Positions 1 through 64,000 of a DNA stretch of 64,000 nucleotides are shown in pieces. Origin of the DNA: Nakamurella flavida. GTDB lineage: Bacteria; Actinomycetota; Actinomycetes; Mycobacteriales; Nakamurellaceae. The stretch spans positions 1,945,501-2,009,500 of the forward strand of contig NZ_JAUSQV010000001.1 of assembly GCF_030811475.1 (NCBI RefSeq), given 5' to 3'. The position numbers and the translations under genes were made by a program. Positions within the stretch are counted from its first letter, which is position 1. The number at the start of each line of letters is the position of its first letter. The notes below the pieces were generated by a model. It did no database searches. It saw nothing but the letters and a program-made list of their open reading frames with translations, and was not told the DNA's origin.

Positions 1-579
1 CACGAAGATCTGCAGGCCCTCGCCCCGCCGCTGCCCGTCCAGGCCGTAGGTCAGGGTCGCGGTGCTGCCGTGGGCGAGCAGCCCGCGCACGTCGTCGCGG
101 ACGGCGTCGTCGATGCGGTCGGCCCCCAGGCCGCCGCTGGTCCGGTCGTCCCACACGAGGAGATGCCTTCCGACCTGACCGGGACGACCGGCCACGACGG
201 TGGCCAGCGCGACGGGATCACCGGCGTCGACGGCCGCGGCCAGCTCGCCGAACTCCGGGAACGAGTCGGGGGCGATGCGCTCGGCGAACACGTCGATGAT
301 CCCGCCACAGGTCAGCCCGACGCTGAACGCGTCGTCGTCGGACACCCCGTACCGCTGCAGCCGGGGTTCGGCACCGTCCCGGATGCCGCTGGCCAGCTCG
401 TACACGGCGCCCTCGACGCACCCGCCGGACACCGATCCGACGGCCGTGCCGTCCGGTCCCACCAGCATGGACGCGCCGGCCGGTCGCGGCGCGGACCGGA
501 AGGTCCCGGTCACCGTGCCCACCCCGACCGCCTCGCCGGCCCGCCACCACCGGAGCAGATCCGCCATCACGTCACGCAT
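1..579 (-). CDS. XdhC/CoxI-family molybdenum hydroxylase maturation factor (partial, runs off left edge)
   Basis: The reading frame starts at an ATG read from 579 on the minus strand and is still open at base 1, giving 193 codons. Visible family features are the SAPRPAGASM segment near residue 29, the GSVSGGCVEGAVYE block near residue 48 and GLTCGGIIDVF near residue 89, all typical of the N-terminal XdhC/CoxI domain. Family members insert or protect the sulfurated molybdenum cofactor of xanthine or CO dehydrogenases. The start overlaps the upstream coxE-like stop by 8 bp, so the two are translationally coupled. The order AAA ATPase, VWA protein, XdhC-like protein matches coxD-coxE-coxF of carboxydotrophs. 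The C-terminal Rossmann part is outside the window. Confidence 0.85.
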   Translation of the reverse strand, partial: MRDVMADLLRWWRAGEAVGVGTVTGTFRSAPRPAGASMLVGPDGTAVGSVSGGCVEGAVYELASGIRDGAEPRLQRYGVSDDDAFSVGLTCGGIIDVFAERIAPDSFPEFGELAAAVDAGDPVALATVVAGRPGQVGRHLLVWDDRTSGGLGADRIDDAVRDDVRGLLAHGSTATLTYGLDGQRRGEGLQIFV

Positions 580-1750
580 CGCGCATCACCTCCACCAGGT
601 CCTGCAGGGTCGCCAGCGAATGGCCGGCCAGGAAGTGGTCGACGGACGGCAGCACCGCCACGATGCCACCCTGCAGGGGCCGGTAGCCGTCCTTCCCCTT
701 GTGCGGGTTGACCCAGACCAGCGTGTGGGCCAGCCGCCGGAGCCGGGCGGCCTGCTCGGCGAGCAGGTCGGGCGCGCCTCGTTCCCATCCGTCGGAGAAG
801 ACGACGACCACGGCCCCGCGGGCGGTGCCGCGTCGTCCCCAGCGGTCGACGAACGCGCGCAGCACCTCGCCGAGCCGGGTGCCCCCGGAGTAGTCGGGGA
901 TGGCCTGGGCCGCGGCCGCGAGCGCCCGGTCGGGGTCGCGGGACGCGAGGGCGCGGGTGACCCTGGTGAGCCGGGTGCCCATGGTGAACACCTCGACATC
1001 GGCCGGCCGCCGTCGGGCGAGCACGTGCGCGAAGCGCAGCAGCGAGTCGGCGTAGGCGGTCATGGATCCACTGATGTCGACGAGCAGCACGATGCGGCGG
1101 GGGCGGACCCGACGGCGCTGCCGGGCGGGGCGCTGCGGTTCACCGCCGGCGGCCATCACCCGGCGCACCGTGCCGCGGGGGTCGACGGCTCCGCGGCGGG
1201 CGGGCCGGCGGCGGCGGGAGGTCCGCCAGGGCAGGCCCGGCCGCAGCAGGGCCAGCATCCGGGCCAGCTCGGCCCGCTCGGCGGCCGACAGCAGGGCCAG
1301 GTCCCGGTGCCGCAGGATGTCCGCGCCGGACGCCTCGGCGCGGATCGGGGGCTCCTCGTCGTCGTCCTGATCGGGGCCGCCGGCGGGCGGCTGCGACTCG
1401 GGCAGCACGGACCGCAGCACGGTGACCGGCGGCGGCGCCCCGGGTGGCCGTCGCGGTCGCCGCCCACCGAAGTACGCGGCGAAGGCCGCGTCGTAGACGG
1501 GGATGTCGTCCGGGCCCGCGGTCAGGCAGGCACGCCCGGCCCAGTAGACGTCGGTCGGGTCGTCGACGTGCAGAGCCGCGGTGGCGGCGAGGAAGGTGGC
1601 CGAACGGGCCGGACCGATCACGAGGCCGGCCGCGGTCAGGGCCCGGGTGAAGCCGATGAGGATCGCGGCGCCGTCGCGCACGACCGGCGCGAGCGGTCCC
1701 ACCGCGGCCGCGCTCGACCCGCTGTCCCCCGCCGGACCTGCGCTCACCAC
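572..1750 (-). CDS. coxE: CoxE-like VWA-domain protein
   Basis: This 392-aa protein has an Ala-rich N-terminal half, a basic linker at about 175-218 and a C-terminal von Willebrand A domain whose MIDAS DxSxS motif is DISGSM (Asp225, Ser227, Ser229). A later GGTRLGE block probably supplies the MIDAS threonine, and VVFSDGWE supplies the last conserved aspartate. CoxE proteins act with a MoxR/CoxD AAA+ ATPase as a chaperone pair that matures the Mo/Cu centre of CO dehydrogenase or related hydroxylases. The gene begins 9 bp after the coxD-like stop and overlaps XdhC by 8 bp. No signal peptide is seen, so it should be cytoplasmic. The partner enzyme is inferred, not seen. Confidence 0.85.
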   Translation of the reverse strand: MVSAGPAGDSGSSAAAVGPLAPVVRDGAAILIGFTRALTAAGLVIGPARSATFLAATAALHVDDPTDVYWAGRACLTAGPDDIPVYDAAFAAYFGGRRPRRPPGAPPPVTVLRSVLPESQPPAGGPDQDDDEEPPIRAEASGADILRHRDLALLSAAERAELARMLALLRPGLPWRTSRRRRPARRGAVDPRGTVRRVMAAGGEPQRPARQRRRVRPRRIVLLVDISGSMTAYADSLLRFAHVLARRRPADVEVFTMGTRLTRVTRALASRDPDRALAAAAQAIPDYSGGTRLGEVLRAFVDRWGRRGTARGAVVVVFSDGWERGAPDLLAEQAARLRRLAHTLVWVNPHKGKDGYRPLQGGIVAVLPSVDHFLAGHSLATLQDLVEVMRDA

Positions 1751-1759
1751 GTCCCCACG

Positions 1760-2686
1760 TCAGGCCACCGGGAAGAGGGCCGCGACCCCGGCGGCGGTGA
1801 CCCGTTCGGTGTCCTCCCGGTACTTCAGGACGGCGCCGAGGGTGACGGCGGCCGATTCGGGGTCGAGCCGGTCGCAGCCCAGCGCGTGCAGCGCACGGGC
1901 CCAGTCCAGCGACTCGGCGACACCGGGCGGCTTGATCAGCTCGGCCTCTCGCAGCCGTCCGACGGCGGTGGCCACCCCGGTGGCGAGTGCCTCGGTGATC
2001 TGCGGCAGCCGCAGCCGGAGGATCTCCACCTCCCGGTCCAGGGAGGGGTGCTCGACCCAGTGGTAGAGGCACCGGCGCTTCAGCGCGTCGTGCACCTCCC
2101 GCGTGCGGTTGGAGGTCAGCACCACGAGCGGCGGTTCGACGGCCCGGATGCGGCCGAGTTCGGGAATGGTGACGGCGAACTCCGAGAGGACCTCGAGGAG
2201 GAACGCCTCGAACTCGTCGTCGGCGCGGTCTATCTCGTCGATGAGCAGCACCGCCCGTGGGGTGCGCAGCGCGGTCAGGATGGGCCGGGCGATCAGGAAC
2301 CGTTCGCCGTACAGATCGGCCTCGATCTCGGCCAGGCGACCGGCGCTCCCGTCCCGGGTGCCGGCGGTGGTCGCGGCCACCGCCTCCACCGCGCGCAGGT
2401 GGAGGATCTGCCGGGGGAAGTCCCAGTCGTAGAGGGCCTGGCTGGCGTCGATGCCCTCGTAGCACTGCAGCCGGATGACCTCGACGCCGCGGAGCTCGGC
2501 GAGCGCGAGGGCCAGGGCCGTCTTGCCCACCCCGGCCTCGCCCTCCAGGAACAACGGCCGGGAGAGGGCCTGCGCGAGGTAGGCCACGGTCGAGAGCCCC
2601 GGATCGGACAGGTACCCAGCCCCGGTCAGCGCGGCGGACAGCGCAGCGGGGCTGCCGAACGGGTCGTCGGGTGCAGCTGCGGACAT
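1760..2686 (-). CDS. coxD: MoxR/CoxD-type AAA+ ATPase
   Basis: The protein is 308 aa from the ATG at 2686, which begins MSAAAPDDPFG. The longer frame upstream of this start has no family similarity. Walker A is GEAGVGKT at residues 49-56, Walker B is AVLLIDEID, and VVLTSNRTREV is the sensor-1 region, as in MoxR ATPases. With the next gene it forms the usual MoxR plus VWA pair, which remodels or matures a client enzyme at the expense of ATP. It is first in a minus-strand operon that continues through coxE and XdhC and is transcribed divergently from moaA, 113 bp away. The genetic link to Moco genes favours a molybdenum hydroxylase client. Confidence 0.85.
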   Translation of the reverse strand: MSAAAPDDPFGSPAALSAALTGAGYLSDPGLSTVAYLAQALSRPLFLEGEAGVGKTALALALAELRGVEVIRLQCYEGIDASQALYDWDFPRQILHLRAVEAVAATTAGTRDGSAGRLAEIEADLYGERFLIARPILTALRTPRAVLLIDEIDRADDEFEAFLLEVLSEFAVTIPELGRIRAVEPPLVVLTSNRTREVHDALKRRCLYHWVEHPSLDREVEILRLRLPQITEALATGVATAVGRLREAELIKPPGVAESLDWARALHALGCDRLDPESAAVTLGAVLKYREDTERVTAAGVAALFPVA

Positions 2687-2786
2687 CGGCACACAGTAGG
2701 TCGTGGTGTCGTCGCACGGAGGGTGCCGGACGCAGGACGACCGCCGGCGGCGATCGCCGCCCGACGGCACCCGCACTCCGCACGAC

Positions 2787-2792
2787 TACCCT
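2787..2792 (+). promoter_or_regulatory. -10 element for a leaderless moaA transcript
   Basis: TACCCT lies exactly 7 nt before the GTG start of moaA at 2800, so transcription should begin at the start codon itself. No Shine-Dalgarno sequence sits at a usable distance. The same TANNNT-N7-start layout recurs at four other genes here. Confidence 0.55.
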
Positions 2793-2799
2793 GGGCGGA

Positions 2800-3873
2800 G
2801 TGACCACCATCGGGTTGGGCCTTCCCCGGCCGCGGATCGCGGCGCCGGGCGTGCCCACCGCATCGCCCGACCGTCCGTCCTCGCCGTTCCTCATCGACTC
2901 CCACGGCCGCCGTGCGCGCGATCTGCGGGTGTCGCTGACCGACAAGTGCAACCTGCGCTGCACCTACTGCATGCCCGCCGAGGGCATGGACTGGATGCCT
3001 GCGGCCCAGGTGCTGACCGATGCCGAACTGGTCCGGCTCATCGCCATCGCCGTCGAACGCCTCGGCGTCCAGGAGGTGCGCTTCACCGGCGGAGAACCGC
3101 TGCTGCGCAAGGGGATCGTGGATCTGGTGGCCGAGGTCGGGCGGCTGGACCCCCGCCCGGAGATGTCGCTGACGACCAACGGCATCGGACTGGCCCGCCG
3201 GGCGCAGGCCTTCCGGGACGCCGGTCTCGACCGGGTGAACATCTCCCTGGACTCCCTGGACCCCGCGGTGTTCCTCCAGCTCACCCGCCGCCCCCGGCTG
3301 ACCGACGTGCTGGACGCCCTGGCCGCCGCGGACGCCGCCGGGCTCACCCCGGTGAAGATCAACACCGTGCTGATGCGGGGCGTCAACGACCACGAGGCCG
3401 CCGATCTGCTGGAGTTCAGCCTGCGCAACGGCTTCCACCTGCGGTTCATCGAGCAGATGCCGCTGGACGCCGGCCATTCGTGGAGCCGGGACCGGATGGT
3501 CACCGCCGACGAGATCCAGGAACGGCTGTCGGAGCGGTTCACCCTGACCCCGCACCCCGGGGCCCGGGAAGGCGCGCCGGCCGAGCTGTTCGAGGTGGAC
3601 GGCGGATCCGGGACGGTCGGCATCATCGCCTCGGTCACCCGCCCCTTCTGCGGTGACTGCGACCGGACCCGGTTGACGGCCGACGGCCAGATCCGGACCT
3701 GCCTGTTCTCCCGCTCCGAGACCGACCTGCGGGCACTGCTGCGCGGTGGGGCCGACGACGAGGAGATCGCCGAGGTCTGGCGCACCGTGATGTGGGGGAA
3801 GTTGGCCGGCCACGGCATCGACGACCCGTCCTTCCTGCAGCCCGACCGGCCGATGAGCGCCATCGGTGGATGA
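2800..3873 (+). CDS. moaA: GTP 3',8-cyclase MoaA
   Basis: The radical SAM enzyme is 357 aa from the GTG at 2800 and catalyses the first step of molybdenum cofactor synthesis, GTP to 3',8-cyclo-GTP. The N-terminal cluster motif CxxxCxxC is at Cys50, Cys54 and Cys57. The second cluster is carried by FCGDCDRTRL and the following RTCLF near residues 283-300. The C-terminus ends in SAIGG, the conserved Gly-Gly tail needed for activity. The long upstream extension of the frame is not conserved, and the TACCCT box points to a leaderless start at 2800. moaD overlaps its 3' end by 8 bp. moaC, which acts next, is 13 kb away. Confidence 0.95.
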   Translation: MTTIGLGLPRPRIAAPGVPTASPDRPSSPFLIDSHGRRARDLRVSLTDKCNLRCTYCMPAEGMDWMPAAQVLTDAELVRLIAIAVERLGVQEVRFTGGEPLLRKGIVDLVAEVGRLDPRPEMSLTTNGIGLARRAQAFRDAGLDRVNISLDSLDPAVFLQLTRRPRLTDVLDALAAADAAGLTPVKINTVLMRGVNDHEAADLLEFSLRNGFHLRFIEQMPLDAGHSWSRDRMVTADEIQERLSERFTLTPHPGAREGAPAELFEVDGGSGTVGIIASVTRPFCGDCDRTRLTADGQIRTCLFSRSETDLRALLRGGADDEEIAEVWRTVMWGKLAGHGIDDPSFLQPDRPMSAIGG

Positions 3874-4171
3874 CCCGGTGATCGGCGCCGGCTCGGCGGC
3901 GGTCCCGACGGATCGTCCCGTCGAGGTCCTGGTGCGGTACTTCGCGGCCGCCCGGGCAGCGGCGGGGGTGACGGAGGAACGACTGACCCTCCCGGACCCG
4001 GCCACGGTGCGGCTCGCCCTGACCGAGGCGGAACGGCGGCACGGCGCGATGCTGGCCACCGTCCTGCAGCGGTGCAGCTTCCTGGTCGACGAGATCGCGG
4101 TCCACGGGCGGGACACCGTCCTGACCGACGGCGCCGTCCTCGACGTCCTGCCGCCGTTCGCCGGCGGCTGA
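3866..4171 (+). CDS. moaD: MoaD/ThiS-family sulfur carrier protein
   Basis: This is a 101-aa ubiquitin-fold protein ending in PPFAGG. The free Gly-Gly C-terminus is what MoeB/MoaZ-type enzymes adenylate and thiocarboxylate, so that MoaE can make molybdopterin. The core VLVRYFAAARAAAG is typical of MoaD. The GTG start at 3866 lies inside the end of moaA (8 bp overlap), so the two are translationally coupled. It has about 15 extra N-terminal residues compared with the usual 80-aa carrier. Its likely partner MoaE is encoded at 16.0-16.5 kb. A role with another sulfur-transfer system is possible, but the moaA overlap makes Moco the best reading. Confidence 0.9.
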   Translation: MDDPVIGAGSAAVPTDRPVEVLVRYFAAARAAAGVTEERLTLPDPATVRLALTEAERRHGAMLATVLQRCSFLVDEIAVHGRDTVLTDGAVLDVLPPFAGG

Positions 4172-4372
4172 CGCACCCTCCGCCCGTCCCGCCGCCGGGT
4201 GAGAACGGGTCCGCCGGTCGAGCTCCGCCCGCCGGCCGTCCTCCCGTCGCCCACCCCGTCCCGTCGCGTGTCGACCTGTCGGGCACCCCGCGGGTCGGAT
4301 TACGGTTCCCTCAGGGTCAGACCCCTCCACCTGCGGATACGCATGGTGATCGTTCGCGAGAAGGAGCCAGCC

Positions 4373-5554
4373 GTGTCCCATCCCCACCCCGGAGAGCCCG
4401 AACCGGACGACCCGGCCGGTCCCGACCCCGCCCGTCACGAGGACAGCGGGGCCCCCTTGCCGCAGGGGGATCCGACACCCCCCACCGGTGTCCCGGTCCA
4501 GCAGGACGCTGCCCCGAGCGGGACCGGACCGGCCGGCGCCCCGCCGACCGGTGGCTACTCCCCGCCGACCGGCGGCTACCCCCCGCCGCCCGTCGCCGGT
4601 CCCCCGGTCGGTGGCGCCGGCTACCCGCCACCCCCGCCGGGATACGGTCCGCCGCCCAGCTACCCGCCGTCGGGTCAGACCCCGCCCGGATACGCCCCGC
4701 CCGGTTACGCCCCGCCCGGGTACGCCCCCACGGGCAGTCCGGTGCAGGGCGGGTATCCCCCGCCCGGGCCCGCCGGTTACGGGCCCGGCGGCACACCCGT
4801 CGGATACCCCGGCCAGCAGGGTGGCTACCCGCCGCCGGGCGCGGGGAACACTCCCCCCGGTCAGGCCGGGCCCGGCCAGCCCTACCCGGGTCAGCCGAAC
4901 CCGGGCCAGCCCTTCGCCGGCCAGTCGTACCCGGGTCAGCCGTACGCGGGCCAGCCCTATGCCGGCCAGCCGTACGGAGGCCAGCCCTCCGCGGGTCAGC
5001 CGTACACAGGTCAGGGCAGTCAGCCCGGGCAGCCCCCCGCCCAGGGTGGATTCCCGGGGCAGAGCGGCTACCCGCCGCCGCCCGGTCAGTACACGCCGCC
5101 CCGCACGGGCCCGTCGTTCGATCCGAAGAACGTCAGTGTCGCCGGGTGGGGCGTGCTGGGAGCGGCCGGCCTGACCTTCATCGGGAGCTTCTTCCGCTTC
5201 TGGTCGGTCGACACCTATTACTACTTCCGCGTCGGATTCAACGCCTGGACCTCGTGGTGGTGGATCCCCGTGCTCCTGGCCGTGGCCGTCGGAGTGGTCT
5301 ACGCCCTGCAGGTGGCCAAGATCGTCACCCGGGACCAGGTCAAGCCGCTGTGGCCCCTCTACGGGGCGGCGGCCTCGTTCGTGCTGATGCTGTTCGTCCT
5401 GCTGCACACCCTGCTGCGCGAGAGCGACGACGCCGGGCCCGGTTTCGGGGTGTTCTTCGTGCTGGTCACCACGGCGGCGTTGACCTACTTCACCGCCCTC
5501 TCGGCGCAGCAGTCCGGCGTCAAGCTCCCGGTCACGGTGCCCGGGCCTCGCTGA
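4373..5554 (+). CDS. Pro/Gly/Tyr-rich four-helix membrane protein
   Basis: The chosen GTG start at 4373 has AAGGAG 7 nt upstream; an ATG at 4343 is the alternative. The 393-aa product has about 250 residues of low complexity, first PPTGGY and PPGYAPPGYAP repeats, then GQPYPGQPNPGQPFAGQ-type repeats from about 4860 to 5030. The C-terminal 140 residues hold four membrane segments, beginning around GWGVLGAAGLTFIGSF, WWIPVLLAVAVGVVYAL, LYGAAASFVLMLFVLL and FGVFFVLVTTAALTYF. Actinobacteria often carry such proteins with disordered cytoplasmic tails of unknown function, sometimes tied to cell envelope or division. It stands alone and is followed by two strong hairpins. No function is claimed. Confidence 0.8.
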   Translation: MSHPHPGEPEPDDPAGPDPARHEDSGAPLPQGDPTPPTGVPVQQDAAPSGTGPAGAPPTGGYSPPTGGYPPPPVAGPPVGGAGYPPPPPGYGPPPSYPPSGQTPPGYAPPGYAPPGYAPTGSPVQGGYPPPGPAGYGPGGTPVGYPGQQGGYPPPGAGNTPPGQAGPGQPYPGQPNPGQPFAGQSYPGQPYAGQPYAGQPYGGQPSAGQPYTGQGSQPGQPPAQGGFPGQSGYPPPPGQYTPPRTGPSFDPKNVSVAGWGVLGAAGLTFIGSFFRFWSVDTYYYFRVGFNAWTSWWWIPVLLAVAVGVVYALQVAKIVTRDQVKPLWPLYGAAASFVLMLFVLLHTLLRESDDAGPGFGVFFVLVTTAALTYFTALSAQQSGVKLPVTVPGPR

Positions 5555-5579
5555 CCCGTCGCACCGACGCCGCCGCCGC

Positions 5580-5622
5580 CGCCTGTGGCCGCGTTCCGCT
5601 CCAGCGGGCGCGGCCACAGGCG
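5580..5622. terminator. Hairpin terminator between convergent genes
   Basis: A 14-bp perfect stem (5580-5593 with 5609-5622, arm CGCCTGTGGCCGCG) encloses a 15-nt loop with an inner 5-bp stem CCGCT/AGCGG. It sits between the stops of the convergent genes at 5554 and 5731 and could serve either strand. There is no T-tract, as is common in this phylum. Confidence 0.7.
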
Positions 5623-5663
5623 TCTGTGCGAGACCTCGGGACGACCCGGCCCCGACAGCTCCC

Positions 5664-5698
5664 GACGGGCCCGGCGACCCCGCAGCGCCGGGCCCGTC
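5664..5698. terminator. Second hairpin terminator between convergent genes
   Basis: A 13-bp perfect stem (5664-5676 with 5686-5698, arm GACGGGCCCGGCG) has a 9-nt loop and ends 33 bp before the DUF4394-like gene stop. Its position suits termination of the minus-strand gene ending at 5731. Confidence 0.65.
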
Positions 5699-5730
5699 AA
5701 GCTCCTGACGAGGGGGCCGCCCGGGACGGG

Positions 5731-6642
5731 TCAGCGCTGGTTGAGGGGCAGGGCGATGTCGGTGACGGCCCGCGGGAAGGAACCCAGCGAGGAGGCCACC
5801 CCGGAGAGGACGTCGACTTCGTACAGCTTGTACTTCCCGTTGGTGCCGATGGTGGCGTACGCGGTGTTCTTCACCGTGCGATCGCCGCTGAGGGTGGACA
5901 GGATGTCCATCCCGGCATCGAGATCCGCGGCCACGCCCAGCTTTCCGGTCGCCACCAGGGTCCCGGCGTTCGCCGGGGACTGCAGGACGACCTGGTCGGC
6001 GACGGTGTCGAGATCGAACAGGGTGGTGGCGGTGTCCGGGTTCAGGTCGTTGTTCGTGTACGCCGCCGCGCTGACGCCGGACGCCGGGGCGGCCAGGTTG
6101 GTCAGCGGGGTGTCCACGACGGTGGCGCCACCGGGCGCGTCACCCGAGGCGAACGGGTGGCGCAGGTTCTGGCCCGTGTCGCTGATGACCCGCAGCGCGT
6201 TCGCCGCCGGGTTGAAGTCCACGCCGAACGCCTTGCCGGACAACGGCACCTGGATCTGCCCGATCCGGCCGGCGATCGCCCGATCGGACAGCAGGTAGAT
6301 GCCGCCGTTGTTGCCGACGCCGTAGAGCTTGCCGTTCTGCACGCGGTGATCGATGCCGATGAGGAAGTCGTCGCCACCGAGCCCGGTGATGACGATCGGC
6401 GCCGAGGCCGCGCCGGGGTTCCTCACCGCGAAGGTCACCAGCGCCTTGCCGCCGTTGGTCAGGCCGACCGCGGTGATCCCGCCGGTCTTCCCGGCCGACA
6501 CCGATGCGACGCCGAGATCGACGGACACCGCCGGCGCCACGGCGGTCCGCGCCGAGGCAGCGGCTCCCGCCGGCAGGGCCAGGCCCACGGCGACGAACAC
6601 CGCGACGGCCGCGGTGGTGGTTCCCAGGGTGCGCTTGCGCAT
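5731..6642 (-). CDS. Secreted DUF4394-like protein, probable target of the adjacent ECF sigma factor
   Basis: The ATG at 6642 follows AAAGGA with good spacing and gives 303 aa. Residues 1-30 form a signal peptide (MRKRTLGTTTAAVAVFVAVG, then ALPAGAAASA). The mature protein has repeated beta-strand/GG blocks such as GLGGDDFLIGIDHR, NGKLYGVG, NGGIYLLSD and the FNPAANALRVIS segment, which characterise DUF4394, a domain of unknown biochemical role predicted to fold like a beta-propeller. It is exported and has no lipobox or anchor. Its promoter region carries the same motif as the divergently transcribed ECF sigma gene, which makes it a likely regulon member. Confidence 0.85.
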   Translation of the reverse strand: MRKRTLGTTTAAVAVFVAVGLALPAGAAASARTAVAPAVSVDLGVASVSAGKTGGITAVGLTNGGKALVTFAVRNPGAASAPIVITGLGGDDFLIGIDHRVQNGKLYGVGNNGGIYLLSDRAIAGRIGQIQVPLSGKAFGVDFNPAANALRVISDTGQNLRHPFASGDAPGGATVVDTPLTNLAAPASGVSAAAYTNNDLNPDTATTLFDLDTVADQVVLQSPANAGTLVATGKLGVAADLDAGMDILSTLSGDRTVKNTAYATIGTNGKYKLYEVDVLSGVASSLGSFPRAVTDIALPLNQR

Positions 6643-6714
6643 GACGCGTCCTTTCGTGAGGTCACGCCCCGACCGGTTGGGCCCGAGCGCGTCCGCCGAG
6701 CGGCGGTGACGGTC

Positions 6715-6743
6715 CATACGCAGCCGCCACTGCCCGTGTTCAG
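6715..6743 (-). promoter_or_regulatory. ECF-type promoter for the DUF4394-like gene
   Basis: Read on the minus strand, GCTGAAC (-35, CTGAAC at 6743-6738) is followed after 14 nt by CTGCGTATG (6723-6715), placing TGAAC and CGTAT 17 nt apart. The same words with the same spacing lie in front of the sigma gene at 6981-7009. TGAAC-N17-CGT is close to the known SigL-type ECF pattern. Confidence 0.7.
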
Positions 6744-6980
6744 CCGTGGCGGAAAACGTTCGACGGACGGGGGCGGACGGACCCGCCGACGCTGCCCGGC
6801 CGGCCACCCGACACCGCCCGGCTTGGCCCCGTGCGCCCACCGGGTTCCGACTCCGACCCGTCCGTGGTCGACCCGGCGCCGGATCACCGGCGAGCCCGAC
6901 CCGACCGAGGGTCGTGGCCCGTCTCCCCACGCCGGGATCAGCACGCCACGGGCAGGCCCCCGGGCCCGATCCGGGAATCG

Positions 6981-7009
6981 CTGAACGCGACCCACCGGGG
7001 CTGCGTATG
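6981..7009 (+). promoter_or_regulatory. ECF-type autoregulatory promoter for the sigma/anti-sigma operon
   Basis: CTGAAC at 6981-6986, 14 nt, then CTGCGTATG at 7001-7009 repeat the motif found on the other strand at 6743-6715. A start near 7014 would leave a leader of about 20 nt containing the GAGGTGG ribosome site of the sigma gene. The duplicated motif suggests that the sigma factor activates its own operon and its neighbour. Confidence 0.7.
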
Positions 7010-7034
7010 CACCCCCGAGGGAGGTGGGACGTCC

Positions 7035-7598
7035 ATGCCGGCACTGACACGACTGCGGAGCGCGCGGCCCCCCGGGCTCAGGGACGAGGCCGCGGTCCAG
7101 GCGGCCTACACCGCCCACGGGGCCGAGCTGTACCGCTTCGCGCTCCGGGCGCTCGGCGATCCGGGCCTGGCCCAGGACGCCGTCCAGGAGACCTTCCTGC
7201 GTGCCTGGCGGGCCGCCGACCGGTTCGATCCCGAGCTGGCCAGCCTGCGGGTCTGGTTGTTCGCCATCGTCCGCAACGTCGTCATCGACCTGGCCCGCCG
7301 CCGGTCCGCCGCCTCCTTCGCGCACGTCCCCGGCGGCGGCGACGAGGACATCGTGGCCGCCCTGGACCCCACCCCGGACGACACGGACGCCGTGGTGAAC
7401 CGATGGCTCGTCGAGGAGGCGCTCGGCCGTATCAGCGCCGAACACCGGCATGTCATCGTGCAGACACACCTGCGCGGTCGGCCGTACGACGAGGTCGCCG
7501 CGGAGAGCGGAGTACCGACGGGAACGATGCGCAGCCGGGCGTTCTACGCCCTCAAGGCCCTTCGGGTCGCCATGGACGAGATGGGGGTGACGTTGTGA
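7035..7598 (+). CDS. ECF RNA polymerase sigma factor
   Basis: The ATG at 7035 follows GAGGTGGGA and gives 187 aa. Region 2 spans about residues 20-90 (AELYRFALRALGDPGLAQDAVQ and the RVWLFAIVRNVVIDLARRR -10-reading helix). Region 4 spans about 125-180 (GRISAEHRHVIVQTHLRGRPYDEVAAESG followed by TGTMRSRAFYALKALR). There is no region 1.1 or 3, as expected for ECF factors. The stop overlaps the anti-sigma start by 3 bp (GTGA). The paired promoter motif upstream suggests positive autoregulation and control of the DUF4394-like gene. Promoter specificity resembles the SigL-type TGAAC/CGT class, but subgroup assignment needs a phylogeny. Confidence 0.93.
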   Translation: MPALTRLRSARPPGLRDEAAVQAAYTAHGAELYRFALRALGDPGLAQDAVQETFLRAWRAADRFDPELASLRVWLFAIVRNVVIDLARRRSAASFAHVPGGGDEDIVAALDPTPDDTDAVVNRWLVEEALGRISAEHRHVIVQTHLRGRPYDEVAAESGVPTGTMRSRAFYALKALRVAMDEMGVTL

Positions 7599-8281
7599 AC
7601 ACGGCGAGCACCGCGGACTCCGCGGACCACCGCGCGCTCCGCGAGATGCTCGGCGCCTTCGCGCTGGGCCGGCTCGACGACCGCGAACGGACCGCTGTGC
7701 AGGCGCACCTCGACGGCTGCGCGGACTGCCGCGCCGAGCTCGACGAGATCGCCCCGGTCGTCGCGGCCCTGGCCGGCCTGGACGCGGACCGCGTCCACGC
7801 TCCGGCCGCTCCCCCGCCGGAGCTCGGGGAGAACATCCTGGCCTCGGTGCGCACCGCCACCCGGGAGCGCAACCGCAGCCGCTGGGTCCGGCGGGCCGGT
7901 GGCGGCGCGCTGATCGCGGCGGCCCTGGTCGGCGTGTTCGTGCTCGGCGTCAACGTGCGCCCCGTCGTTCCCGCGGCACCCCCGGTCATCGCCCTCCAGC
8001 TGCAGGACGTGGCCTCCGGGGTGCAGGCCGACGCGGGCCTCGTCCGGCACACCTGGGGCACCGAGCTCAAGCTCCAGGCCAGCGGCCTGGCCGCCGGCGG
8101 CGCGTACACCGTCACCTTCGTCCGCGAGGACGGCGGGACCGTCCCCGGCGGGACGTTCCTCGGCACCGGCACGGCCACCCTGACCTGCAGCATGAACGGG
8201 GCGCTGCCGCTGGACGACACGGCCGAGGTGCAGATCACCGACGCGGCGGGAGTGGTGGTGATGGACGCGGTCGTGGCCTGA
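7595..8281 (+). CDS. Membrane anti-sigma factor with zinc-binding ZAS motif
   Basis: The GTG at 7595 overlaps the sigma stop as GTGA. The 228-aa product has an N-terminal zf-HC2/ZAS domain with His38-x3-Cys42-x2-Cys45 (HLDGCADC), a basic stop-transfer region, one membrane helix at about 103-122 and an extracytoplasmic domain of about 105 residues with RskA/RslA-like strands (GTELKLQASGLAAGGAYTV). It should hold the ECF sigma at the membrane and release it on an external or redox signal. The zinc ligands are intact, so thiol sensing is possible. No cognate protease gene lies nearby. Confidence 0.9.
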   Translation: MNTASTADSADHRALREMLGAFALGRLDDRERTAVQAHLDGCADCRAELDEIAPVVAALAGLDADRVHAPAAPPPELGENILASVRTATRERNRSRWVRRAGGGALIAAALVGVFVLGVNVRPVVPAAPPVIALQLQDVASGVQADAGLVRHTWGTELKLQASGLAAGGAYTVTFVREDGGTVPGGTFLGTGTATLTCSMNGALPLDDTAEVQITDAAGVVVMDAVVA

Positions 8282-8309
8282 GCCGGGTCCGGAGGCGATC
8301 CTTTCCGCC

Positions 8310-8315
8310 TAGGGT
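8310..8315 (+). promoter_or_regulatory. -10 element for a leaderless tldD transcript
   Basis: TAGGGT ends 7 nt before the GTG at 8323, and no ribosome binding site is present. This predicts a leaderless mRNA independent of the ECF operon that ends at 8281. Confidence 0.5.
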
Positions 8316-8322
8316 TGTCCCC

Positions 8323-9852
8323 GTGCCCACCACCAGAGCGCCGGGTTCCGGCGAGCAGCCCCTCGACCCGGAGTTCCTGGCCCTGCCGCTCGCTGCGCTG
8401 GCCGACGCCGCGTTGACCACCGCGCTGGAACTCGGCGCCAGCCACGCCGACCTCCGCGCCCAGCGACTGCGGTCCGGTTCGCTGTCGATCCGCGACACCG
8501 CACTCGAGTCGTCCACCGATGGAGTCGAGACCGGTTATGCCGTCAGGGTTCTCGTCGATGGCACGTGGGGTTTCGCCGCCGCGGTGGTACCGACCCCGGA
8601 GGCCGCGGCGGCCACCGCGCGCCGGGCCGTCGAGGTCGCCCGCGCCCTGCACGGGGTCGCCGGCGAGCGGGTGGAGCGGGCCGACGAGCCGGTGCACGCC
8701 GACCAGGTGTGGGTGAGCCGGTACGAGGTCGACCCGTTCGACGTCCCCGTGCAGGACCGCATCGCCCTGCTGCTGGACCGCTCCGAACGCCTGCTCGCCG
8801 CCGACGGGGTCGCGCACACCGCCGTCGCGGTGTCCCACGTGAAGGAGAACACCTTCTACGCCGACACCGCCGGGACGACCACCACCCAGCAGCGCGTCCG
8901 CATCGAGCCCGCGCTGACCGCCGTCACCGTCGACGTGGCCACCGGCGCCTTCGAGGACATGAGCACGCTGGCCCCGCCGGCCGGGCGCGGCTGGGAGTAC
9001 CTCGTCGACGGCTGGGACTTCGACGCCGAGATCGCTTCCCTGCCGGTGCATCTGGCCGAGAAGGTGAAGGCGCCGTCGATCACCGCCGGCCGCTACGACC
9101 TGGTCGTCGATCCCACCAATCTCTGGCTGACCATCCACGAGTCCATCGGGCACGCCACCGAGTACGACCGGGCCATCGGCTACGAGGCCGCCTACGCCGG
9201 CACCTCGTTCGCCACCCCCGACCAGCTCGGGACCCTCCGGTACGGCTCCCCGCTGATGACCGTCACCGGTGACCGCACCGTCGACCACGGCCTGGCCACC
9301 GTCGGTTTCGACGACGACGGGGTCGCCGGGCAGCGGTGGGACCTGATCACCGACGGCGTGCTCACCGGGTACCAGCTCGACCGGGTCTTCGCCCGCCGGC
9401 TCGGCCTGGACCGGTCGAACGGCTGCGCGTTCGCCGACTCCCCGTCGTCGATCCCGTTGCAGCGCATGGCCAACGTCAGCCTGCAACCCGACCCCGCCGG
9501 TGGCAGCACCGCGGATCTCATCGCCGGCGTCGACGACGGCATCTACGTGGTGGGCGACAAGTCGTGGTCCATCGACATGCAGCGCTACAACTTCCAGTTC
9601 ACCGGGCAGCGTTTCTACCGGATCCGGAACGGCGAGCTGGCCGGTCAGGTGCGCGACGTCGCCTACCAGGCCACCACCACCGACTTCTGGGGGGCGATGG
9701 ACGCCGTGGGCGGGCCCTCGACGTATCTCCTGGCCGGCGTCTTCACCTGCGGCAAGGGCCAGCCCGGTCAGACCGCGCCCGTCTCGCACGGCACCCCCAG
9801 CGCACGGTTCCGCGCCGTGTCCATCCTCAACACCGAACAGGAGGGCCGATGA
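8323..9852 (+). CDS. tldD: TldD-family metalloprotease subunit
   Basis: The 509-aa product carries the zinc motif HESIGH (His272, Glu273, His277), the HExxxH signature of TldD. It also has the family C-terminal blocks TADLIAGVDDGIYVVGDKS and FQFTGQRFYRIRNGEL. TldD pairs with TldE/PmbA to form a cytoplasmic hetero-protease that degrades unstructured peptides and trims some ribosomal peptide natural products and CcdA-type antitoxins. The GTG start at 8323 is supported by the TAGGGT box 7 nt upstream. tldE begins in the last codon of this gene (ATGA overlap). No RiPP precursor or modification enzyme is seen nearby, so a housekeeping role is the simplest reading. Confidence 0.93.
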   Translation: MPTTRAPGSGEQPLDPEFLALPLAALADAALTTALELGASHADLRAQRLRSGSLSIRDTALESSTDGVETGYAVRVLVDGTWGFAAAVVPTPEAAAATARRAVEVARALHGVAGERVERADEPVHADQVWVSRYEVDPFDVPVQDRIALLLDRSERLLAADGVAHTAVAVSHVKENTFYADTAGTTTTQQRVRIEPALTAVTVDVATGAFEDMSTLAPPAGRGWEYLVDGWDFDAEIASLPVHLAEKVKAPSITAGRYDLVVDPTNLWLTIHESIGHATEYDRAIGYEAAYAGTSFATPDQLGTLRYGSPLMTVTGDRTVDHGLATVGFDDDGVAGQRWDLITDGVLTGYQLDRVFARRLGLDRSNGCAFADSPSSIPLQRMANVSLQPDPAGGSTADLIAGVDDGIYVVGDKSWSIDMQRYNFQFTGQRFYRIRNGELAGQVRDVAYQATTTDFWGAMDAVGGPSTYLLAGVFTCGKGQPGQTAPVSHGTPSARFRAVSILNTEQEGR

Positions 9853-11306
9853 CACCCGCCTCCGGCGCCCTGCCCCCCGCCGGCCCGGCCACGCCCGGGC
9901 TGCTCGCCCCGCAGGACATCGTCGAGATCGCGCTGGCCGCCTCCCGCACCGACGGCTGCATCGTCATCGTGCAGCCCACCAGCCGGGCGAACGTGCGATG
10001 GGCCAACAACACCGTCACCACCAACGGCGTCTCGGACACGCTGACCTGGTGGGTGATCGCCGTGCAGGGCGGTGCCGCCGGCACCGTGGCCGCCTCGGCC
10101 TCCGCAGCCGGGAGCCGCGAACAGGTGGCGGAGACCGTCCGGCAGGCCGAGGACGCCGCCCGGGCCGCCGCGCAGGCCGGCCCGGCGCAGGATCTGCAGC
10201 CGCTGGTCGGCACCGGCGACGACAGCACGGGCACGGACGACGCGGCGTTCGCCACCGCCCCCGCGCAGACCTCGTTCGCGGTCTACCGGGACCTGCTGCC
10301 CACTCTCGGTGCCGCGTTCGGCGCCGCGCGGAGCCGGGACGAGATCCTGTACGGCTTCGCCCGGCACGAGCAGGCCACCACCTACCTGGGGACGTCCACC
10401 GGGCTGCGGCGCCGGTGGGTGCAGCCGACGGGCACCGTCGAGCTGAATGCCAAGTCGGCCGACCTGGCCCGCTCGTCCTGGAGCGCGTTGTCCACCGCGG
10501 ATTTCGTGGGCGTGGACGTGTCCGCGATGGCCGACAACCTGTCCGAGCGGCTCGGCTGGAGCACCCGGCAGATCGAGCTGCCCGCCGGCCGGTACGACAC
10601 CCTGCTGCCGCCCACCGCCGTGGCCGACTTCATGATCCCGCTGGTCTGGCGGGCCGGTGCCCGCGCCGCGCACGAGGGCCGGTCACCGTTCTCCGCGCCG
10701 GGCGGCGGCACCCGCGCCGGTGAACGCCTCACCGATCAGGCCCTGTCGCTCTACACCGACCCGCTGGCCGACGGTATCGAGACGGCACCGTTCGTGGTCG
10801 CGGCCGAGTCGTCGGAGGATCTGTCGGTCTTCGACAACGGCGCCCCGGTCGGCCGGACCACCCTGGTGCAGGGCGGCGCCGTCGGGTCGCTGGCCCACAC
10901 CCGCGCCTCCGCGCAGCGGTACGACGAACCGTTCACCCCGGTGACCGACAACCTGACCCTGATCGGCGGCGACCAGCGGCGCACCACGGCCGACCTGATC
11001 GCCGGGCTGGAGCGCGGTCTGCTGCTCACCTCGCAGTGGTACCTGCGCGAGGTCGACCCGCAGAGCATGCTCACCACCGGCGTCACCCGGGACGGGGTGT
11101 TCCTCGTCGAGGGCGGCGAGATCGTCGGGGCCTGCAACAACTTCCGGTTCAACATGTCACCGCTGGACGTGCTGCGCCGGGCCGGGGACGTCGGCGCCAC
11201 CCAGCCCACCCTGTCCCGGGAGTGGAGCGACTGGTTCACCCGCACCGCCATGCCGCCGATGGTCGTGCACGACTTCGTCATGTCGTCGGTCTCCCAGGCG
11301 AAGTAG
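9849..11306 (+). CDS. tldE: TldE/PmbA-family subunit
   Basis: The ATG at 9849 overlaps the tldD stop by 4 bp and gives 485 aa. Family features are ANVRWANNTVTTNGVSDT in the N-terminal half, and TDNLTLIGGDQRRTTADLIA with GEIVGACNNFRFNMSPLDVL near the C-terminus. It lacks the HExxxH motif, as TldE subunits do. It should form the heterodimer with TldD, in which only TldD carries zinc. The overlapping stop/start fixes roughly equal synthesis of the two subunits. A strong hairpin follows at 11346. Confidence 0.92.
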   Translation: MTPASGALPPAGPATPGLLAPQDIVEIALAASRTDGCIVIVQPTSRANVRWANNTVTTNGVSDTLTWWVIAVQGGAAGTVAASASAAGSREQVAETVRQAEDAARAAAQAGPAQDLQPLVGTGDDSTGTDDAAFATAPAQTSFAVYRDLLPTLGAAFGAARSRDEILYGFARHEQATTYLGTSTGLRRRWVQPTGTVELNAKSADLARSSWSALSTADFVGVDVSAMADNLSERLGWSTRQIELPAGRYDTLLPPTAVADFMIPLVWRAGARAAHEGRSPFSAPGGGTRAGERLTDQALSLYTDPLADGIETAPFVVAAESSEDLSVFDNGAPVGRTTLVQGGAVGSLAHTRASAQRYDEPFTPVTDNLTLIGGDQRRTTADLIAGLERGLLLTSQWYLREVDPQSMLTTGVTRDGVFLVEGGEIVGACNNFRFNMSPLDVLRRAGDVGATQPTLSREWSDWFTRTAMPPMVVHDFVMSSVSQAK

Positions 11307-11345
11307 CCACGACGGCCTCAGGACCAGCACGCCCGGAACGCAGAA

Positions 11346-11377
11346 CCGCCCGGTCCCCCACGAGGGGGGACCGGGCG
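11346..11377. terminator. Bidirectional hairpin terminator
   Basis: A perfect 14-bp stem (11346-11359 with 11364-11377, arm CCGCCCGGTCCCCC) with an ACGA loop lies between the convergent tldE and sugar permease genes. Confidence 0.8.
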
Positions 11378-11402
11378 GCTTCGTCCTGTCGGGTGGGCGC
11401 AG

Positions 11403-12665
11403 CTATCTGGCGCCGGCCCGCCGCTTGGAGTACACGTCGAAGGCGACCGCGGCCAGCAGCACCGCGCCCTTGATGACCTGCTGGTACGCGATGTCCACGC
11501 CCAGGATGGACATCCCGTTGTTGAGCACGCCGACGGTGAGACCACCGACGATGGCCCCGATGACGCGGCCGACACCACCGGTCACCGCGGCGCCGCCGAT
11601 GAAGGCCGCGGCGATGGCGTCGAGCTCGAAGGCGTTGCCGTTCGTCGGGTTGGCCAGGTTCAGCCGGGCCGCGAAGACCACACCGGCCAGGGCGGCCAGC
11701 ACGCCCATGTTCACGAAGACCAGGAAGGTGACCTGCTTGGCCTTGATGCCGGACAGCTCGGCCGCATGCAGGTTGCCGCCGATGGCGTAGACGTGGCGGC
11801 CGATGACCGAACGGGTCATCAGCGCCGAGTACACGAGCACCAGCACGGCCAGGATGATCAGGATGTAGGGCAGGCCCTTGAACAGGGACAGCTTGACCGC
11901 GAAGTACATGATGGCCAGGCCGCTGATCACCATGCGGGCGGTGAACGCACCGGTGGAACTCACGCCCTGGTTGAACTTCGCCCGATTCCGCCGGGCCTTG
12001 ATCTGGGTGAACAGCAGCGCGGCGACCGCCACCAGACCGAGCACCAGGGTGAACACGTCGGCGGAACCGCCGCCCAGCCCGGGGATGTTCGGCAGGTCGA
12101 TGTAGCCGCCCACCCCGTCGATGAAGCCGGAGGAGAAGAAGTTCCGGAAGCTGTCCGGGAACGGCGAGATCTGCAGACCGCCCAGGGCCAGCAACGTGGC
12201 ACCGCGGAAGATCAACATCCCGGCCAGGGTGACGATGAACGCCGGCACCCCGAAGTAGGCGACCCAGAAGCCCTGCCACGCCCCGACCAGACCGCCGATG
12301 AGCAGCACCAGGACGACGCCGGCCCAGATCGGCATGCCCATCCGGACGATGAACACCCCGGCCATGGCCCCGGCGAACCCGACGATGGACCCGACCGAGA
12401 GGTCGATGTGCCCGGCGATGATCACGATGACCATGCCGATGGCCAGGATCAGGATGTGCGCGTTCTGCACGATGAGGTTCGAGATGTTCTGCGGCACCAG
12501 GATCGTGCCGTCGGTGAGGATCCCGAAGAGCAGCAGGATGACGATGAACGCGATGAAGATGCCGCTCTGCCCCAGGCTGCGCCGTGCGGTGGTCAGGAAC
12601 GACCCGCCCGGGCCGCTGGGGATCTGCGGCGCCGGGTTCTTGGTGATGCCCGCGTTCACTGCCAT
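11403..12665 (-). CDS. mmsB: Monosaccharide ABC transporter permease (MmsB/GguB/XylH type)
   Basis: The 420-aa product starts at the ATG at 12665, which overlaps the end of the ATPase gene by 10 bp. It is strongly hydrophobic with about ten membrane segments. It carries the family loop [16 protein letters not shown] and the ribose/xylose-permease block [21 protein letters not shown] near the C-terminus. The long insertion around [17 protein letters not shown] to KARRNRAKF is typical of the MmsB/GguB group rather than RbsC. It forms the membrane channel for the sugar delivered by the ChvE-like protein encoded first in this minus-strand operon. Confidence 0.9.
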
Positions 12666-14332
12666 GACGGTCCGTTCTCCTTGCTGGTGGTGTTCAGGGG
12701 GGCGGCGCTGTCGTTCTGCGTGCTGCCGGTCCGGGCGTCGTCGAGGTGTCCGCCGGCCAGCGGGTCCTCGTCGGCGGTGAGCGCCTCGGCCGGGACGTCG
12801 GTGAGGGGCGCCTGGTCGCGGGTCATGAACTGCATCAGCACCTCCTGCGAGGCCTGCGCGCGGTCCACCTGACCGGTGATGCGACCCGCGGACAGGGTGT
12901 AGATGCGGTCGCACAGGCCGAGCAGCTCGGGCAGCTCCGAGGAGATGACCAGGACGCCCTTACCGGCGTCGGCCAGCTGGTTGATGATCGTGTAGATCTC
13001 GTACTTCGCGCCGACGTCGATACCGCGGGTCGGCTCGTCCAGGATGAGCACGTCCGGGTCGGAGTAGATCCACTTGGACAGCACGACCTTCTGCTGGTTG
13101 CCGCCGGACAGCTTGCCGACGACGGACAGCACCGAGGGCGCCTTGATGTTCATGCTGTCGCGGAACTCGTTGGCGACCTGGAACTCCTGGCCGTCGTCGA
13201 CCCAGCCGCGGGTGGCCAGCTTGTCCAGGGAGGCCGCCGAGATGTTCCGCTTGATGTCCTCGATGAGGTTGAGCCCGTAGACCTTGCGGTCCTCGGTGGC
13301 GTAGGCCAGACCGTGGTCGATGGCCTCGCGCACCGTCCTCGGGCGGATCTCCTTGCCGTCCTTGAACAGCTGACCGGAGATGCCGGAGCCGTAGGAACGG
13401 CCGAACACGCTCATCGCCAGCTCGGTGCGGCCCGCGCCCATCAGGCCGGCCAGCCCGACGATCTCGCCGCGGCGGATGGTGAGGTTGGCCTTGTCGACCA
13501 CCAGGCGGTCCTTGTGCTGCGGGTGGTGCACCGTCCAGTCCTGGATGCGGAACAGCTCATCGCCGACGTTCGAGACGTGGTCGGGGAAGCGCTGGTCGAG
13601 ATCGCGCCCGACCATGGCCTTGATGATCCGGTCCTCGGTGACACCGTCGGCCATGCGCATGGTCTCGATGGAGCGGCCGTCGCGGATGATCGTCGTGGCG
13701 TCGGCCACCGCCTTGATCTCGTTGAGCTTGTGCGAGATGACGATGCAGGTGATGCCCTCGTTGCGCAGGCCGCGCAGCAGGCCCAGCAGGTGGGCGGAGT
13801 CGACGTCGTTCAGCGCGGCGGTCGGCTCGTCCAGGATGAGCAGCTTGACCTGCTTGGACAGGGCCTTGGCGATCTCCACCAGCTGCTGCTTGCCCACGCC
13901 GATGTCCATCACCCGGGTGGTCGGGTTCTCGTGCAGCCCGACGCGCTCGAGCAGATCGGCGGCGTCGGCGTTGGTCTGGTTCCAGTCGATGACCCCGCGG
14001 CGGGAGCGCTCGTTGCCCAGGAAGATGTTCTCCGCGATGGAGAGGTACGGCGACAGCGCCAGCTCCTGGTGGATGATCACGATCCCCCGGGCCTCGCTGT
14101 CGCGGACGGTGGAGAACTTGCAGACCTGCCCGTCGAAGACGATGTCGCCGTCGTAGGAGCCGTGCCCGTACACCCCGGAGAGCACCTTCATCAGGGTCGA
14201 CTTGCCGGCGCCGTTCTCGCCGCAGATCGCGTGGATCTCCTGCCGCTCGACGGCCAGGTTGACGTCCTGCAGGGCCTTGACGCCCGGGAATTCCTTGGTG
14301 ATGCCGCGCATTTCGAGGATGGTGTCGGCCAT
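12656..14332 (-). CDS. mmsA: Monosaccharide ABC transporter ATP-binding protein (MmsA/GguA type)
   Basis: The 558-aa product holds two fused ABC cassettes. The first has Walker [10 protein letters not shown] near residue 39, a [13 protein letters not shown] signature and Walker [12 protein letters not shown]. The second has a signature [14 protein letters not shown] and [12 protein letters not shown], while its Walker A is replaced by [13 protein letters not shown], as in all sugar ATPases of this class. About 50 extra residues follow the second cassette ([16 protein letters not shown]), longer than usual. It energises the MmsB permease. The stop overlaps the permease start by 10 bp, while a 133-bp gap with a small hairpin separates it from the binding-protein gene. 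Confidence 0.92.
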
Positions 14333-14407
14333 CGACCGTCCTGTCTGTGGATGGGCTCGTGCCCGGTCGTGGTGGTGGCCACCGGACCGGGCCGGTGAAG
14401 GAGCAAC

Positions 14408-14424
14408 GGCGCCCCACCGGCGCC
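14408..14424. other. Intercistronic hairpin between binding-protein and ATPase genes
   Basis: GGCGCC, a 5-nt spacer, then GGCGCC form a 6-bp stem in the 133-bp gap downstream of chvE. Such structures often stabilise the abundant binding-protein part of an ABC operon mRNA or cause partial termination. The assignment is inference from position and symmetry only. Confidence 0.35.
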
Positions 14425-14465
14425 CGGTGAGGGGTCGCCGGCGGGACGCCGTCGGATCAGCGGAG

Positions 14466-15722
14466 TTACTTGAGCTCGTCCGCGGTGTAGTAGCCGGAAT
14501 CCACGAGGACCTGCGCGTAGTTGTCCTTGTAGACCGTGACCGGGTTCAGCAGCTGGGTCGGGACGACCTTGTTGCCGTTGTCGTACGTGGTGGTGTCATT
14601 CACGGCGGGCTCGCTGCCGGCCAGGATGTTCGCGGCCATGTTGACGGCGGCGGCGGCCAGGTCGCGGGTGTCCTTGAAGATGGTGGCGTACTGCTCACCG
14701 GCGATGATCGACTTGACCGAGGCGACCTCGGCGTCCTGCCCGGTGACGATCGGGTAGGCCTGGCCCGAGGTGCCGTAGCCGTTGCTCTTCAGGGCGCCCA
14801 GGATGCCGATGGACAGGCCGTCGTACGGGGACAGCACCCCGTCCACGCGGGTGCCGTCGGCGTAGGTGCTGGTCAGCAGGTTCTCCATGCGGGCCTGCGC
14901 GGTGGCGGGCTCCCAGCGGAGGATGGCGACGGTGTTGAAGTCGGTCTGCCCGCTCTTGACCACGAGGGTGCCTGCGTCCAGGTAGGGCTTCAGGGTCTCC
15001 ATCGCACCGTTGAAGAAGAAGGTGGCGTTGTTGTCGTCCGGCGAACCGGCGAACAGCTCGATGTTGAACGGCCCGGTGGCGGTGCCCTTGCTGCCGTCCT
15101 GGTTCAGCAGACCCAGGCCCACCAGCAGGGAGGTGGCCTGGTCGACGCCGACCTGGAAGTTGTCGAACGTCGCGTAGTAGTCGACGTTCGGGCTGTTGCG
15201 GATGAGCCGGTCGTAGGAGATGACCTTGATGCCGGCGTCGGCCGCCTGCTGCAGCTGGCTGGTCAGCGCGGTGCCGTCGATCGAGGCGATGATCAGCAGC
15301 TTGGCGCCGTTGGTGATCTGGTTCTCGATCTGGTTGACCTGGGTCGGGATGTCGTTCTCGGCGTACTGGAGATCGACCTGGTACCCGGCCGCCTCGAGCT
15401 GGGACTTGACGTTGTTGCCGTCGTCCACCCACCGCTCGGACTGCTTGGTCGGCATGGTGACGCCGATCAGCTCACCGTTGCCCTGGGGCAGCGCGGTCGC
15501 GGCGGACGAGGTGGCCGATCCGCCGGTGCTGCCGGAGGTGGCGGCCGACGACGACGCACCCGAGCTGGACGCGGCGGCCGACGACGCAGGACTGGACGCC
15601 GCGGCCGACGTGGCGGCGGCGGTGGTGGTTCCGGCGGCCGTGGTGCGGCTGGCGGAGCAGGCAGCCATCGAGATGACCATGCCCACCCCCAGCGCGGCAG
15701 CAAGCACTCTCTTCATGGTCAT
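14466..15722 (-). CDS. chvE: ChvE-like sugar-binding lipoprotein
   Basis: The ATG at 15722 follows GAGGAGG and gives 418 aa; an ATG two codons later is also possible. The N-terminus [20 protein letters not shown] is a lipoprotein signal with the acylated cysteine about residue 22. A Ser/Ala/Thr/Gly-rich tether runs to about residue 80. The periplasmic-binding-protein fold then shows [38 protein letters not shown] and [16 protein letters not shown], all close to ChvE/multiple-monosaccharide binding proteins. It should capture aldoses such as xylose, glucose, arabinose or galactose outside the membrane for MmsAB. It is first in the operon and has a strong-looking promoter. Confidence 0.9.
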
Positions 15723-15894
15723 TCCTGGCTCCTCCTCGAGACCGAGACACTGTGCGGTGTCTCCTGTTCGCGCCCCACCGACCGGTAACCGGACCGGGCC
15801 CACGACACCGGGCAGATGCTCGGGAGGGGGCCGGACCGGAGGGGGACAGCCGCCGAAACGAACAGAGAACGACGGCGGGTGTGGGCGCATGTGA

Positions 15895-15922
15895 AGGTTA
15901 ACGTCGGAGGGAAGGGTGTCAA
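15895..15922 (-). promoter_or_regulatory. Probable promoter of the chvE operon
   Basis: On the minus strand TTGACA (15922-15917) and TAACCT (15900-15895) are separated by 16 nt, a near-consensus housekeeping promoter. It leaves a leader of roughly 165 nt before the ATG at 15722. Confidence 0.6.
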
Positions 15923-15943
15923 GGAGGACAGGGGGACATCGGA

Positions 15944-15956
15944 CGTAACGGTCACG
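15944..15956. promoter_or_regulatory. Imperfect palindrome upstream of the chvE promoter
   Basis: CGTAACGGTCACG is an inverted repeat (CGTAAC/GTCACG, one mismatch) 21 bp upstream of the -35 box. Its placement suits an activator site. No regulator gene lies next to it. Confidence 0.3.
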
Positions 15957-16032
15957 CAACAAAGGTGTGCTGGGCCGGATCCGCTCACTCTCCGGCAGTG
16001 TCGGTCACAGGCGGACCTCCGACACCCGACCG

Positions 16033-16458
16033 TCAGGTGGAGCCCACCCATTCCTCGGTGCCGTCGGTGAACACCTGCCGCTTCCAGACCGGCAGGCGGC
16101 GCTTCACCTCGTCGACGAGCTCCTGGCAGGCGCTGAACGCCTCCCCCCGGTGGGCGGCGGCGACCGCCGCGGCCAGGGCGACCTCCCCGATCCCCAGCAG
16201 ACCCACCCGGTGGGACACCGCGACGGCCAGCACGCCCTCGCGGGCCGCGATGTCGGCGGCGACCTCGGCCACCACCGCCGCGGCACCGGGGTGGGCCTGG
16301 TACTCCAGTTCGGTGACGCCGCGACCACCGTCGTGGTCCCGCACGACGCCGCTGAACGAGACCACCGCCCCGGCCTGCGGTCCGTCCACCGCCGCGATGT
16401 GCGCGGCCAGATCGAGCACGGCTTCGCCGACCCCGGTCAACGCCACCGTGCCGCTCAT
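16033..16458 (-). CDS. moaE: Molybdopterin synthase catalytic subunit MoaE
   Basis: The 141-aa product matches MoaE from end to end: GAVVSFSGVVRDHDGG near residue 30, LEYQAHPGAAAVV, the AVSHRVGLLGIGEVAL block and AAHRGEAFSACQELVDEVK leading to the catalytic-lysine segment VWKRQ and the terminal GTEEWVGS. MoaE transfers sulfur from thiocarboxylated MoaD to cyclic pyranopterin monophosphate to make molybdopterin. Its start overlaps the end of mogA by 4 bp. The probable MoaD partner is encoded 12 kb away with moaA. Confidence 0.95.
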   Translation of the reverse strand: MSGTVALTGVGEAVLDLAAHIAAVDGPQAGAVVSFSGVVRDHDGGRGVTELEYQAHPGAAAVVAEVAADIAAREGVLAVAVSHRVGLLGIGEVALAAAVAAAHRGEAFSACQELVDEVKRRLPVWKRQVFTDGTEEWVGST

Positions 16459-17012
16459 GCCACGCCCCCGCCGGGGCGGTGGTCCCCGCCGCCGCCGATC
16501 TGATCCAGCGCGTGCCCGAGCACCCGGTCCAGCACGGCCAGCCCGTCGCGGACGCCCCCGGTGGAACCGGGCAGGTTGACCACCAACGTGCGCCCGGCGA
16601 TCCCGGCCAGACCGCGGGACAGCACGGAGGTGGGCACGGCGTCGCCGCCGGACCGCCGGATCGCGTCGGCCAGACCGGGGATCTCGACGTCGAGCAGCTC
16701 GCCGGTGGCCTGCGGGGTGGTGTCCGTCGGGGACAGCCCGGTACCGCCGGAGGTGAGGACGAGCGCGGCACCGAGGGCGGGATCGACGGCGGTGCGCAGT
16801 GCCGCACCGACGGCCGGGCCGTCGGCGACCACCTGCGGCTCGGCGACCGTGAACCCGCGGGCGGCGAGCCAGTCCCGGATGACCGGGCCCGTCCGGTCCG
16901 GGTACACACCGGTGGCAGCACGCGTCGACGCGATCACCACCACGGCGGTGCGACCGGAGCCGACGGGGGCCGGGGCGGTGGTGTCGGATCCGTGTGCGTC
17001 GGTGCCCTGCAT
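16455..17012 (-). CDS. mogA: MogA/MoaB-family molybdopterin adenylyltransferase
   Basis: The 185-aa product shows the MoCF_biosynth motifs VLTSGGTGLSPTDTTP near residue 86 and VVNLPGSTGGVRDGL near residue 143. These bind molybdopterin and ATP in MogA/MoaB, which adenylate molybdopterin before molybdate insertion by MoeA. It begins 1 nt after the moaC stop and overlaps moaE by 4 bp, so moaC, mogA and moaE are one translational unit. The 20-residue N-terminal extension is rich in Ala, Gly and Pro and is probably disordered. A MoeA gene is not present in the window. Confidence 0.92.
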   Translation of the reverse strand: MQGTDAHGSDTTAPAPVGSGRTAVVVIASTRAATGVYPDRTGPVIRDWLAARGFTVAEPQVVADGPAVGAALRTAVDPALGAALVLTSGGTGLSPTDTTPQATGELLDVEIPGLADAIRRSGGDAVPTSVLSRGLAGIAGRTLVVNLPGSTGGVRDGLAVLDRVLGHALDQIGGGGDHRPGGGVA

Positions 17013-17013
17013 G

Positions 17014-17508
<495 letters not shown>

Positions 17509-17536
17509 GGACCCATCCTCCCCCTGCGGACCCGCG

Positions 17537-18973
17537 TCAGCTCACCGCCGAGGACAGCGCCGCGGACTCCTTCGCCCCACCACCGGTGCGCCCCATGCCG
17601 GAGGCCTGCACGATGGCGCGGGCCACCGCGGTGGCGACCTTCTCGTCGAACACGCTGGGCACGATGTAGGACGCGTTCAGCTGGTCGGGCGCGACCACGT
17701 CGGAGATGGCGTGCGCCGCGGCGACCAGCATCTCGTCGGTGATGTGCCGGGCCTGCGCGTCCAGCAGCCCACGGAAGACGCCCGGGAAGGCGAGCACGTT
17801 GTTGATCTGGTTCGGGAAGTCCGACCGCCCGGTGGCCACGACCGCGGCGTACTGCTGGGCCTCCAGCGGATCGATCTCCGGGTCCGGGTTGGCCAGCGCG
17901 AACACCACGGCCCCCTTGGCCATCGCCGCGACGTCGGCACCGTTGATCACGTTCGGCGCGGACACCCCGATGAACACGTCGGCCCCCACGATGGCGTCGT
18001 GCACGGTGCCCTGCAGGCCGGCCCGGTTGGTGCGGGCGGCCACCGCCGCGAGGTTCGGATCCATGCCGGGGCGGCCGTCGTACACCACGCCGGCGATGTC
18101 GCAGGCGACGATCTCGCCGGGCTGCTGCAGCAGCAGCAGGTTGATGATCGCGTTGCCGGCGGCACCCACCCCGGAGACGACGATCCGGCAGTCGGTGATG
18201 TCCTTGCCGACCACGCGCAGCGCGTTGCGCAGGGCGGCGACCACTACGATGGCCGTGCCGTGCTGGTCGTCGTGGAACACGGGGATGTCCAGCAGCTCGC
18301 GCAGCCGGCGCTCGATCTCGAAGCAGCGCGGGGCGGCGATGTCCTCGAGGTTGATGCCGCCGTAGACCGGGGCCAGCAGCTGGACGGTGCGGATGATCTC
18401 CTCGGTGTCCTGGGTGTCCAGGCACACCGGCCAGGCGTCGACGCCGGCGAACTTCTTGAACAGCGCGGCCTTGCCCTCCATGACGGGCAGGGCGGCGGCG
18501 GGGCCGATGTTGCCCAGACCCAACACTGCACTGCCGTCGGTGACCACGGCGACGGTGTTGCGCTTGATGGTGAGGCGGCGGGCGTCCTCGGGGTTCTCGG
18601 CGATGGCCTGGCAGACCCGCGCCACACCCGGGGTGTACGCACGGGAGAGGTCGTCGCGGTTGCGCAGCGGGACCTTGCTGGTCACCTCGATCTTGCCGCC
18701 CAGGTGGACCAGGAACGTCCGATCGGACACCTTGCGGACGGTGACGCCGGGCATCGCGTTGACCGCCGCGGTGATGGCCTCGGCGTGCGACTCCGACAGC
18801 GCGTTGGCCGAGAGGTCGACGACCATCAGGCCCGCCGCGGACTCGACGACGTCGAACGCGGTGATCACCCCGCCGGCCTGACCGACCGCGGTGGTGAGAT
18901 CGCCGGCGGCGGAGGCGGACGGCGGTGCGGCCACGCGCATCGTGATCGAGTAACCCGGACCCGGCACCGCCAT
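17537..18973 (-). CDS. NAD-dependent malic enzyme with N-terminal ACT domain
   Basis: The ATG at 18973 follows AGGGAG with 8 nt spacing and begins [14 protein letters not shown], as in streptomycete malic enzymes; longer in-frame starts are less likely. The 478-aa protein has an ACT-like domain at about 1-80. The catalytic part then shows [28 protein letters not shown], the metal-binding [10 protein letters not shown] and the NAD-binding SGVGAAGNA. It decarboxylates malate to pyruvate. The ACT domain suggests allosteric control by an amino acid or other small molecule. It is upstream of moaC by 28 bp. Confidence 0.93.
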
Positions 18974-19022
18974 GGCAATCACTCCCTGTTCCCGGGCACG
19001 CAGCTGTGCGTACCGCGCAGGA

Positions 19023-19028
19023 ACTGTA
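19023..19028 (-). promoter_or_regulatory. Candidate -10 element for the malic enzyme operon
   Basis: The minus strand reads TACAGT about 50 nt before the ATG at 18973. No clear -35 element is seen at standard spacing. It is the best housekeeping -10 match in the 162-bp gap upstream of the malic enzyme gene. Confidence 0.35.
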
Positions 19029-19135
19029 TCGAGATCGCCGATGCCCGCGGGGGATGTGGTCATAGAGAACGCGTGCTGTGACGGGGAACGCCACACAACC
19101 CCGCAGAACACTGCACGACCCCGCAGACACCACGG

Positions 19136-19696
19136 TCAGCCCGGGCGGTCGACGTCCGCCCCGCCGGCCAGGTCGCCGCACTCGACGAGTCGGGCGGGAT
19201 GCCGCGCCAGGTACGGGCCGGCGCCGCGATCACCGGTGGCCAGCTCGACCACCCCGGCCCAGTGGTCCCGGCCCAGCAGGACGGGATGGCCGGGGGTGCC
19301 CCGGTAGGCGGCCCGGACCAGCACGGCCGGACCCGCCCCACCCTGGGCGAGCACCCGGTCGACCACTGCCGCGGTGACGTCGGGCAGATCGACGAGTTGG
19401 ACCAGCGCGGCCTGCACCTCGGAGCCGAGTGCCGCCAGGCCGACGCGCAGACTGCCGCCCATGCCGGAGGCGTGATCGGGATTGACCACCGAGCGCACCC
19501 CGGCGGGCAGCACCGCCCGGACCTGCACGGCCGCCGCACCCAGCACGACCAGCACCTCGTCGCAGCCGGCCAGGCTGCGCAGCGCCCGCAGGACCCAGGG
19601 CTCGCCGTCGGCGCCGTCCCGAGCCAGCGCCTTGGGCCCCCCGAACCGCCGCCCCGATCCGGCGGCCAGCAGCAGGCCGGCCACCGGAGCGGACAC
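19136..19696 (-). CDS. MobA-like nucleotidyltransferase (MocA-type molybdenum cofactor cytidylyltransferase)
   Basis: The 186-aa product starts with [17 protein letters not shown], the nucleotide-binding signature of MobA/MocA enzymes. It continues with the middle motif [16 protein letters not shown] and [17 protein letters not shown], then [15 protein letters not shown]. MocA-type proteins attach CMP to molybdopterin for xanthine-dehydrogenase-family enzymes and usually occur with xdh/cox accessory genes, in keeping with the cox accessory genes at the left edge. Some close relatives are annotated nicotine blue oxidoreductase, so substrate is not certain. It is 2 bp downstream of the small conserved gene on the same strand. 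Confidence 0.82.
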
Positions 19697-19698
19697 GG

Positions 19699-19875
19699 TC
19701 AGCGGTTGATGACCGTGGTGGGGTGCTCGTAGGGGAGGTCCTCGGGCTTGAGCGGGAACTCCAGGTCACCGAACGGCGAGTGCGCGCCCTGGATGTCGCT
19801 GATCAGCTCGTTGACCGGGTGTTCCTTCTCGGGCCACGTGGGGTCGACGCCCTTGGTCTTCTTCTTGCCGGCCAT
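19699..19875 (-). CDS. Conserved 58-aa actinobacterial protein of unknown function
   Basis: The ATG at 19875 is preceded by AGGAGG at ideal spacing and begins MAGKKKTKGVDPTWPEKEHP. An upstream in-frame ATG lacks a ribosome site. The product is hydrophilic, with a basic N-terminus and an acidic, proline-containing remainder, and has no cysteine cluster or membrane helix. It looks like a small cytosolic protein. Its strong ribosome site and 2-bp spacing to the MobA-like gene suggest real, coupled expression. No function is known to me. Confidence 0.7.
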   Translation of the reverse strand: MAGKKKTKGVDPTWPEKEHPVNELISDIQGAHSPFGDLEFPLKPEDLPYEHPTTVINR

Positions 19876-19977
19876 CCGGTCCTCCTGTCTCACCCCGGGC
19901 GACGGCCCGGGGACACGGTCCCCGCCAGTCTCCCCCGCCCGGGCGGCGGCGGGAAGCCGCCCCCGCCCGGGCCCGGA

Positions 19978-20880
19978 TCAGCGGATCCCGGTGCGGGCCA
20001 GGCCCTGCACGAAGTACCGCTGGAACAGCACGAACAGGATGACCATCGGCGCCACCATCACCAGCGACAGCGCCATGATCGCGCCGTAGTTCGCCGAGTA
20101 CTGGCCGCGGAAGTCGGTGACCAGACCGATGGGCAGGGTGAACGACTGCTCGTTGCCGAAGAACACGATGAGCGGCCACGCGAAGTCGTTCCAGACGTTC
20201 ATGAACGACAGCAGGATCAGCGTGGCGATCAGCGGCTTGCTCAATGGCAGAACGATGGAGACGAACGTGCGCCAGCGGCCGGCCCCGTCCACCCGGGCCG
20301 CCTCGAGCAGCTCGTCCGGGATGGCCAGGAAGAACTGCCGGGCCAGGAATATCCCGAACGCCGCGGCCGCGGTGGGCAGGATGACCGCCCACACGTTGCC
20401 GTACAGACCGGCCTGCGCGATCAACCGGAACTGCGGAACCATGATCGCCTGGACGGGGATCATCATCGTGGACAGCAGGACCAGGAACAGCGCCGAGCGC
20501 CCGCGGAAGCGCAGTTTCGCGAAGGCGAACCCGGCGAGCAGGTTGACCACGACGGTGATCGCCGTCGTCACCACCGCGATCATCAGCGAATTGCGGAACC
20601 AGGTGCCGACCGGATACCGGCGGAACGGCTCGGAGAAGTTCTCCAGCGTCAGTTCCGTCGGGAACAGGTGCAGCCCGGGCGCGTAGAGCGCGTCCCGGGT
20701 GGAGAACGCGGTCTGCAGCATCCAGTAGAACGGGAACAGCATCACCGCACTGATGACGACGGCCAGCACCAGCCGGATCCACCAGAACGTCCCGTGGGTC
20801 GATCCCCGCGGGCGATGGGTGGCCTCGGGAACGGGAGCCGCCGCCGCGGCGGCCGGTAGCGAGACGGACGAGGCGGTCAT
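19978..20880 (-). CDS. Sugar ABC transporter permease, MalG-like
   Basis: The 300-aa product has six membrane segments and the inner-membrane-permease EAA loop LLEAARVDGAGRWRTFVSIVLP at about 190-212, which contacts the ATPase. The C-terminal QRYFVQGLARTGIR is typical of CUT1 carbohydrate permeases. The first 40 residues are a disordered Ala/Pro-rich extension. Its ATG overlaps the MalF-like stop by one base (TGATG). The operon has no ATPase gene, so a shared MsiK-type ATPase encoded elsewhere is presumed, as is common for CUT1 systems in Actinobacteria. Confidence 0.92.
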   Translation of the reverse strand: MTASSVSLPAAAAAAPVPEATHRPRGSTHGTFWWIRLVLAVVISAVMLFPFYWMLQTAFSTRDALYAPGLHLFPTELTLENFSEPFRRYPVGTWFRNSLMIAVVTTAITVVVNLLAGFAFAKLRFRGRSALFLVLLSTMMIPVQAIMVPQFRLIAQAGLYGNVWAVILPTAAAAFGIFLARQFFLAIPDELLEAARVDGAGRWRTFVSIVLPLSKPLIATLILLSFMNVWNDFAWPLIVFFGNEQSFTLPIGLVTDFRGQYSANYGAIMALSLVMVAPMVILFVLFQRYFVQGLARTGIR

Positions 20881-21815
20881 CAGTCCTCCGCGGCGGAGTT
20901 GCGGCGCCACAGCACCAGGGTGAACACCATGGTGATCGCGAAGATGACGACCCCGACGGCGGCGGCATAGCCGAGCTGGCCGGGTCCGTGCTCGTCGAAA
21001 CCGACCTTGTAGGCGTAGGTCACGATCATGGTCGTCGCGTTGTTCGGTCCGCCGCTGGTCATCGCGAAGACGGTGTCGAACACCTGGAACGAGTAGATCA
21101 GGTTCATCACGACCAGGAAGAACGTGGACGAGCGCAGCATCGGCCAGGTGATGGCGGTGAACCGCTTCCACGCGCCGGCCCCGTCGAGCTGGGCCGCCTC
21201 GTAGAGCTGCGGGTCGATGGCCTGCAGACCGGCCAGATAGATGATCATGTCGAAGCCGACCCGGATCCACAGCGTGACCAGCACGACCGCGGTCATCGCC
21301 CAGCCCGGGTTCGACTGCCACGACGGACCGCTCACCCCGAACGCGGCGAGCACGTTGTTCACGAAACCGTCGTACTGGTCAAAGATCCAGGCGCCGAGCA
21401 TGCCGACGGACACCCCGGAGATGACCAGCGGCAGGAAGATCACCGAGCGGAAGAACGCCCGGGCCGGCATCACCGAGTTCAGCAGGATGGCGATCCCGAG
21501 CCCGAGGGCCATGCCCGTCGGCACCGTGGCCACGGTGAACACCACGGTGTTGCGCAGCGACTCCCAGAACACCGGGTCCGTGGTCAACCCGACGAAGTTG
21601 GACATGCCGATGTTGACCGGGTCGCCCAGCGACTCGTACCGCTGGGTGGCGATCCAGAAGGCCAGACCCAGCGGCACGAGCAGGAAGACCACGATGAGCA
21701 GCAGGTTCGGGGCCATGAACCAGGCCGCGGCCCGGCCCTGCTCCCCGGACCGGCGGTTCTGCCTCGCCGGCGCCGGCGGCGGGACCGCCGAGGTCGGGCG
21801 GTCGATCAGCGTCAC
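20880..21815 (-). CDS. Sugar ABC transporter permease, MalF-like
   Basis: The GTG start at 21815 lies 4 bp after the binding-protein stop and gives 311 aa. Six membrane segments and the EAA loop LYEAAQLDGAGAWKRFTAITWP identify a CUT1 permease. The block PLVISGVSVGMLGAWIFDQYDG and the end SGGPNNATTMIVTYAYKVGF are typical of the UgpA/MalF branch. It pairs with the MalG-like protein encoded next. The operon order is binding protein, MalF, MalG, with near-zero spacing throughout. Confidence 0.92.
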   Translation of the reverse strand: MTLIDRPTSAVPPPAPARQNRRSGEQGRAAAWFMAPNLLLIVVFLLVPLGLAFWIATQRYESLGDPVNIGMSNFVGLTTDPVFWESLRNTVVFTVATVPTGMALGLGIAILLNSVMPARAFFRSVIFLPLVISGVSVGMLGAWIFDQYDGFVNNVLAAFGVSGPSWQSNPGWAMTAVVLVTLWIRVGFDMIIYLAGLQAIDPQLYEAAQLDGAGAWKRFTAITWPMLRSSTFFLVVMNLIYSFQVFDTVFAMTSGGPNNATTMIVTYAYKVGFDEHGPGQLGYAAAVGVVIFAITMVFTLVLWRRNSAAED

Positions 21816-21819
21816 GGGG

Positions 21820-23208
21820 TCAGGCGCCGAGCGCGCTGTTGACCCCGGCGGCCATCTGCTCCAGCGCCGACGCGGTGTCCCCGCCCTTGAACGCCGTCTC
21901 CAGCTGCGCCTGCAGGGTGGTGTTGATGTCGTTGAACGCCGGCGTGACGGTGGCGTCGACGACGGACTGCGAGACCGTCGTCGCCTGCTGGGTGAACACC
22001 GACATCAGCTCCGGCACGTAGACGAAGTCGATGCCGCCCGCGGCCAGGCTGCTCAGCGTGGGCAGCTCCATGGACTGCGCGCAGAAGTACTTCATGACGT
22101 CCTCGCGACCCATCAGCTTGGCGAAGGCCGCCGCGGTGTCGGCCTGCTCGGTCTTGTTGTAGACGGCGATGGCGTTGCCGCCCAGGTCGCTGGCCGCACC
22201 GGCGTCGCGGGGCAGGAAGGTCGCACCCCACTCCCCCTTGAAGCCCTGCGCCGGGTCGGCGACGGCCGGGATGGAGAAGTCGCCGATGGAGGACATCACG
22301 GTGGTCTGCTTGAGGAAGAAGTCGTCGCTGTACCGGGTGCCCTGGATGGTGTTGGTGTCCGGCACCCACTTCTCGGTGAAGAACGACTTGGTGAAGTCCA
22401 GCGCCTTGGTGCCGGCGTCGCTGGGGATGGCGGCGGCGGCGAGGTCGGGGGTGAGCAGCGACCCACCCGCCTGGTAGAGGAAGGACAGCCAGCGGTACGC
22501 GCCGGCCTGCGTCCAGTTGTAGGCGAACGGGAACTGGTTGTCCGGCAACGAGGACCGCAGCTTGCCCATGACGTCCGCGAACTCGTCCCAGGTCCACGCC
22601 GTCTCCAGGGTGGTGGGGACGCTGGACACGCCGGCCTTCTCCAGGGCGGCGACGTCGTAGATGATCGCCGAGGTGTCGGTCTGGTGCGGGACGCCGTAGG
22701 CCCCGCCGTTGTAGCTGATCGCCTGCCAGAACGACGGGATGAACGCGTCGATCTCGCTCTGGTCGTAGTACGGGTTCAGGTCCAGCAGGACGTTCCGGGA
22801 CGCGTACCGACCGAAGGTCGTGTAGTCCACCCGGAAGACGTCGGGGGCGTCGCCGGCCTGGATGCTGCGGTCGACCCCGGAGTAGAAGCCGTCGTAGGGC
22901 GAGGTCTTCAGCTCGACGGTGGCGCCGGGGTTCTCCGTCTCGAAGATCTTCTTGGCGTATTCGAAGCCGGTCTGCTCGGCGACGCTGCCACCCCAGAACG
23001 CGAACGAGATGTTGCCGGTGACGGGGCCGCCGCCGACCTTGCCGCCCACCGCGGCGGACGGGGCCGCAGCCGAACCGGCCGCGCCGGTGGTGGCCGCTCC
23101 CCCGCCACCGCCGACCCCGGTGTCCCCGCTGCCGCAGGCCGCGGCGGCTCCGAGCAGGACGGCCGAACCGAGGGATCCGGACAGGAAATGGCGACGCGAC
23201 AACGTCAT
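21820..23208 (-). CDS. Sugar-binding lipoprotein with Tat-type signal
   Basis: The ATG at 23208 follows AGGAG and gives 462 aa. The N-terminus SRRHFLSGSLGSAVLLGA then AAACGSG combines a twin-arginine motif with a lipobox, so the protein should be folded in the cytoplasm, exported by Tat and lipidated. A Gly/Ala-rich tether runs to about residue 60. The extracellular-1 (UgpB/MalE-type) domain follows, with ISFAFWGGSVAEQTGFEYAK and GVPHQTDTSAIIYDVAALEK. It delivers an unknown carbohydrate to the two permeases encoded directly downstream. Confidence 0.9.
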   Translation of the reverse strand: MTLSRRHFLSGSLGSAVLLGAAAACGSGDTGVGGGGGAATTGAAGSAAAPSAAVGGKVGGGPVTGNISFAFWGGSVAEQTGFEYAKKIFETENPGATVELKTSPYDGFYSGVDRSIQAGDAPDVFRVDYTTFGRYASRNVLLDLNPYYDQSEIDAFIPSFWQAISYNGGAYGVPHQTDTSAIIYDVAALEKAGVSSVPTTLETAWTWDEFADVMGKLRSSLPDNQFPFAYNWTQAGAYRWLSFLYQAGGSLLTPDLAAAAIPSDAGTKALDFTKSFFTEKWVPDTNTIQGTRYSDDFFLKQTTVMSSIGDFSIPAVADPAQGFKGEWGATFLPRDAGAASDLGGNAIAVYNKTEQADTAAAFAKLMGREDVMKYFCAQSMELPTLSSLAAGGIDFVYVPELMSVFTQQATTVSQSVVDATVTPAFNDINTTLQAQLETAFKGGDTASALEQMAAGVNSALGA

Positions 23209-23621
23209 GGGCGGGCTCCTCACCGAGTACCCGGCCGCAGGGTGCGCCCGGACGGGGTCGTGCTCACCCCGAAAAGCCGGGGCACCAGACGAGTGACCCG
23301 GGGACCGGGTCGGTAAACCCGGACGTCGATCCCACGACACCCGCTCCCCGGGGTCAAGTGCCTCCGCTGTGTGCTTCTCGGCGGGCCGGGGTGCATCCGA
23401 ACGAGGTGAGAACGCCGTAAGGCGGCACTGCTGGTCACCGTCCGTCCGGGGCACTCCCGGGTGACGCGGTGTCGATCCGTCGACGTCCACGCCGAGCATC
23501 CCCCGTCCGGTCCGTCGGCGCACCCCGAACCGGTGGACACCCGGGCGCCCCCTGTCAGCCCGTCGCCCGACGGCCTACCGTCGACCCGCGAAGGGTAAAC
23601 TGGAAGTAAAGAAAAAGGGGG
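23209..23621. other. Divergent non-coding region
   Basis: These 413 bp separate the binding-protein gene (minus) from the hydrolase gene (plus). The right end becomes A-rich (23596-23615), with TAAACT at 23596-23601 as a good -10 for the hydrolase and GGGGGG as its ribosome site. On the other strand TTGACC at about 23359-23353 is a possible -35 for the transporter. No gene is seen. Confidence 0.5.
23596..23601 (+). promoter_or_regulatory. -10 element for the membrane hydrolase gene
   Basis: TAAACT stands in an A-rich stretch unusual for this genome, 26-32 bp before the start codon and upstream of an A/G-rich ribosome site. No clear -35 is seen. Confidence 0.45.
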
Positions 23622-23627
23622 GTGGAC

Positions 23628-25007
23628 GTGTCCGATCGACGACCCCGCGCCCCCTGGATCCCGATGCCCCCGCCGCCCGCCGGTGAGTACGACTCCGTCC
23701 CGGTGCGTCGGGCCCGCCGCCGGCTGCGGCACGAACGGGCGGCGGCCGGGCGCCGGTCCTGGGCCTACCCGCTGGTCGTCGTGCTGGGTGTCGTCGCCGT
23801 GATCTTCGGGCTGCTGCGGGCCGACCAGCAGCTCACCGCCCGGCTCATCTGGACCGCCCAGGGAGCTCAGTTCGTCACCGTGGCCGCCGAGCCGGACGAC
23901 GGACCCGCGGATCCCGCCGTCGTCGGAGTGTCGTCCGCCCCGGCCGGTCCCCGGCTGGTCGTCGTGGCCGGTGGCCTGAACCGCCGCGACGGCACCTCCA
24001 TCGCCCGCGCCCTGCTGCCCGAGCTGCTCACCCCCGGGACGGAGGTGGTCAGCCTGGTGTACGGCAACGCCATCGTCGACGGGGACATCGAGGCCAAGTT
24101 CGACAGCCTGCTCGAACGGGTCCGCCCGGCCCGGGTCGACTTCTACGGCAGCAGCATGGGCGGCGACGTGGTGCTGAACCTGGCCGCACGGCTGCAACGG
24201 GCCATCGACGAGCGGACGGCCGAGCGGGTGACCGCAGGGGCGGACGGGACGGACGCCGGGGACGGCCCGGACGCGCCGAGCCTGGCCGAACTCACCGGCG
24301 TCGCGCAGGCGACCGCCTCCGCCGTCGAGCCGGGCCGCACCGATCCGGGCAGCGCGGTCCAGGGGGACGAGTCGACCGATCCTGCTGCGGCCGAGGCCGC
24401 ACCGGTGCCGGTCGTCGGCACCGTCTACCTGGATTGCACTCCGCTGGAAGTGTCCGACGTCCGTGCGGTCAACCGCACCCGCGCCGACACCTTGACCGCA
24501 CTCACCGAGGCGCTGCACACCGACGGCGGGGCGGGGACCCGACTGGTCGCGGAGGTCCTCGCCCAGCGTTCGCAGTGGTCCCGGCCGTCCGACGGCCGCT
24601 GGGGCATCGCGGTCGACGGCGACGACCTGCGGTACAAGATCCGTCAGGTTGTCCGCGACAAGATCAGCAACACCGGGATCTCCACGGGCCTGATCAAGGA
24701 CCAGTACGGCGTCATCCGGCGCATGGACGCCCCCGACGTGCTGTCGGCGCTCTCGGCCGACACCGCGATGGTGTACTTCCTGCCCGAGAACCGCGCCCAG
24801 GACGCGACGGTCGACGTGGCCCGGGTCGAGATCGCGCTGCGGGCCGCCCGGGTGGAGCGCGGCCTGGACGTCACCATCGTGCCCATCCCCGGCGGCAGCC
24901 ACGCCAGTGCGGAACGGACCACCGACGAGTACCTCGCCGCGATGGACCGGCTCGGCCGCGCCGACGTCGCCCCGCCCGTCACGGTGATCACCGGGCTGCC
25001 CGACTGA
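23628..25007 (+). CDS. Membrane-anchored alpha/beta hydrolase-like protein
   Basis: The GTG at 23628 is spaced 5-6 nt from GGGGGG; a GTG two codons earlier is also possible. The 459-aa product has a basic N-terminus, one membrane helix (WAYPLVVVLGVVAVIFGLL at about 45-65) and an extracytoplasmic domain. That domain carries an alpha/beta-hydrolase core: VVVAGGLNRRDGT, the nucleophile elbow YGSSMGGDVVLNL with Ser near residue 176, and a late GGSHASAE histidine. A variable Asp/Ala-rich insertion (about 200-255) interrupts the domain. It resembles uncharacterised actinobacterial serine hydrolases; substrate is unknown. Confidence 0.72.
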   Translation: MSDRRPRAPWIPMPPPPAGEYDSVPVRRARRRLRHERAAAGRRSWAYPLVVVLGVVAVIFGLLRADQQLTARLIWTAQGAQFVTVAAEPDDGPADPAVVGVSSAPAGPRLVVVAGGLNRRDGTSIARALLPELLTPGTEVVSLVYGNAIVDGDIEAKFDSLLERVRPARVDFYGSSMGGDVVLNLAARLQRAIDERTAERVTAGADGTDAGDGPDAPSLAELTGVAQATASAVEPGRTDPGSAVQGDESTDPAAAEAAPVPVVGTVYLDCTPLEVSDVRAVNRTRADTLTALTEALHTDGGAGTRLVAEVLAQRSQWSRPSDGRWGIAVDGDDLRYKIRQVVRDKISNTGISTGLIKDQYGVIRRMDAPDVLSALSADTAMVYFLPENRAQDATVDVARVEIALRAARVERGLDVTIVPIPGGSHASAERTTDEYLAAMDRLGRADVAPPVTVITGLPD

Positions 25008-25063
25008 GCTGTGATCCCGTCGGCAGCCGCCTGCCCGATCACCACCACGGAGCCGTCGATCAC

Positions 25064-25069
25064 TACCGT
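25064..25069 (+). promoter_or_regulatory. -10 element for a leaderless helicase-associated gene
   Basis: TACCGT lies 7 nt upstream of the ATG at 25077, with no ribosome binding site between them, so a leaderless transcript is expected. Confidence 0.5.
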
Positions 25070-25076
25070 GGACCGG

Positions 25077-27350
25077 ATGCCCTCCACGCACGACTGGCTC
25101 CGTGATCGCGACGACACGGCCGTGATCGCCCTGCTGCGGTCCCGTCCGGACCTCATCGTGCCGGCGCCGAGCGATCTGAGCGTGCTGGCCGGGCGGGTCA
25201 ACAGCGGGCCGTCGGTGTGGCGGGCGATGGAGAACCTCGACCTGTTCCACATCCAGGTGCTGCAGGCGTTGAGCGTCTCCGGCGCCTCCCACCGTCCGGT
25301 CCCCGCCGACCGGGTCGGCAAGCTGCTCGGACCGGGGGTGCCCGCCGCGGACCTGGCCAGGGCGATGGAACGCCTGCAGACCGCGGCACTGCTCCGGGGG
25401 GACACCGAGCTGCAGATCCCCGCCTCGGTGGCCGCCGCCCTCGGCCCCTATCCGGCGGGTCTCGGCTCCCCCGGTGAGCTGACGGTGCCGCAGGCCACCC
25501 GGGCACTGAAGGACCTCGGGCCCGAGCTGCGAGGGCTGCTGGAGCGGCTCGACCGGGGCGTCCCCCGAGGGACGAGCGAGAGCGGCGCCCGCACGTCGGC
25601 CCCGATCCAGTCGCTGGTCGAGGCCCGCCTGCTGCGGCGCATCGACGGATCCACGGTCGAGCTCCCCCTCGAGGTCGGCATGGCCCTGCGCGGCAAGCAC
25701 CCGCTCGGCCCGGTCGCCGTCACCCCGTCCACCGACGACGTCCGCGACCGCGGCGTCGCCACCGTCGACGGGACCGCCGCCCTGCAGTCGCTGCAGTTCA
25801 CCGACCTGCTGCACCGCCTGCTGGAGGCCATCGGCCACCACCCGCCGCCGGCCCTGCGGTCCGGGGGCATCGGCATCCGCGAGCTCCGCCGACTGGCCAA
25901 GATCCTGGACGTCGACGAGCACCTGACCGCGCTGGGGGTGGAGGTGCTGGCCGCCGCCGGGCTCGTCGCCGCGTCCGAGCCCGGTCGTGCCGAGCGGGGC
26001 ACCCTGCCCGCCGGACCGGCGTGGACGCCCACGGTGGACGCGGACGCCTTCCTGGAGGCCGACGTGCAGACCGGGTGGACGCAGCTCGCCCAGGTCTGGC
26101 TCGACCTGCGCCGGGACCCGTCCCGGGTGGGCGCGCGGGACTCCGCGGACAAGGTGCTCAACGCCCTGTCACCCGAGCTCTCCTGGATCCGCGGCCCCGC
26201 CGAGCGTCGGTTCGTGCTGGCCGCCCTGGCCGACCTGCCCCCCGGCTCCGGCCTGGACCCCGCCCCGCTGGCCGCGCGGCTGGCCTGGCGATCCCCGCTG
26301 CGGCCGGCCGAGCGGCGCGACGCCGTCCTGGAGTCCACGGTGTTCGAGGCGACCGCGCTCGGCGTCATCGCGTTCGGTGCCCTGTCCACCGCCGGTCGGC
26401 TGCTGCTCGCCGGCGACACCGAGGCGATGACGGCGGCGCTGGAGGAGGCCCTGCCGACCCCGGTGGCCCAGGTGCTCATCCAGGCCGATCTGACCGTCGT
26501 CGCCCCCGGGCGGCTGCAACCCGGACTCGCGTTCCTGCTCGGCCAGGTCGCCGAGCTGGAGTCCTCCGGCGGCGCCGCGGTCTACCGGGTCACCCCCGGC
26601 AGTGTGCGGCGCGGCCTCGACAGCGGCCTGACCACCGCGGAGATCCACGCGGTCTTCGTCGACCACTCGGCCACCGGGGTGCCGCAGGCCCTGACCTACC
26701 TGATCGACGACGTCGGCCGACGGCACGGCACCCTGCGCGTCGGCACGGCCGAGTCGTACCTGCGCAGTGACGACCCGGCGCTGCTCGACCAGGCCGTCGC
26801 CCAGGCCACCGCGGCCGGCATCGTCGTCCGACGGCTGGCCCCGACGGTGGCGGTCTCCCTGACCCCGACCGCCGACCTGCTCGCCGAACTCCGCCAGCAC
26901 GGCCTGGTGCCGGCGGCCGAGGACGTCACCGGCGCCCTGGTCGACCTGCGCCCCCGCCCGTCCCGCACCCGGCCCGCGCTGCCCACCCACACCCGCTGGC
27001 GCGAACCCGCCGTGCCCACCGACGAGCAGCTGGCCGGGCTGGTCGAACGGATGAGGGAAGCCGACGCCGCCGGACCGACGACAGGGCAGACCCCGGTCGA
27101 GGCGCTGTCCGTGCTCCGGGAGGCGGTGGAGGAACGCTCCGCGGTGTGGATCGGTTACGTCGACTCCGAGGGCTCCACCAACCACCGCCGGATCCAGCCC
27201 ATCGCCGTCTCCGGCGGTTCCGTCGTCGCCTTCGACCCGCTCCGCGGCGCCGTCCGCACCTTCGCCCTGCACCGGATCATCGCCGTCCGGGCCGCGGGTG
27301 GGGACGCGGACACCGGGGACCACCCGGAGGACCCGGGCGGCAGCCGGTAG
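25077..27350 (+). CDS. Helicase-associated (XPB partner-type) protein with C-terminal WYL-like domain
   Basis: The ATG at 25077 is supported by the leaderless -10 box and gives 757 aa. The start LRDRDDTAVIALLRSRPDL and the helical repeats that follow are those of the actinobacterial helicase C-terminal-domain-containing family, of which mycobacterial Rv0862c is the usual example. There the gene sits beside the XPB helicase gene. The C-terminal AVEERSAVWIGYVDSEGS, with RRIQPIAVSGGSVVAFDP, resembles a WYL sensor/nucleic-acid-binding domain. A role with XPB in DNA repair or transcription is inferred. Here xpb lies 16 kb downstream rather than adjacent. Confidence 0.8.
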   Translation: MPSTHDWLRDRDDTAVIALLRSRPDLIVPAPSDLSVLAGRVNSGPSVWRAMENLDLFHIQVLQALSVSGASHRPVPADRVGKLLGPGVPAADLARAMERLQTAALLRGDTELQIPASVAAALGPYPAGLGSPGELTVPQATRALKDLGPELRGLLERLDRGVPRGTSESGARTSAPIQSLVEARLLRRIDGSTVELPLEVGMALRGKHPLGPVAVTPSTDDVRDRGVATVDGTAALQSLQFTDLLHRLLEAIGHHPPPALRSGGIGIRELRRLAKILDVDEHLTALGVEVLAAAGLVAASEPGRAERGTLPAGPAWTPTVDADAFLEADVQTGWTQLAQVWLDLRRDPSRVGARDSADKVLNALSPELSWIRGPAERRFVLAALADLPPGSGLDPAPLAARLAWRSPLRPAERRDAVLESTVFEATALGVIAFGALSTAGRLLLAGDTEAMTAALEEALPTPVAQVLIQADLTVVAPGRLQPGLAFLLGQVAELESSGGAAVYRVTPGSVRRGLDSGLTTAEIHAVFVDHSATGVPQALTYLIDDVGRRHGTLRVGTAESYLRSDDPALLDQAVAQATAAGIVVRRLAPTVAVSLTPTADLLAELRQHGLVPAAEDVTGALVDLRPRPSRTRPALPTHTRWREPAVPTDEQLAGLVERMREADAAGPTTGQTPVEALSVLREAVEERSAVWIGYVDSEGSTNHRRIQPIAVSGGSVVAFDPLRGAVRTFALHRIIAVRAAGGDADTGDHPEDPGGSR

Positions 27351-27363
27351 CGGGGCCGGCGTG

Positions 27364-27426
27364 CGGCCGGGCCAGGGTGCGGGTCGGCCGGGCCAGGGTG
27401 CGGGTCAGCCGGGCCGGGGGTGTGGG
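27364..27426. repeat. 21-bp tandem repeat
   Basis: The unit CGGCCGGGCCAGGGTGCGGGT occurs twice without mismatch (27364-27384 and 27385-27405), followed by a third degenerate copy to about 27426. It begins 14 bp after the stop of the helicase-associated gene and is not part of a supported gene. Confidence 0.8.
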
Positions 27427-27611
27427 TGGCGCGGGCCCGTTGCTCACGCGCCACCGCGGTACTCACAGGAACTCTCGATGCCCACGGCCGGCCGTGAGCA
27501 ACGCGTCCCCCCGAGAGCAACGCACCTCCCGGAGCGGCATGTCCTCCCGAGCCCGAGGCACCCGGCCTGCCGGATACCGCCAGGGGCGCTCCCCTCTCGC
27601 AGCCTGTGCTT

Positions 27612-27633
27612 CCCTCGCGTCGGGACGCGAGGG
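27612..27633. terminator. Probable terminator hairpin between convergent genes
   Basis: CCCTCGCGTC and GACGCGAGGG form a near-continuous stem (27612-27621 with 27624-27633). The right arm GAGGGGAGCGC can alternatively pair with GCGCTCCCCTC at 27586-27596. Either fold lies between the stops at 27350 and 27683. Confidence 0.5.
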
Positions 27634-27682
27634 GAGCGCACCCAGCTCGAGCAAGCAGGACCCCCCGCCCGGCCCGGCCCGC

Positions 27683-29212
27683 TCAGCCGGAGCCGGAGCC
27701 GGAACCGGAACCGGAACCGGAGAGCTCGTGCATCAGGTCCCGGTTGGCCGCGTAGGCCCGGTGGAACAGCGCGTACCGCGCGTCGTACACCTCGCCCAGC
27801 GCCGGGTCGGGTCGCACGGTGGGACCCGGATCCGGTGCGGGAAGGGTGATTCCGCCGATGCCCCGGGCGGCGAGCAGAGCGGCGCCGGTGGCGCTGTGCT
27901 CGTCGTGCGCGCTGGCCTGCATCGGCACGCCGAGGACGTCGGCGAGGATCTGCCGCCAGACCGGGTTGCGGGTGCCGCCGCCGGAGGCGACGACGACCGG
28001 GGGGCGTGACCCGGCCGCGGCGACCGTCTCCAGGCAGTCCCGCATGGCGAACGCGACCCCCTCCAGCACGGCCCGGGCCAGGTGGGCCCGGGTGTGGGTG
28101 CGCTGCAGGCCGAGGAACGTCCCGCGGGCCCCGGCGTCCAAGTGCGGGGTGCGCTCGCCGGCCAGGTAGGGCAGGAACAGCAACCCCTCCGCACCGGGCG
28201 GCACCGCGCCGGCCTCGGCGACCAGCCCGTCGAGGGTCACCGAACCCGTTGTCAGCCCGACCGTCTCGGCGAACCACTGCAACGCCAGGCCCGCGGTCAG
28301 GCAGGCCCCCATGAGCATCCAGCGCCCGTCCGCGGCGCACAGCGTGTGCAGCCCGGCGCCGGGGGCGTGGTCGGGACGGTCGGTGATCTGCACGACGGTG
28401 CCGCCGCTGCTCACCGCGACCGATGTCTGCCCGGCCGCCAGCAGATCCAGGGCCATCGCCGCGGTCGCCTGATCGCCCCCGCCGGCGACGACCGGCGTCC
28501 CCGCGCGCAGCCCGGTCGCCGCGGCGGCCGCGGCGGTGATCGTGCCGACGACCCGGTCGCTGGGCACCACGTCGACGAGCTTGCCCGCGTCCAGACCCAG
28601 CGCCGCGACGATCTCGGGCGACCATGCGCCCGTGGTGATGTCGAACAGCAGGGTGCCGCAGGCGTCCGACGGGTCGGTGTGCCGGCCGTCGGTGAGCCGC
28701 AGCCGCAGGTAGTCCTTGGGCAGCATCGCGGTGACGGTCCGGGCGTACTGCTCCGGCTCGTGGCGGGCGACCCAGGCCAGGGTCGGCCCGAACTGGCCGG
28801 TGGCCGGCGACATCCCGGAGATGGCGTGGATGCGGTCCCGGCCGAGAGCGGCCGTGAGATCGGCGATCTCGGCGCCGCACCGCAGGTCCGGCCAGATGAC
28901 GGCCGGGCGTACCGGCCGGTCGTCGGCGTCCAGGCAGATCAGGCCGTGCATCTGCCCGGTCACCCCCACCCCGGCGACCGCCGACGACGGGATACCGCTG
29001 TGCTCCAACGCTTCCCGCACGCAGGCCGCCGCGCAGTCCCACCAGCGGTCCGGATCCTGCTCGGCCCATCCGGGGTGGGGACTGTCGATCGGGTACGAGC
29101 GACCCGCCACCCCGCGGGCCACGCCGTCCGCGCCCAGGACGAGCGCCCGCACGCTGGACGTCCCCAGGTCGATGCCCAGCCAGTGGTCGGGGGTGTGCTG
29201 TGGGCGGGTCAT
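27683..29212 (-). CDS. xylB: Xylulokinase
   Basis: The ATG at 29212 gives a 509-aa FGGY kinase. Features are the N-terminal phosphate loop GIDLGTSSVRALVL, VGVTGQMHGLICLD, the catalytic-aspartate block PVVAGGGDQATAAMAL, and the C-terminal FLPYLAGERTPHLD and VVVASGGGTRNPVWRQILAD typical of XylB. It phosphorylates D-xylulose for the pentose phosphate pathway. The last 12 residues are a pure Ser-Gly repeat encoded by six tandem hexanucleotides (27686-27721), which is odd for this family. No xylA is in the window; the ChvE-like transporter 12 kb upstream could supply xylose. An upstream start at 29308 exists but would add an unconserved extension. Confidence 0.92.
   Translation of the reverse strand: MTRPQHTPDHWLGIDLGTSSVRALVLGADGVARGVAGRSYPIDSPHPGWAEQDPDRWWDCAAACVREALEHSGIPSSAVAGVGVTGQMHGLICLDADDRPVRPAVIWPDLRCGAEIADLTAALGRDRIHAISGMSPATGQFGPTLAWVARHEPEQYARTVTAMLPKDYLRLRLTDGRHTDPSDACGTLLFDITTGAWSPEIVAALGLDAGKLVDVVPSDRVVGTITAAAAAATGLRAGTPVVAGGGDQATAAMALDLLAAGQTSVAVSSGGTVVQITDRPDHAPGAGLHTLCAADGRWMLMGACLTAGLALQWFAETVGLTTGSVTLDGLVAEAGAVPPGAEGLLFLPYLAGERTPHLDAGARGTFLGLQRTHTRAHLARAVLEGVAFAMRDCLETVAAAGSRPPVVVASGGGTRNPVWRQILADVLGVPMQASAHDEHSATGAALLAARGIGGITLPAPDPGPTVRPDPALGEVYDARYALFHRAYAANRDLMHELSGSGSGSGSGSG
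27686..27721 (-). repeat. Hexanucleotide repeat encoding the (Ser-Gly)6 tail of XylB
   Basis: Six tandem copies of TCCGGT/TCCGGC-type hexamers (read on the minus strand) encode Ser-Gly dipeptides up to the stop. Changes in copy number would keep the frame, so tail length could vary between strains without loss of the enzyme. Confidence 0.75.
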
Positions 29213-29331
29213 CCGCGCGCTCCCGTCGGGCCCGAGCGGCACCGATGCCGCTGCGACGGTGATCCTGCCCGACGGGTCCGCTCCCGGCGCGGCCGGGACC
29301 GGACGCACTGGAGGGACCGGGCCGGGGTGGA

Positions 29332-30000
29332 TCAGCCGGGCGGCCCGGCGTTCCGTTCGAACCAGCCGCCGGGCGGCAGATCCGGGCGACGGGGTGGTAC
29401 CGGAGGGTGGTCGTCGTCGGGCTCCCGCGGCCAGAGCACCTGGATGCGTCCGATGGCGTCCTGCAGAGTGGCGCCGTCCAGCTGCACGGTGGTCTCCGGG
29501 ATCCCGGCGGACGGATCGGCCACCACCAGGGTCACCGGTCCGTCCGGGGGCACCGGGGTGAGCAGCAGCTGCTGCGACCAGATCCTCCCCCCACCGCCGC
29601 CCTGCTGCGGTTGGAGGACCATCTCGTCAGGACCGGGCAGGCCACCGTGTGGGCGCCCGCCGAGCGAAGATGCCGTCCGACCGTCGGCCACGGTCACCCC
29701 CACCATCAGCTGCTCCCCGGGGTGGCCGGGCCGACCTCGGGGATCCGCCCCTGGGGGGATGACCCGGAGTACCCGCCGGAGGCGCAGGACCACCCCCGTG
29801 CTGAACACGGTGATCCCCTCCAGCAGGACAGCCGCGTCCGGTGAGCTCATCACCACCGGATCGAACGGGACCTGGGCGCCGACCTCATTGGTCGGGACCT
29901 GGAACCTCCGCATCTGCTCCCGGCGCCGTTCGTGCTCTTCGGGTGACTCCTGACCGGGGGGCATGGACCACATGGGACCCCACGGTCCCACTCTCCGCAC
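29332..30000 (-). CDS. Hypothetical protein with acidic/proline-rich C-terminus
   Basis: The longest form starts at a GTG at 30000 (222 aa); ATG codons at 29973 and 29964 are alternatives, and no start has a good ribosome site. The core (about residues 30-165) looks like a compact beta-rich domain, with VGAQVPFDPVVMSSPDAAVLL, VFSTGVVLRLRRVLRVI and LVVADPSAGIPETTVQLD. The C-terminus WPREPDDDHPPVPPRRPDLP is disordered. It has no signal peptide, membrane helix or cysteine cluster. It lies between xylB and the ANTAR gene on the same strand but is separated by more than 75 bp on each side. No family is recognised. Confidence 0.6.
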   Translation of the reverse strand: MRRVGPWGPMWSMPPGQESPEEHERRREQMRRFQVPTNEVGAQVPFDPVVMSSPDAAVLLEGITVFSTGVVLRLRRVLRVIPPGADPRGRPGHPGEQLMVGVTVADGRTASSLGGRPHGGLPGPDEMVLQPQQGGGGGRIWSQQLLLTPVPPDGPVTLVVADPSAGIPETTVQLDGATLQDAIGRIQVLWPREPDDDHPPVPPRRPDLPPGGWFERNAGPPG

Positions 30001-30078
30001 CCCGCCGTACAGGGTTCCCGGGACAGAGGCTGGAACCGTCCGGTGTCGAGCCGCCGGTTGCGGCCCGCCGACGGTTCG

Positions 30079-30846
30079 TCAGACCCGACCGGTGCCCGTC
30101 GTCCCCGGGCGGGGGTCGTCGAGCCGGCCACTGTGCACCAGACGGTCGGCGACATCGCGGAGCTTGACGTTGCGATGCTGGCTCACGCGCACGAGCATCT
30201 GGAAGGCGTGTTCGGCGGTCACCCGGTGGCGCTCCATGAGGATGCCCTCGGCGCGGCCGACGAGTTGGCGGGTCGCCACGGTGCGCGCCGCGACCTCCCG
30301 CCGCTGCACCGTGGCGTAGGCAATGGCGGCGTGGGCGGCGAACATCAGGGCGATGTGCTCGGACTCCTCGTCGAGCCCGCCCGGGGTGCGGCTGAAGAGG
30401 TTGAGCGCACCGAGATCGTCGCCCTCGACGTAGAGCTGGCAGGCCAGCATCCCGGCAGCGCCCGCCTCGGCCGCGAGCGGTGCGAAGACCGGCCAGCGAG
30501 TTTCCACGGCCATGTCCGGGACGCGCACCGTCTCGTGGGCGTAGGCGGCGTCCAGGCACGGGCCCTGTCCGGTGGATTCCTGGAGGGCGTCGATGACCGC
30601 GGGCAGCTCGCCCGACGCTGCCTGCGAGGACACGGTGCGCCGACGGAACACCACGCTGATGGAGCCGTCGTCGCATCCTGGGATGAGGTCGACCGCCGCA
30701 CGGACGATCTCGTCCAGGGTTCGGTCCGGGTCGTCCTGCTGCTGGACGGACCGGGCAAATCCGGCGAATGCCGCAGCGAGCTCGTCGTCGCGGTCGAAGG
30801 TGCCGGTCGATCCGTCCGACGGTTCCCCGCGTTGCCTGTCCACCAT
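30079..30846 (-). CDS. GAF and ANTAR domain response protein
   Basis: The ATG at 30846 is best spaced from GGGGGG; an ATG two codons upstream is the alternative. The 255-aa product has a GAF domain at about 30-165 (LDEIVRAAVDLIPGCDDGSI, ACQLYVEGDDLGALNLFS). A C-terminal ANTAR domain at about 175-235 shows ATRQLVGRAEGILMERHRV and EHAFQMLVRVSQHRNVKLRDVADRLV. ANTAR domains bind paired RNA hairpins to prevent termination, here presumably in response to a ligand or redox signal sensed by GAF. It is divergent from the GAF-EAL gene 126 bp away, which suggests a shared signalling module. Target RNAs are unknown. Confidence 0.9.
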   Translation of the reverse strand: MVDRQRGEPSDGSTGTFDRDDELAAAFAGFARSVQQQDDPDRTLDEIVRAAVDLIPGCDDGSISVVFRRRTVSSQAASGELPAVIDALQESTGQGPCLDAAYAHETVRVPDMAVETRWPVFAPLAAEAGAAGMLACQLYVEGDDLGALNLFSRTPGGLDEESEHIALMFAAHAAIAYATVQRREVAARTVATRQLVGRAEGILMERHRVTAEHAFQMLVRVSQHRNVKLRDVADRLVHSGRLDDPRPGTTGTGRV

Positions 30847-30972
30847 GTGCATCAGCCCCCCGCTGAACACGGAACGTACACCGACGGACAACCGATGCGG
30901 GTGGGCTTGGTACCGTTCGTGCGGGCCGGCCTTGGTGGAACAGGGCGGCGGGCCCGGTGTCGCTGGAGTTCG

Positions 30973-32451
30973 ATGACCGTTCCCCGCTCTCGCCCCGATC
31001 TGCCACCTCCGCCGGCCTCCCCGCGGTTGCTGCCCCTGCGCGCCGTCGGTCGGCGGCTCCGAGGACGGGTGCGCAGACCGGGCGAGGTCCCCGGTGCGGA
31101 CCCGGCTGCCGCGATGCTGCGGGCGGACAGTGTCCGGGTACCCGCGGATGAGCGGGACCGCCTCGATTCGCTCGTCTCCTACGGGGTGCTGGACACCCCG
31201 CGCGAGACCACCTACGACGCGTTGACGGCTCTGGCCGCCCGCCTGTCCGATTCCCCGATGGCCGCCGTCACGCTCATCGACGACGACCGCCAGTGGTTCA
31301 AGTCCACCTACGGGCTCGACATCGAGGAGAGTCCGCGGCGCACGTCGTTCTGTTCCGACGTCGTCGCCGGCGGACGGACCCTGGCCGTCTCGGACGTGTC
31401 CACCACCGACCGCTACCGGTGGAATCCCTTCGTCACCGGCGCACCTGATATCCGGGCCTATCTCGGCGTCCCGCTCATCGGCCGCGATGGATTGCCGCTC
31501 GGTGCGCTGTGCGTCCTCGACCGGAGGACGCGTTCCTTCAGCCCGGAGCAGGTCGACATGCTGACCACGCTGGCCGACCAGGTCGTCTTCCTCCTCGAGC
31601 AGCGCAGACGCGACCTCGCGGACGGCCTGCTGGGTGCGCGCGTCGTGCCCGACGCCCGGGATCCGGTCCGCCTCCGGGCGGCCCTGCGGTCCGGCGAGAT
31701 CACCCCCCATTTCCAGCCGTTGGTCGACATCCGCACCGGACGTGCCCACCAGATCGAGGCACTGTTGCGGTGGGAACATCCCACGTCCGGCCTCCTCACC
31801 CCGGACACCTTCCTGCCGGGCCTCGAGGCGGGTGCCCTGGTCGTCCCGATGGGGCGTGCCGTGCTGGACGCGGCCCTCGGCCGTCTCGTGCAGCTGCACG
31901 GGCAGGGCATCGATCTCCCCGGCGGGGTCGCCGTCAACGTCGCCAGCGGCCAACTGACCCGACCGGGACTGGCCCGCGAGGTGGTGGAGGCACTCAGCCG
32001 CCATGACGTGCTCGGTGCCCGACTCACCCTCGAGATCACCGAGTCCACCGCCCTTCTCGACGTCACCGTGGCCCGCGCCGAGCTCGACGCCCTCGTCGCG
32101 ATGGGGGTGCACGTCGTGATCGACGACTTCGGGGTCGGCTGGAGCAATCTCACCCGCGTGCTGCAGCTGCCCGTGGACGGCATCAAGATCGACCGGAGCA
32201 TCGCCGCCCACGTGCTGGACGATCCGCGCGCCGCCATCATGGTCGCGTCCACCGTCGACCTCGCCCGCCGACTGGGGCTGCAGGTCACCGCCGAGGGCAT
32301 CGAGACCACCGCCGTCCGCGACCATCTCGCGGCGGCGGGCGTGCGTCACGGGCAGGGCTGGCTGTACGGCCGGGCAGTACGCGGCCATGACCTGGCCGAC
32401 GCCCTCACGGACCTCGGCGCGCTCGCGGGGGGAGATCCGACCGGGGGTTGA
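30973..32451 (+). CDS. GAF-EAL cyclic-di-GMP phosphodiesterase
   Basis: The ATG at 30973 has GGAG 5 nt upstream and gives 492 aa. A basic N-terminal segment precedes a GAF domain at about 60-210 (DRLDSLVSYGVLDTPRETTYD, ESPRRTSFCSDVVAGGRTL). The EAL domain at about 230-480 keeps the catalytic and metal residues: QIEALLRWEHP, NVASGQL, LEITES, VIDDFGVGWSNL, DGIKID, TAEGIET and GQGWLYGR. Hydrolysis of c-di-GMP to pGpG is therefore expected. The GAF part resembles the N-terminal GAF of many actinobacterial sensor proteins. It is cytoplasmic, and a GGDEF gene follows at 35.9 kb. Confidence 0.92.
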   Translation: MTVPRSRPDLPPPPASPRLLPLRAVGRRLRGRVRRPGEVPGADPAAAMLRADSVRVPADERDRLDSLVSYGVLDTPRETTYDALTALAARLSDSPMAAVTLIDDDRQWFKSTYGLDIEESPRRTSFCSDVVAGGRTLAVSDVSTTDRYRWNPFVTGAPDIRAYLGVPLIGRDGLPLGALCVLDRRTRSFSPEQVDMLTTLADQVVFLLEQRRRDLADGLLGARVVPDARDPVRLRAALRSGEITPHFQPLVDIRTGRAHQIEALLRWEHPTSGLLTPDTFLPGLEAGALVVPMGRAVLDAALGRLVQLHGQGIDLPGGVAVNVASGQLTRPGLAREVVEALSRHDVLGARLTLEITESTALLDVTVARAELDALVAMGVHVVIDDFGVGWSNLTRVLQLPVDGIKIDRSIAAHVLDDPRAAIMVASTVDLARRLGLQVTAEGIETTAVRDHLAAAGVRHGQGWLYGRAVRGHDLADALTDLGALAGGDPTGG

Positions 32452-32465
32452 CGCCGCCACCCGCG

Positions 32466-32488
32466 GACACCGGCCTCGCCTCGGTGTC
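32466..32488. terminator. Small hairpin between convergent genes
   Basis: GACACCG and CGGTGTC (32466-32472, 32482-32488) can pair around a 9-nt loop in the 35-bp gap between the EAL gene and the LppU-like gene. It is a weak terminator candidate. Confidence 0.3.
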
Positions 32489-33200
32489 AGGCAGCGCCGA
32501 GGCACACCACTTCCCGTGACGCCGGGTGCAACAAAATCTGCTCGGTGGTCCCCGGGCAGGAGCCGGTGTCCTGGGTGTCGGGCAGGACGTGGAGCACCCG
32601 GAGGATCCCGTTCGCGCTCTGCCCCGGCGCGGGGCAGTCGGTCCGCCCGAGATCGGGGCCGGTGAGTTGGACGCAGTCGCCGCGGGTGAGCAGGAAGTCC
32701 AGGCAGAGCACCGCGTCGTCGGTGAGCAGGGCCCCGTCGGCGGGGACGTCGTCGCAGTCCCCGGCGGCCGCGGTGGCGGCCAGGCTCGCGGTCACCCGCA
32801 GCGAGGCGGCCGCGGATCCGCAGTCGGCGACGCGGTAGTCGCCCGACTCCTCCTGGGCCAGGCAGTCCCCCGCGGCGACCTCGGCGGCGCCCGACGGGGA
32901 GTTGTTCGACCACAACGCCAGCACCACCAGCAGGACGACCACCGCGCCCAGCACGACGAACCCGACGACGCGACGGGAGCGGGGCGGCGGCGGGGCCGGG
33001 ACGGAGCTCCACGGGTCGACCGCACCCTGTCCGACCGGCTGCATCTGCAGGACCGGCGGGGCGAACGGCGGCGGAGGCCCGACCCACGGTGCTCCCGGAC
33101 CCATCGGCCGGACCTGCTCCGGGGGCAGCCCGCCGGGTCCGATCTCCAGCGCCCGCCACCGCGGTACGGAAGGCGCAGGGCCCACGGGACCGTCAGGCAT
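32487..33200 (-). CDS. LppU/septum-formation-family-like membrane protein
   Basis: The ATG at 33200 overlaps the helicase stop by 8 bp. The 237-aa product has a cytoplasmic Pro/Gly-rich segment of about 75 residues, one membrane helix (VVGFVVLGAVVVLLVVLAL at about 77-96) and an extracytoplasmic domain. That domain has seven or eight cysteines, starting GDCLAQEESGDYRVADCGSA. The GDCL...V.C pattern and spacing resemble the LppU/SCO3897 and septum-formation family. Disulfide bonds outside the cell are likely. Coupling to a helicase gene has no obvious functional meaning. Function unknown. Confidence 0.7.
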   Translation of the reverse strand: MPDGPVGPAPSVPRWRALEIGPGGLPPEQVRPMGPGAPWVGPPPPFAPPVLQMQPVGQGAVDPWSSVPAPPPPRSRRVVGFVVLGAVVVLLVVLALWSNNSPSGAAEVAAGDCLAQEESGDYRVADCGSAAASLRVTASLAATAAAGDCDDVPADGALLTDDAVLCLDFLLTRGDCVQLTGPDLGRTDCPAPGQSANGILRVLHVLPDTQDTGSCPGTTEQILLHPASREVVCLGAA

Positions 33201-35766
33201 CGAACGGACCCACCGCGAGCACCCGCACCACCGGCTCGCCGAGGTCGTCGGACTCGGCGACCAGCACCTCCAGCGTGAGCCCCCAGTCGCGGTCGCCCGC
33301 CGGGTCCTCGAACACCTGCCGGGCCGTCCAGACCGTGGCCCCCGGGGTGATCTGCACCAGCGCGGACGAACGTGCGTCCGGCCCGATGCCCAGGTCGTCG
33401 TACTCGTCCCAGTACCCGGCCATGGCCTCGCGGTACCCGTCGGCGTTCCAGCCGTCGGCCCCGTCCAGTTCGCCGAGCAGGTCGTAGCGCTCGTGGGCCA
33501 GCAGCTCCAGCCGGCGGAACAGCGTGTTGCGCACCATGACGGTGAACGCACGGATGTTGGCGGTGATGCCGCGACCGGTCGGCGGGCGCACCCCTGCGCC
33601 CCCACCGGGGAGCAGCTCCTCGGGCTCGGGATGGGCCAGGGACTCCCACTCGTCGAGCAGGGAGGAGTCCACGCCACGCACCAGTTCGCCGAGCCAGGAC
33701 ACGATGTCCAGCAGCTCCTCGGTGCGGGCCTCCTGCGGCACGGTGCGCCGCATGGCGCGGTAGGCGTCGGCGAAGTAGCGCAGCACCACACCCTCGCTGC
33801 GGGCCAGCCCGTAGAACGCCACGTACTCCGAGAAGGTCATCGCCCGCTCGTACATGTCGCGGACCACGGCCTTGGGCTCGGGCTGGTACTCGGCGACCCA
33901 CGGGTGGCCGGCCCGGTAGGACTCGAAGGCCACCTCGATGAGATCGGCCAGCGGCTTGGGGTGGTCGACCTCCTCGAGCAGCGCCATCCGCTCCTCGTAC
34001 TCGATGCCGTCGGACTTCATCGCCGCCACCGCGTCGCCGCGGGCCTTGAACCGCTGCGCCGAGAGCACCGGGCGCGGACCCTCCAGGGTGGCCTCGATGA
34101 GCGAGACCACGTCCAGCGCATAGGACTCCGACTCGCGGTCCAGCAGATCCAGGGCGGCCAGGGCCAGCGGGGACAGCGGCTGGTCGAGGGCGAAGTCGAC
34201 CTGCAGGTCGGCGGTCAGCCGGTAGCGGCGGCCGGTCTCGTCGGGGGTGTCCAACCGCTCGACGACGCCGGCGGCCAGCAGCCCGCGGGTGATCTCGATG
34301 GCCCGCCGCGCGTGCCGGAGCTGCCGGACGCGCGGCTCGTGGCTGCCCTCGATGAGGTTCCGCATGGCGACGAACGCGTCACCCGGGCGGGAGATCACCC
34401 CGAGCACCATGGTGTGCGACATCCGGAAGCTGGACGTCAGGGGCTCCGGGGTGCCCTGCACGAGGGAGTCGAAGGTCCGCTCGGTCCACGTCACGAAGCC
34501 CTCGGGGGCCTTGCGACGCACCACCTTCCGGCGCTTGGCCGCATCGTCGCCGGCCTTGGCCAACGCCCGCTCGTTGTCGATGACGTGTTCCGGCGCGAGG
34601 ACGACCACGTCACCGGCGACGTCGTACCCGGCGCGGCCGGCCCGCCCGGCGATCTGGTGGAACTCGCGCACCGAGAGCACCCGGGTGCGGCGGCCGTCGT
34701 ACTTGGCCAGCGCGGTGAACACCACGGTGCGGATGGGCACGTTGATCCCGACGCCGAGGGTGTCGGTGCCGCAGATGACGGTGAGCAGCCCGGACTGGGC
34801 CAGCTTCTCGATCAGCCGCCGGTACTTGGGCAGCATGCCCGCGTGGTGCACGCCGATGCCGTGCCGGACCAGCCGGGACAGGGTGCGGCCGAACCCGGCG
34901 GAGAAACGGAAGTCCGCCAACGTCTCCAGGATGCGGTCGCGGTCGGCGCGGCTGGCCAGCGCGATGCTGGACAGTGCCTGCGCGCGCTCCAGGGCCGCGG
35001 CCTGGGTGAAGTGCACCAGGTACAGCGGGGCGCGGGCGGTGCTGACCAACTCCTGGATGGTCTCGGTCAGCGGGACGAGGGTGTACTCGAAGTGCAGCGG
35101 GACGGGCCGCTGCACGCCGGTGATCAGCGAGGTCTCCCGGCCGGTGCGGCGGGTGAGGTCCTCGGCGAAGAACGAGACATCGCCGAGCGTCGCGGACATC
35201 AGCACGAACTGGGCCCGGGGCAGCTCCAGCAGGGGCACCTGCCAGGCCCAGCCGCGTTGCGGGTCGGCGTAGTAGTGGAACTCGTCCATGACCACGACGC
35301 CGGGATCGGCCTCGGCGCCGCCGCGCAGGGCGATGCCGGCCAGGATCTCCGCGGTGCAGCAGATGATCGGGGCGGCGGAGTTGACGGCCGAGTCGCCGGT
35401 GATCATGCCGACGTTCTCGGCGCCGAAGATGTCGACCATGTCGAAGAACTTCTCGGACACCAGCGCCTTGATCGGGGCGGTGTAGTAGGCGCGACGGCCG
35501 GTGGAGAGCCCGGCGAACAGGGCCGCGGTGGCGATCAGCGACTTCCCGGACCCGGTCGGGGTGGCCACGATGACGTTGTTGTCGGCGACGATCTCCAGCA
35601 GCGACTCCTCCTGGTGGGGGTAGAGCGGCAGCCCCCGCTCACCGGCCCAGCCGGCGAAGGCGTCGTACATCGCGTCGGGATCGGCGACCGCCGGGTGGTC
35701 CGGCCCACCGAGCCGCTCCTGCCAGCTCTCGGCGTTCTCGCCGGCCGGCACCAGGGACAGGGTCAT
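33193..35766 (-). CDS. Ski2-like DEAD/DEAH RNA helicase with DUF3516-type C-terminus
   Basis: The ATG at 35766 gives 857 aa. Motif I is ATPTGSGKS (Lys75), motif II DEFH at 161-164, motif III MSATL. The C-terminal RecA domain has CGTDTLGVGINVPIRTVVF and the motif VI region REFHQIAGRAGRAGYD. The long remainder matches actinobacterial helicases with a DUF3516 domain, of which mycobacterial HelY-like relatives are a comparison point. It should unwind structured RNA, but the cellular pathway is unproven. It is divergent from the GGDEF gene, and its stop overlaps the LppU-like gene. Confidence 0.9.
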   Translation of the reverse strand: MTLSLVPAGENAESWQERLGGPDHPAVADPDAMYDAFAGWAGERGLPLYPHQEESLLEIVADNNVIVATPTGSGKSLIATAALFAGLSTGRRAYYTAPIKALVSEKFFDMVDIFGAENVGMITGDSAVNSAAPIICCTAEILAGIALRGGAEADPGVVVMDEFHYYADPQRGWAWQVPLLELPRAQFVLMSATLGDVSFFAEDLTRRTGRETSLITGVQRPVPLHFEYTLVPLTETIQELVSTARAPLYLVHFTQAAALERAQALSSIALASRADRDRILETLADFRFSAGFGRTLSRLVRHGIGVHHAGMLPKYRRLIEKLAQSGLLTVICGTDTLGVGINVPIRTVVFTALAKYDGRRTRVLSVREFHQIAGRAGRAGYDVAGDVVVLAPEHVIDNERALAKAGDDAAKRRKVVRRKAPEGFVTWTERTFDSLVQGTPEPLTSSFRMSHTMVLGVISRPGDAFVAMRNLIEGSHEPRVRQLRHARRAIEITRGLLAAGVVERLDTPDETGRRYRLTADLQVDFALDQPLSPLALAALDLLDRESESYALDVVSLIEATLEGPRPVLSAQRFKARGDAVAAMKSDGIEYEERMALLEEVDHPKPLADLIEVAFESYRAGHPWVAEYQPEPKAVVRDMYERAMTFSEYVAFYGLARSEGVVLRYFADAYRAMRRTVPQEARTEELLDIVSWLGELVRGVDSSLLDEWESLAHPEPEELLPGGGAGVRPPTGRGITANIRAFTVMVRNTLFRRLELLAHERYDLLGELDGADGWNADGYREAMAGYWDEYDDLGIGPDARSSALVQITPGATVWTARQVFEDPAGDRDWGLTLEVLVAESDDLGEPVVRVLAVGPFDA

Positions 35767-35866
35767 CGGGCACCGGGGACGGCGGGACGCACGCAGCAGG
35801 ACATGCTTCCACCCTTGCACGCCGGGAGCGGGACCGTGCTCCCACGTTGCCCACACTCCGTCCCCG

Positions 35867-35872
35867 TATTCT
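35867..35872 (+). promoter_or_regulatory. -10 element for the GGDEF gene
   Basis: TATTCT lies 7 nt before A35880, predicted as the transcription start. This leaves a 44-nt leader with GGACGGGG before the ATG at 35924. Confidence 0.5.
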
Positions 35873-35923
35873 TGCTCTGAGTGATCGCAGGGCGTGGGAG
35901 CGTCCGGTCAGGACGGGGACCTG

Positions 35924-37399
35924 ATGACCGCAGCACCGGCCACCCAGGCGTCGCGCGCGCTGATCGCCCTGGGCGGACTCGCCTTCCTGCTGTTCCTGTT
36001 CGTCCCGTTGAGCCCGGCCCAGCAGACCGTCGGCGTCGTCGGCTGGACCGTCGCCATCGGCGGCGTCACCCTGGCCGGCGCCGTCGGCAAGGCCCTGTTC
36101 GCCGATCGGGTCTGGCGCCTGCTGCTCGCCGGGGTCTTCGTCCAACTGGCCGGCACCCTCACCTGGGTCACGACCACCGCCACCGACCGCACCGCCGGCA
36201 CCCAGATCTGGCTGGACGCCGTCTTCCTCGTCGGGTACGCGCTGGTCGCCGCGGGGTTGATCACGCTGGTGCACCGACGCGACCGGCACCGGGACCTGCC
36301 GGCCCTGCTGGACGCCGCCGTGGTGACGGTCGCCGCCGGCGGCGTGCTGTACCTGCTCTCCCCCGCCCCGCCGTGGGCGCAGTTCTCCAGCCGCCCCGAG
36401 CAGGTCATGGCCGCGGTGTACGTGCTCGCCGATCTGGGCATGCTCGCACTGGGCTGCACGCTGCTGCGCGGGGAGGACCGGGGCAACACCACGCTGGTGT
36501 TGCTGGCCGTGGGGCTGGGCCTGACCTTCCTCGCCGACGCCCTGATGGACGGCATCCAGCTGACCGGGGGCGACGATTCCTGGGCCGGTCCGGCTCCGCT
36601 GCAGGGCGGTTGGCTGCTCGCCTCGGCCCTGATGGCCGCGGCCGTGGTGCACCCCGCGGCCGGCGCCGCGACGGCACCGCACTCCCCGCGGCCGGTGCGG
36701 TTGAACCGGCATGCCGTCCTCGTCCTGGCGCTGGCCGGCCTGTCCGTCCCGGCCGCCGCGGTGTGGTCCCACGTGCAGGACGACCGCGACCGGACCATCG
36801 CCCTCGCGGTGGCCGGCATGCTGACCCTGGTCGTCATCCTGGGCCGGCTCGCGGTGCTGGTCCGCGCGGTGCAGCGGCAGGCCGACGGGCACGCCCGGGA
36901 GGCCCGCCGCGATGCGCTCACCGGCCTGGCCAACCGCCGCACCCTCGACCATTCCCTGCAGCGGGCCATCCGGATCGCCCGCGCCGAGAACCTGCCGCTG
37001 TGCGCGGCGATGATCGACCTGGACCACTTCAAGGCATTCAACGACACCCACGGCCACGCCGGTGGCGACGAGCTCCTGCGGCGGGCGGCGGCCGAGTGGA
37101 CGGTCGTGGTGCAGCGGCGCCGGATGCACCCGCGGCACGCCGCAGTGCTCGCCCGGTACGGCGGCGAGGAGTTCGCGCTGATCGCGCTGGGCGCCGATCC
37201 GCTGGACCTGCGCGAGACGGTGCTGGCCATGCTGGGGGTCACGCCGATGGGGCAGTCGTTCTCCGCCGGGGTGGCCCGCTGGGAGGACGACATGAACGGC
37301 CGGGACCTCTTGGCCGCGGCCGACGAGGCTCTCTACCGCGCGAAGATCGCCGGCCGGCGGCAGGTGCTCGTCGCCCGGGCCGGCAGCGCCCGGGTCTGA
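35924..37399 (+). CDS. Membrane diguanylate cyclase (GGDEF)
   Basis: The ATG at 35924 follows GGACGGGGA and gives 491 aa; a GTG at 35894 is an alternative. About nine or ten membrane segments occupy residues 10-310, with short loops. The cytoplasmic GGDEF domain follows from about 325: DALTGLANRRTLDHSL, MIDLDHFKAFNDTHGHAGGDE and the active site RYGGEEFAL. No RxxD inhibitory site precedes GGEEF (the residues are PRHAAVLARYGG), so product feedback inhibition is not expected. It should synthesise c-di-GMP in response to a membrane signal. It is 3.5 kb from the EAL phosphodiesterase gene. Confidence 0.92.
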   Translation: MTAAPATQASRALIALGGLAFLLFLFVPLSPAQQTVGVVGWTVAIGGVTLAGAVGKALFADRVWRLLLAGVFVQLAGTLTWVTTTATDRTAGTQIWLDAVFLVGYALVAAGLITLVHRRDRHRDLPALLDAAVVTVAAGGVLYLLSPAPPWAQFSSRPEQVMAAVYVLADLGMLALGCTLLRGEDRGNTTLVLLAVGLGLTFLADALMDGIQLTGGDDSWAGPAPLQGGWLLASALMAAAVVHPAAGAATAPHSPRPVRLNRHAVLVLALAGLSVPAAAVWSHVQDDRDRTIALAVAGMLTLVVILGRLAVLVRAVQRQADGHAREARRDALTGLANRRTLDHSLQRAIRIARAENLPLCAAMIDLDHFKAFNDTHGHAGGDELLRRAAAEWTVVVQRRRMHPRHAAVLARYGGEEFALIALGADPLDLRETVLAMLGVTPMGQSFSAGVARWEDDMNGRDLLAAADEALYRAKIAGRRQVLVARAGSARV

Positions 37400-37418
37400 G
37401 CCCGGCCGGTCGGTCGGG

Positions 37419-39293
37419 TCAGCCGAGCAGGTCGTGCACGTAGCACCAGCGCCAGGCCTCGCCGGGCTCGATGCTGCGCATCACCGGGTGGCCGGTCTCG
37501 GCGTTGTGCCGGTCGGCGTGTTTGCCCACCGAGGAGTCGCAGCAGCCCACGTTGCCGCAGCTCAGGCACAACCGCAGGTGCACCGGCCGGGTGCCCTCGC
37601 GGACGCAGTCCAGGCACACCCCCGGGCTCAGCGGTGTGACCATCAGCGGGGCCGCGGTCAGGTCGTCGCACTCCCCCGCCGTGCGCAGGGGCGTGAGCAG
37701 GTCGCCGTCGCCCTGGGCCTCGCCGATCTCCGCCTCGTCGCGGCGCCGGTCGATGAGCGACTCCTCGACGTCCAGCGAGGCCATCACCGCGGCCAGCACC
37801 TCGCTGTCGACGGTGCCCTCGTCGCGGATGCGGAGCACCTCGGTCCGCTCGGCCTGCAGCATCGCGCTACGCAGCCGCCGGTACTGCTGGCTCGGGGTCT
37901 CGTCCGCTCCGCTCGCCCCCAGCCGCTCCCACACCGAGTTCAGCCGGGTCTCCCCGCGCCCGCGCAACGCCTGGGCCACGCTGTCGTCGACGTCGGGCCC
38001 GAGCAGCCGGTCGAGTTCGGCCTGCCCGGCGAGCACCGCCGCCCGCAGCACGGTGACCTCCTGCAGGGCGTCCTCGCGGGGGTCCGGGCCGCGCACCTGG
38101 AGCACCCGGGCGAGCCAGGGCAGCGTCAGCCCCTGCAGCAGCAGGGTGCCGGCGGTGACCACGAACGCCCCGAGGACGAGCACCTCGACGTGCGGCACCG
38201 TCTCCGGGAGGACGAACACCGCGGCCAGCGTGACCACGCCGCGCATCCCCGCCCAGGAGATGACCGCGGTCGTCCCCCACGGGATCGGCTGGCCGGTCGC
38301 GTCCTTGGGCCGGATGAGCAGGAAGCGGCTGGCGACGACCCACACCGGGCGGACCAGGATGACCGTCAGCAGCGCCCCGACGCAGAACCAGACGATGGTG
38401 GCCGGCGAGAGCTCGGACGCGGCGACGTTCTCCAGGATCGACCGGAGCTGCAGACCGATGAGCAGGAAGACGCTGTTCTCCAGCAGGAACTGGATCATCG
38501 ACCAGTTGGTGCGCTCGTTGAGCCGGGCCCGGGCGTCCTGGATGACCGGCGACTTGTGGCCCATCAGCACCCCGGACACCACCACCGCGATGACCCCGGA
38601 GGCGTGGATCTCCTCCGCGGCGATGTACGCGCCGAACGGGATCATCAGCGAGACGGCGGTGTCGACGATGGGGTCGGTGATGCGCTTGCGCAGGAAACTG
38701 ACTGCGACGGCCAGCACCACGCCGACCAGCACCCCGCCGAGCGCGGCGACCAGGAAGTCCGCCCCGACCCCCCAGAAGGTCACCGAACCGGCGAGGGCGG
38801 CCACCGCGGTGCGCAGGGCGACCAGGGCGGTGGCGTCGTTCAGCAGCGACTCGCCCTCCAGGATCGTCACCACCCGGCGGGGCAGGCCGATCCGGCGGGC
38901 GATGGCCGTCGCGGCCACCGCGTCGGGCGGGGCGACGACGGCGCCGAAGGCCAGCGCCGCGGCCAGCGGGACGGGCAGCAGCCACCACGTCACCAGACCG
39001 ACGATCACGGTGGTGGCGATGACCAGCCCGACCGCCAACAGTCCGATGGATCGCCGGTTCGCCGACACGTCGACCAGGGAGGTGCGGATCGCCGCGGCGT
39101 ACAGCAGCGGGGGCAGCAGGCCGACGAGCACGAGCTCCGGGGTCAACCGGATGGGGGTGACGAACGGCAGGTACGACGCCCCGACCCCGACGACCACGAG
39201 CACCAGCGGCGCCGGGATCCGGACCCGTTCGGACAGCGAGCTGACCAGGGTCACGGTCGCCACCAGGACGAGCAGGGTCAGGGCAACGGTCAC
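37419..39293 (-). CDS. CPA1-type Na+/H+ antiporter with C-terminal ZnF-UBP domain
   Basis: The GTG start at 39293 gives 624 aa. Residues 1-420 form about twelve membrane segments with CPA1 signatures: GLLPPLLYAAAIRTSL, FGAVVAPPDAVAATAIARRIG, ILEGESLLNDATALV and ISWAGMRGVVTLAA. A hydrophilic region follows (about 425-540). The last 80 residues are a UBP-type zinc finger: VCLDC, then LRLCLSCGNVGCCDSSVGKH and HNAETGHPVMRS. Zinc ligands look complete. The antiporter exchanges Na+ or K+ for protons. UBP fingers classically bind the free C-terminus of ubiquitin, which bacteria lack, so the finger's partner is open. Such fusions occur in other Actinobacteria. Confidence 0.92.
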   Translation of the reverse strand: MTVALTLLVLVATVTLVSSLSERVRIPAPLVLVVVGVGASYLPFVTPIRLTPELVLVGLLPPLLYAAAIRTSLVDVSANRRSIGLLAVGLVIATTVIVGLVTWWLLPVPLAAALAFGAVVAPPDAVAATAIARRIGLPRRVVTILEGESLLNDATALVALRTAVAALAGSVTFWGVGADFLVAALGGVLVGVVLAVAVSFLRKRITDPIVDTAVSLMIPFGAYIAAEEIHASGVIAVVVSGVLMGHKSPVIQDARARLNERTNWSMIQFLLENSVFLLIGLQLRSILENVAASELSPATIVWFCVGALLTVILVRPVWVVASRFLLIRPKDATGQPIPWGTTAVISWAGMRGVVTLAAVFVLPETVPHVEVLVLGAFVVTAGTLLLQGLTLPWLARVLQVRGPDPREDALQEVTVLRAAVLAGQAELDRLLGPDVDDSVAQALRGRGETRLNSVWERLGASGADETPSQQYRRLRSAMLQAERTEVLRIRDEGTVDSEVLAAVMASLDVEESLIDRRRDEAEIGEAQGDGDLLTPLRTAGECDDLTAAPLMVTPLSPGVCLDCVREGTRPVHLRLCLSCGNVGCCDSSVGKHADRHNAETGHPVMRSIEPGEAWRWCYVHDLLG

Positions 39294-39368
39294 CGCGACA
39301 TCCTGGCACCCGGGTATGACGCTGGGGAGTCGCTGCGCCAGGAGCGGAAACGGGAAGCAGGCGGGGCG

Positions 39369-39770
39369 TCAGAGCGCGTCGACGTACACCCAGAGCCCGG
39401 CCACCCGGGTGAACCGGCTGTTCTCCCGCTGCGCGTCCGGTCGGCGGGCGCCCGCGTCCTGGAAGTGCGCGACGAACTCGACCGTCCCGGTGCTCTGCAG
39501 CAGTCCCCCACCGGTGGTGCCGAGGATGTCCAGGCCGAGCCAGCGGCGCCGGCCGTCCGGTTCGAACGGCGGCGGCCGGGTGGTTGGGTGCCAGGTGCGC
39601 AGCAGGTGATCGACGGCGCCCAGCGCGTACGCGGTGTACCGGGACCGCATCAGGCGCAGCGCCGTGGGGGCGGTGACAGTGCCCTCGACGATGGGCCCGC
39701 AGCACTCCACGAGGTTCAGCCCGGAGCCGCACGGGCACCCGGCGGGCCGGTGAGGTCGGCGCGGCGGCAT
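39369..39770 (-). CDS. YchJ-family (UPF0225) SEC-C zinc-binding protein
   Basis: The 133-aa product starts 5 nt after the MFS transporter stop. It opens with a SEC-C-like knuckle CPCGSGLNLVECCGP, followed by LMRSRYTAYALGAVDHLLRTW and FVAHFQDAG, then SRFTRVAGLWVYVDA, all diagnostic of the YchJ/UPF0225 family. The fold is NTF2-like with a zinc-binding N-terminus. Biochemical role is unknown. There is no separate ribosome site, so translation probably depends on the preceding gene. Confidence 0.9.
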   Translation of the reverse strand: MPPRRPHRPAGCPCGSGLNLVECCGPIVEGTVTAPTALRLMRSRYTAYALGAVDHLLRTWHPTTRPPPFEPDGRRRWLGLDILGTTGGGLLQSTGTVEFVAHFQDAGARRPDAQRENSRFTRVAGLWVYVDAL

Positions 39771-39775
39771 GCGGC

Positions 39776-40978
39776 TCAGTCCTCCACCGCGGCGGGCAGT
39801 CCGCGCACCCGCAGCAGGACCGCGTTGAGCAGCGCCCCGGTGGCCGCGGCGGTGGCCACGCCGAAGGCGGCGGCCGGGGAGACCCGGTCGACGAGTGCCC
39901 CGCCGAGGGTGGAGCCGACGAAGTACCCGATGGTGACCGCACTGCCCAGGGAGGTCATCACCACCGCCACCCGGCCGGTGCTGACGCTGCGCTCGGCGAG
40001 CGAGTAGACGGTGATCAGGTACGGGCCGACGGCGCAGCCCAGCGGCAGGATGGCCGCGATGAGCCAGCCCACCCCGTCGGCGAGCAGCGCCGGCACGGTG
40101 AGCACGGCCATGGCCGCGGCGAAGAAGACGAGCCGGTCGGGCAGGGCGAAGCGGGCGGGCAGCGCGGCGACGGCCAGGGCGGTGACGGCGCTGCCCACGG
40201 CCATGAACGCGTAGATGCTGCCGGCGGCGCCGGGCGAGCCGGAGGCGGTGGCCACGCCGGTGACGCCGGTCTGCATGGCCCCGAAGAAGCAGCCGACGGC
40301 GGTGCCGCCGAACAGCACCCGCACCACCGTGCCGGTGAGCCACCGCGGGGTCCCGGCAGGCCGGGGCCCGTGGTGGGCGACGGGCGCCGCGGCCGAGGTG
40401 GGATGCAGGGCGACCCACGACCCGAACACCCCGACCAGGGCGGCGGAGGCCAGGACGGCCGCGGCCGGGGAGGCCAGCGCGGCGAGGAGGCTGACCACGG
40501 CGGGCCCGAGGATGTACCCGACCTCGTCGGCCGCGCCCTCGTAGGACATGGCGGCGGGCAGACCGGGGCCGCCGCGGGTGAGCCCGACCCAGCGGGCGCG
40601 GACGAGCGCACCGATCTGCGGGGTGGACGTCCCGCAGACGAGGGCGGCCAGGCAGACCGCCCACAACGGGGCGCCGAGCAGCGCGGTGACGACGATGGCC
40701 GCCGCCCCGGCCGCGTTCAGCAGGGAAGCCGCCAGCAGGACCGGGCGTTGGCCGAGCCGGGCGGACAGGGCTCCCAGGACCGGCCCACCGCCGGCGGAGC
40801 CGATGGCCAGGGCTCCGGCGGTCAGTCCGCCCGCGCCCACCGAGTCGTAGGCGGTGGAGACGAGGACGACGGTGCCGAGCTGCGTCATGGACGACGGCAG
40901 CCGGGCGAGGAAGGCGACGGGAAGCAGGGTGCGGCCAGCCAGGGCGGGCAGCACGCGGAACGGGGTGATCAGGGACAT
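39776..40978 (-). CDS. MFS transporter
   Basis: The 400-aa product begins MSLITPFRVLPALAGRTLLP and has about twelve membrane segments. The first half carries GAGGLTAGALAIGSAGGGPVLG and ARLGQRP in the loop 2-3 position typical of MFS drug/sugar exporters. The central loop is short and contains ALHPTSAAAPVAHHG. It resembles uncharacterised actinobacterial exporters with few polar residues in the membrane. The direction and substrate of transport cannot be inferred. The downstream YchJ-like gene is coupled to it. Confidence 0.85.
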   Translation of the reverse strand: MSLITPFRVLPALAGRTLLPVAFLARLPSSMTQLGTVVLVSTAYDSVGAGGLTAGALAIGSAGGGPVLGALSARLGQRPVLLAASLLNAAGAAAIVVTALLGAPLWAVCLAALVCGTSTPQIGALVRARWVGLTRGGPGLPAAMSYEGAADEVGYILGPAVVSLLAALASPAAAVLASAALVGVFGSWVALHPTSAAAPVAHHGPRPAGTPRWLTGTVVRVLFGGTAVGCFFGAMQTGVTGVATASGSPGAAGSIYAFMAVGSAVTALAVAALPARFALPDRLVFFAAAMAVLTVPALLADGVGWLIAAILPLGCAVGPYLITVYSLAERSVSTGRVAVVMTSLGSAVTIGYFVGSTLGGALVDRVSPAAAFGVATAAATGALLNAVLLRVRGLPAAVED

Positions 40979-41089
40979 CGGAGATGCTCCGGGTTCGCGG
41001 TTTCCGGCCCCGTCCCACCCCCGGCGCCGTCTCACCCTGTGCTGTCCCCCAGGTTAGCGGGCGGCGTCGGTCAGCGACAGGACGCCGCC

Positions 41090-41119
41090 GGCCCCCCGGG
41101 TGTCGCCACCCGGGGGGCC
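41090..41119. terminator. Strong hairpin terminator after the OFA-type MFS gene
   Basis: A perfect 13-bp stem (41090-41102 with 41107-41119, arm GGCCCCCCGGGTG) with a TCGC loop lies 5 bp beyond the stop at 41125, read on the minus strand. It separates the two MFS genes into different transcripts. Confidence 0.8.
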
Positions 41120-41124
41120 AGGGA

Positions 41125-42669
41125 TCAGCTGAACAGCTTGGCGGCCGTGATGACCGTCTGGATGACGCCGTACCCGAGCAGCACGACGATCACCGCCCAC
41201 GCCAGGACGAGGCGGACCTTGGCCTGGCCGACCTCGGTCCGGGTGTCGTGGTCGTGCGTGTCGACCTGCACACCGTCGTCCTTCACCGCTGCCCCCGTGG
41301 CGTCGCGTCGTTCCTGGAACTTCGCGGCCACCGGACGGACCAGCAGGTTCGCGACGAACCCGACGGCCAGGATGCCGACCATGGTGAACAGCGCGGGCCG
41401 GTAGGCGTCCGCGGTGAGGGTGCCGGGCTTGCCCTGGGCGTCGAGGAACCCGTTGATGATCAGCGGGCCGACGACGCCGGCGGCCGACCACGCGGTCAGC
41501 AGCCGGCCGTGGATGGCGCCGACCTGGTAGGTGCCGAACAGGTCGCGCAGGTAGGCCGGGATGGTGGCGAACCCGCCGCCGTAGAACGACAGGATGAGCG
41601 CGGCGATGAGCACGAACACCGCGGTGGAGGTGGCTCCCACGGTGGCCAGCAGCAGGTAGAGCGCGATGCCGCCGCCCAGGTACAGCATGTAGATCGGCTT
41701 GCGGCCGATCCGGTCGGAGCTGGCCGACCAGACGAACCGGCCACCCATGTTGAACAGCGACAGCACGCCGACGAACCCGCCGGCCGCGGCCACCGCGACG
41801 AGCGACTTCCCGTCCGCCTGCCGGAAGAAGTCCTGGATCATCGGGCTGGCCTGCTCGAGGATGCCGATGCCCGCGGTGACGTTGCAGAACAACACGATCC
41901 ACAGGAGCCAGAACTGCGGTGTCTTGATCGCTTTGGCGGCCGAGACGCTCTCGGTGGTGACCATCGGCTTCTTCTTGATCGACGCCGGGTCGAAACCGGC
42001 GGGGGCCCAGCCGGGCGCGGGCACCCGGATCAGCGTGACGCCGATCATCATGATGCAGAAGTAGCCGATGCCCAGGGTGACGAACAGCAGGGTCAGCGCG
42101 CTGACGCTGGCCACCGGGGCCGGGTTGCTGGGGACGTAGCCGGGGTCGTAGAGACCGAGCAGCTGCCGGGACAGCGGGCTGGCCAGCAGGGCGCCACCAC
42201 CGAATCCCATGATGGCCATGCCGGTGGCCAGACCCGGCCGGTCCGGGAACCACTTGATGAGCGTGGACACCGGCGAGATGTAGCCGATGCCCAGACCCAT
42301 GCCGCCGATGACGCCGTAGCCCAGGTACAGCAACCACAGCTGGCCGGTGGAGATGCCCACCGCGCCGACGAGGAAGCCGGTGGCCCACAGACAGGCGCTG
42401 ACGAACATCGCCTTGCGGGGGCCGTTGCGCTCCACCCAGGTGCCGCCGACGGCCGCGGAGAGGCCGAGCATGACGATCGCGATGGAGAAGACGATGCCGA
42501 TCTGGGTCGAGCTGGCGTCGAACCGCTCGATCAGCGGGTTCTTGTAGACGCTGGTCGCGTACACCTGCCCGATGCACAGGTGGACGGCCAGCGCCGCCGG
42601 CGGGATCAGCCAGCGGTTGTAACCGGGCGGGGCGATGGTGTGCCGCCGGTCGAGCAGGGCCAAGCTCAT
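41125..42669 (-). CDS. OFA-family MFS transporter (oxalate/formate antiporter family)
   Basis: The ATG at 42669 follows GGAGG at ideal spacing. The 514-aa protein has 12 main membrane segments plus a last C-terminal one (LVLAWAVIVVLLGYGVIQTV). OFA-type features are WLIPPAALAVHLCIGQVYATSVY near the start, GIGYISPVSTLIKWFPDRPGLATGMAIMG and the periodic NMGGRFVWSASSDRIGRKP loop. Family members exchange oxalate/formate or import pyruvate and other monocarboxylates; the substrate here is not fixed. A 20-bp palindrome lies in the divergent region shared with the deaminase gene. Confidence 0.88.
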   Translation of the reverse strand: MSLALLDRRHTIAPPGYNRWLIPPAALAVHLCIGQVYATSVYKNPLIERFDASSTQIGIVFSIAIVMLGLSAAVGGTWVERNGPRKAMFVSACLWATGFLVGAVGISTGQLWLLYLGYGVIGGMGLGIGYISPVSTLIKWFPDRPGLATGMAIMGFGGGALLASPLSRQLLGLYDPGYVPSNPAPVASVSALTLLFVTLGIGYFCIMMIGVTLIRVPAPGWAPAGFDPASIKKKPMVTTESVSAAKAIKTPQFWLLWIVLFCNVTAGIGILEQASPMIQDFFRQADGKSLVAVAAAGGFVGVLSLFNMGGRFVWSASSDRIGRKPIYMLYLGGGIALYLLLATVGATSTAVFVLIAALILSFYGGGFATIPAYLRDLFGTYQVGAIHGRLLTAWSAAGVVGPLIINGFLDAQGKPGTLTADAYRPALFTMVGILAVGFVANLLVRPVAAKFQERRDATGAAVKDDGVQVDTHDHDTRTEVGQAKVRLVLAWAVIVVLLGYGVIQTVITAAKLFS

Positions 42670-42725
42670 GGTGCCTCCGTGCGTGGGATGCGGGGGCCGG
42701 ACCGGGTTCGTTGGCCCTCCGTGAC

Positions 42726-42745
42726 GCGGGTCACCGATGACCCGC
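42726..42745. promoter_or_regulatory. Perfect 8-bp inverted repeat, candidate operator
   Basis: GCGGGTCA, four bases, TGACCCGC form a perfect dyad about 57 bp upstream of the OFA gene start and 45 bp upstream of the deaminase -10 box. It lies between divergent genes where no terminator is needed. A regulator protein site is the likeliest reading; the regulator is unknown. Confidence 0.45.
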
Positions 42746-42789
42746 CTCTGTCCGAAACGTACCCGCGCGTTCCACACACCGTTCACACC

Positions 42790-42795
42790 TAGGCT
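42790..42795 (+). promoter_or_regulatory. -10 element for the deaminase gene
   Basis: TAGGCT lies 52 nt before the GTG at 42847. The predicted leader contains the AGGAG ribosome site at normal spacing. No clear -35 is seen. Confidence 0.4.
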
Positions 42796-42846
42796 GCGCA
42801 CGTCCGGCCCACCCGCCCCGCACCCGACACCGCCCAGGAGCCCCCA

Positions 42847-43464
42847 GTGGACACCTCCCGTCTGGCCACCACCGTCTCGGCCGAGCTGCCCGCCTGGGTC
42901 TTCGACGAGATCGCCGACGTTCCCGACGCGCTGCCGACGGCGCAGGAGCGGATGGCCCTGGTCCACCGGCTCGCCGACCGCAACCACCGCGAGGGCAACG
43001 GCGGCCCGTTCGCCGCCCTGGTCGCGGAGACCACCACGGGGCGGATCGTGTCGATCGGGGTCAACGTGGTCCTGGCCTCCGGGTTGTCCAGCACGCACGC
43101 CGAGGTGATGGCGCTCTCGCTGGCCCAGGTGGCGGTGGACAGCTGGGACCTGGGCGCCGACGGGGCTCCGGACCGGGAGCTCGTCGTCAACTGGCGCCCG
43201 TGCGCGATGTGTTACGGCGCCACCCTGTGGTCCGGGGTGCGCGGGCTCGTCGTGGCCGGGTCCGGCCCGGACCTGGAGCGGCTCAGCGGTTTCGACGAGG
43301 GCCCTGTGCGGGACGACTGGGCCGAGCAGTTCGAGCAGCGCGGCATCACCGTCACCCAGGACGTGCTGCGCGACGAGGCCCTGGCGGTGTTCCGCGCGTA
43401 CGGGATGCGGTCGGACGCGACGGTCTACAACGCCCGCGGGGCCGGCGCCATCGAGATGGGCTGA
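42847..43464 (+). CDS. Cytidine/guanine deaminase-fold nucleoside deaminase
   Basis: The GTG at 42847 has CAGGAG upstream and gives 205 aa. Zinc-binding and catalytic motifs are THAEVMALSLA (His-Ala-Glu) and RPCAMCYGATLWSG (PCxxC). The extended C-terminus, FDEGPVRDDWAEQFEQRGI, fits guanine-deaminase/CMP-dCMP-deaminase-superfamily enzymes. It deaminates a purine or pyrimidine base or nucleoside; the exact substrate cannot be told. It is divergent from the OFA-type transporter and 91 bp upstream of xpb. Confidence 0.85.
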   Translation: MDTSRLATTVSAELPAWVFDEIADVPDALPTAQERMALVHRLADRNHREGNGGPFAALVAETTTGRIVSIGVNVVLASGLSSTHAEVMALSLAQVAVDSWDLGADGAPDRELVVNWRPCAMCYGATLWSGVRGLVVAGSGPDLERLSGFDEGPVRDDWAEQFEQRGITVTQDVLRDEALAVFRAYGMRSDATVYNARGAGAIEMG

Positions 43465-43555
43465 CGCAGGGCATCACAGTCGCAACCGGGCGGGGGGACG
43501 CGGCGGACGGGCACACTGGACAAGTTGTGCCCAACTGCTCGTGGTGAGGATCCTC

Positions 43556-45223
43556 GTGACCGATGGACCGTTGATCGTCCAGTCCGACAAGACGCTGCTG
43601 CTCGAGGTCGGCCACCCGGACTCGTCGGCGGCGCGCGCCAACATCGCGCCGTTCGCCGAGCTGGAACGCTCCCCCGAGCACGTGCACACCTACCGGATCA
43701 CCCCGCTGGCCCTGTGGAACGCACGGGCCGCCGGGCACGACGCCGAGCAGGTGGTGGACGCGCTGGTCCGCTGGTCGCGCTTCCCGGTGCCGCAGGCCCT
43801 GCTCGTCGACGTGGTCGACACGATGGGTCGGTACGGCCGGCTGGTCCTGCAGACCCACCCGACCCAGGGCCTGATCCTGGCCTCGCGGGACCGCGCCGTG
43901 CTGGAGGAGATCCTCCGCAACCGCAAGATCTCTCCGATGCTGGGCGCCCGGATCGACCCGGACACCGTCGTCGTCCATCCCTCGGAGCGCGGGCACCTCA
44001 AGCAGGCGCTGCTCAAGGTCGGCTGGCCGGCCGAGGACCAGGCCGGCTACGTCGACGGTGAGGCGCACCCGATCGAGCTGGATCCGCACGGCTGGGAGCT
44101 GCGCTCGTACCAGCAGCAGGCCGTGGAGGGGTTCTGGGCCGGCGGCTCCGGTGTCGTCGTCCTCCCCTGTGGTGCGGGCAAGACCCTCGTCGGTGCGGCG
44201 GCCATGGCCAAGGCCGGGGCGACCACGCTGATCCTGGTGACGAACACCGTCGCCGGCCGGCAGTGGAAGCGGGAGCTGATCGCGCGGACCACGCTGACCG
44301 AGGAGGAGATCGGCGAGTACTCCGGGGAGCGCAAGGAGATCCGCCCGGTCACCATCGCCACCTACCAGGTGATGACTCGCAAGTCCGGCGGCGTCTACAA
44401 GCACCTGGACCTGTTCGACTCCCGCGACTGGGGCCTGGTCATCTACGACGAGGTCCACCTGCTCCCCGCGCCGGTGTTCCGGATGACGGCCGACCTGCAG
44501 TCCCGCCGGCGGCTGGGCCTGACCGCGACCCTGGTCCGTGAGGACGGCCGCGAGGGCGATGTGTTCTCCCTCATCGGGCCCAAGCGGTACGACGCCCCGT
44601 GGAAGGACATCGAGGCGCAGGGCTGGATCGCCCCGGCCGAGTGCACCGAGGTGCGGGTGACGCTGACCGACGCGGAGCGGCTCAACTACGCCACGGCCGA
44701 GCCGGAAGAGAAGTACAAGATCGCCGCGACCGCCCGGACGAAGATGCCGGTGGTGCGCTCCATCCTCGAGAAGCACAAGGGCGAGCTGACTCTCGTCATC
44801 GGCGCCTACCTCGACCAGTTGGAGGAGCTCGGCGCCGAACTGGACGCCCCGATCATCCAGGGCTCGACGAAGACCGCCGAGCGCGAGCGGCTCTACGAGG
44901 CGTTCCGCACCGGCGAGCTGACGACGCTGGTCGTCTCCAAGGTCGCCAACTTCTCCGTCGACCTCCCCGAGGCGACGGTGGCCATCCAGGTGTCCGGCAC
45001 CTTCGGCTCCCGCCAGGAGGAGGCCCAGCGCCTCGGCCGGCTGCTCCGCCCCAAGGCTGACGGCCGCCAGGCCCACTTCTACTCGGTGGTCTCCCGCGAC
45101 ACCCTGGACACCGACTACGCGGCGCATCGCCAGCGCTTCCTGGCCGAGCAGGGGTACGCCTACACGATCGTCGACGCCGATGATCTGCTCGGGCCGGCTG
45201 TGCCGGGGGGTGCGGAGGACTGA
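43556..45223 (+). CDS. xpb: XPB/ERCC3-type DNA helicase
   Basis: The GTG at 43556 starts the conserved MTDGPLIVQSDKTLLLEV and follows GTGAGGA. A GTG 15 bp upstream is less likely. The 555-aa superfamily 2 helicase has a damage-recognition-like N-terminus, Walker A PCGAGKT near residue 205 and DEVH near residue 298. Then come GLTATLVREDGREGD, a thumb-like insertion and the motif VI QRLGRLLRPK. Actinobacterial XPB homologues unwind DNA 3'-5' and are linked to repair. Its usual partner gene is at 25.1 kb instead of next to it. Confidence 0.93.
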   Translation: MTDGPLIVQSDKTLLLEVGHPDSSAARANIAPFAELERSPEHVHTYRITPLALWNARAAGHDAEQVVDALVRWSRFPVPQALLVDVVDTMGRYGRLVLQTHPTQGLILASRDRAVLEEILRNRKISPMLGARIDPDTVVVHPSERGHLKQALLKVGWPAEDQAGYVDGEAHPIELDPHGWELRSYQQQAVEGFWAGGSGVVVLPCGAGKTLVGAAAMAKAGATTLILVTNTVAGRQWKRELIARTTLTEEEIGEYSGERKEIRPVTIATYQVMTRKSGGVYKHLDLFDSRDWGLVIYDEVHLLPAPVFRMTADLQSRRRLGLTATLVREDGREGDVFSLIGPKRYDAPWKDIEAQGWIAPAECTEVRVTLTDAERLNYATAEPEEKYKIAATARTKMPVVRSILEKHKGELTLVIGAYLDQLEELGAELDAPIIQGSTKTAERERLYEAFRTGELTTLVVSKVANFSVDLPEATVAIQVSGTFGSRQEEAQRLGRLLRPKADGRQAHFYSVVSRDTLDTDYAAHRQRFLAEQGYAYTIVDADDLLGPAVPGGAED

Positions 45224-45422
45224 GTGGAGGCCGGGGCTCGGATGATCAGCCCGATCCCGCTGCTGCCGCCCCCAACAGCTTCGGCACTAACACCGGATGG
45301 AACGCAGGGTGCGAGACGAAGCTCTGTCCCACGGCGCCTTGGACATATCCCTATCTGGCTCGAGGGCGGCGTAGTCGCACCGGGATTGGATGCGCTTCAT
45401 GTTGGCGAAGCGACCACGTGTC

Positions 45423-45428
45423 TAGTCT
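45423..45428 (+). promoter_or_regulatory. -10 element for a leaderless DUF6228-like gene
   Basis: TAGTCT ends 7 nt before the ATG at 45436; there is no ribosome site. It fits the leaderless pattern seen elsewhere in the window. Confidence 0.5.
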
Positions 45429-45435
45429 CACGCGG

Positions 45436-46212
45436 ATGATTCGACTCGGCTGGAACGGTCGACGCCTCGAACTCACGGCGCCTACGAAGCCCGACGGCGT
45501 ACTGACGGCTTGTGTTCGGGGCGGGGACATCCAGGCCACTGCCTGGGCGTACCCCGGGCATCTGGGCTTTGGCGACTTGATCGACTTCTTCGCCGATCTC
45601 GAGCGGCACTGGCGCGGATGGAAGGGCGCGCGCCGGTGGGAGTCAGGAGAGGGCGAGTTGACAATGACTGCTCGGCACACCGGCAGCCATGTGCTCCTGG
45701 ATGTCGGACTTCGTTGCCAGCAGCTCGACCCTGAGCGCGACTGGGACCTGAGGTTCTCAGTCAGTCTCGATGCCGGAGAAGAGTTGACCCACGCTGCCAC
45801 CGAGGTTCAGCGCGAGTTCGGGTGGGCTGATCGGCAGTACGACAGGTCGGATGCCGTGCCGTCCTCCGACCCGGTCGATGAGGCCGCATACGCCTACGAG
45901 CAGGACGAACGCACGTACCTGGACCTGGTTCGCGAACACCCTCGACCCGAGCTTGCCGGCGCAGCGACCCGGGTGCAGACCGCAGCCGCGCATTGGCAGG
46001 CGCTCGCCTGGGCTCGGGTGATCGCGCTGCAAGCCCTGGACGAACCGGACGAGCAGGAGATCCACAGCGCGGTCATCTCCGCGCAAGCGGCCGAACTCCT
46101 GACGGAACTCTGGTGGGATGTGGCCAAGGTGCAGCGGGGATTGCGATTGCCGCGGTTCGACCGAACGGGACACATGATTGATCCCGGCGATCCCGACGAG
46201 AATGGTTGCTGA
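45436..46212 (+). CDS. DUF6228-like protein with extra C-terminal helical region
   Basis: The ATG at 45436 is supported by the leaderless box and gives 258 aa. Residues 1-125 resemble DUF6228: GDLIDFFADLERHWRGWKGA, RRWESGEGELTMTARHTGSH and the WDLRFSVSLDAGEELTHAAT end. Residues 135-258 are a separate, mostly helical acidic segment (AAHWQALAWARVIALQALDE, ISAQAAELLTELWWDVAK). DUF6228 proteins are small, patchily distributed and sometimes listed among candidate immunity proteins; that role is not shown here and no toxin is adjacent. Codon use (more AT-ending codons, TTG and ACA) differs from neighbours, which suggests acquisition. Confidence 0.7.
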   Translation: MIRLGWNGRRLELTAPTKPDGVLTACVRGGDIQATAWAYPGHLGFGDLIDFFADLERHWRGWKGARRWESGEGELTMTARHTGSHVLLDVGLRCQQLDPERDWDLRFSVSLDAGEELTHAATEVQREFGWADRQYDRSDAVPSSDPVDEAAYAYEQDERTYLDLVREHPRPELAGAATRVQTAAAHWQALAWARVIALQALDEPDEQEIHSAVISAQAAELLTELWWDVAKVQRGLRLPRFDRTGHMIDPGDPDENGC

Positions 46213-47279
46213 CTGGATGGGCCACCTGCTCGCGGCGAACTCCGCCCTCTTCACCTGTTGGCCTGAGCTCCGAACGGCGCCACTCAGCGGTCCGGTGACC
46301 TGCTCAGGGCTGTTCCGGACCACGGCCGGGCGACGAGTCCCGACTGCACTCACCCTTCGAGCTGTCGGGTGAACCGCACCGCAGTATCGAGGAAGCACGG
46401 CGCCGATTCCGCCCGCTGAACCGGCGCCAGCGCGGACTGAGCCCGCGCAGACGTGGCGCGAATCAACAACTCTGGAATCGCAGCCATCCGTGCTTGCATG
46501 CTGCCGGTTCCCCGCCGAGGCGGTCGTGATCGGGCGGCGTCGGGAGCGGGCGTTCACCGTGTTGAGCTGTTGTGCCCGCTTGCCGGGCGGCTTGCTGCTT
46601 GCGCCGTGGTCGTGGCCAACGGAAACGCTGTCGGTCGCCATCAGCTGGGGGCACGTGCGCCAGCTGGGTGGGGTGTCTATGACGCTGGACGACGGTAGGC
46701 CACCGCGGTCAAGCCGCCAGCTGCTTGTCGGCGGATGATTGCTGATGGTCGGGCAGTTCGGAGTGGGCCAGTCTGTCGCCACGATGCTGTTCGTGAGGTT
46801 GTCCTTGGCAGGCCTGCTGTCGCTGGGATGGGCCATGGCAGCCGGCGTCCTCATCGTTGACGGTCCGCCGATGATCGAGATGACTGTGCGACTCATTCGC
46901 CTTGTGCGGACCCCGGCAGCGCGGTCGCTCAAGGCGCGGCGGGCGGAACTCGCCGCGGGCGGAACCCCGGTGTAGGTGATGACGTCCTTCGTCCGCTCCC
47001 GCCCTTCACGGACGGGTTGCCGCCTCGCGCCGGTGCTGACCGACAGTGGTGCCGGTTCACCCGCAACGGTCCACAGACCCGCGGTCCCGGAATCTTCGGG
47101 GTGGACTTCCACGCGGTCCGGAAGGGCATCGGTGCAGGTCAGCTACATTTTCATCGACCGCGAGATCGATCATGCCTTGCATCTGAAGCCTGTGCCCCGG
47201 ATCCGGTCTCCTGCGCCTCGTTCTTCGTCCGGACGGACCGATTCCGGTCCACCGTCCACATCACCTTCTGGAGTCGTCC
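46213..47279. other. Long stretch without a convincing gene; less GC-rich accessory sequence
   Basis: About 1.07 kb separates the DUF6228-like gene from the lipoprotein gene. Open frames are short, lack ribosome sites and show no family resemblance. One small membrane ORF (46745-46975) is the only candidate and is listed separately. The base composition is visibly less GC-rich than the flanks. Decayed transferred DNA is a reasonable guess; no IS ends or direct repeats were recognised. Confidence 0.5.
46745..46975 (+). CDS. Possible small membrane protein (doubtful)
   Basis: An ATG at 46745 opens a 76-codon frame with one convincing hydrophobic stretch (LSLAGLLSLGWAMAAGVLIV) and a basic C-terminus (RTPAARSLKARRAEL). 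No ribosome site or -10 box is obvious and no homologue is recognised. It may be chance or a remnant. Confidence 0.25.
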   Translation: MVGQFGVGQSVATMLFVRLSLAGLLSLGWAMAAGVLIVDGPPMIEMTVRLIRLVRTPAARSLKARRAELAAGGTPV

Positions 47280-47951
47280 ATGGCCGCCGTCGATCCGTCC
47301 GCTCCACCGTCCGTCCCTGCCCCGGTCGGCCGCCGGTCGCGCTTCGCGCGAAACAGGTCGATGACGTTCGCCGGCCTCGGCCTGGCCGCTCTGACCCTGG
47401 TCGCCTGCTCCGGCGGTGGCAGCGCGGCCTCCACCCCCGCAGTCGCGTCATCCGCCGCTGCATCGGCCGCCTCCGCGTCGGGCACCTCGGCGGGTGGCGA
47501 TGTCGTCGTAGAGCTCGCCACCTCGGACGGGACCGTGGTCGGTACCGCCACGGTGCAGCAGGACGGCACGGTGATGACCAGGACGGACACCGTGACCGCC
47601 CGGCCCGGAGGGACGGACGTGGTCACCGAACTGAAGGACGCCGCAGGAGCAACCGTCGGCACGGCGACGGTGCATCCCGACGGATCGGTCGACGTGCAGG
47701 ACAGCTCCGGCGGTGGAGAGCAGGACGCGGCCGGTGCCGGCGCCACGACCGGAGCATCGTCCGACATGTCCTTCGCGCCCATGGACTTCGATTCCGGTGC
47801 CGACAAGTCCGGCGGGGGCACCACGATCGTCAACAGCAACGGAAACGAGATCGTCGCGTCGAACGACGTCGGCGGGAACGGCACCATCACGGTGACCAAG
47901 TGCGCGGCCGACGGGTCGAGCTGCAGCCGCCAGGTCGTGACGAACAACTGA
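47280..47951 (+). CDS. Small secreted lipoprotein of unknown function
   Basis: The ATG at 47280 follows GGAG with 7 nt spacing and gives 223 aa. An unusually long basic n-region (GRRSRFARNRS) precedes the hydrophobic core MTFAGLGLAALTLVAC with the lipidated Cys near residue 43. A Ser/Ala-rich tether follows. Two similar short modules, VVELATSDGTVVGTATVQQDG and VTELKDAAGATVGTATVHPDG, look like an internal duplication. Two further cysteines near the C-terminus (TKCAADGSSCSRQ) may form a disulfide. An internal ATG at 47361 could be a shorter start. No function can be assigned. Confidence 0.7.
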   Translation: MAAVDPSAPPSVPAPVGRRSRFARNRSMTFAGLGLAALTLVACSGGGSAASTPAVASSAAASAASASGTSAGGDVVVELATSDGTVVGTATVQQDGTVMTRTDTVTARPGGTDVVTELKDAAGATVGTATVHPDGSVDVQDSSGGGEQDAAGAGATTGASSDMSFAPMDFDSGADKSGGGTTIVNSNGNEIVASNDVGGNGTITVTKCAADGSSCSRQVVTNN

Positions 47952-48170
47952 GCATCGAGGCCTCCGGGTCGGGTCGATGGCATCCGGCCCAGCGTCGACC
48001 TGGGCGGTTCAGTCAGGTCGAACCGCATTCCCCTGGTGGCCGTGCCCGCCACGCGCCGCTGCCGGGACAGCTCGAGCTCGACTGAAATCCTCGGGCGCCC
48101 GGCGGTGCCGATCGTCCCCCGGGCGGAATCCGTCCACATCGCAGAAGTGCGGAGAGACTCGCCGGGGCCG

Positions 48171-48488
48171 TCAGCGCCCGGCGCTGCGGTGGCTCGCCAC
48201 GTTCACGATCCGCCCGGTGCCGTCGCGGACGAAGAACCGGCGGATACCCCATGCTTCGTCCGCGAGGGGGTAGACGACGTCCAGACCGCGCTCAACCGCC
48301 TCGGCGTGAGCTCTCTCGACATCGTCCACCTCGACGGAGATGTCGACGTCGCAGACCCGGGGATCGACCGCGGTCGGGCTTGCCCAGGTCAGGATCAGCT
48401 GGGTCGTCGACGTGGTCAGAGACGCAGCACGAGAGACGCAGCCGAAAGTCGTCCGATCTCGGATCATCTCAAGTGGTACGGTTCGGCC
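48171..48488 (-). pseudogene. Truncated VOC/glyoxalase-family gene
   Basis: The minus-strand frame ends with a clear VOC half-domain: CDVDISVEVDDVERAHAEAV, GLDVVYPLADEAWGIRRFF and VRDGTGRIVNVASH. Normal members have a matching first half of about 50 residues that starts a beta-alpha-beta-beta-beta module. Here the upstream sequence (GRTVPLEMIRDRTTFGCVSR) shows no such motif and runs into the promoter of the divergent MBL gene. The 5' end therefore appears to be lost and the gene is probably not functional. The far end of the remnant is approximate. Confidence 0.6.
48477..48482 (+). promoter_or_regulatory. -10 element for a leaderless MBL-fold gene
   Basis: TACGGT lies 7 nt before the ATG at 48490, with no ribosome binding site. 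It overlaps the 5' remnant of the VOC pseudogene. Confidence 0.5.
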
Positions 48489-48489
48489 C

Positions 48490-49347
48490 ATGACCATCGC
48501 CCCACCCGACTTCTGGTCCGGCCCCCTTCCCGCCGCTGCCCCGCCGGAGGACATGGCCCTGCACCGTCTCCCGACGGGGACCTACCGCACCAGGGCTGCC
48601 TTCGCGGTGACCGGCGGGGCGTTCCGCGACGTCCGCGAATTCGCCGCCACCGCCGTGTTGATCAGTCATCCGGGTGGCGACCTGCTGATCGACGCCGGCT
48701 TCGGCGCCGGTGTCGCCGAGCACGTGCGGATGCTCGCGCGCTTCGAGCGCGCACCGTTCACCCTCGGCCGGACGGCCGCGCAGCAGCTCGAGGACGTCGG
48801 CCATGACCGCGCCCGGCTGCGCGGCGTCCTGGTGACCCACACCCACTGGGATCACGTCAGCGGGCTCGACTCACTGCGCGTGCCGATCTGGATCACCGGC
48901 GAGGAGCGGCGGTACGCGGCGACGGACTCCCACGGCGCTGTCTTCCGCAGTGTCTCGAAGGGCCTGGAGATGCACGAGTACGGGTTCGACGGCCCCGCCC
49001 ACCTCGGCTTCCCCGCCAGCTCCGACGTCCACGGCGACGGCTCGGTGGTGGTCGTCCCCGCCGGCGGGCACACCCACGGATCCGTCGTCGTGTTCGTCAC
49101 CCTGCCCACCGGGGAGCGGTACGCCTTCATCGGCGACCTCACGTGGCAGAGCGAGGGCATCACGCGCGGCGCGCAGCGCCCGTGGCTGATGCGCCGGGTC
49201 GCCGATGTCGACGCGGCGACGGTCCGACTCGGTCTGCAGCGCGTCGTGGCGCTGAGCCGGGTCATGCGGATCGTCCCCGCACACGACCTGCACGCCTACG
49301 ACTCCATCCCCCTGCTGGCCACCCGCCAGACCCGCGCCGGAGCCTGA
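48490..49347 (+). CDS. MBL-fold metallo-hydrolase
   Basis: The 285-aa product starts at an apparently leaderless ATG. The metal motif is THTHWDHVSGLD (His117, His119, Asp121, His122). VVVPAGGHTHGSVVV supplies the next histidine, YAFIGDLTWQ the bridging aspartate and RIVPAHDLHAYD the last histidine. The binuclear metal site therefore looks complete. It resembles quorum-quenching-lactonase-like and other uncharacterised hydrolases of the family. A MarR gene starts 4 bp downstream, so the hydrolase may act on a ligand that the regulator senses. Substrate unknown. Confidence 0.88.
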   Translation: MTIAPPDFWSGPLPAAAPPEDMALHRLPTGTYRTRAAFAVTGGAFRDVREFAATAVLISHPGGDLLIDAGFGAGVAEHVRMLARFERAPFTLGRTAAQQLEDVGHDRARLRGVLVTHTHWDHVSGLDSLRVPIWITGEERRYAATDSHGAVFRSVSKGLEMHEYGFDGPAHLGFPASSDVHGDGSVVVVPAGGHTHGSVVVFVTLPTGERYAFIGDLTWQSEGITRGAQRPWLMRRVADVDAATVRLGLQRVVALSRVMRIVPAHDLHAYDSIPLLATRQTRAGA

Positions 49348-49351
49348 GGCC

Positions 49352-49867
49352 ATGGCACCCACCGCACCGACGCCCCCACCGGCGGACGACCGGCCCGATC
49401 CGGTGCGCGGTCCGCGGCCGCCACTCGGACCGGGCCCGGATTCCGAACTGACCTGGTTGCTGCACCGGGCCGCCCAGCGCATGCACACCGCGGTCGGCGC
49501 TCAAGCCGCCCGCCACGGCCTGACACTGCGCGACCACATCGTCCTCAGCGCACTGGACAAGACGTCCGGGCTGACCCAGATCGAACTGGGACAGGCGCTG
49601 GGCGTGGACAAGACGACCCTGGTCGCCGAACTGGATCGACTGGAGAAGGCCGGCCTGGTCGAGCGCAAGGCCGACCCGCGGGACCGACGCGCCCGCATCC
49701 CCGCACTCACCGACGCCGGAGACCGAGTCCGGGCGAGGATCGCCGTCGACGCCACGGCCGCCGAGACAGCCGCCGTCGCGTCGGTCGACCCGGCACTGCT
49801 CCGCCCGCTCCGCGACGCGCTCTACGCGATCATCGCCGCCACCGACGACCCGGGATCCTGCATCTGA
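49352..49867 (+). CDS. MarR-family transcriptional regulator
   Basis: The 171-aa protein has a disordered Pro-rich N-terminus of about 30 residues and then a winged helix-turn-helix: LTLRDHIVLSALDKTSGLTQ, IELGQALGVDKTTLVAELDR and LEKAGLVERKADPRDRRARI (the wing). Homodimer helices flank it. It follows the MBL hydrolase by 4 bp and is probably cotranscribed. MarR proteins usually repress their own operon and respond to phenolic or other small ligands. An operator was not identified. Confidence 0.92.
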   Translation: MAPTAPTPPPADDRPDPVRGPRPPLGPGPDSELTWLLHRAAQRMHTAVGAQAARHGLTLRDHIVLSALDKTSGLTQIELGQALGVDKTTLVAELDRLEKAGLVERKADPRDRRARIPALTDAGDRVRARIAVDATAAETAAVASVDPALLRPLRDALYAIIAATDDPGSCI

Positions 49868-50089
49868 CACCGCACCCCACCGGTGCCAGGCAGCCGCACA
49901 GGCTGTCGGGCCGGCGGAAGCGGGAGTCCACAGCCGCGTCGGCGATGAACCGCATGGGTGGTGAGCGGCCCACCACGGCGGGGCGTTCGCCATGGCCGCG
50001 TCGGGCGGAGTCCGCGTGGCCGGGGCCGCCCGCTGGGTCGTCACGCCGATGTCGGGAACGGATGATCCGGTCGACCGGTTGCACCCACC

Positions 50090-50518
50090 ATGACCGACCT
50101 CGCCGTGCTGACCGAGCAGGACCGTGAGTTCCTCCGTCGCCCCCTGCACGGATTCCTGTCCGTCGCTGCGGGCCCCGTCCCGGCCCAACCCCGGCCGGTG
50201 TGGTTCGAGGCGACCGACAGCGGGACCGTCGAGCTGTTCACCACCCCGGACGCGGCCAAGGTGGAGCGGCTCCGCCGCGACCCCCGCGCCTCCATCGTGG
50301 TGGCCGCGCCGGTGGGCGAACGCGAACGGTGGGTAGCGGTGTCCGGTCGCACGACCATCGAGCCCGACGGCGCGCATGCCCTGGCGCAGCGACTGGCCGC
50401 CCGCTACTGGGATCTCGACGATCCCGGCCGGGCCGGCCAGCTGGCCGAAATACTGGCCGACGACGGATTGCTCCGCGTGGTCATCCACCCGGAACAGGTG
50501 CGCCGCTACACCTTCTAG
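50090..50518 (+). CDS. PPOX-class (pyridoxamine 5'-phosphate oxidase-fold) F420/FMN-binding protein
   Basis: The 142-aa product matches the split-barrel PPOX fold: FLRRPLHGFLSVAAG, PRPVWFEATDSGTVELFTTP, KVERLRRDPRASIVVAAPVG and RWVAVSGRTTIEPDGA. In Actinobacteria such proteins often use F420, sometimes FMN or heme. It has no signal peptide. It stands alone, 222 bp after marR and 102 bp before the methyltransferase, both on the same strand. Substrate and cofactor are not determined by the sequence. Confidence 0.88.
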   Translation: MTDLAVLTEQDREFLRRPLHGFLSVAAGPVPAQPRPVWFEATDSGTVELFTTPDAAKVERLRRDPRASIVVAAPVGERERWVAVSGRTTIEPDGAHALAQRLAARYWDLDDPGRAGQLAEILADDGLLRVVIHPEQVRRYTF

Positions 50519-50620
50519 CTCGCCCTCCCGCCGGGAGATGGGAGACCCGTCCCGACCGTCGACTTCTCCGAGTGCGCACGCGCCCACCGCACACACCCAC
50601 CACCACGAGAGGGGTCCGCA

Positions 50621-51229
50621 GTGGACTTCCAGCCGGTCCGGGACGCCTACTCCACGATCGCCGAGCAGTACATCGCCCTGTTCGACGGCGGCCGGCCGGA
50701 GGCCGAGGACGACACCGCACTCATCCTGCGACACCTGACCGGGCTCGCCGGTCCGGTGCTGGACCTGGGGTGCGGGCCCGGCCAATGGACCGCCCGTCTG
50801 CACGCGCTGGGTGCCGAGATCACCGGCATCGACATGGTTCCGGAGTTCATCGCGCACGCCCGGGGCGCCCATCCCGGCCCGGAGTTCCGGCTCGGCTCCA
50901 TGACGGACGTGGACGTCGCCGACCACGCCGTGGCGGGCATCCTGTCCTGGTATTCCACCATCCATCTGCCCCCGTCGGAGCTCGACCCGGTGCTCGCCGG
51001 GTTCCGCCGCCTCCTGCGTCCGTCCGGGGTGCTCGTCATCGGGTTCTTCGACAGTGACGACGAGATCGCCGCCTTCGACCATCAGGTCGTCACCGCCTAC
51101 CGCTGGCCGGCCGACACGTTCGCGCATCACCTGAGGACGGCCGGCTTCACCGAGGTGCAGCGGGTGCAGTACCGGCTCCCGGCGCGACCGGACCGCAGGT
51201 ACGCCGGCATCGCCGCACGAGCGTCCTGA
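50621..51229 (+). CDS. Class I SAM-dependent methyltransferase
   Basis: The GTG at 50621 has GAGAGG upstream and gives 202 aa. Motif I is VLDLGCGPGQWTARL, the acidic post-I end ITGIDMVPEF, motif II-like AGILSWYSTIHLPP, and a short FFDSDDEI region follows. It has no additional domain, so a small molecule is the likely methyl acceptor. The N-terminus VRDAYSTIAEQYIALFDGG is frequent in UbiE/methyltransf_11-25 relatives. It converges on the SGNH hydrolase gene. No biosynthetic neighbours point to a pathway. Confidence 0.88.
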   Translation: MDFQPVRDAYSTIAEQYIALFDGGRPEAEDDTALILRHLTGLAGPVLDLGCGPGQWTARLHALGAEITGIDMVPEFIAHARGAHPGPEFRLGSMTDVDVADHAVAGILSWYSTIHLPPSELDPVLAGFRRLLRPSGVLVIGFFDSDDEIAAFDHQVVTAYRWPADTFAHHLRTAGFTEVQRVQYRLPARPDRRYAGIAARAS

Positions 51230-51281
51230 GCATCGGCCCGATCGCCCCGTCGAGCCGCGTCGTCGACGAGCGCCACGGGGG

Positions 51282-52439
51282 TCAGCTGCCCACGAGACCC
51301 GCCACGACGGACCGGAACCGATCGGCGATGAGTCGGTGGCTGGCCGGGCTGGGGTGGAGTCGGTCGGGCAGCGGGTCCGTCTCGTGGTCGGCGGGGCCGT
51401 AGAGATCGCGACCGTCCACGAGGTGCAGGTGCGGGTCCGTGGAGCGGCGCCGACCGACGACGGCGGCGAGCTGCTCCCGGATCACCGTGAGGGTCAGCTT
51501 GCCGGCGGCGACCTCGGCCGGGTCCCCGGTGGCGGTGAAGAGGATCTGCCCGCTGCCCCAGCTCGCCGGGTCGATGGCGCCGGGGCCGGGGGTGTCCTCG
51601 TGGATGGGGCACCACAGCGGCGAGATCACCACCAGCGGCGTGGTCGGATGGGCGTCGCGGATGGCGTCCAGGAACCCGTCGACGGCGGGGACGAAGGCGC
51701 GGAGCCGCATCAGGTCCGTGTTGACCAGGTTGATGCCGATCTTGACGGAGATCAGGTCCGCTTCCTGCGCGGCGATGGTCCGGGCGACGAACGGATCGAG
51801 CAGAGCACTCCCGCCGAAGCCCAGGTTGAGCAGGGACAGACCGGCCGCCCGGGCGGTCAGCGCCGGCCACGTCCCCGCTGGGCTGTCGGCGTTCGATCCC
51901 TGGCTGATCGAACTTCCGTGATGGACCCACCGCGGGCCGGTGTCCGCGCCCGCCGGACCGACCGGGGCGTCGGTGGTCAACTCGAGCAGCTCGGTGGTCT
52001 CGGTGTGCGGGAGCCAGATCTCCACGTCCTTGTCCCCGGTGGGCAGCACGGGGAAGGTCACCTCGGCCGGCGGGCCGTCCACCACGGTCCGCCCGCCCGT
52101 CCGGAGGTCGACGACCAGCTGGCGGCCACCGCTGCCGGACGCCTGCCCCGCGGGGCGACCGTCGACGAACAACGCATAGGTGCCGGCAAGCCGCGGGGGC
52201 GCGCCGGGGTACACGACGGTGGTCCGCAGCGTCGTCAACCGGATGAGGGTGGCCGCCGTGCGGAGGACGACGCGGACACCGGAGGGCTGTGACTCCGCCA
52301 TCGCCAACTGGTCGTCGAGGGAGCGGGCGCGGACCCAGTCGGGGAGCCGGTGCGGCAGCAGGCCGTTCGGGGTGGTCTCCACCGCGACGGCGCCGCGGAT
52401 CATCGCGGCGGTCACGGGTGTGGTCGTCAGATCGGTCAA
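51282..52439 (-). CDS. SGNH/GDSL-family hydrolase
   Basis: A TTG start at 52439 is supported by AAGGA 5 nt upstream; an ATG 12 codons later is possible. The 385-aa protein has an N-terminal beta-sandwich-like domain (to about 165) and a C-terminal SGNH domain. Block I is HHGSSISQGS (Ser177), block II NLGFGGSALLD, block III GINLVN and block V PDRLHPSPASH (Asp, His). It resembles acyl- or carbohydrate-esterases with a preceding sandwich domain, such as SsfX3-like enzymes. It has no signal peptide. It follows the RpiR regulator on the same strand and might deacylate a muropeptide sugar; that is inference. Confidence 0.85.
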   Translation of the reverse strand: MTDLTTTPVTAAMIRGAVAVETTPNGLLPHRLPDWVRARSLDDQLAMAESQPSGVRVVLRTAATLIRLTTLRTTVVYPGAPPRLAGTYALFVDGRPAGQASGSGGRQLVVDLRTGGRTVVDGPPAEVTFPVLPTGDKDVEIWLPHTETTELLELTTDAPVGPAGADTGPRWVHHGSSISQGSNADSPAGTWPALTARAAGLSLLNLGFGGSALLDPFVARTIAAQEADLISVKIGINLVNTDLMRLRAFVPAVDGFLDAIRDAHPTTPLVVISPLWCPIHEDTPGPGAIDPASWGSGQILFTATGDPAEVAAGKLTLTVIREQLAAVVGRRRSTDPHLHLVDGRDLYGPADHETDPLPDRLHPSPASHRLIADRFRSVVAGLVGS

Positions 52440-52603
52440 CGGGGTCCTTCGGTAACGGGTCGGGCGTGCCGGGGCGGTCGGGGGTGGCGGGACGGCACAG
52501 GTCCGGGCTCGGGGTCACTCTGCGCCCGGGCTCCTCGCTGGGTCCAGCGGGACCTGTCGCGCAGTCGCCCCGGCTGGTGCTGCGCGGGGTGGGGCGCGGC
52601 AGG

Positions 52604-53491
52604 TCAGCCGCGCTCCGCCCCGTGCACCGCCGCGTACGTCCGCCGCAGCGCGGCCATCGACTCGTCGTAGGACGCCCGGGCCACCCCGAGGAACAGGCAG
52701 TCCAACACCATCAGCTGGGCGATGCGGCTGCCCAGAGCACCGGAACGGAACTGGGTCTCGCGGGCCGCGGTGAGCAGCACGACATCGGCCTGTGCGGCCA
52801 GGATCGACCCGCCGTGGTTGGTCAGCGCGATGGTCGCCGCCCCCGCCGCGCGGGCCCCGGCCAGGAACTCCACCGTCTCCGGGGTGGCCCCGGAGTGCGA
52901 CACCCCCAGCGCCACGCAGGACGCGTCCAGCGTCGCCGCCGAGGTCCACGCCGAGTGGGTGTCCGTCCAGTTCAACGCGACCCGGCCGACGCGGGCCAGC
53001 TTCTGCTGGAAGTCCAGGCCGACGAAGGAGCTGGCGCCCATCCCGAAGCTGTCCACCCGGCGGGCGGCGAGGACGAGATCGATGGCCGCGGACAGCGCGC
53101 CCCGGTCGAGCACCTCGGCGGTGTCGGCGATCGACAGCGTCTCGGCCATCGCCACCTTGGCCACGATGTCCTCGACCGTGTCGTCGCGGTCGATGTCACC
53201 GGAGACCATCGGCAGGTTGGCGTGCTGGATGCGTTCCCGGGTGGCCTCCCGGGTCAGGTCGATCCGCAGGTCCTTGTACCGCTCGTACCCCATGCGCTTG
53301 TAGAAGCGGACGACGCTGGCGGTGGACACCCCGCCCTGCTCGGCCAGTTCGGCCACCGACCGGTTGGCGGCCGTGGCCGGGTCGTCGAGGAAGAGCCGCG
53401 CCACCCGCTGTTCGGACTGACGCAGGTCGGGCAGGGCGGCCCGCATGCGGACCAGCACGGTGCGGGGGTCGGGGCGATCCGACGGCTCCAC
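52604..53491 (-). CDS. RpiR/MurR-family regulator with SIS domain
   Basis: The GTG at 53491 follows GGAGGGAG and gives 295 aa. The N-terminal RpiR helix-turn-helix (about 1-80) has SVAELAEQGGVSTASVVRFY and KRMGYERYKDLRIDL. The SIS domain (about 110-250) carries RVDSFGMGASSFVGLDF, VALGVSHSGATPETVEF and ALTNHGGSILAAQADVV, which bind a phosphosugar. It is divergent from a MurNAc-handling operon, so MurNAc-6-phosphate or a related sugar phosphate is the probable effector. It should bind in the 239-bp region between the two transcripts. Confidence 0.93.
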   Translation of the reverse strand: MEPSDRPDPRTVLVRMRAALPDLRQSEQRVARLFLDDPATAANRSVAELAEQGGVSTASVVRFYKRMGYERYKDLRIDLTREATRERIQHANLPMVSGDIDRDDTVEDIVAKVAMAETLSIADTAEVLDRGALSAAIDLVLAARRVDSFGMGASSFVGLDFQQKLARVGRVALNWTDTHSAWTSAATLDASCVALGVSHSGATPETVEFLAGARAAGAATIALTNHGGSILAAQADVVLLTAARETQFRSGALGSRIAQLMVLDCLFLGVARASYDESMAALRRTYAAVHGAERG

Positions 53492-53562
53492 AGGTCTCCC
53501 TCCGGCCGGTCCAGGCCCCTCGGCGACCGACGCTCTCCCCCGGCCGCTCGGCGGTGCTGCTG

Positions 53563-53568
53563 ACGGTA
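53563..53568 (-). promoter_or_regulatory. Candidate -10 element for the RpiR gene
   Basis: The minus strand reads TACCGT about 72 nt before the GTG at 53491. It faces the matching TACCGT of the muropeptide operon, with the palindromes in between. Confidence 0.35.
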
Positions 53569-53598
53569 GCGGTCCGGATGCCCTGTGCCACTGGACGG

Positions 53599-53622
53599 AT
53601 GGTCCATTCGGTCCTAACGTTA
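53599..53622. promoter_or_regulatory. Candidate RpiR operator
   Basis: Two dyads lie here: ATGGTCCAT (53599-53607, one central mismatch) and the perfect palindrome TAACGTTA (53615-53622) inside an AT-richer stretch. They sit between the divergent -10 candidates at 53563 and 53656, where a repressor of both transcripts would bind. Confidence 0.4.
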
Positions 53623-53655
53623 CTTCATCGCAACCCAGCTCGAACATTTGTGACC

Positions 53656-53661
53656 TACCGT
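53656..53661 (+). promoter_or_regulatory. Candidate -10 element for the muropeptide operon
   Basis: TACCGT lies 69 nt before the ATG at 53731. The predicted leader carries AGGAGA at good spacing before that ATG. No clear -35 is seen. Confidence 0.35.
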
Positions 53662-53730
53662 CGACGGCAGCCCGGGACGACCACCACCCCGGAACCCGCC
53701 GCACCCATCCCGACCGAGCCAGGAGACCCC

Positions 53731-55320
53731 ATGTCCCTCCGCCCCAGCGGCCGCCGCCGCGTCCTCACGGCGTTCGTCGCCGCCGCCGCCCTGACGGTGG
53801 CCGGCTGCTCGGGCTCTGCGTCGAACTCCGCCGAGACCGGCGGCAGCTCCGCCTCGGGATCGGCCGGTGGTTCCGCCGCGCCCGGACCCTCCGGCGGCAA
53901 CCTCGTCGTCGGCGTCACCACCGATCCCGACACCCTGCTGCCGTGGAAGGCCACCCAGTTCCAGGCGGTCAACGTGCTGCAGAACATCTACGGCACCCTC
54001 ACCGAGTTCGACGAGAACCTCGGTGTGGTGCCGGGTCTCGCGTCCAGCTGGGAGACCTCCGCGGACGGGCTGACGCTCACGTTCACCCTGCGCGACGGCG
54101 TCACCTTCGCCGACGGCAGCGCGTTCGACTCCGCCGACGTCAAGTACTCCCTGGACGCGATCAAGGACGAGGCGACCGCCGCGGTGGCCCGCAGCTCCCT
54201 GGCCTCGGTGGCGTCGGTGGACGCCACCGACGCCACCCACGTCGCGCTGACCCTGTCCGCCCCGGACGCCGCGCTGCCGGCCAACCTCGCCGTGGTCAAC
54301 CTGGCCATGCTGTCCTCGGACGACACGCAGGACGCCCTGAACACCGCCCCCAACGGCACCGGGCCGTACGCGTTCGACCAGCGGGTACCCAGCCAGTCGC
54401 TCACGCTCAAGGCCAACGCCGCCTACTGGGGCGACGCCCCCACGCTGGGCAGCATCGAGTTCCGCGTCATCCCCGACGAGTCCTCGATCGTCGCCGCCAT
54501 GCAGTCCGGCAACGTGCAGATGTCCGTCTTCGACGACCCGCTGGTCGCACAGACCGCCGAGAGCGGCACCGTCACGGTGGCGAAGACGCCGCAGCTGAGC
54601 TACCACGCCCTGCAGCTCAACGCCACCAAGGGCGATCTCGCAGACGTCAACGTGCGGCTGGCCATCCAGTGCGCCATCGACCGCGACCAGGTGCTGCAGA
54701 CCGCGGCCCTAGGCGAGGGCGAGGTCACCGGGCCGATCACCTCCCCGGAATACCGCTCCGACCCCGCGTCGCGGCCCTGCCCGCAGCGCGACCTGACCAA
54801 GGCCGCCGAGTACCTGGCCAAGTCGGGCAAGAGCGCCGTCACCATCAAGACGATCGTGTCCCAGGGCGAGTACGCCACCTCCGTCAACGAGGCGCAGAAC
54901 CTGAAGTCGCAGCTGGCCGAGGCGGGCATCACCCTGGAGCTGGAGGTGCTGGAGTCCGGCGCCTACGTCGACCGCTGGGTCGCCGGTGACTTCGACGCCG
55001 CCGTCGCCCTGAACGGCGGACGCCCGGACCCGGACGGCATGTACAGCCGGTACTTCACCAGCACCGGCAACCTGAACAAGGTCGCCGGCTACAGCTCCCC
55101 CACCCTCGACGAGCTGTTCGCCCAGGGACGGGCCACCTCCGACCCGGCCGAGCGCAAGGGCATCTACACGCAGGTGTCCGACGAACTCGAGAACAACGCC
55201 GCCTGGATCTGGCTGTTCACCGGCTACACCTATACCGCCACCGCCACCTCCGTGCAGGGCTTCGTCCCGATGGCGAACGGGTCCCTGCAGTACCTGCGGA
55301 GCACCACGGTCGCCTCGTGA
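53731..55320 (+). CDS. Peptide/muropeptide ABC transporter binding lipoprotein (DppA/OppA family)
   Basis: The ATG at 53731 follows AGGAGA and gives 529 aa. The signal peptide ends at VAGC, so Cys26 or so is lipidated; a Ser/Gly/Ala tether follows. The SBP_bac_5 domain shows NLVVGVTTDPDTLLPW near residue 58, the ENLGVVPGLASSWETSADGL block and LTLTFTLRDGVTFADGSAF. It binds short peptides or peptide-bearing muramyl compounds outside the cell. It is the first gene of a nine-gene operon containing murQ and anmK, which suggests muropeptides as cargo. Confidence 0.9.
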   Translation: MSLRPSGRRRVLTAFVAAAALTVAGCSGSASNSAETGGSSASGSAGGSAAPGPSGGNLVVGVTTDPDTLLPWKATQFQAVNVLQNIYGTLTEFDENLGVVPGLASSWETSADGLTLTFTLRDGVTFADGSAFDSADVKYSLDAIKDEATAAVARSSLASVASVDATDATHVALTLSAPDAALPANLAVVNLAMLSSDDTQDALNTAPNGTGPYAFDQRVPSQSLTLKANAAYWGDAPTLGSIEFRVIPDESSIVAAMQSGNVQMSVFDDPLVAQTAESGTVTVAKTPQLSYHALQLNATKGDLADVNVRLAIQCAIDRDQVLQTAALGEGEVTGPITSPEYRSDPASRPCPQRDLTKAAEYLAKSGKSAVTIKTIVSQGEYATSVNEAQNLKSQLAEAGITLELEVLESGAYVDRWVAGDFDAAVALNGGRPDPDGMYSRYFTSTGNLNKVAGYSSPTLDELFAQGRATSDPAERKGIYTQVSDELENNAAWIWLFTGYTYTATATSVQGFVPMANGSLQYLRSTTVAS

Positions 55321-56321
55321 GCACGGTGAACGGCGCGGTGACGCGGCTGCGCACGTCGACGGTGCTGCGGTCCGGGTGGCTGCGCATCGTCGGCACGGCC
55401 CTGCTCACCCTGATCGGGGTGTCCATCGCGGTGTTCGTCATGCTGCGGGCCATCCCCGGTGACCAGATCACCGCCGGGTTGGGCACCGAGGCGGCCGCGC
55501 TCACCCCGGCTCAGCGGGCGGCCCTGGAGTCGTACTACGGGATCGACAAACCCCTGGTCGTGCAGTACTTCTCGTGGTTGGGCAACCTGCTGACCGGGAA
55601 CCTCGGGTACTCCTCGCGGAACCAGGCCGGCGTGCTCGACCTGACCCTGCGCGCGCTGCCGGTGACGTTCGAACTGGCCGTGCTGGCCATGCTGCTCGCC
55701 GTGGTCATCGGCGTCCCGCTGGGGATGCTCTCGGCCTCCCGGCCGAACTCCCCGCGGGACGCGGTCGGCCAGGCGGTCGGCCTGGCCGGGCTGTCGGTGC
55801 CGGCGTTCCTGCTCGGCACCACCCTGCTGACCGTGTTGGCCGCCTGGTTCGGGTTCAACCCCAACGGCCGCACCTTCGCCGGGCTGTTCTCCGACCCGCT
55901 GGTCAACCTCCAGCAGATGATCGTGCCGGCCTTCGTCCTCGGGTTCGGCATCGCCGCACCCATCATGCGGACCACCCGCACGGCGGTCCTGGAGGTCCGC
56001 TCGCAGGACTTCATCCGCACCGCGCGGGCCAAGGGGGTTCCGCCGCGCCGTCTGCAGACCCGGCACGTGCTGCGCAACGCCCTGGTCCCCATCGTGACCA
56101 TGGGCGGCCTGCAGTTCGGCTACCTGCTCGGCGGGGCCGTCGTCGTCGAGCAGATCTTCTCCATCCCCGGGATTGGCCGGCAGGTGCTGCTCGGCATCCA
56201 GCAGAAGGAGTACGCCCTGGTGCAGAGCACCGTGCTGGTCATCGCGCTGGCCTTCGTCGTGGTCAACCTGCTCACCGACCTGCTCTACCGGGTCATCGAC
56301 CCGCGGGTGGCTGCGCGATGA
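55317..56321 (+). CDS. Peptide ABC transporter permease, DppB type
   Basis: The GTG at 55317 overlaps the binding-protein stop as GTGA and gives 334 aa. Six membrane segments, the DppB-type N-terminal block VSIAVFVMLRAIPGD, then YGIDKPLVVQYFSWLGNLLTG and the EAA-like loop RTARAKGVPPRRLQTRHVLRN identify this family. GGAVVVEQIFSIPGIGRQ is the usual C-terminal motif. It forms half of the membrane channel for the operon's importer. Confidence 0.93.
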   Translation: MSTVNGAVTRLRTSTVLRSGWLRIVGTALLTLIGVSIAVFVMLRAIPGDQITAGLGTEAAALTPAQRAALESYYGIDKPLVVQYFSWLGNLLTGNLGYSSRNQAGVLDLTLRALPVTFELAVLAMLLAVVIGVPLGMLSASRPNSPRDAVGQAVGLAGLSVPAFLLGTTLLTVLAAWFGFNPNGRTFAGLFSDPLVNLQQMIVPAFVLGFGIAAPIMRTTRTAVLEVRSQDFIRTARAKGVPPRRLQTRHVLRNALVPIVTMGGLQFGYLLGGAVVVEQIFSIPGIGRQVLLGIQQKEYALVQSTVLVIALAFVVVNLLTDLLYRVIDPRVAAR

Positions 56322-57205
56322 CCGACATCGCCCGCACCGCCGAGATCCCCGTCGACCTGCCGCCGCGCACCGGGCGGGCCCGCACCTTCCGGCGCAGCGC
56401 GAGCGGGATGACCGGGCTCGTCCTCGTCGTCGTGCTCGCCCTGATCGCGCTGGCCTCGGTCCTGAAGCTGTGGCCGTACGACCCGCTGGCCCAGGATCCG
56501 GTCGTCCGCTTCCAGGGGCCGTCCGGCGACCACTGGTTCGGCACCGACCAGTTCGGGCGCGACGTGTTCTCCCGGGTCGCGGCGGGGGTGGCCAACTCCG
56601 CACTCGTCGCGGTGGTGGCCGTCGCCGTCGCCACCGTGATCGGCACCGTCGCGGGCATGTTCGCCGGCTTCTTCCGCGGGGTGACCGACGGAGCCGTCGG
56701 CGCGGTGACGAACGTGCTGTTCGCCTTCCCGCCGCTGCTGCTGGCCCTGTGCCTGGCGTCGGTGTTCGACCGGACCTGGTTCACCGTGGCGGTGGCCATC
56801 GCAGTGGTCTACGTGCCCATCTTCGTGCGGGTGACCCGCGGGCCGGTGCTGACCCTGCGCGAGATCGACTTCGTCCGGGCCGCCCGGAGCACCGGACAGG
56901 GACCGGTCAGCACGATCTTCCGGCACATCCTGCCCAACATCGCCCCGCTGCTCATCGTGCAGGTGACGCTGTCGCTGTCCTGGGCGGTGCTGACCGAGGC
57001 CTCGTTGAGCTTCCTGGGTCTGGGCACTCCCCCGCCCGCACCCTCGCTCGGCTCGATGATCTACGAGGCCCGCACCCTGGTCACCCTCGCGCCCTGGACG
57101 ATGATCGCGCCCGGCGTGGTCGTCGTGCTGCTGGTGGTCGGACTCAACCTGCTCGGTGACGGCCTGCGGGACACCGTCGACACCCGGGGCGGAGGCACCC
57201 GATGA
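56318..57205 (+). CDS. Peptide ABC transporter permease, DppC type
   Basis: The ATG at 56318 overlaps the DppB stop by 4 bp; the product is 295 aa. It shows the OppC/DppC N-terminal pattern (one helix, then [19 protein letters not shown]) and the EAA loop [40 protein letters not shown] is the characteristic late motif. It completes the membrane domain with the DppB-type protein. The stop overlaps the murQ start by 4 bp. Confidence 0.93.
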
Positions 57206-58128
57206 CCGTGCTCACGCCGGAGGCCGTGCGGCAGTTGGCCGCCCTGGCCACCGAGGCGGCGGACGACCGTCTGGCCGATCTGGACACCCGGTCGGTCGCC
57301 GACCTGGCCACGGTGATGAACCAGGCCGACGCCGGCGTCCCGGCCGCCGTGGAACGCGCCCTGCCGCAACTGGTCCCGGCCATCGAGGCGGCCGCGGACC
57401 GGATGGCCGCCGGCGGGCGGCTCGTGTACATCGGCGCCGGCACCCCCGGTCGGCTGGCCATCCTGGACGCCTCGGAGTGCCCACCCACCTTCAGCACCCC
57501 GCCCGGCCAGGTGTTCGCCATCATGGCCGGCGGTGCTACCGCCTTCGTCACCCCGCGCGAGGGGGCGGAGGACGACGCCGGAGCCGGCCGCGCCGCGGTC
57601 GACGATGCCGACATCGGCCCGCTGGACACCGTGGTCGGCATCGCGTCCAGCGGGCGCACCCCCTACGTGGTGGCCGCGGTGCAGCGGGCCCGGGAACGCG
57701 GCGCGCTCACCGTCGGGCTCAGCTGCAACCCCGACACCGCACTGAGCGCGGCCGCCGAGCACGCCGTAGAGGTGCTCGTCGGGCCCGAGGTGATCAGCGG
57801 GTCCACCCGGCTCAAGGCCGGCACCGCGCAGAAGCTGGTGCTGAACATGTTCTCCACCATCGTCATGATCCGGCTGGGCAAGACCTACGGGAACCTCATG
57901 GTCGACGTCCGCGCCAGCAACGACAAACTCCGGGAGCGCGCCGTGCGCATCGTCAGCACGATCAGCGGAGCACCGCGGGAGGCCGCCACCGCCGCCCTGC
58001 AGAGCTCCGGCTGGTCGGTCAAACCCGCTGTCCTGCAGCTGGTCTCCCACATCGACCCGGAGGAGGCCGACCGGCGCCTCGCCCGGGCCGGTGGCAGACT
58101 CCGCGCCGCCCTGGAGGCACGGTCGTGA
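57202..58128 (+). CDS. murQ: N-acetylmuramic acid 6-phosphate etherase MurQ
   Basis: The ATG at 57202 overlaps the dppC-type stop; the product is 308 aa. The SIS-fold signature [20 protein letters not shown] carries the catalytic-region Glu, with PTFSTPP next. [16 protein letters not shown] binds the phosphosugar, and [20 protein letters not shown] is the MurQ-specific block. MurQ cleaves the lactyl ether of MurNAc-6-phosphate to give GlcNAc-6-phosphate and D-lactate. The usual GAGTSGRL is GAGTPGRL here, a small deviation. It is followed directly by anmK, which supplies its substrate from anhydroMurNAc. Confidence 0.95.
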
Positions 58129-59327
58129 CCGGCGCACTGCGGGTGCTGGGCATGATCTCCGGCACCTCGCACGACGGCATCGACGTCGCGGTGGTGCGGT
58201 TCGAGCGGTCCGGGAGCGAGCTGCGCGGCGTCGTCGAGCACACCGCCGGGACGCCGTACCCGGTCGAGCTGCGGGCCCGGCTGGCCGCCGCGCTCCCGCC
58301 CGCACCGACCACCCTGGCCGAGATCTGCGAGCTCGACACCCTGATCGGCCAGCGGTTCGCCGACGCGGCCGCGGCCGCCGTCACGGCGGTGGCGGAGGTC
58401 GGGCCGCCGGATCTGATCGTCTCGCACGGCCAGACCGTCTTCCACTGGGTGGACGGCGGCCACGCGCTGGGCACGCTGCAGATCGGGCAGCCGGCGTGGA
58501 TCGCCGAACGCACCGGGATCCCCGTGCTGTCCGACGTCCGCATCCGCGACATCACCGCCGGTGGCCACGGGGCACCCCTGGTGTCGATGCTGGACACCCT
58601 GCTGCTGGCCGGGCTGCCGGGTCCGGCCGCGGCCCTCAACCTGGGCGGCATCGCCAACATGACGGTGGTCGACGGGACCGGCGACCCGGGCGCGGTGACC
58701 GCGCACGACATCGGGCCGGCGAACACCCTGGTCGACGCGGTGGTCGCCACCGACGACCCGGACGGTCCCGGGTACGACGCCGACGGCGCGCTGGCCGCCG
58801 CCGGCACCGTCGACGACGAGCTGCTGGCCCAACTGCTGGCCGACCCGTACTTCGCGCTGCCGCCGCCGAAGAGCACCGGCAAGGAATGGTTCAACGGCGC
58901 CTACGTCACCGCGGCCCTGCACCGGCTGGGGCGGACCCCCGCGACCGCCGACCTGGTGGCCACGCTCACCCGGTTCACGGTGGACTCGGTCGCCCGGGAC
59001 GTCCGCGCTTCCGGGGTGCGCACGTTGCTCGTGTCCGGCGGGGGATGCCGCAACCCCGTGCTGCTGCAAGGCCTCCGGGCCGCCCTGGATGGGACGCGGG
59101 TCCTGCTGACCGACGAGTTCGGCGCACCGGCCGACGAGAAGGAGGCGATCGCCTTCGCCCTGGTCGGCTGGTGCAGCTGGCACGGACTCCCCGGTGCGCT
59201 CCCCGCCGCGACCGGTGCCCGCGGGCCGCGGGTGCTCGGCACCCTCACCCCGGGCGCCGGTCCGTTGCGCCTGCCCGAGCCCATGGAAGCGCCGCCGGCC
59301 ACCCTGCGTCTCACGGTCGGGTCCTGA
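58125..59327 (+). CDS. anmK: Anhydro-N-acetylmuramic acid kinase AnmK
   Basis: The GTG at 58125 overlaps the murQ stop as GTGA and gives 400 aa. The ASKHA-fold phosphate loop is [15 protein letters not shown] (usually GTSMDG), then [33 protein letters not shown] with the catalytic Asp, [19 protein letters not shown] and the end [15 protein letters not shown]. AnmK opens and phosphorylates 1,6-anhydroMurNAc to MurNAc-6-phosphate. AnhydroMurNAc comes from lytic transglycosylases, so the cell probably recycles its own or other bacteria's wall fragments. Confidence 0.95.
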
Positions 59328-59329
59328 CC

Positions 59330-59878
59330 GTGCCGCCCACCCTGCGTCCGGCCACGCCGGCCGACCTGACCGGTGTGGTGCGGGTGTTCCTGGCCTGCTG
59401 GCAGGGATACGCCGCCGTGCTGCCCGCCGACGTGGTCGCCCGGATGGACCTGCCCACCGCGCAGGAGCTGTGGCGGACGGCGCTGGACGGCGGCGGCGTC
59501 CTCGTCGCCGTGGCGCCCGACCCTCCCGCGGGCGGGGCAGCGGACGAGGTGATCGGGGTGACGCGCTGGTCCCTCGCCGACGACGCCGACGGCGTCGGAC
59601 TGATCGGCTCGCTCTACGTCGATCCCGGCCATCAGGGCGGCGGCTGTGGGGCCCGGCTGCTCGCCGCGGCCACCGACCGGCTGCGTGAGCGCGGTTCCCG
59701 GACGGCGATCCTGTGGGTGTTCGCCGACAACGCCCCCGCCCGCGGCTTCTACTCCCGGCAGGGGTGGCGACCCGACGGCACCGAACGCGTCGACGCCCGG
59801 TTCGGGGCGCGGGAACTGCGGCTGACGCTCGACCTCGGCCCCGCCGCCGGGCCCGACCGGCACGAGGGGGCCGGATGA
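59330..59878 (+). CDS. GNAT-family N-acetyltransferase
   Basis: The GTG at 59330 lies 2 bp after the anmK stop and gives 182 aa. The acetyl-CoA-binding motif A is SLYVDPGHQGGGCGARLLAA, followed by LRERGSRTAILWVFADNAPA and the motif-B end RGFYSRQGWRPDGTERVD. The single GNAT fold has no other domain. Its position between anmK and the AmiE-like hydrolase, and 4-bp overlap with the latter, suggests acetylation of an amino sugar or of a peptide amine (for instance diaminopimelate or D-amino acids) freed from muropeptides. That substrate is inference. Confidence 0.9.
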   Translation: MPPTLRPATPADLTGVVRVFLACWQGYAAVLPADVVARMDLPTAQELWRTALDGGGVLVAVAPDPPAGGAADEVIGVTRWSLADDADGVGLIGSLYVDPGHQGGGCGARLLAAATDRLRERGSRTAILWVFADNAPARGFYSRQGWRPDGTERVDARFGARELRLTLDLGPAAGPDRHEGAG

Positions 59879-61017
59879 CCGCCGCACCGACCGCGCAGCA
59901 GCTGGCCGACGCGCTGGTCGACGGGCCGAACGGGCGGGTCCCGGGTGCCGTGGTCGGTATCAGCCGGGGCCCCGGAACGGATCTGGGCTGCGCCGGGACC
60001 CGGAACGGTCCGGATGGTGAACTGCCGATGACCCCCGACACCGCGCACGATCTGGCCTCGGTGACCAAGGTGCTGGCCACCACCACCTGCCTGCTCCGGC
60101 TGGCCTCCGACCGCGTCGTCGGGCTGGCCGACCGGGTGTCCGGGTGGCTGCCGGACTTCTGCGGCGGCGCCAAGGATCTCGTCACCGTCCGGGATCTGCT
60201 GCAGCATCGCGGCGGACTGTGGGAGTGGCAGCCGCTGTACTGCACCACCGTCGACCCGGATGCGGCCCGCGGCCTGGCCGCGACCCTGCCCCTGCGGTAC
60301 GCCCCCGACACCCGCCGCGCGTACTCCGATCTCGGGTTCATCCTGTTGGGCCGGGTGATCGAGGCGGCCACCGGGTCGACGCTGGACGCCGCTGTGGCCG
60401 AGCTGGTCACCCGGCCGCTCGGGTTGACCGCCACCCGCTACCGCCGCCCGGAGCCCGGGCCGGTCGCCACCGGATCGCGTGACGACCGGGTGGAGCGACG
60501 CATGGCCGCCACCGGCGAGCCCTACCCGGTGCTCGATCACCCCGCCGCGTTCACCGGCTGGCGCGACCGCCCGGTGGTCGGAGAACCGAACGACGGCAAC
60601 GTCTTCCACGCGCTGGGCGGCTGCGCCGGGCACGCCGGTCTGTTCTCCACCGTGCCGGAACTGCTCACCTGGGCCGCCGCCCTGGCCGCCCCGGAGCCGC
60701 CCGGCCGCCTCTGGCGGCCCGAGATCGCGGCCACCTTCTTCACCGCCGGGCCGAACCCGGCGCAGGCCCTGGGGTTCCGGCGCACCACCGTCGTCATCGA
60801 CGAGGATGACGACGACGACGCCGGCGATGACAAGGCCGGCGGACCGGTGACCGCACTGGGTCATCCCGGCTTCACCGGCTGCGCCGTGGCGTTCGTCCCC
60901 GGCCGGGGGACAGCGGTGGTCATGGCCACGAATCGACTCCTGGTGCCCGGCACGCCGCCGCCCACCGACGAGCTGTTCGCCCCGGTCCTGCGGGCCGCCC
61001 TCACCACGCCGCCCTGA
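59875..61017 (+). CDS. Beta-lactamase-superfamily serine hydrolase, possible AmiE-like muramoyl amidase
   Basis: The ATG at 59875 overlaps the GNAT gene by 4 bp; the product is 380 aa. It carries the class C/PBP-like SxxK motif ASVTK (Ser62, Lys65), a YSD motif (Tyr150) in place of YxN and HPGFTG in place of KTG. An unusual acidic run DEDDDDDAGDD lies near residue 310. In Bacillus subtilis the PF00144 protein AmiE sits with murQ/murR and removes the peptide from MurNAc. This protein lies in the same context, but has no signal peptide, so it should act in the cytoplasm on imported muropeptides. A beta-lactamase or D-aminopeptidase role is the alternative. Confidence 0.85.
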   Translation: MTAAPTAQQLADALVDGPNGRVPGAVVGISRGPGTDLGCAGTRNGPDGELPMTPDTAHDLASVTKVLATTTCLLRLASDRVVGLADRVSGWLPDFCGGAKDLVTVRDLLQHRGGLWEWQPLYCTTVDPDAARGLAATLPLRYAPDTRRAYSDLGFILLGRVIEAATGSTLDAAVAELVTRPLGLTATRYRRPEPGPVATGSRDDRVERRMAATGEPYPVLDHPAAFTGWRDRPVVGEPNDGNVFHALGGCAGHAGLFSTVPELLTWAAALAAPEPPGRLWRPEIAATFFTAGPNPAQALGFRRTTVVIDEDDDDDAGDDKAGGPVTALGHPGFTGCAVAFVPGRGTAVVMATNRLLVPGTPPPTDELFAPVLRAALTTPP

Positions 61018-61069
61018 CCCGCCCCGCGTCGACCGTCCAGATCCCCGCCGACCGAGCCCGAGGCCCACC

Positions 61070-62782
61070 ATGACCCGCCCTGAGCAGCCCGCCCGTCCCG
61101 CCGAACCGACCCGCCCGGCCGGCCGGACCGATGCCGTCGGGACCGCCGCCGATGCCGCCGGGACCGCGGCCGTGCTGTCCGTCCGGGACCTGTCGGTCTC
61201 CTTCCGCGTGCGCGGCGCGGACACCGTCGCGGTGCACGGAGTGTCCCTGGAGGTGCCCCGCGGGTCGACCGTGGCCGTGGTGGGCGAGTCCGGCTCGGGG
61301 AAGTCGACGACGGCGGCAGCGGTGAACCGGCTGCTGCCGGCCAACGGCCGGATCACCGGCGGGCAGGTGCTCTTCCAGGGCCGGGACCTGGCCGCGGTGG
61401 GCGAGCGGGAGATGACGGCCATCCGCGGCGCGGGCATCGGGCTCGTACCGCAGGATCCGATGTCCAACCTGAACCCGTTGATGCGCATCGGCGATCAGAT
61501 CGCCGAGACCCTGCTGGTGCACGGCCGGGCCGGCGGCGCGGAGGCGCACCGACGGGCGATGCAACTGCTGGACCAGGTGGGCATCCCGGACGCCGAGCGC
61601 CGCGCCCGCCAGTACCCGCACGAATTCTCCGGCGGCATGCGACAGCGGGCGCTGATCGCGATGGGGCTGGCCTGCCGGCCGCAGCTGCTCATCGCCGACG
61701 AGCCGACCTCCGCACTGGACGTCACGGTGCAGCGACGCATCCTGGACCAGCTCGACGAGCTGACCGCCGACGACACCAGCGTCCTGCTCATCACCCACGA
61801 TCTGGCGCTGGCCGCCGAGCGCGCCGACCACGTCGTGGTGCTGCACCGCGGGACGGTGGTGGAGTCCGGCCCCGCCGCGGCCCTGCTGTCCGACCCCCAG
61901 GACGAGTACACCCGGCGACTGCTGGCCGCCGCACCGAGCCTCACCTCGATCCGGACCGCGGCGCCGCCGCCGGCCGCCCCGACCGATGCGCGGCCGCTGG
62001 TCCGGATCCGTGACCTCACCAAGGTCTTCCCCGTCCGCTCCCCCGGCGCCGGGCCCCGCACGTTCACCGCCGTGCACGCCATCGGCTTCGACATCCCGCG
62101 CGGGCAGACGGTGTCCGTGGTGGGCGAGTCCGGATCCGGGAAGTCCACCACGGCCAACCTCGTGCTGGGACTGGAGACCCCGACCTCCGGCGCCATCGAG
62201 TTCGACGGGGTCGACCTGGCCGGGCTGGGCCGCCGGGAGCTGTTCGCGTTCCGGCGGCGGGTGCAGCCGGTCTTCCAGAACCCCTACGCCTCGCTGGATC
62301 CGCGGTACACCGTGGCCGAGTCCATCGCCGAACCGCTCCGGGTCCACCGGATCGGCTCGGCCGCCTCCCGCCGCAAGGAGGCCGACCGGTTGCTCGACCA
62401 GGTCGCCCTGCCCGCGGCGATGGCCGGCCGGCTGCCGCACGAGCTCTCCGGCGGACAGCGGCAGCGGGTGGCCATCGCCCGGGCGCTCGCCCTGTCCCCG
62501 GAGCTGGTCGTGCTGGACGAGGCGGTGTCGGCCCTCGACGTCCTGGTGCAGGCGCAGATCCTGGAACTGCTCCGCGGCCTGCAGGAGAACCTGGGGCTGA
62601 CGTACCTGTTCATCAGCCACGACCTGGCCGTGGTGCGGATGATCTCCCACGTCGTCCACGTGATGTCCGGCGGCCGCATCGTGGAGAGCGGTGCCCCGGA
62701 GGCGCTGTTCGCGGCGCCGCAGGACCCGTACACGCGGGAGCTGCTGGACGCCATCCCCGGTGCGCGGCTCACCGGCCGCTGA
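61070..62782 (+). CDS. Fused peptide ABC transporter ATPase (DppD-DppF type)
   Basis: The ATG at 61070 follows GAGG and gives 570 aa. Two complete ABC cassettes are joined. The first has Walker A VVGESGSGKST near residue 70, signature FSGGMRQRALIA, Walker B LLIADEPTSALD. The second has the same Walker A near residue 348, LSGGQRQRVAIARAL and LVVLDEAVSALD (Ala where Pro is usual). Both ends carry the Opp/Dpp-type C-terminal DPYTRELLDAIPG-like motif. The fusion replaces separate DppD and DppF. It powers the dppABC-type importer at the front of the operon and is the last gene. Confidence 0.93.
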   Translation: MTRPEQPARPAEPTRPAGRTDAVGTAADAAGTAAVLSVRDLSVSFRVRGADTVAVHGVSLEVPRGSTVAVVGESGSGKSTTAAAVNRLLPANGRITGGQVLFQGRDLAAVGEREMTAIRGAGIGLVPQDPMSNLNPLMRIGDQIAETLLVHGRAGGAEAHRRAMQLLDQVGIPDAERRARQYPHEFSGGMRQRALIAMGLACRPQLLIADEPTSALDVTVQRRILDQLDELTADDTSVLLITHDLALAAERADHVVVLHRGTVVESGPAAALLSDPQDEYTRRLLAAAPSLTSIRTAAPPPAAPTDARPLVRIRDLTKVFPVRSPGAGPRTFTAVHAIGFDIPRGQTVSVVGESGSGKSTTANLVLGLETPTSGAIEFDGVDLAGLGRRELFAFRRRVQPVFQNPYASLDPRYTVAESIAEPLRVHRIGSAASRRKEADRLLDQVALPAAMAGRLPHELSGGQRQRVAIARALALSPELVVLDEAVSALDVLVQAQILELLRGLQENLGLTYLFISHDLAVVRMISHVVHVMSGGRIVESGAPEALFAAPQDPYTRELLDAIPGARLTGR

Positions 62783-62912
62783 TCGACCCGGCTCGGGTTC
62801 GGTCGTCCGTCCCACACCGTGATCTGCCCCGGGCTGCAGGGGCCGATGACAGGGGGGGCGCCGGCCGCTCACCCGGCGAAACGTGAACGCGAGCGAGTCC
62901 TTCCCAAAAGAG

Positions 62913-62961
62913 CTATCGGTGATAGTATCTCGATGCCTGATAGATGATCGATGATCGATAG
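62913..62961. promoter_or_regulatory. AT-rich operator-like repeat array
   Basis: CTATCGGTGATAG (62913-62925) is a 5-bp inverted repeat around GGT. GATAG recurs at 62921, 62939 and 62957, exactly 18 bp apart, and ATGATCG is tandemly repeated at 62944-62957. The stretch is far more AT-rich than its surroundings and lies about 100 bp upstream of the 31-aa ORF/hydrolase pair. It looks like a multi-site regulator target with the promoter embedded. Confidence 0.5.
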
Positions 62962-63060
62962 ACCGAGGTGAACGCCGGCCCGGGCACGGAGTCGACTTCG
63001 CCGATCGGGTGTCCATCAGCCGATCCCACTCGACGACGACCCACGAGGAGGACCCTGACG

Positions 63061-63156
63061 ATGAGAAGGCCCACCCGAGCACTCCTGCCCGCACTGTCGG
63101 GCGGGCCGGCGACCGGCGCGACCATCGCCATCACCGCAGCGAGGTCGGCCCGGTGA
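63061..63156 (+). CDS. 31-aa ORF coupled to the downstream hydrolase gene
   Basis: An ATG at 63061 has GAGGAGGACC upstream with good spacing, and the TGA stop overlaps the GTG start of the next gene as GTGA. The peptide is basic at its N-terminus (MRRPTRALLPALSGGPATGA), with a weakly hydrophobic centre and ends in TAARSAR. It may be a leader peptide for translational coupling or the start of a decayed gene. No homologue is recognised. Confidence 0.45.
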   Translation: MRRPTRALLPALSGGPATGATIAITAARSAR

Positions 63157-64000
63157 CCGCGTCCGGGTCATCGCAACCGGTGACTCTCACCCGACTCGCA
63201 TTCACCGACTCCGAGTTCGACGGCCAATTCCTGCGGGTCCTCTCCTCGGTCTGGGACCACGGTGCAGATGTCGGAGAGAGCTTCGTGACCGCACGCACCG
63301 TCGTACCCGGTGATCACGACAGCTGGGCGCAGCGGTGGACCGAGCTGGCCGACCGCATCTCGGCGGCCGCTGACGCCAGCGCGGCCGCGGGGCACCGGGT
63401 CAGCGCCCGGGAGGCGTACTTCCGGGCCAGCACCTACTACCGCAACGCCGGCATCTTCCACTACGCACCGCCGGTCTCGACGGCGTTGGCGACGTCCTTC
63501 CGACATCAGCGGGAGGCTTTCCAGAAGGGCGCGGCGCTCGGCCGGTTCCGCACCGAGATCGTCCACATCCCCTACGAAGCAACCAGTCTCGAGGGATACT
63601 TCATCACCCCGGGCGGGCCGGGACCGTACCCGGTCCTCGTGATGGTCGACGGCTACGACGGCACCAAGGAGGAGCTGTACTTCGCCGGGGGCGCGGCTGC
63701 CCTGGAGCGTGGATACGCGACGCTGCTGGTCGACGGTCCTGGGCAGGGCGGGGCGTTGATCGAGCAGGGCCTGGTCTTCCGGCCGGACTGGGAAGCCGTA
63801 CTCACCCCCCAGGTGGACTGGTTGCTCACCCGACCCGACGTCGATCCGCAGCGGATGGCGGTGTTGGGAAGGAGCTGGGGTGGCTACCTGGCACCCCGCG
63901 CCGCGACCGCGGAGCACCGCATCGCCGCGCTGGTGGCCGACGCCGCCCAGTACGACCCGGGTTCGTCGGGCGCCCGCCTGCTGCCCGAGGCGCTGCGGTC
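63153..64000 (+). CDS. Alpha/beta hydrolase (DHPON hydrolase/FrsA-like family), partial at right edge
   Basis: The GTG at 63153 opens a frame that runs past the window end (282 complete codons seen). The N-terminal helical part has ARTVVPGDHDSWAQRWTELAD and REAYFRASTYYRNAGIFHY, which characterise the 2,6-dihydroxypseudooxynicotine-hydrolase-like group. The hydrolase core follows from about residue 140, with YPVLVMVDGYDGTKEELYF, TLLVDGPGQGGALIEQG and the nucleophile elbow LGRSWGGYLAPR (Ser241). The catalytic Asp/His lie beyond the edge. Family members cleave C-C or ester bonds; the substrate here is unknown. The AT-rich array upstream suggests tight, ligand-dependent control. Confidence 0.85.
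   Translation, partial: MTASGSSQPVTLTRLAFTDSEFDGQFLRVLSSVWDHGADVGESFVTARTVVPGDHDSWAQRWTELADRISAAADASAAAGHRVSAREAYFRASTYYRNAGIFHYAPPVSTALATSFRHQREAFQKGAALGRFRTEIVHIPYEATSLEGYFITPGGPGPYPVLVMVDGYDGTKEELYFAGGAAALERGYATLLVDGPGQGGALIEQGLVFRPDWEAVLTPQVDWLLTRPDVDPQRMAVLGRSWGGYLAPRAATAEHRIAALVADAAQYDPGSSGARLLPEALR

Follow-up and report, generated by a model that had tools for sequence, protein, structure and literature searches.

The M. tuberculosis sigma factor SigL uses a TGAAC-type -35 element. As set out in the accessible part of PMC6372665, its -10 element reads TGN(C/A)AG after CG, and residues His54 and Asp60 contribute specificity for T at -12 and G at -11. Its targets are given as cell-wall and polyketide genes in the accessible part of PMC2877774. 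An AAC -35 element, a CGT -10 element, a co-transcribed anti-sigma factor and autoregulation are listed as hallmarks of the first ECF sigma factors studied (PMC8103513, accessible part), and the anti-sigma factor RskA is described in the accessible part of PMC7406223 as not relying on a zinc motif. The locus described here appears to share the hallmarks of general autoregulated ECF switches and differs from them in its recurrent predicted secreted targets, DUF4394 and CHRD-domain proteins.

The window analyzed is a stretch of 64,000 nucleotides from Nakamurella flavida. An ECF sigma factor of 187 aa is encoded at positions 7035-7598 on the plus strand, with Pfam domains Sigma70_r2 at residues 25-91 (3.4e-20) and Sigma70_r4 at residues 129-177 (7.6e-9) and no other domain above the cut-off. 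It was assigned to the ECF (group IV) sigma factors on the presence of regions 2 and 4 alone with a short linker, an AAC -35 and a CGT -10 upstream of its own gene, and an anti-sigma factor encoded alongside in an overlapping reading frame with a zf-HC2 domain and one predicted helix. The anti-sigma gene (228 aa, 7595-8281, plus strand) has a GTG start that overlaps the sigma stop (GTGA). Its product matches zf-HC2 at 3.7e-10 and carries one transmembrane helix predicted from hydropathy, with ∼108 aa past the helix; its sequence HLDGCADC conforms to the HxxxCxxC of zinc-associated anti-sigma (ZAS) factors. Just downstream of the anti-sigma gene, a TldD/PmbA-type metallopeptidase gene was observed at 8323-9852, with no exact TGAAC-N17-CGTA in front of it. 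Divergent from the sigma operon is a gene for a DUF4394 protein of 303 aa (5731-6642, minus strand), which matches PF14339 at 9.7e-64, its score of 215.3 bits being above the gathering cut-off of 29.6, and which has, by eye, a signal-peptide-like N-terminus.

The closest solved protein to the window sigma factor is M. tuberculosis SigL (2.6e-35), followed by SigE (1e-16) and SigK (7.1e-13), and the sole good PDB match of the anti-sigma factor is RslA, chain 3hug_B (1.1e-6). The locus thus resembles SigL-RslA, which supplies the best PDB matches for both window proteins, in that a sigma factor and a membrane anti-sigma factor with HxxxCxxC are encoded together; it differs in that SigL is directed to cell-wall and polyketide genes, whereas DUF4394 and CHRD are the recurrent predicted targets here. 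SigK-RskA likewise combines an ECF sigma factor with a membrane anti-sigma factor, but the SigK match is far weaker than that of SigL, and the window anti-sigma factor has a zinc motif, on which RskA does not rely.

The divergent gap spans 6643-7034 and has the length of 392 bp first assigned to it. As the preliminary description had claimed, it contains one exact copy of GCTGAAC-N14-CTGCGTATG on each strand, before the ECF sigma gene and before the DUF4394 gene. The genome search proposed there, run over the 4.32-Mb single-contig Nakamurella flavida genome, returned exactly two matches, both in the gap, the next-best match having two mismatches. The predicted promoter of the sigma/anti-sigma operon is at 6980-7009 on the plus strand (TGAAC 6982-6986, 17-nt spacer, CGTA 7004-7007), with 27 nt from the end of CGTA to the start codon. 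The predicted promoter of the DUF4394 gene is at 6715-6744 on the minus strand (TGAAC 6742-6738, 17-nt spacer, CGTA 6720-6717), 74 nt before the start codon. The two sites were originally said to face each other, which is wrong: each is directed outward to its own gene. The 16 identical bases reported are present in both sites, but just nine, TGAAC and CGTA, are conserved in relatives; GC-, CTG and -TG show no conservation there. Chance agreement had been called improbable. Over the window, four matches with at most three mismatches were observed against 0.30 expected. A shared opposite-strand dyad as good as this one (18 matched bases) arose in 3 of 400 first-order Markov sequences of the 392-bp gap, which by this generous test makes the pair on its own a ∼1% event, judged in hindsight. 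Conservation is stronger evidence than the motif pair itself.

DUF4394 was found in 37 of 394 sampled genomes. Its loci were compiled from 31 stretches outside the genus and 80 named loci (the best 80 of 551 relatives) among 114 distinct loci, with one duplicate (L099, on the same contig as L034) dropped. T[GC]AAC-N17-[CG]GTA was located upstream of DUF4394 at 12 of the 14 loci with an adjacent module-type sigma gene, that is, one related to the window sigma, against 7 of the 100 others (Fisher 7e-10); base shuffling predicts 0.3 of 114 loci. The two sigma-adjacent loci without this motif, from Quadrisphaera and a close metagenome bin, have CGAAC-N17-CGTA at the same place. A sigma-side site is present at 7 of 10 divergent DUF4394-sigma loci, and a scan of the opposite strand of all 114 upstream regions found the motif in exactly these seven. 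At tandem loci the site precedes DUF4394 in 4/4 and sigma in 0/4, which is what transcription of the whole tandem operon from the DUF4394 promoter would predict. Spacing, orientation and proximity to the start codon are kept in relatives, which supports the original reading of TGAAC/CGT with a 17-nt spacer as a putative ECF promoter, and the conservation upstream of orthologues that had been suggested as a check was found both in Nakamurella and in other families. Neither motif nor adjacent sigma gene occurs at 93 of the 114 loci, and most hosts must therefore control DUF4394 by other means. A single DUF4394 promoter common to all Actinomycetes was rejected: G+C-rich dyads are all that the 26 upstream regions other than the motif-like ones have in common. 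TGAAC-N17-CGTA (with a one-base shift) ranks first in the dyad count on 8 motif-like regions (6/8), a count that is not independent, as these regions were hand-picked by motif or sigma neighbor.

Within Nakamurella, DUF4394 is present in 4 of 17 genomes and a sigma gene at least 63% identical to the window sigma in 5 (the home genome, G000, and G002, G004, G008 and G016). G004 and G008 keep the divergent DUF4394/sigma layout with TGAAC-N17-CGTA on both sides. The two genes of G016 are 0.93 Mb (DUF4394) and 3.83 Mb (sigma) along one contig, and the motif precedes both. Downstream of the sigma operon, G002 and G016 have genes for a secreted CHRD-domain protein (PF07452) and a sortase (PF04203), and a second motif precedes the CHRD gene, with N16 in G002 and N17 in G016. 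G004 has an unlinked CHRD gene with the motif, then a sortase gene (PF04203, 4.8e-21). These gene pairs are at L036:6068-7539 and L037:6131-7698, beside the sigma operon, and on the minus strand of L184, unlinked. At its C-terminus the Nakamurella CHRD protein has a hydrophobic stretch followed by a basic tail, which may be a sorting signal. A search of the home genome for a CHRD gene found none.

Exact TGAAC-N17-CGTA sites number 8, 6, 3, 3 and 6 in G000, G004, G008, G002 and G016, against 0, 1, 2, 2 and 1 for the motif read backward as a control; 3, 4, 2, 1 and 3 sites, in the same order, precede the sigma operon, DUF4394, CHRD or a secreted 312-aa propeller-like protein. The gene for the latter in the home genome (G000:C1:468634-469569, minus strand, outside the window; L041:527-1465) has a TGAAC-N17-CGTATG promoter and is probably the third target of the window sigma there. 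Its product has a weak SMP-30/gluconolactonase match (E 1.4e-5, under the cut-off) and a 74% identical orthologue in G004, whose gene is likewise behind the motif. The remaining 5 of the 8 home-genome sites are not before recognizable targets. When the six sites outside the gap were considered as target promoters, just that at 469605 preceded a secreted gene and was conserved (in G004). The site at 467417 was rejected because it points against the reading frames on either side, the sites at 608920 and 1174796 because they cut across long opposite-strand reading frames, and those at 167221 and 2548523 as having no clear gene. Taken over the genus, the motif precedes 9/9 candidate targets in sigma-bearing genomes (one with N16; the G000 row of the 312-aa protein, found through its motif, is not independent) against 0/5 homologues in sigma-less genomes (Fisher 5e-4), these being CHRD genes in G007, G012 and G013 (the first two weak matches) and genes for the 312-aa protein in G005 and G013. 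The absence of the motif from sigma-less homologues and its recurrence before other secreted genes further support the reading of the sites as ECF promoters.

Seven unlinked DUF4394 loci bearing the motif belong to six genomes, G016 and five others, and all six have a module-clade sigma gene elsewhere. Occurrence of this clade in trans was scored in 21 genomes with an E cut-off of 1e-25, comparing the five unlinked-motif genomes and G131, which has an AGAAC variant, with 15 motif-less genomes. A module-clade sigma was found in 6/6 motif genomes (counting the AGAAC variant) vs 1/15 motif-less genomes (Fisher 1.3e-4), and six of the 15 gave no sigma match whatever at this cut-off. The one motif-less genome with a clade sigma is G271, in which the motif precedes the sigma gene but not DUF4394. 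In G131 the AGAAC variant occurs at both the sigma promoter (L266:4219) and the distant DUF4394 promoter (L077), which looks like a joint change of the -35 at the two promoters; TGAAC is kept at the CHRD promoter of this genome. At six clade-sigma loci of unlinked-DUF4394 genomes, the gene divergent to sigma is in three cases a secreted CHRD-domain gene with TGAAC-N17-CGTA (G410, Glaciihabitans; G253; G131), at L261:3619-4392, L262:3061-3768 (minus strand) and L266:3314-4120 (minus strand). The gene divergent to sigma can thus be either DUF4394 or CHRD. No exact N17 site was found before a gene at the clade-sigma loci of G411, G412 and G150 (L263, L264, L265). G150 has two DUF4394 paralogues (contig C1, ∼5.70-5.71 Mb and 6.37-6.39 Mb), each within ∼21 kb of one of two closely related clade-sigma genes, perhaps a duplicated module.

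The relation to SigL was resolved with a tree in which 16 module sigmas split from 13 SigL-clade proteins (SigL and 12 Nakamurella sigmas) at 100/100, leaving out seven distant or doubtful rows (L027, L028, L029, L092, L093, L100, L120); the split was also recovered with 53 rows. By this analysis the window sigma is in the sister clade of M. tuberculosis SigL. Against the NCBIfam model PRK09645 (NF007227), which we take to represent SigL, it scores 163.7 bits, under the cut-off of 202. In all 16 module sigmas Ala or Ser stands in place of SigL His54 and Pro in place of Asp60; the window sigma has Ala and Pro. SigL orthology was therefore rejected on the model score, the separate clade, the lack of His54/Asp60 and the lack of a CGTG -10. 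The promoter consensus was taken from 41 module sites that were hand-picked on TGAAC and CGTA, with a few variants included, and each checked in sequence. The -10 is always CGTA or GGTA. The base after TGAAC, which was not used for selection, is G or A in 41/41, and a C-(A/C)-C block follows CGTA at +3 to +5, with A or C at +4 in 41/41 and the flanking C in 31/41 and 33/41. The base after CGT is thus A in the module clade and G in SigL, and the changed residues at the His54/Asp60 positions may account for this difference.

The window sites may instead be promoters read by another ECF sigma factor, for example one of the SigL clade, which is improbable. SigL-clade sigmas are present in 12/17 Nakamurella genomes in the tree, and the home genome has a candidate of its own outside the tree (G000:C1:1665823-1666311, 40% identical). 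A [TC]GAAC-N17-CGT site was located near the presumed start, which may differ from the true start, of 8 of the 12 genes, with no site at the other 4, and two of these sites end in CGTA (L025, L030). However, five of the eight end in CGTG (the last in CGTT) and five have C after AAC, with the full TGAACC-N17-CGTG in three, a pattern distinct from that of the 41 module sites, and the motif before DUF4394 tracks the module clade rather than the SigL clade. It is still less probable that a DNA-binding regulator uses the pair as a two-site operator. Identical words, inverted 265 bp apart in one intergenic region, would suit such an operator, but tandem operons carry one copy, and single gene-oriented copies, with a 17-nt gap in all but one (N16), are found at unlinked CHRD, propeller-like and DUF4394 genes. 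The 3 in 400 Markov sequences would lend some credit to a chance resemblance within G+C-rich intergenic DNA, but this reading is contradicted by the conservation of the motif in several families and by its occurrence together with the sigma clade and can be given almost no weight.

The locus is therefore very probably an ECF sigma/anti-sigma switch that regulates itself and has a small regulon of secreted proteins; both sites are predicted promoters of the sigma factor encoded at 7035-7598. The motif, its spacing and conservation, its co-occurrence with the sigma clade, that clade and the anti-sigma domain can be read from the sequences; we infer that the window sigma reads both sites, that a feedback loop results and that the DUF4394 product is secreted. 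In the proposed mechanism the membrane anti-sigma factor would hold sigma inactive until an envelope signal released it. The freed sigma would bind TGAAC-N17-CGTA and transcribe its own operon, with positive feedback, together with the divergent DUF4394 gene, whose product would be exported, probably as a beta-propeller. In the home genome it would probably also transcribe the gene of the 312-aa protein, and in relatives the same clade would control secreted CHRD-domain proteins, with a sortase gene in three Nakamurella. DUF4394 is best read as a recurrent target of the clade sigma. The autoregulatory loop and direct DUF4394 target of the preliminary description gain support from a motif that tracks one sigma clade, also in genomes where the DUF4394 and sigma genes lie apart, and the context proposed there for DUF4394 is widened by CHRD proteins and a second propeller-like secreted protein as further predicted targets.

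The anti-sigma layout of HxxxCxxC plus a helix was found at 11 of 19 module loci scanned and was missing at eight (L109, L110, L128, L151, L156, L261, L262, L266), L151 being cut near the sigma gene by the contig end. Zinc-based sensing, unlike the promoter, may therefore not be shared throughout the clade. The other seven loci belong to one sub-lineage of the sigma clade, in which the type of anti-sigma factor may have been swapped while the promoter stayed.

The switch itself is of an ordinary kind, with a conserved secreted regulon that was not found in the literature searched and a probable change of -10 specificity. In that literature, which covered few subscription papers, no mention was found of DUF4394 or PF14339, nor of CHRD together with sigma factors; the NAR 2021 ECF reclassification, which lay outside it, may already assign the clade a group number and a predicted promoter. 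On balance, the comparisons lean towards an undescribed ECF clade, sister to SigL and spread over several actinobacterial families, in which the -10 changed from CGTG to CGTA along with base-reading residues and which would direct a compact envelope regulon made up of secreted DUF4394 propellers, CHRD proteins and a partner sortase in Nakamurella. The occurrence of either DUF4394 or CHRD divergent to sigma in different lineages suggests that both domains of unknown function act in one cell-surface process. DUF4394 and bacterial CHRD come under one predicted regulator and are both predicted to lie outside the cell, so that their role may be approached through what releases sigma. Sister ECF clades with -10 boxes one base apart and changes in the residues with which SigL reads them also offer a clean test of the sigma-promoter code.

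A sequence search for a solved relative of DUF4394 found none at E 1. An AlphaFold2 model of the window protein from a 30-row alignment has a mean pLDDT of 83.1, is low solely at residues 1-53 and is nearly all beta. Among the best Foldseek and VIA-align matches are the beta-propellers of LRP6 YWTD domains, human apyrase and a glutaminyl cyclase. Foldseek gave E 8e-9, but with query TM-scores mostly of 0.3-0.5, and VIA Z reached 16.9. The model suggests that DUF4394 likely folds as a beta-propeller.
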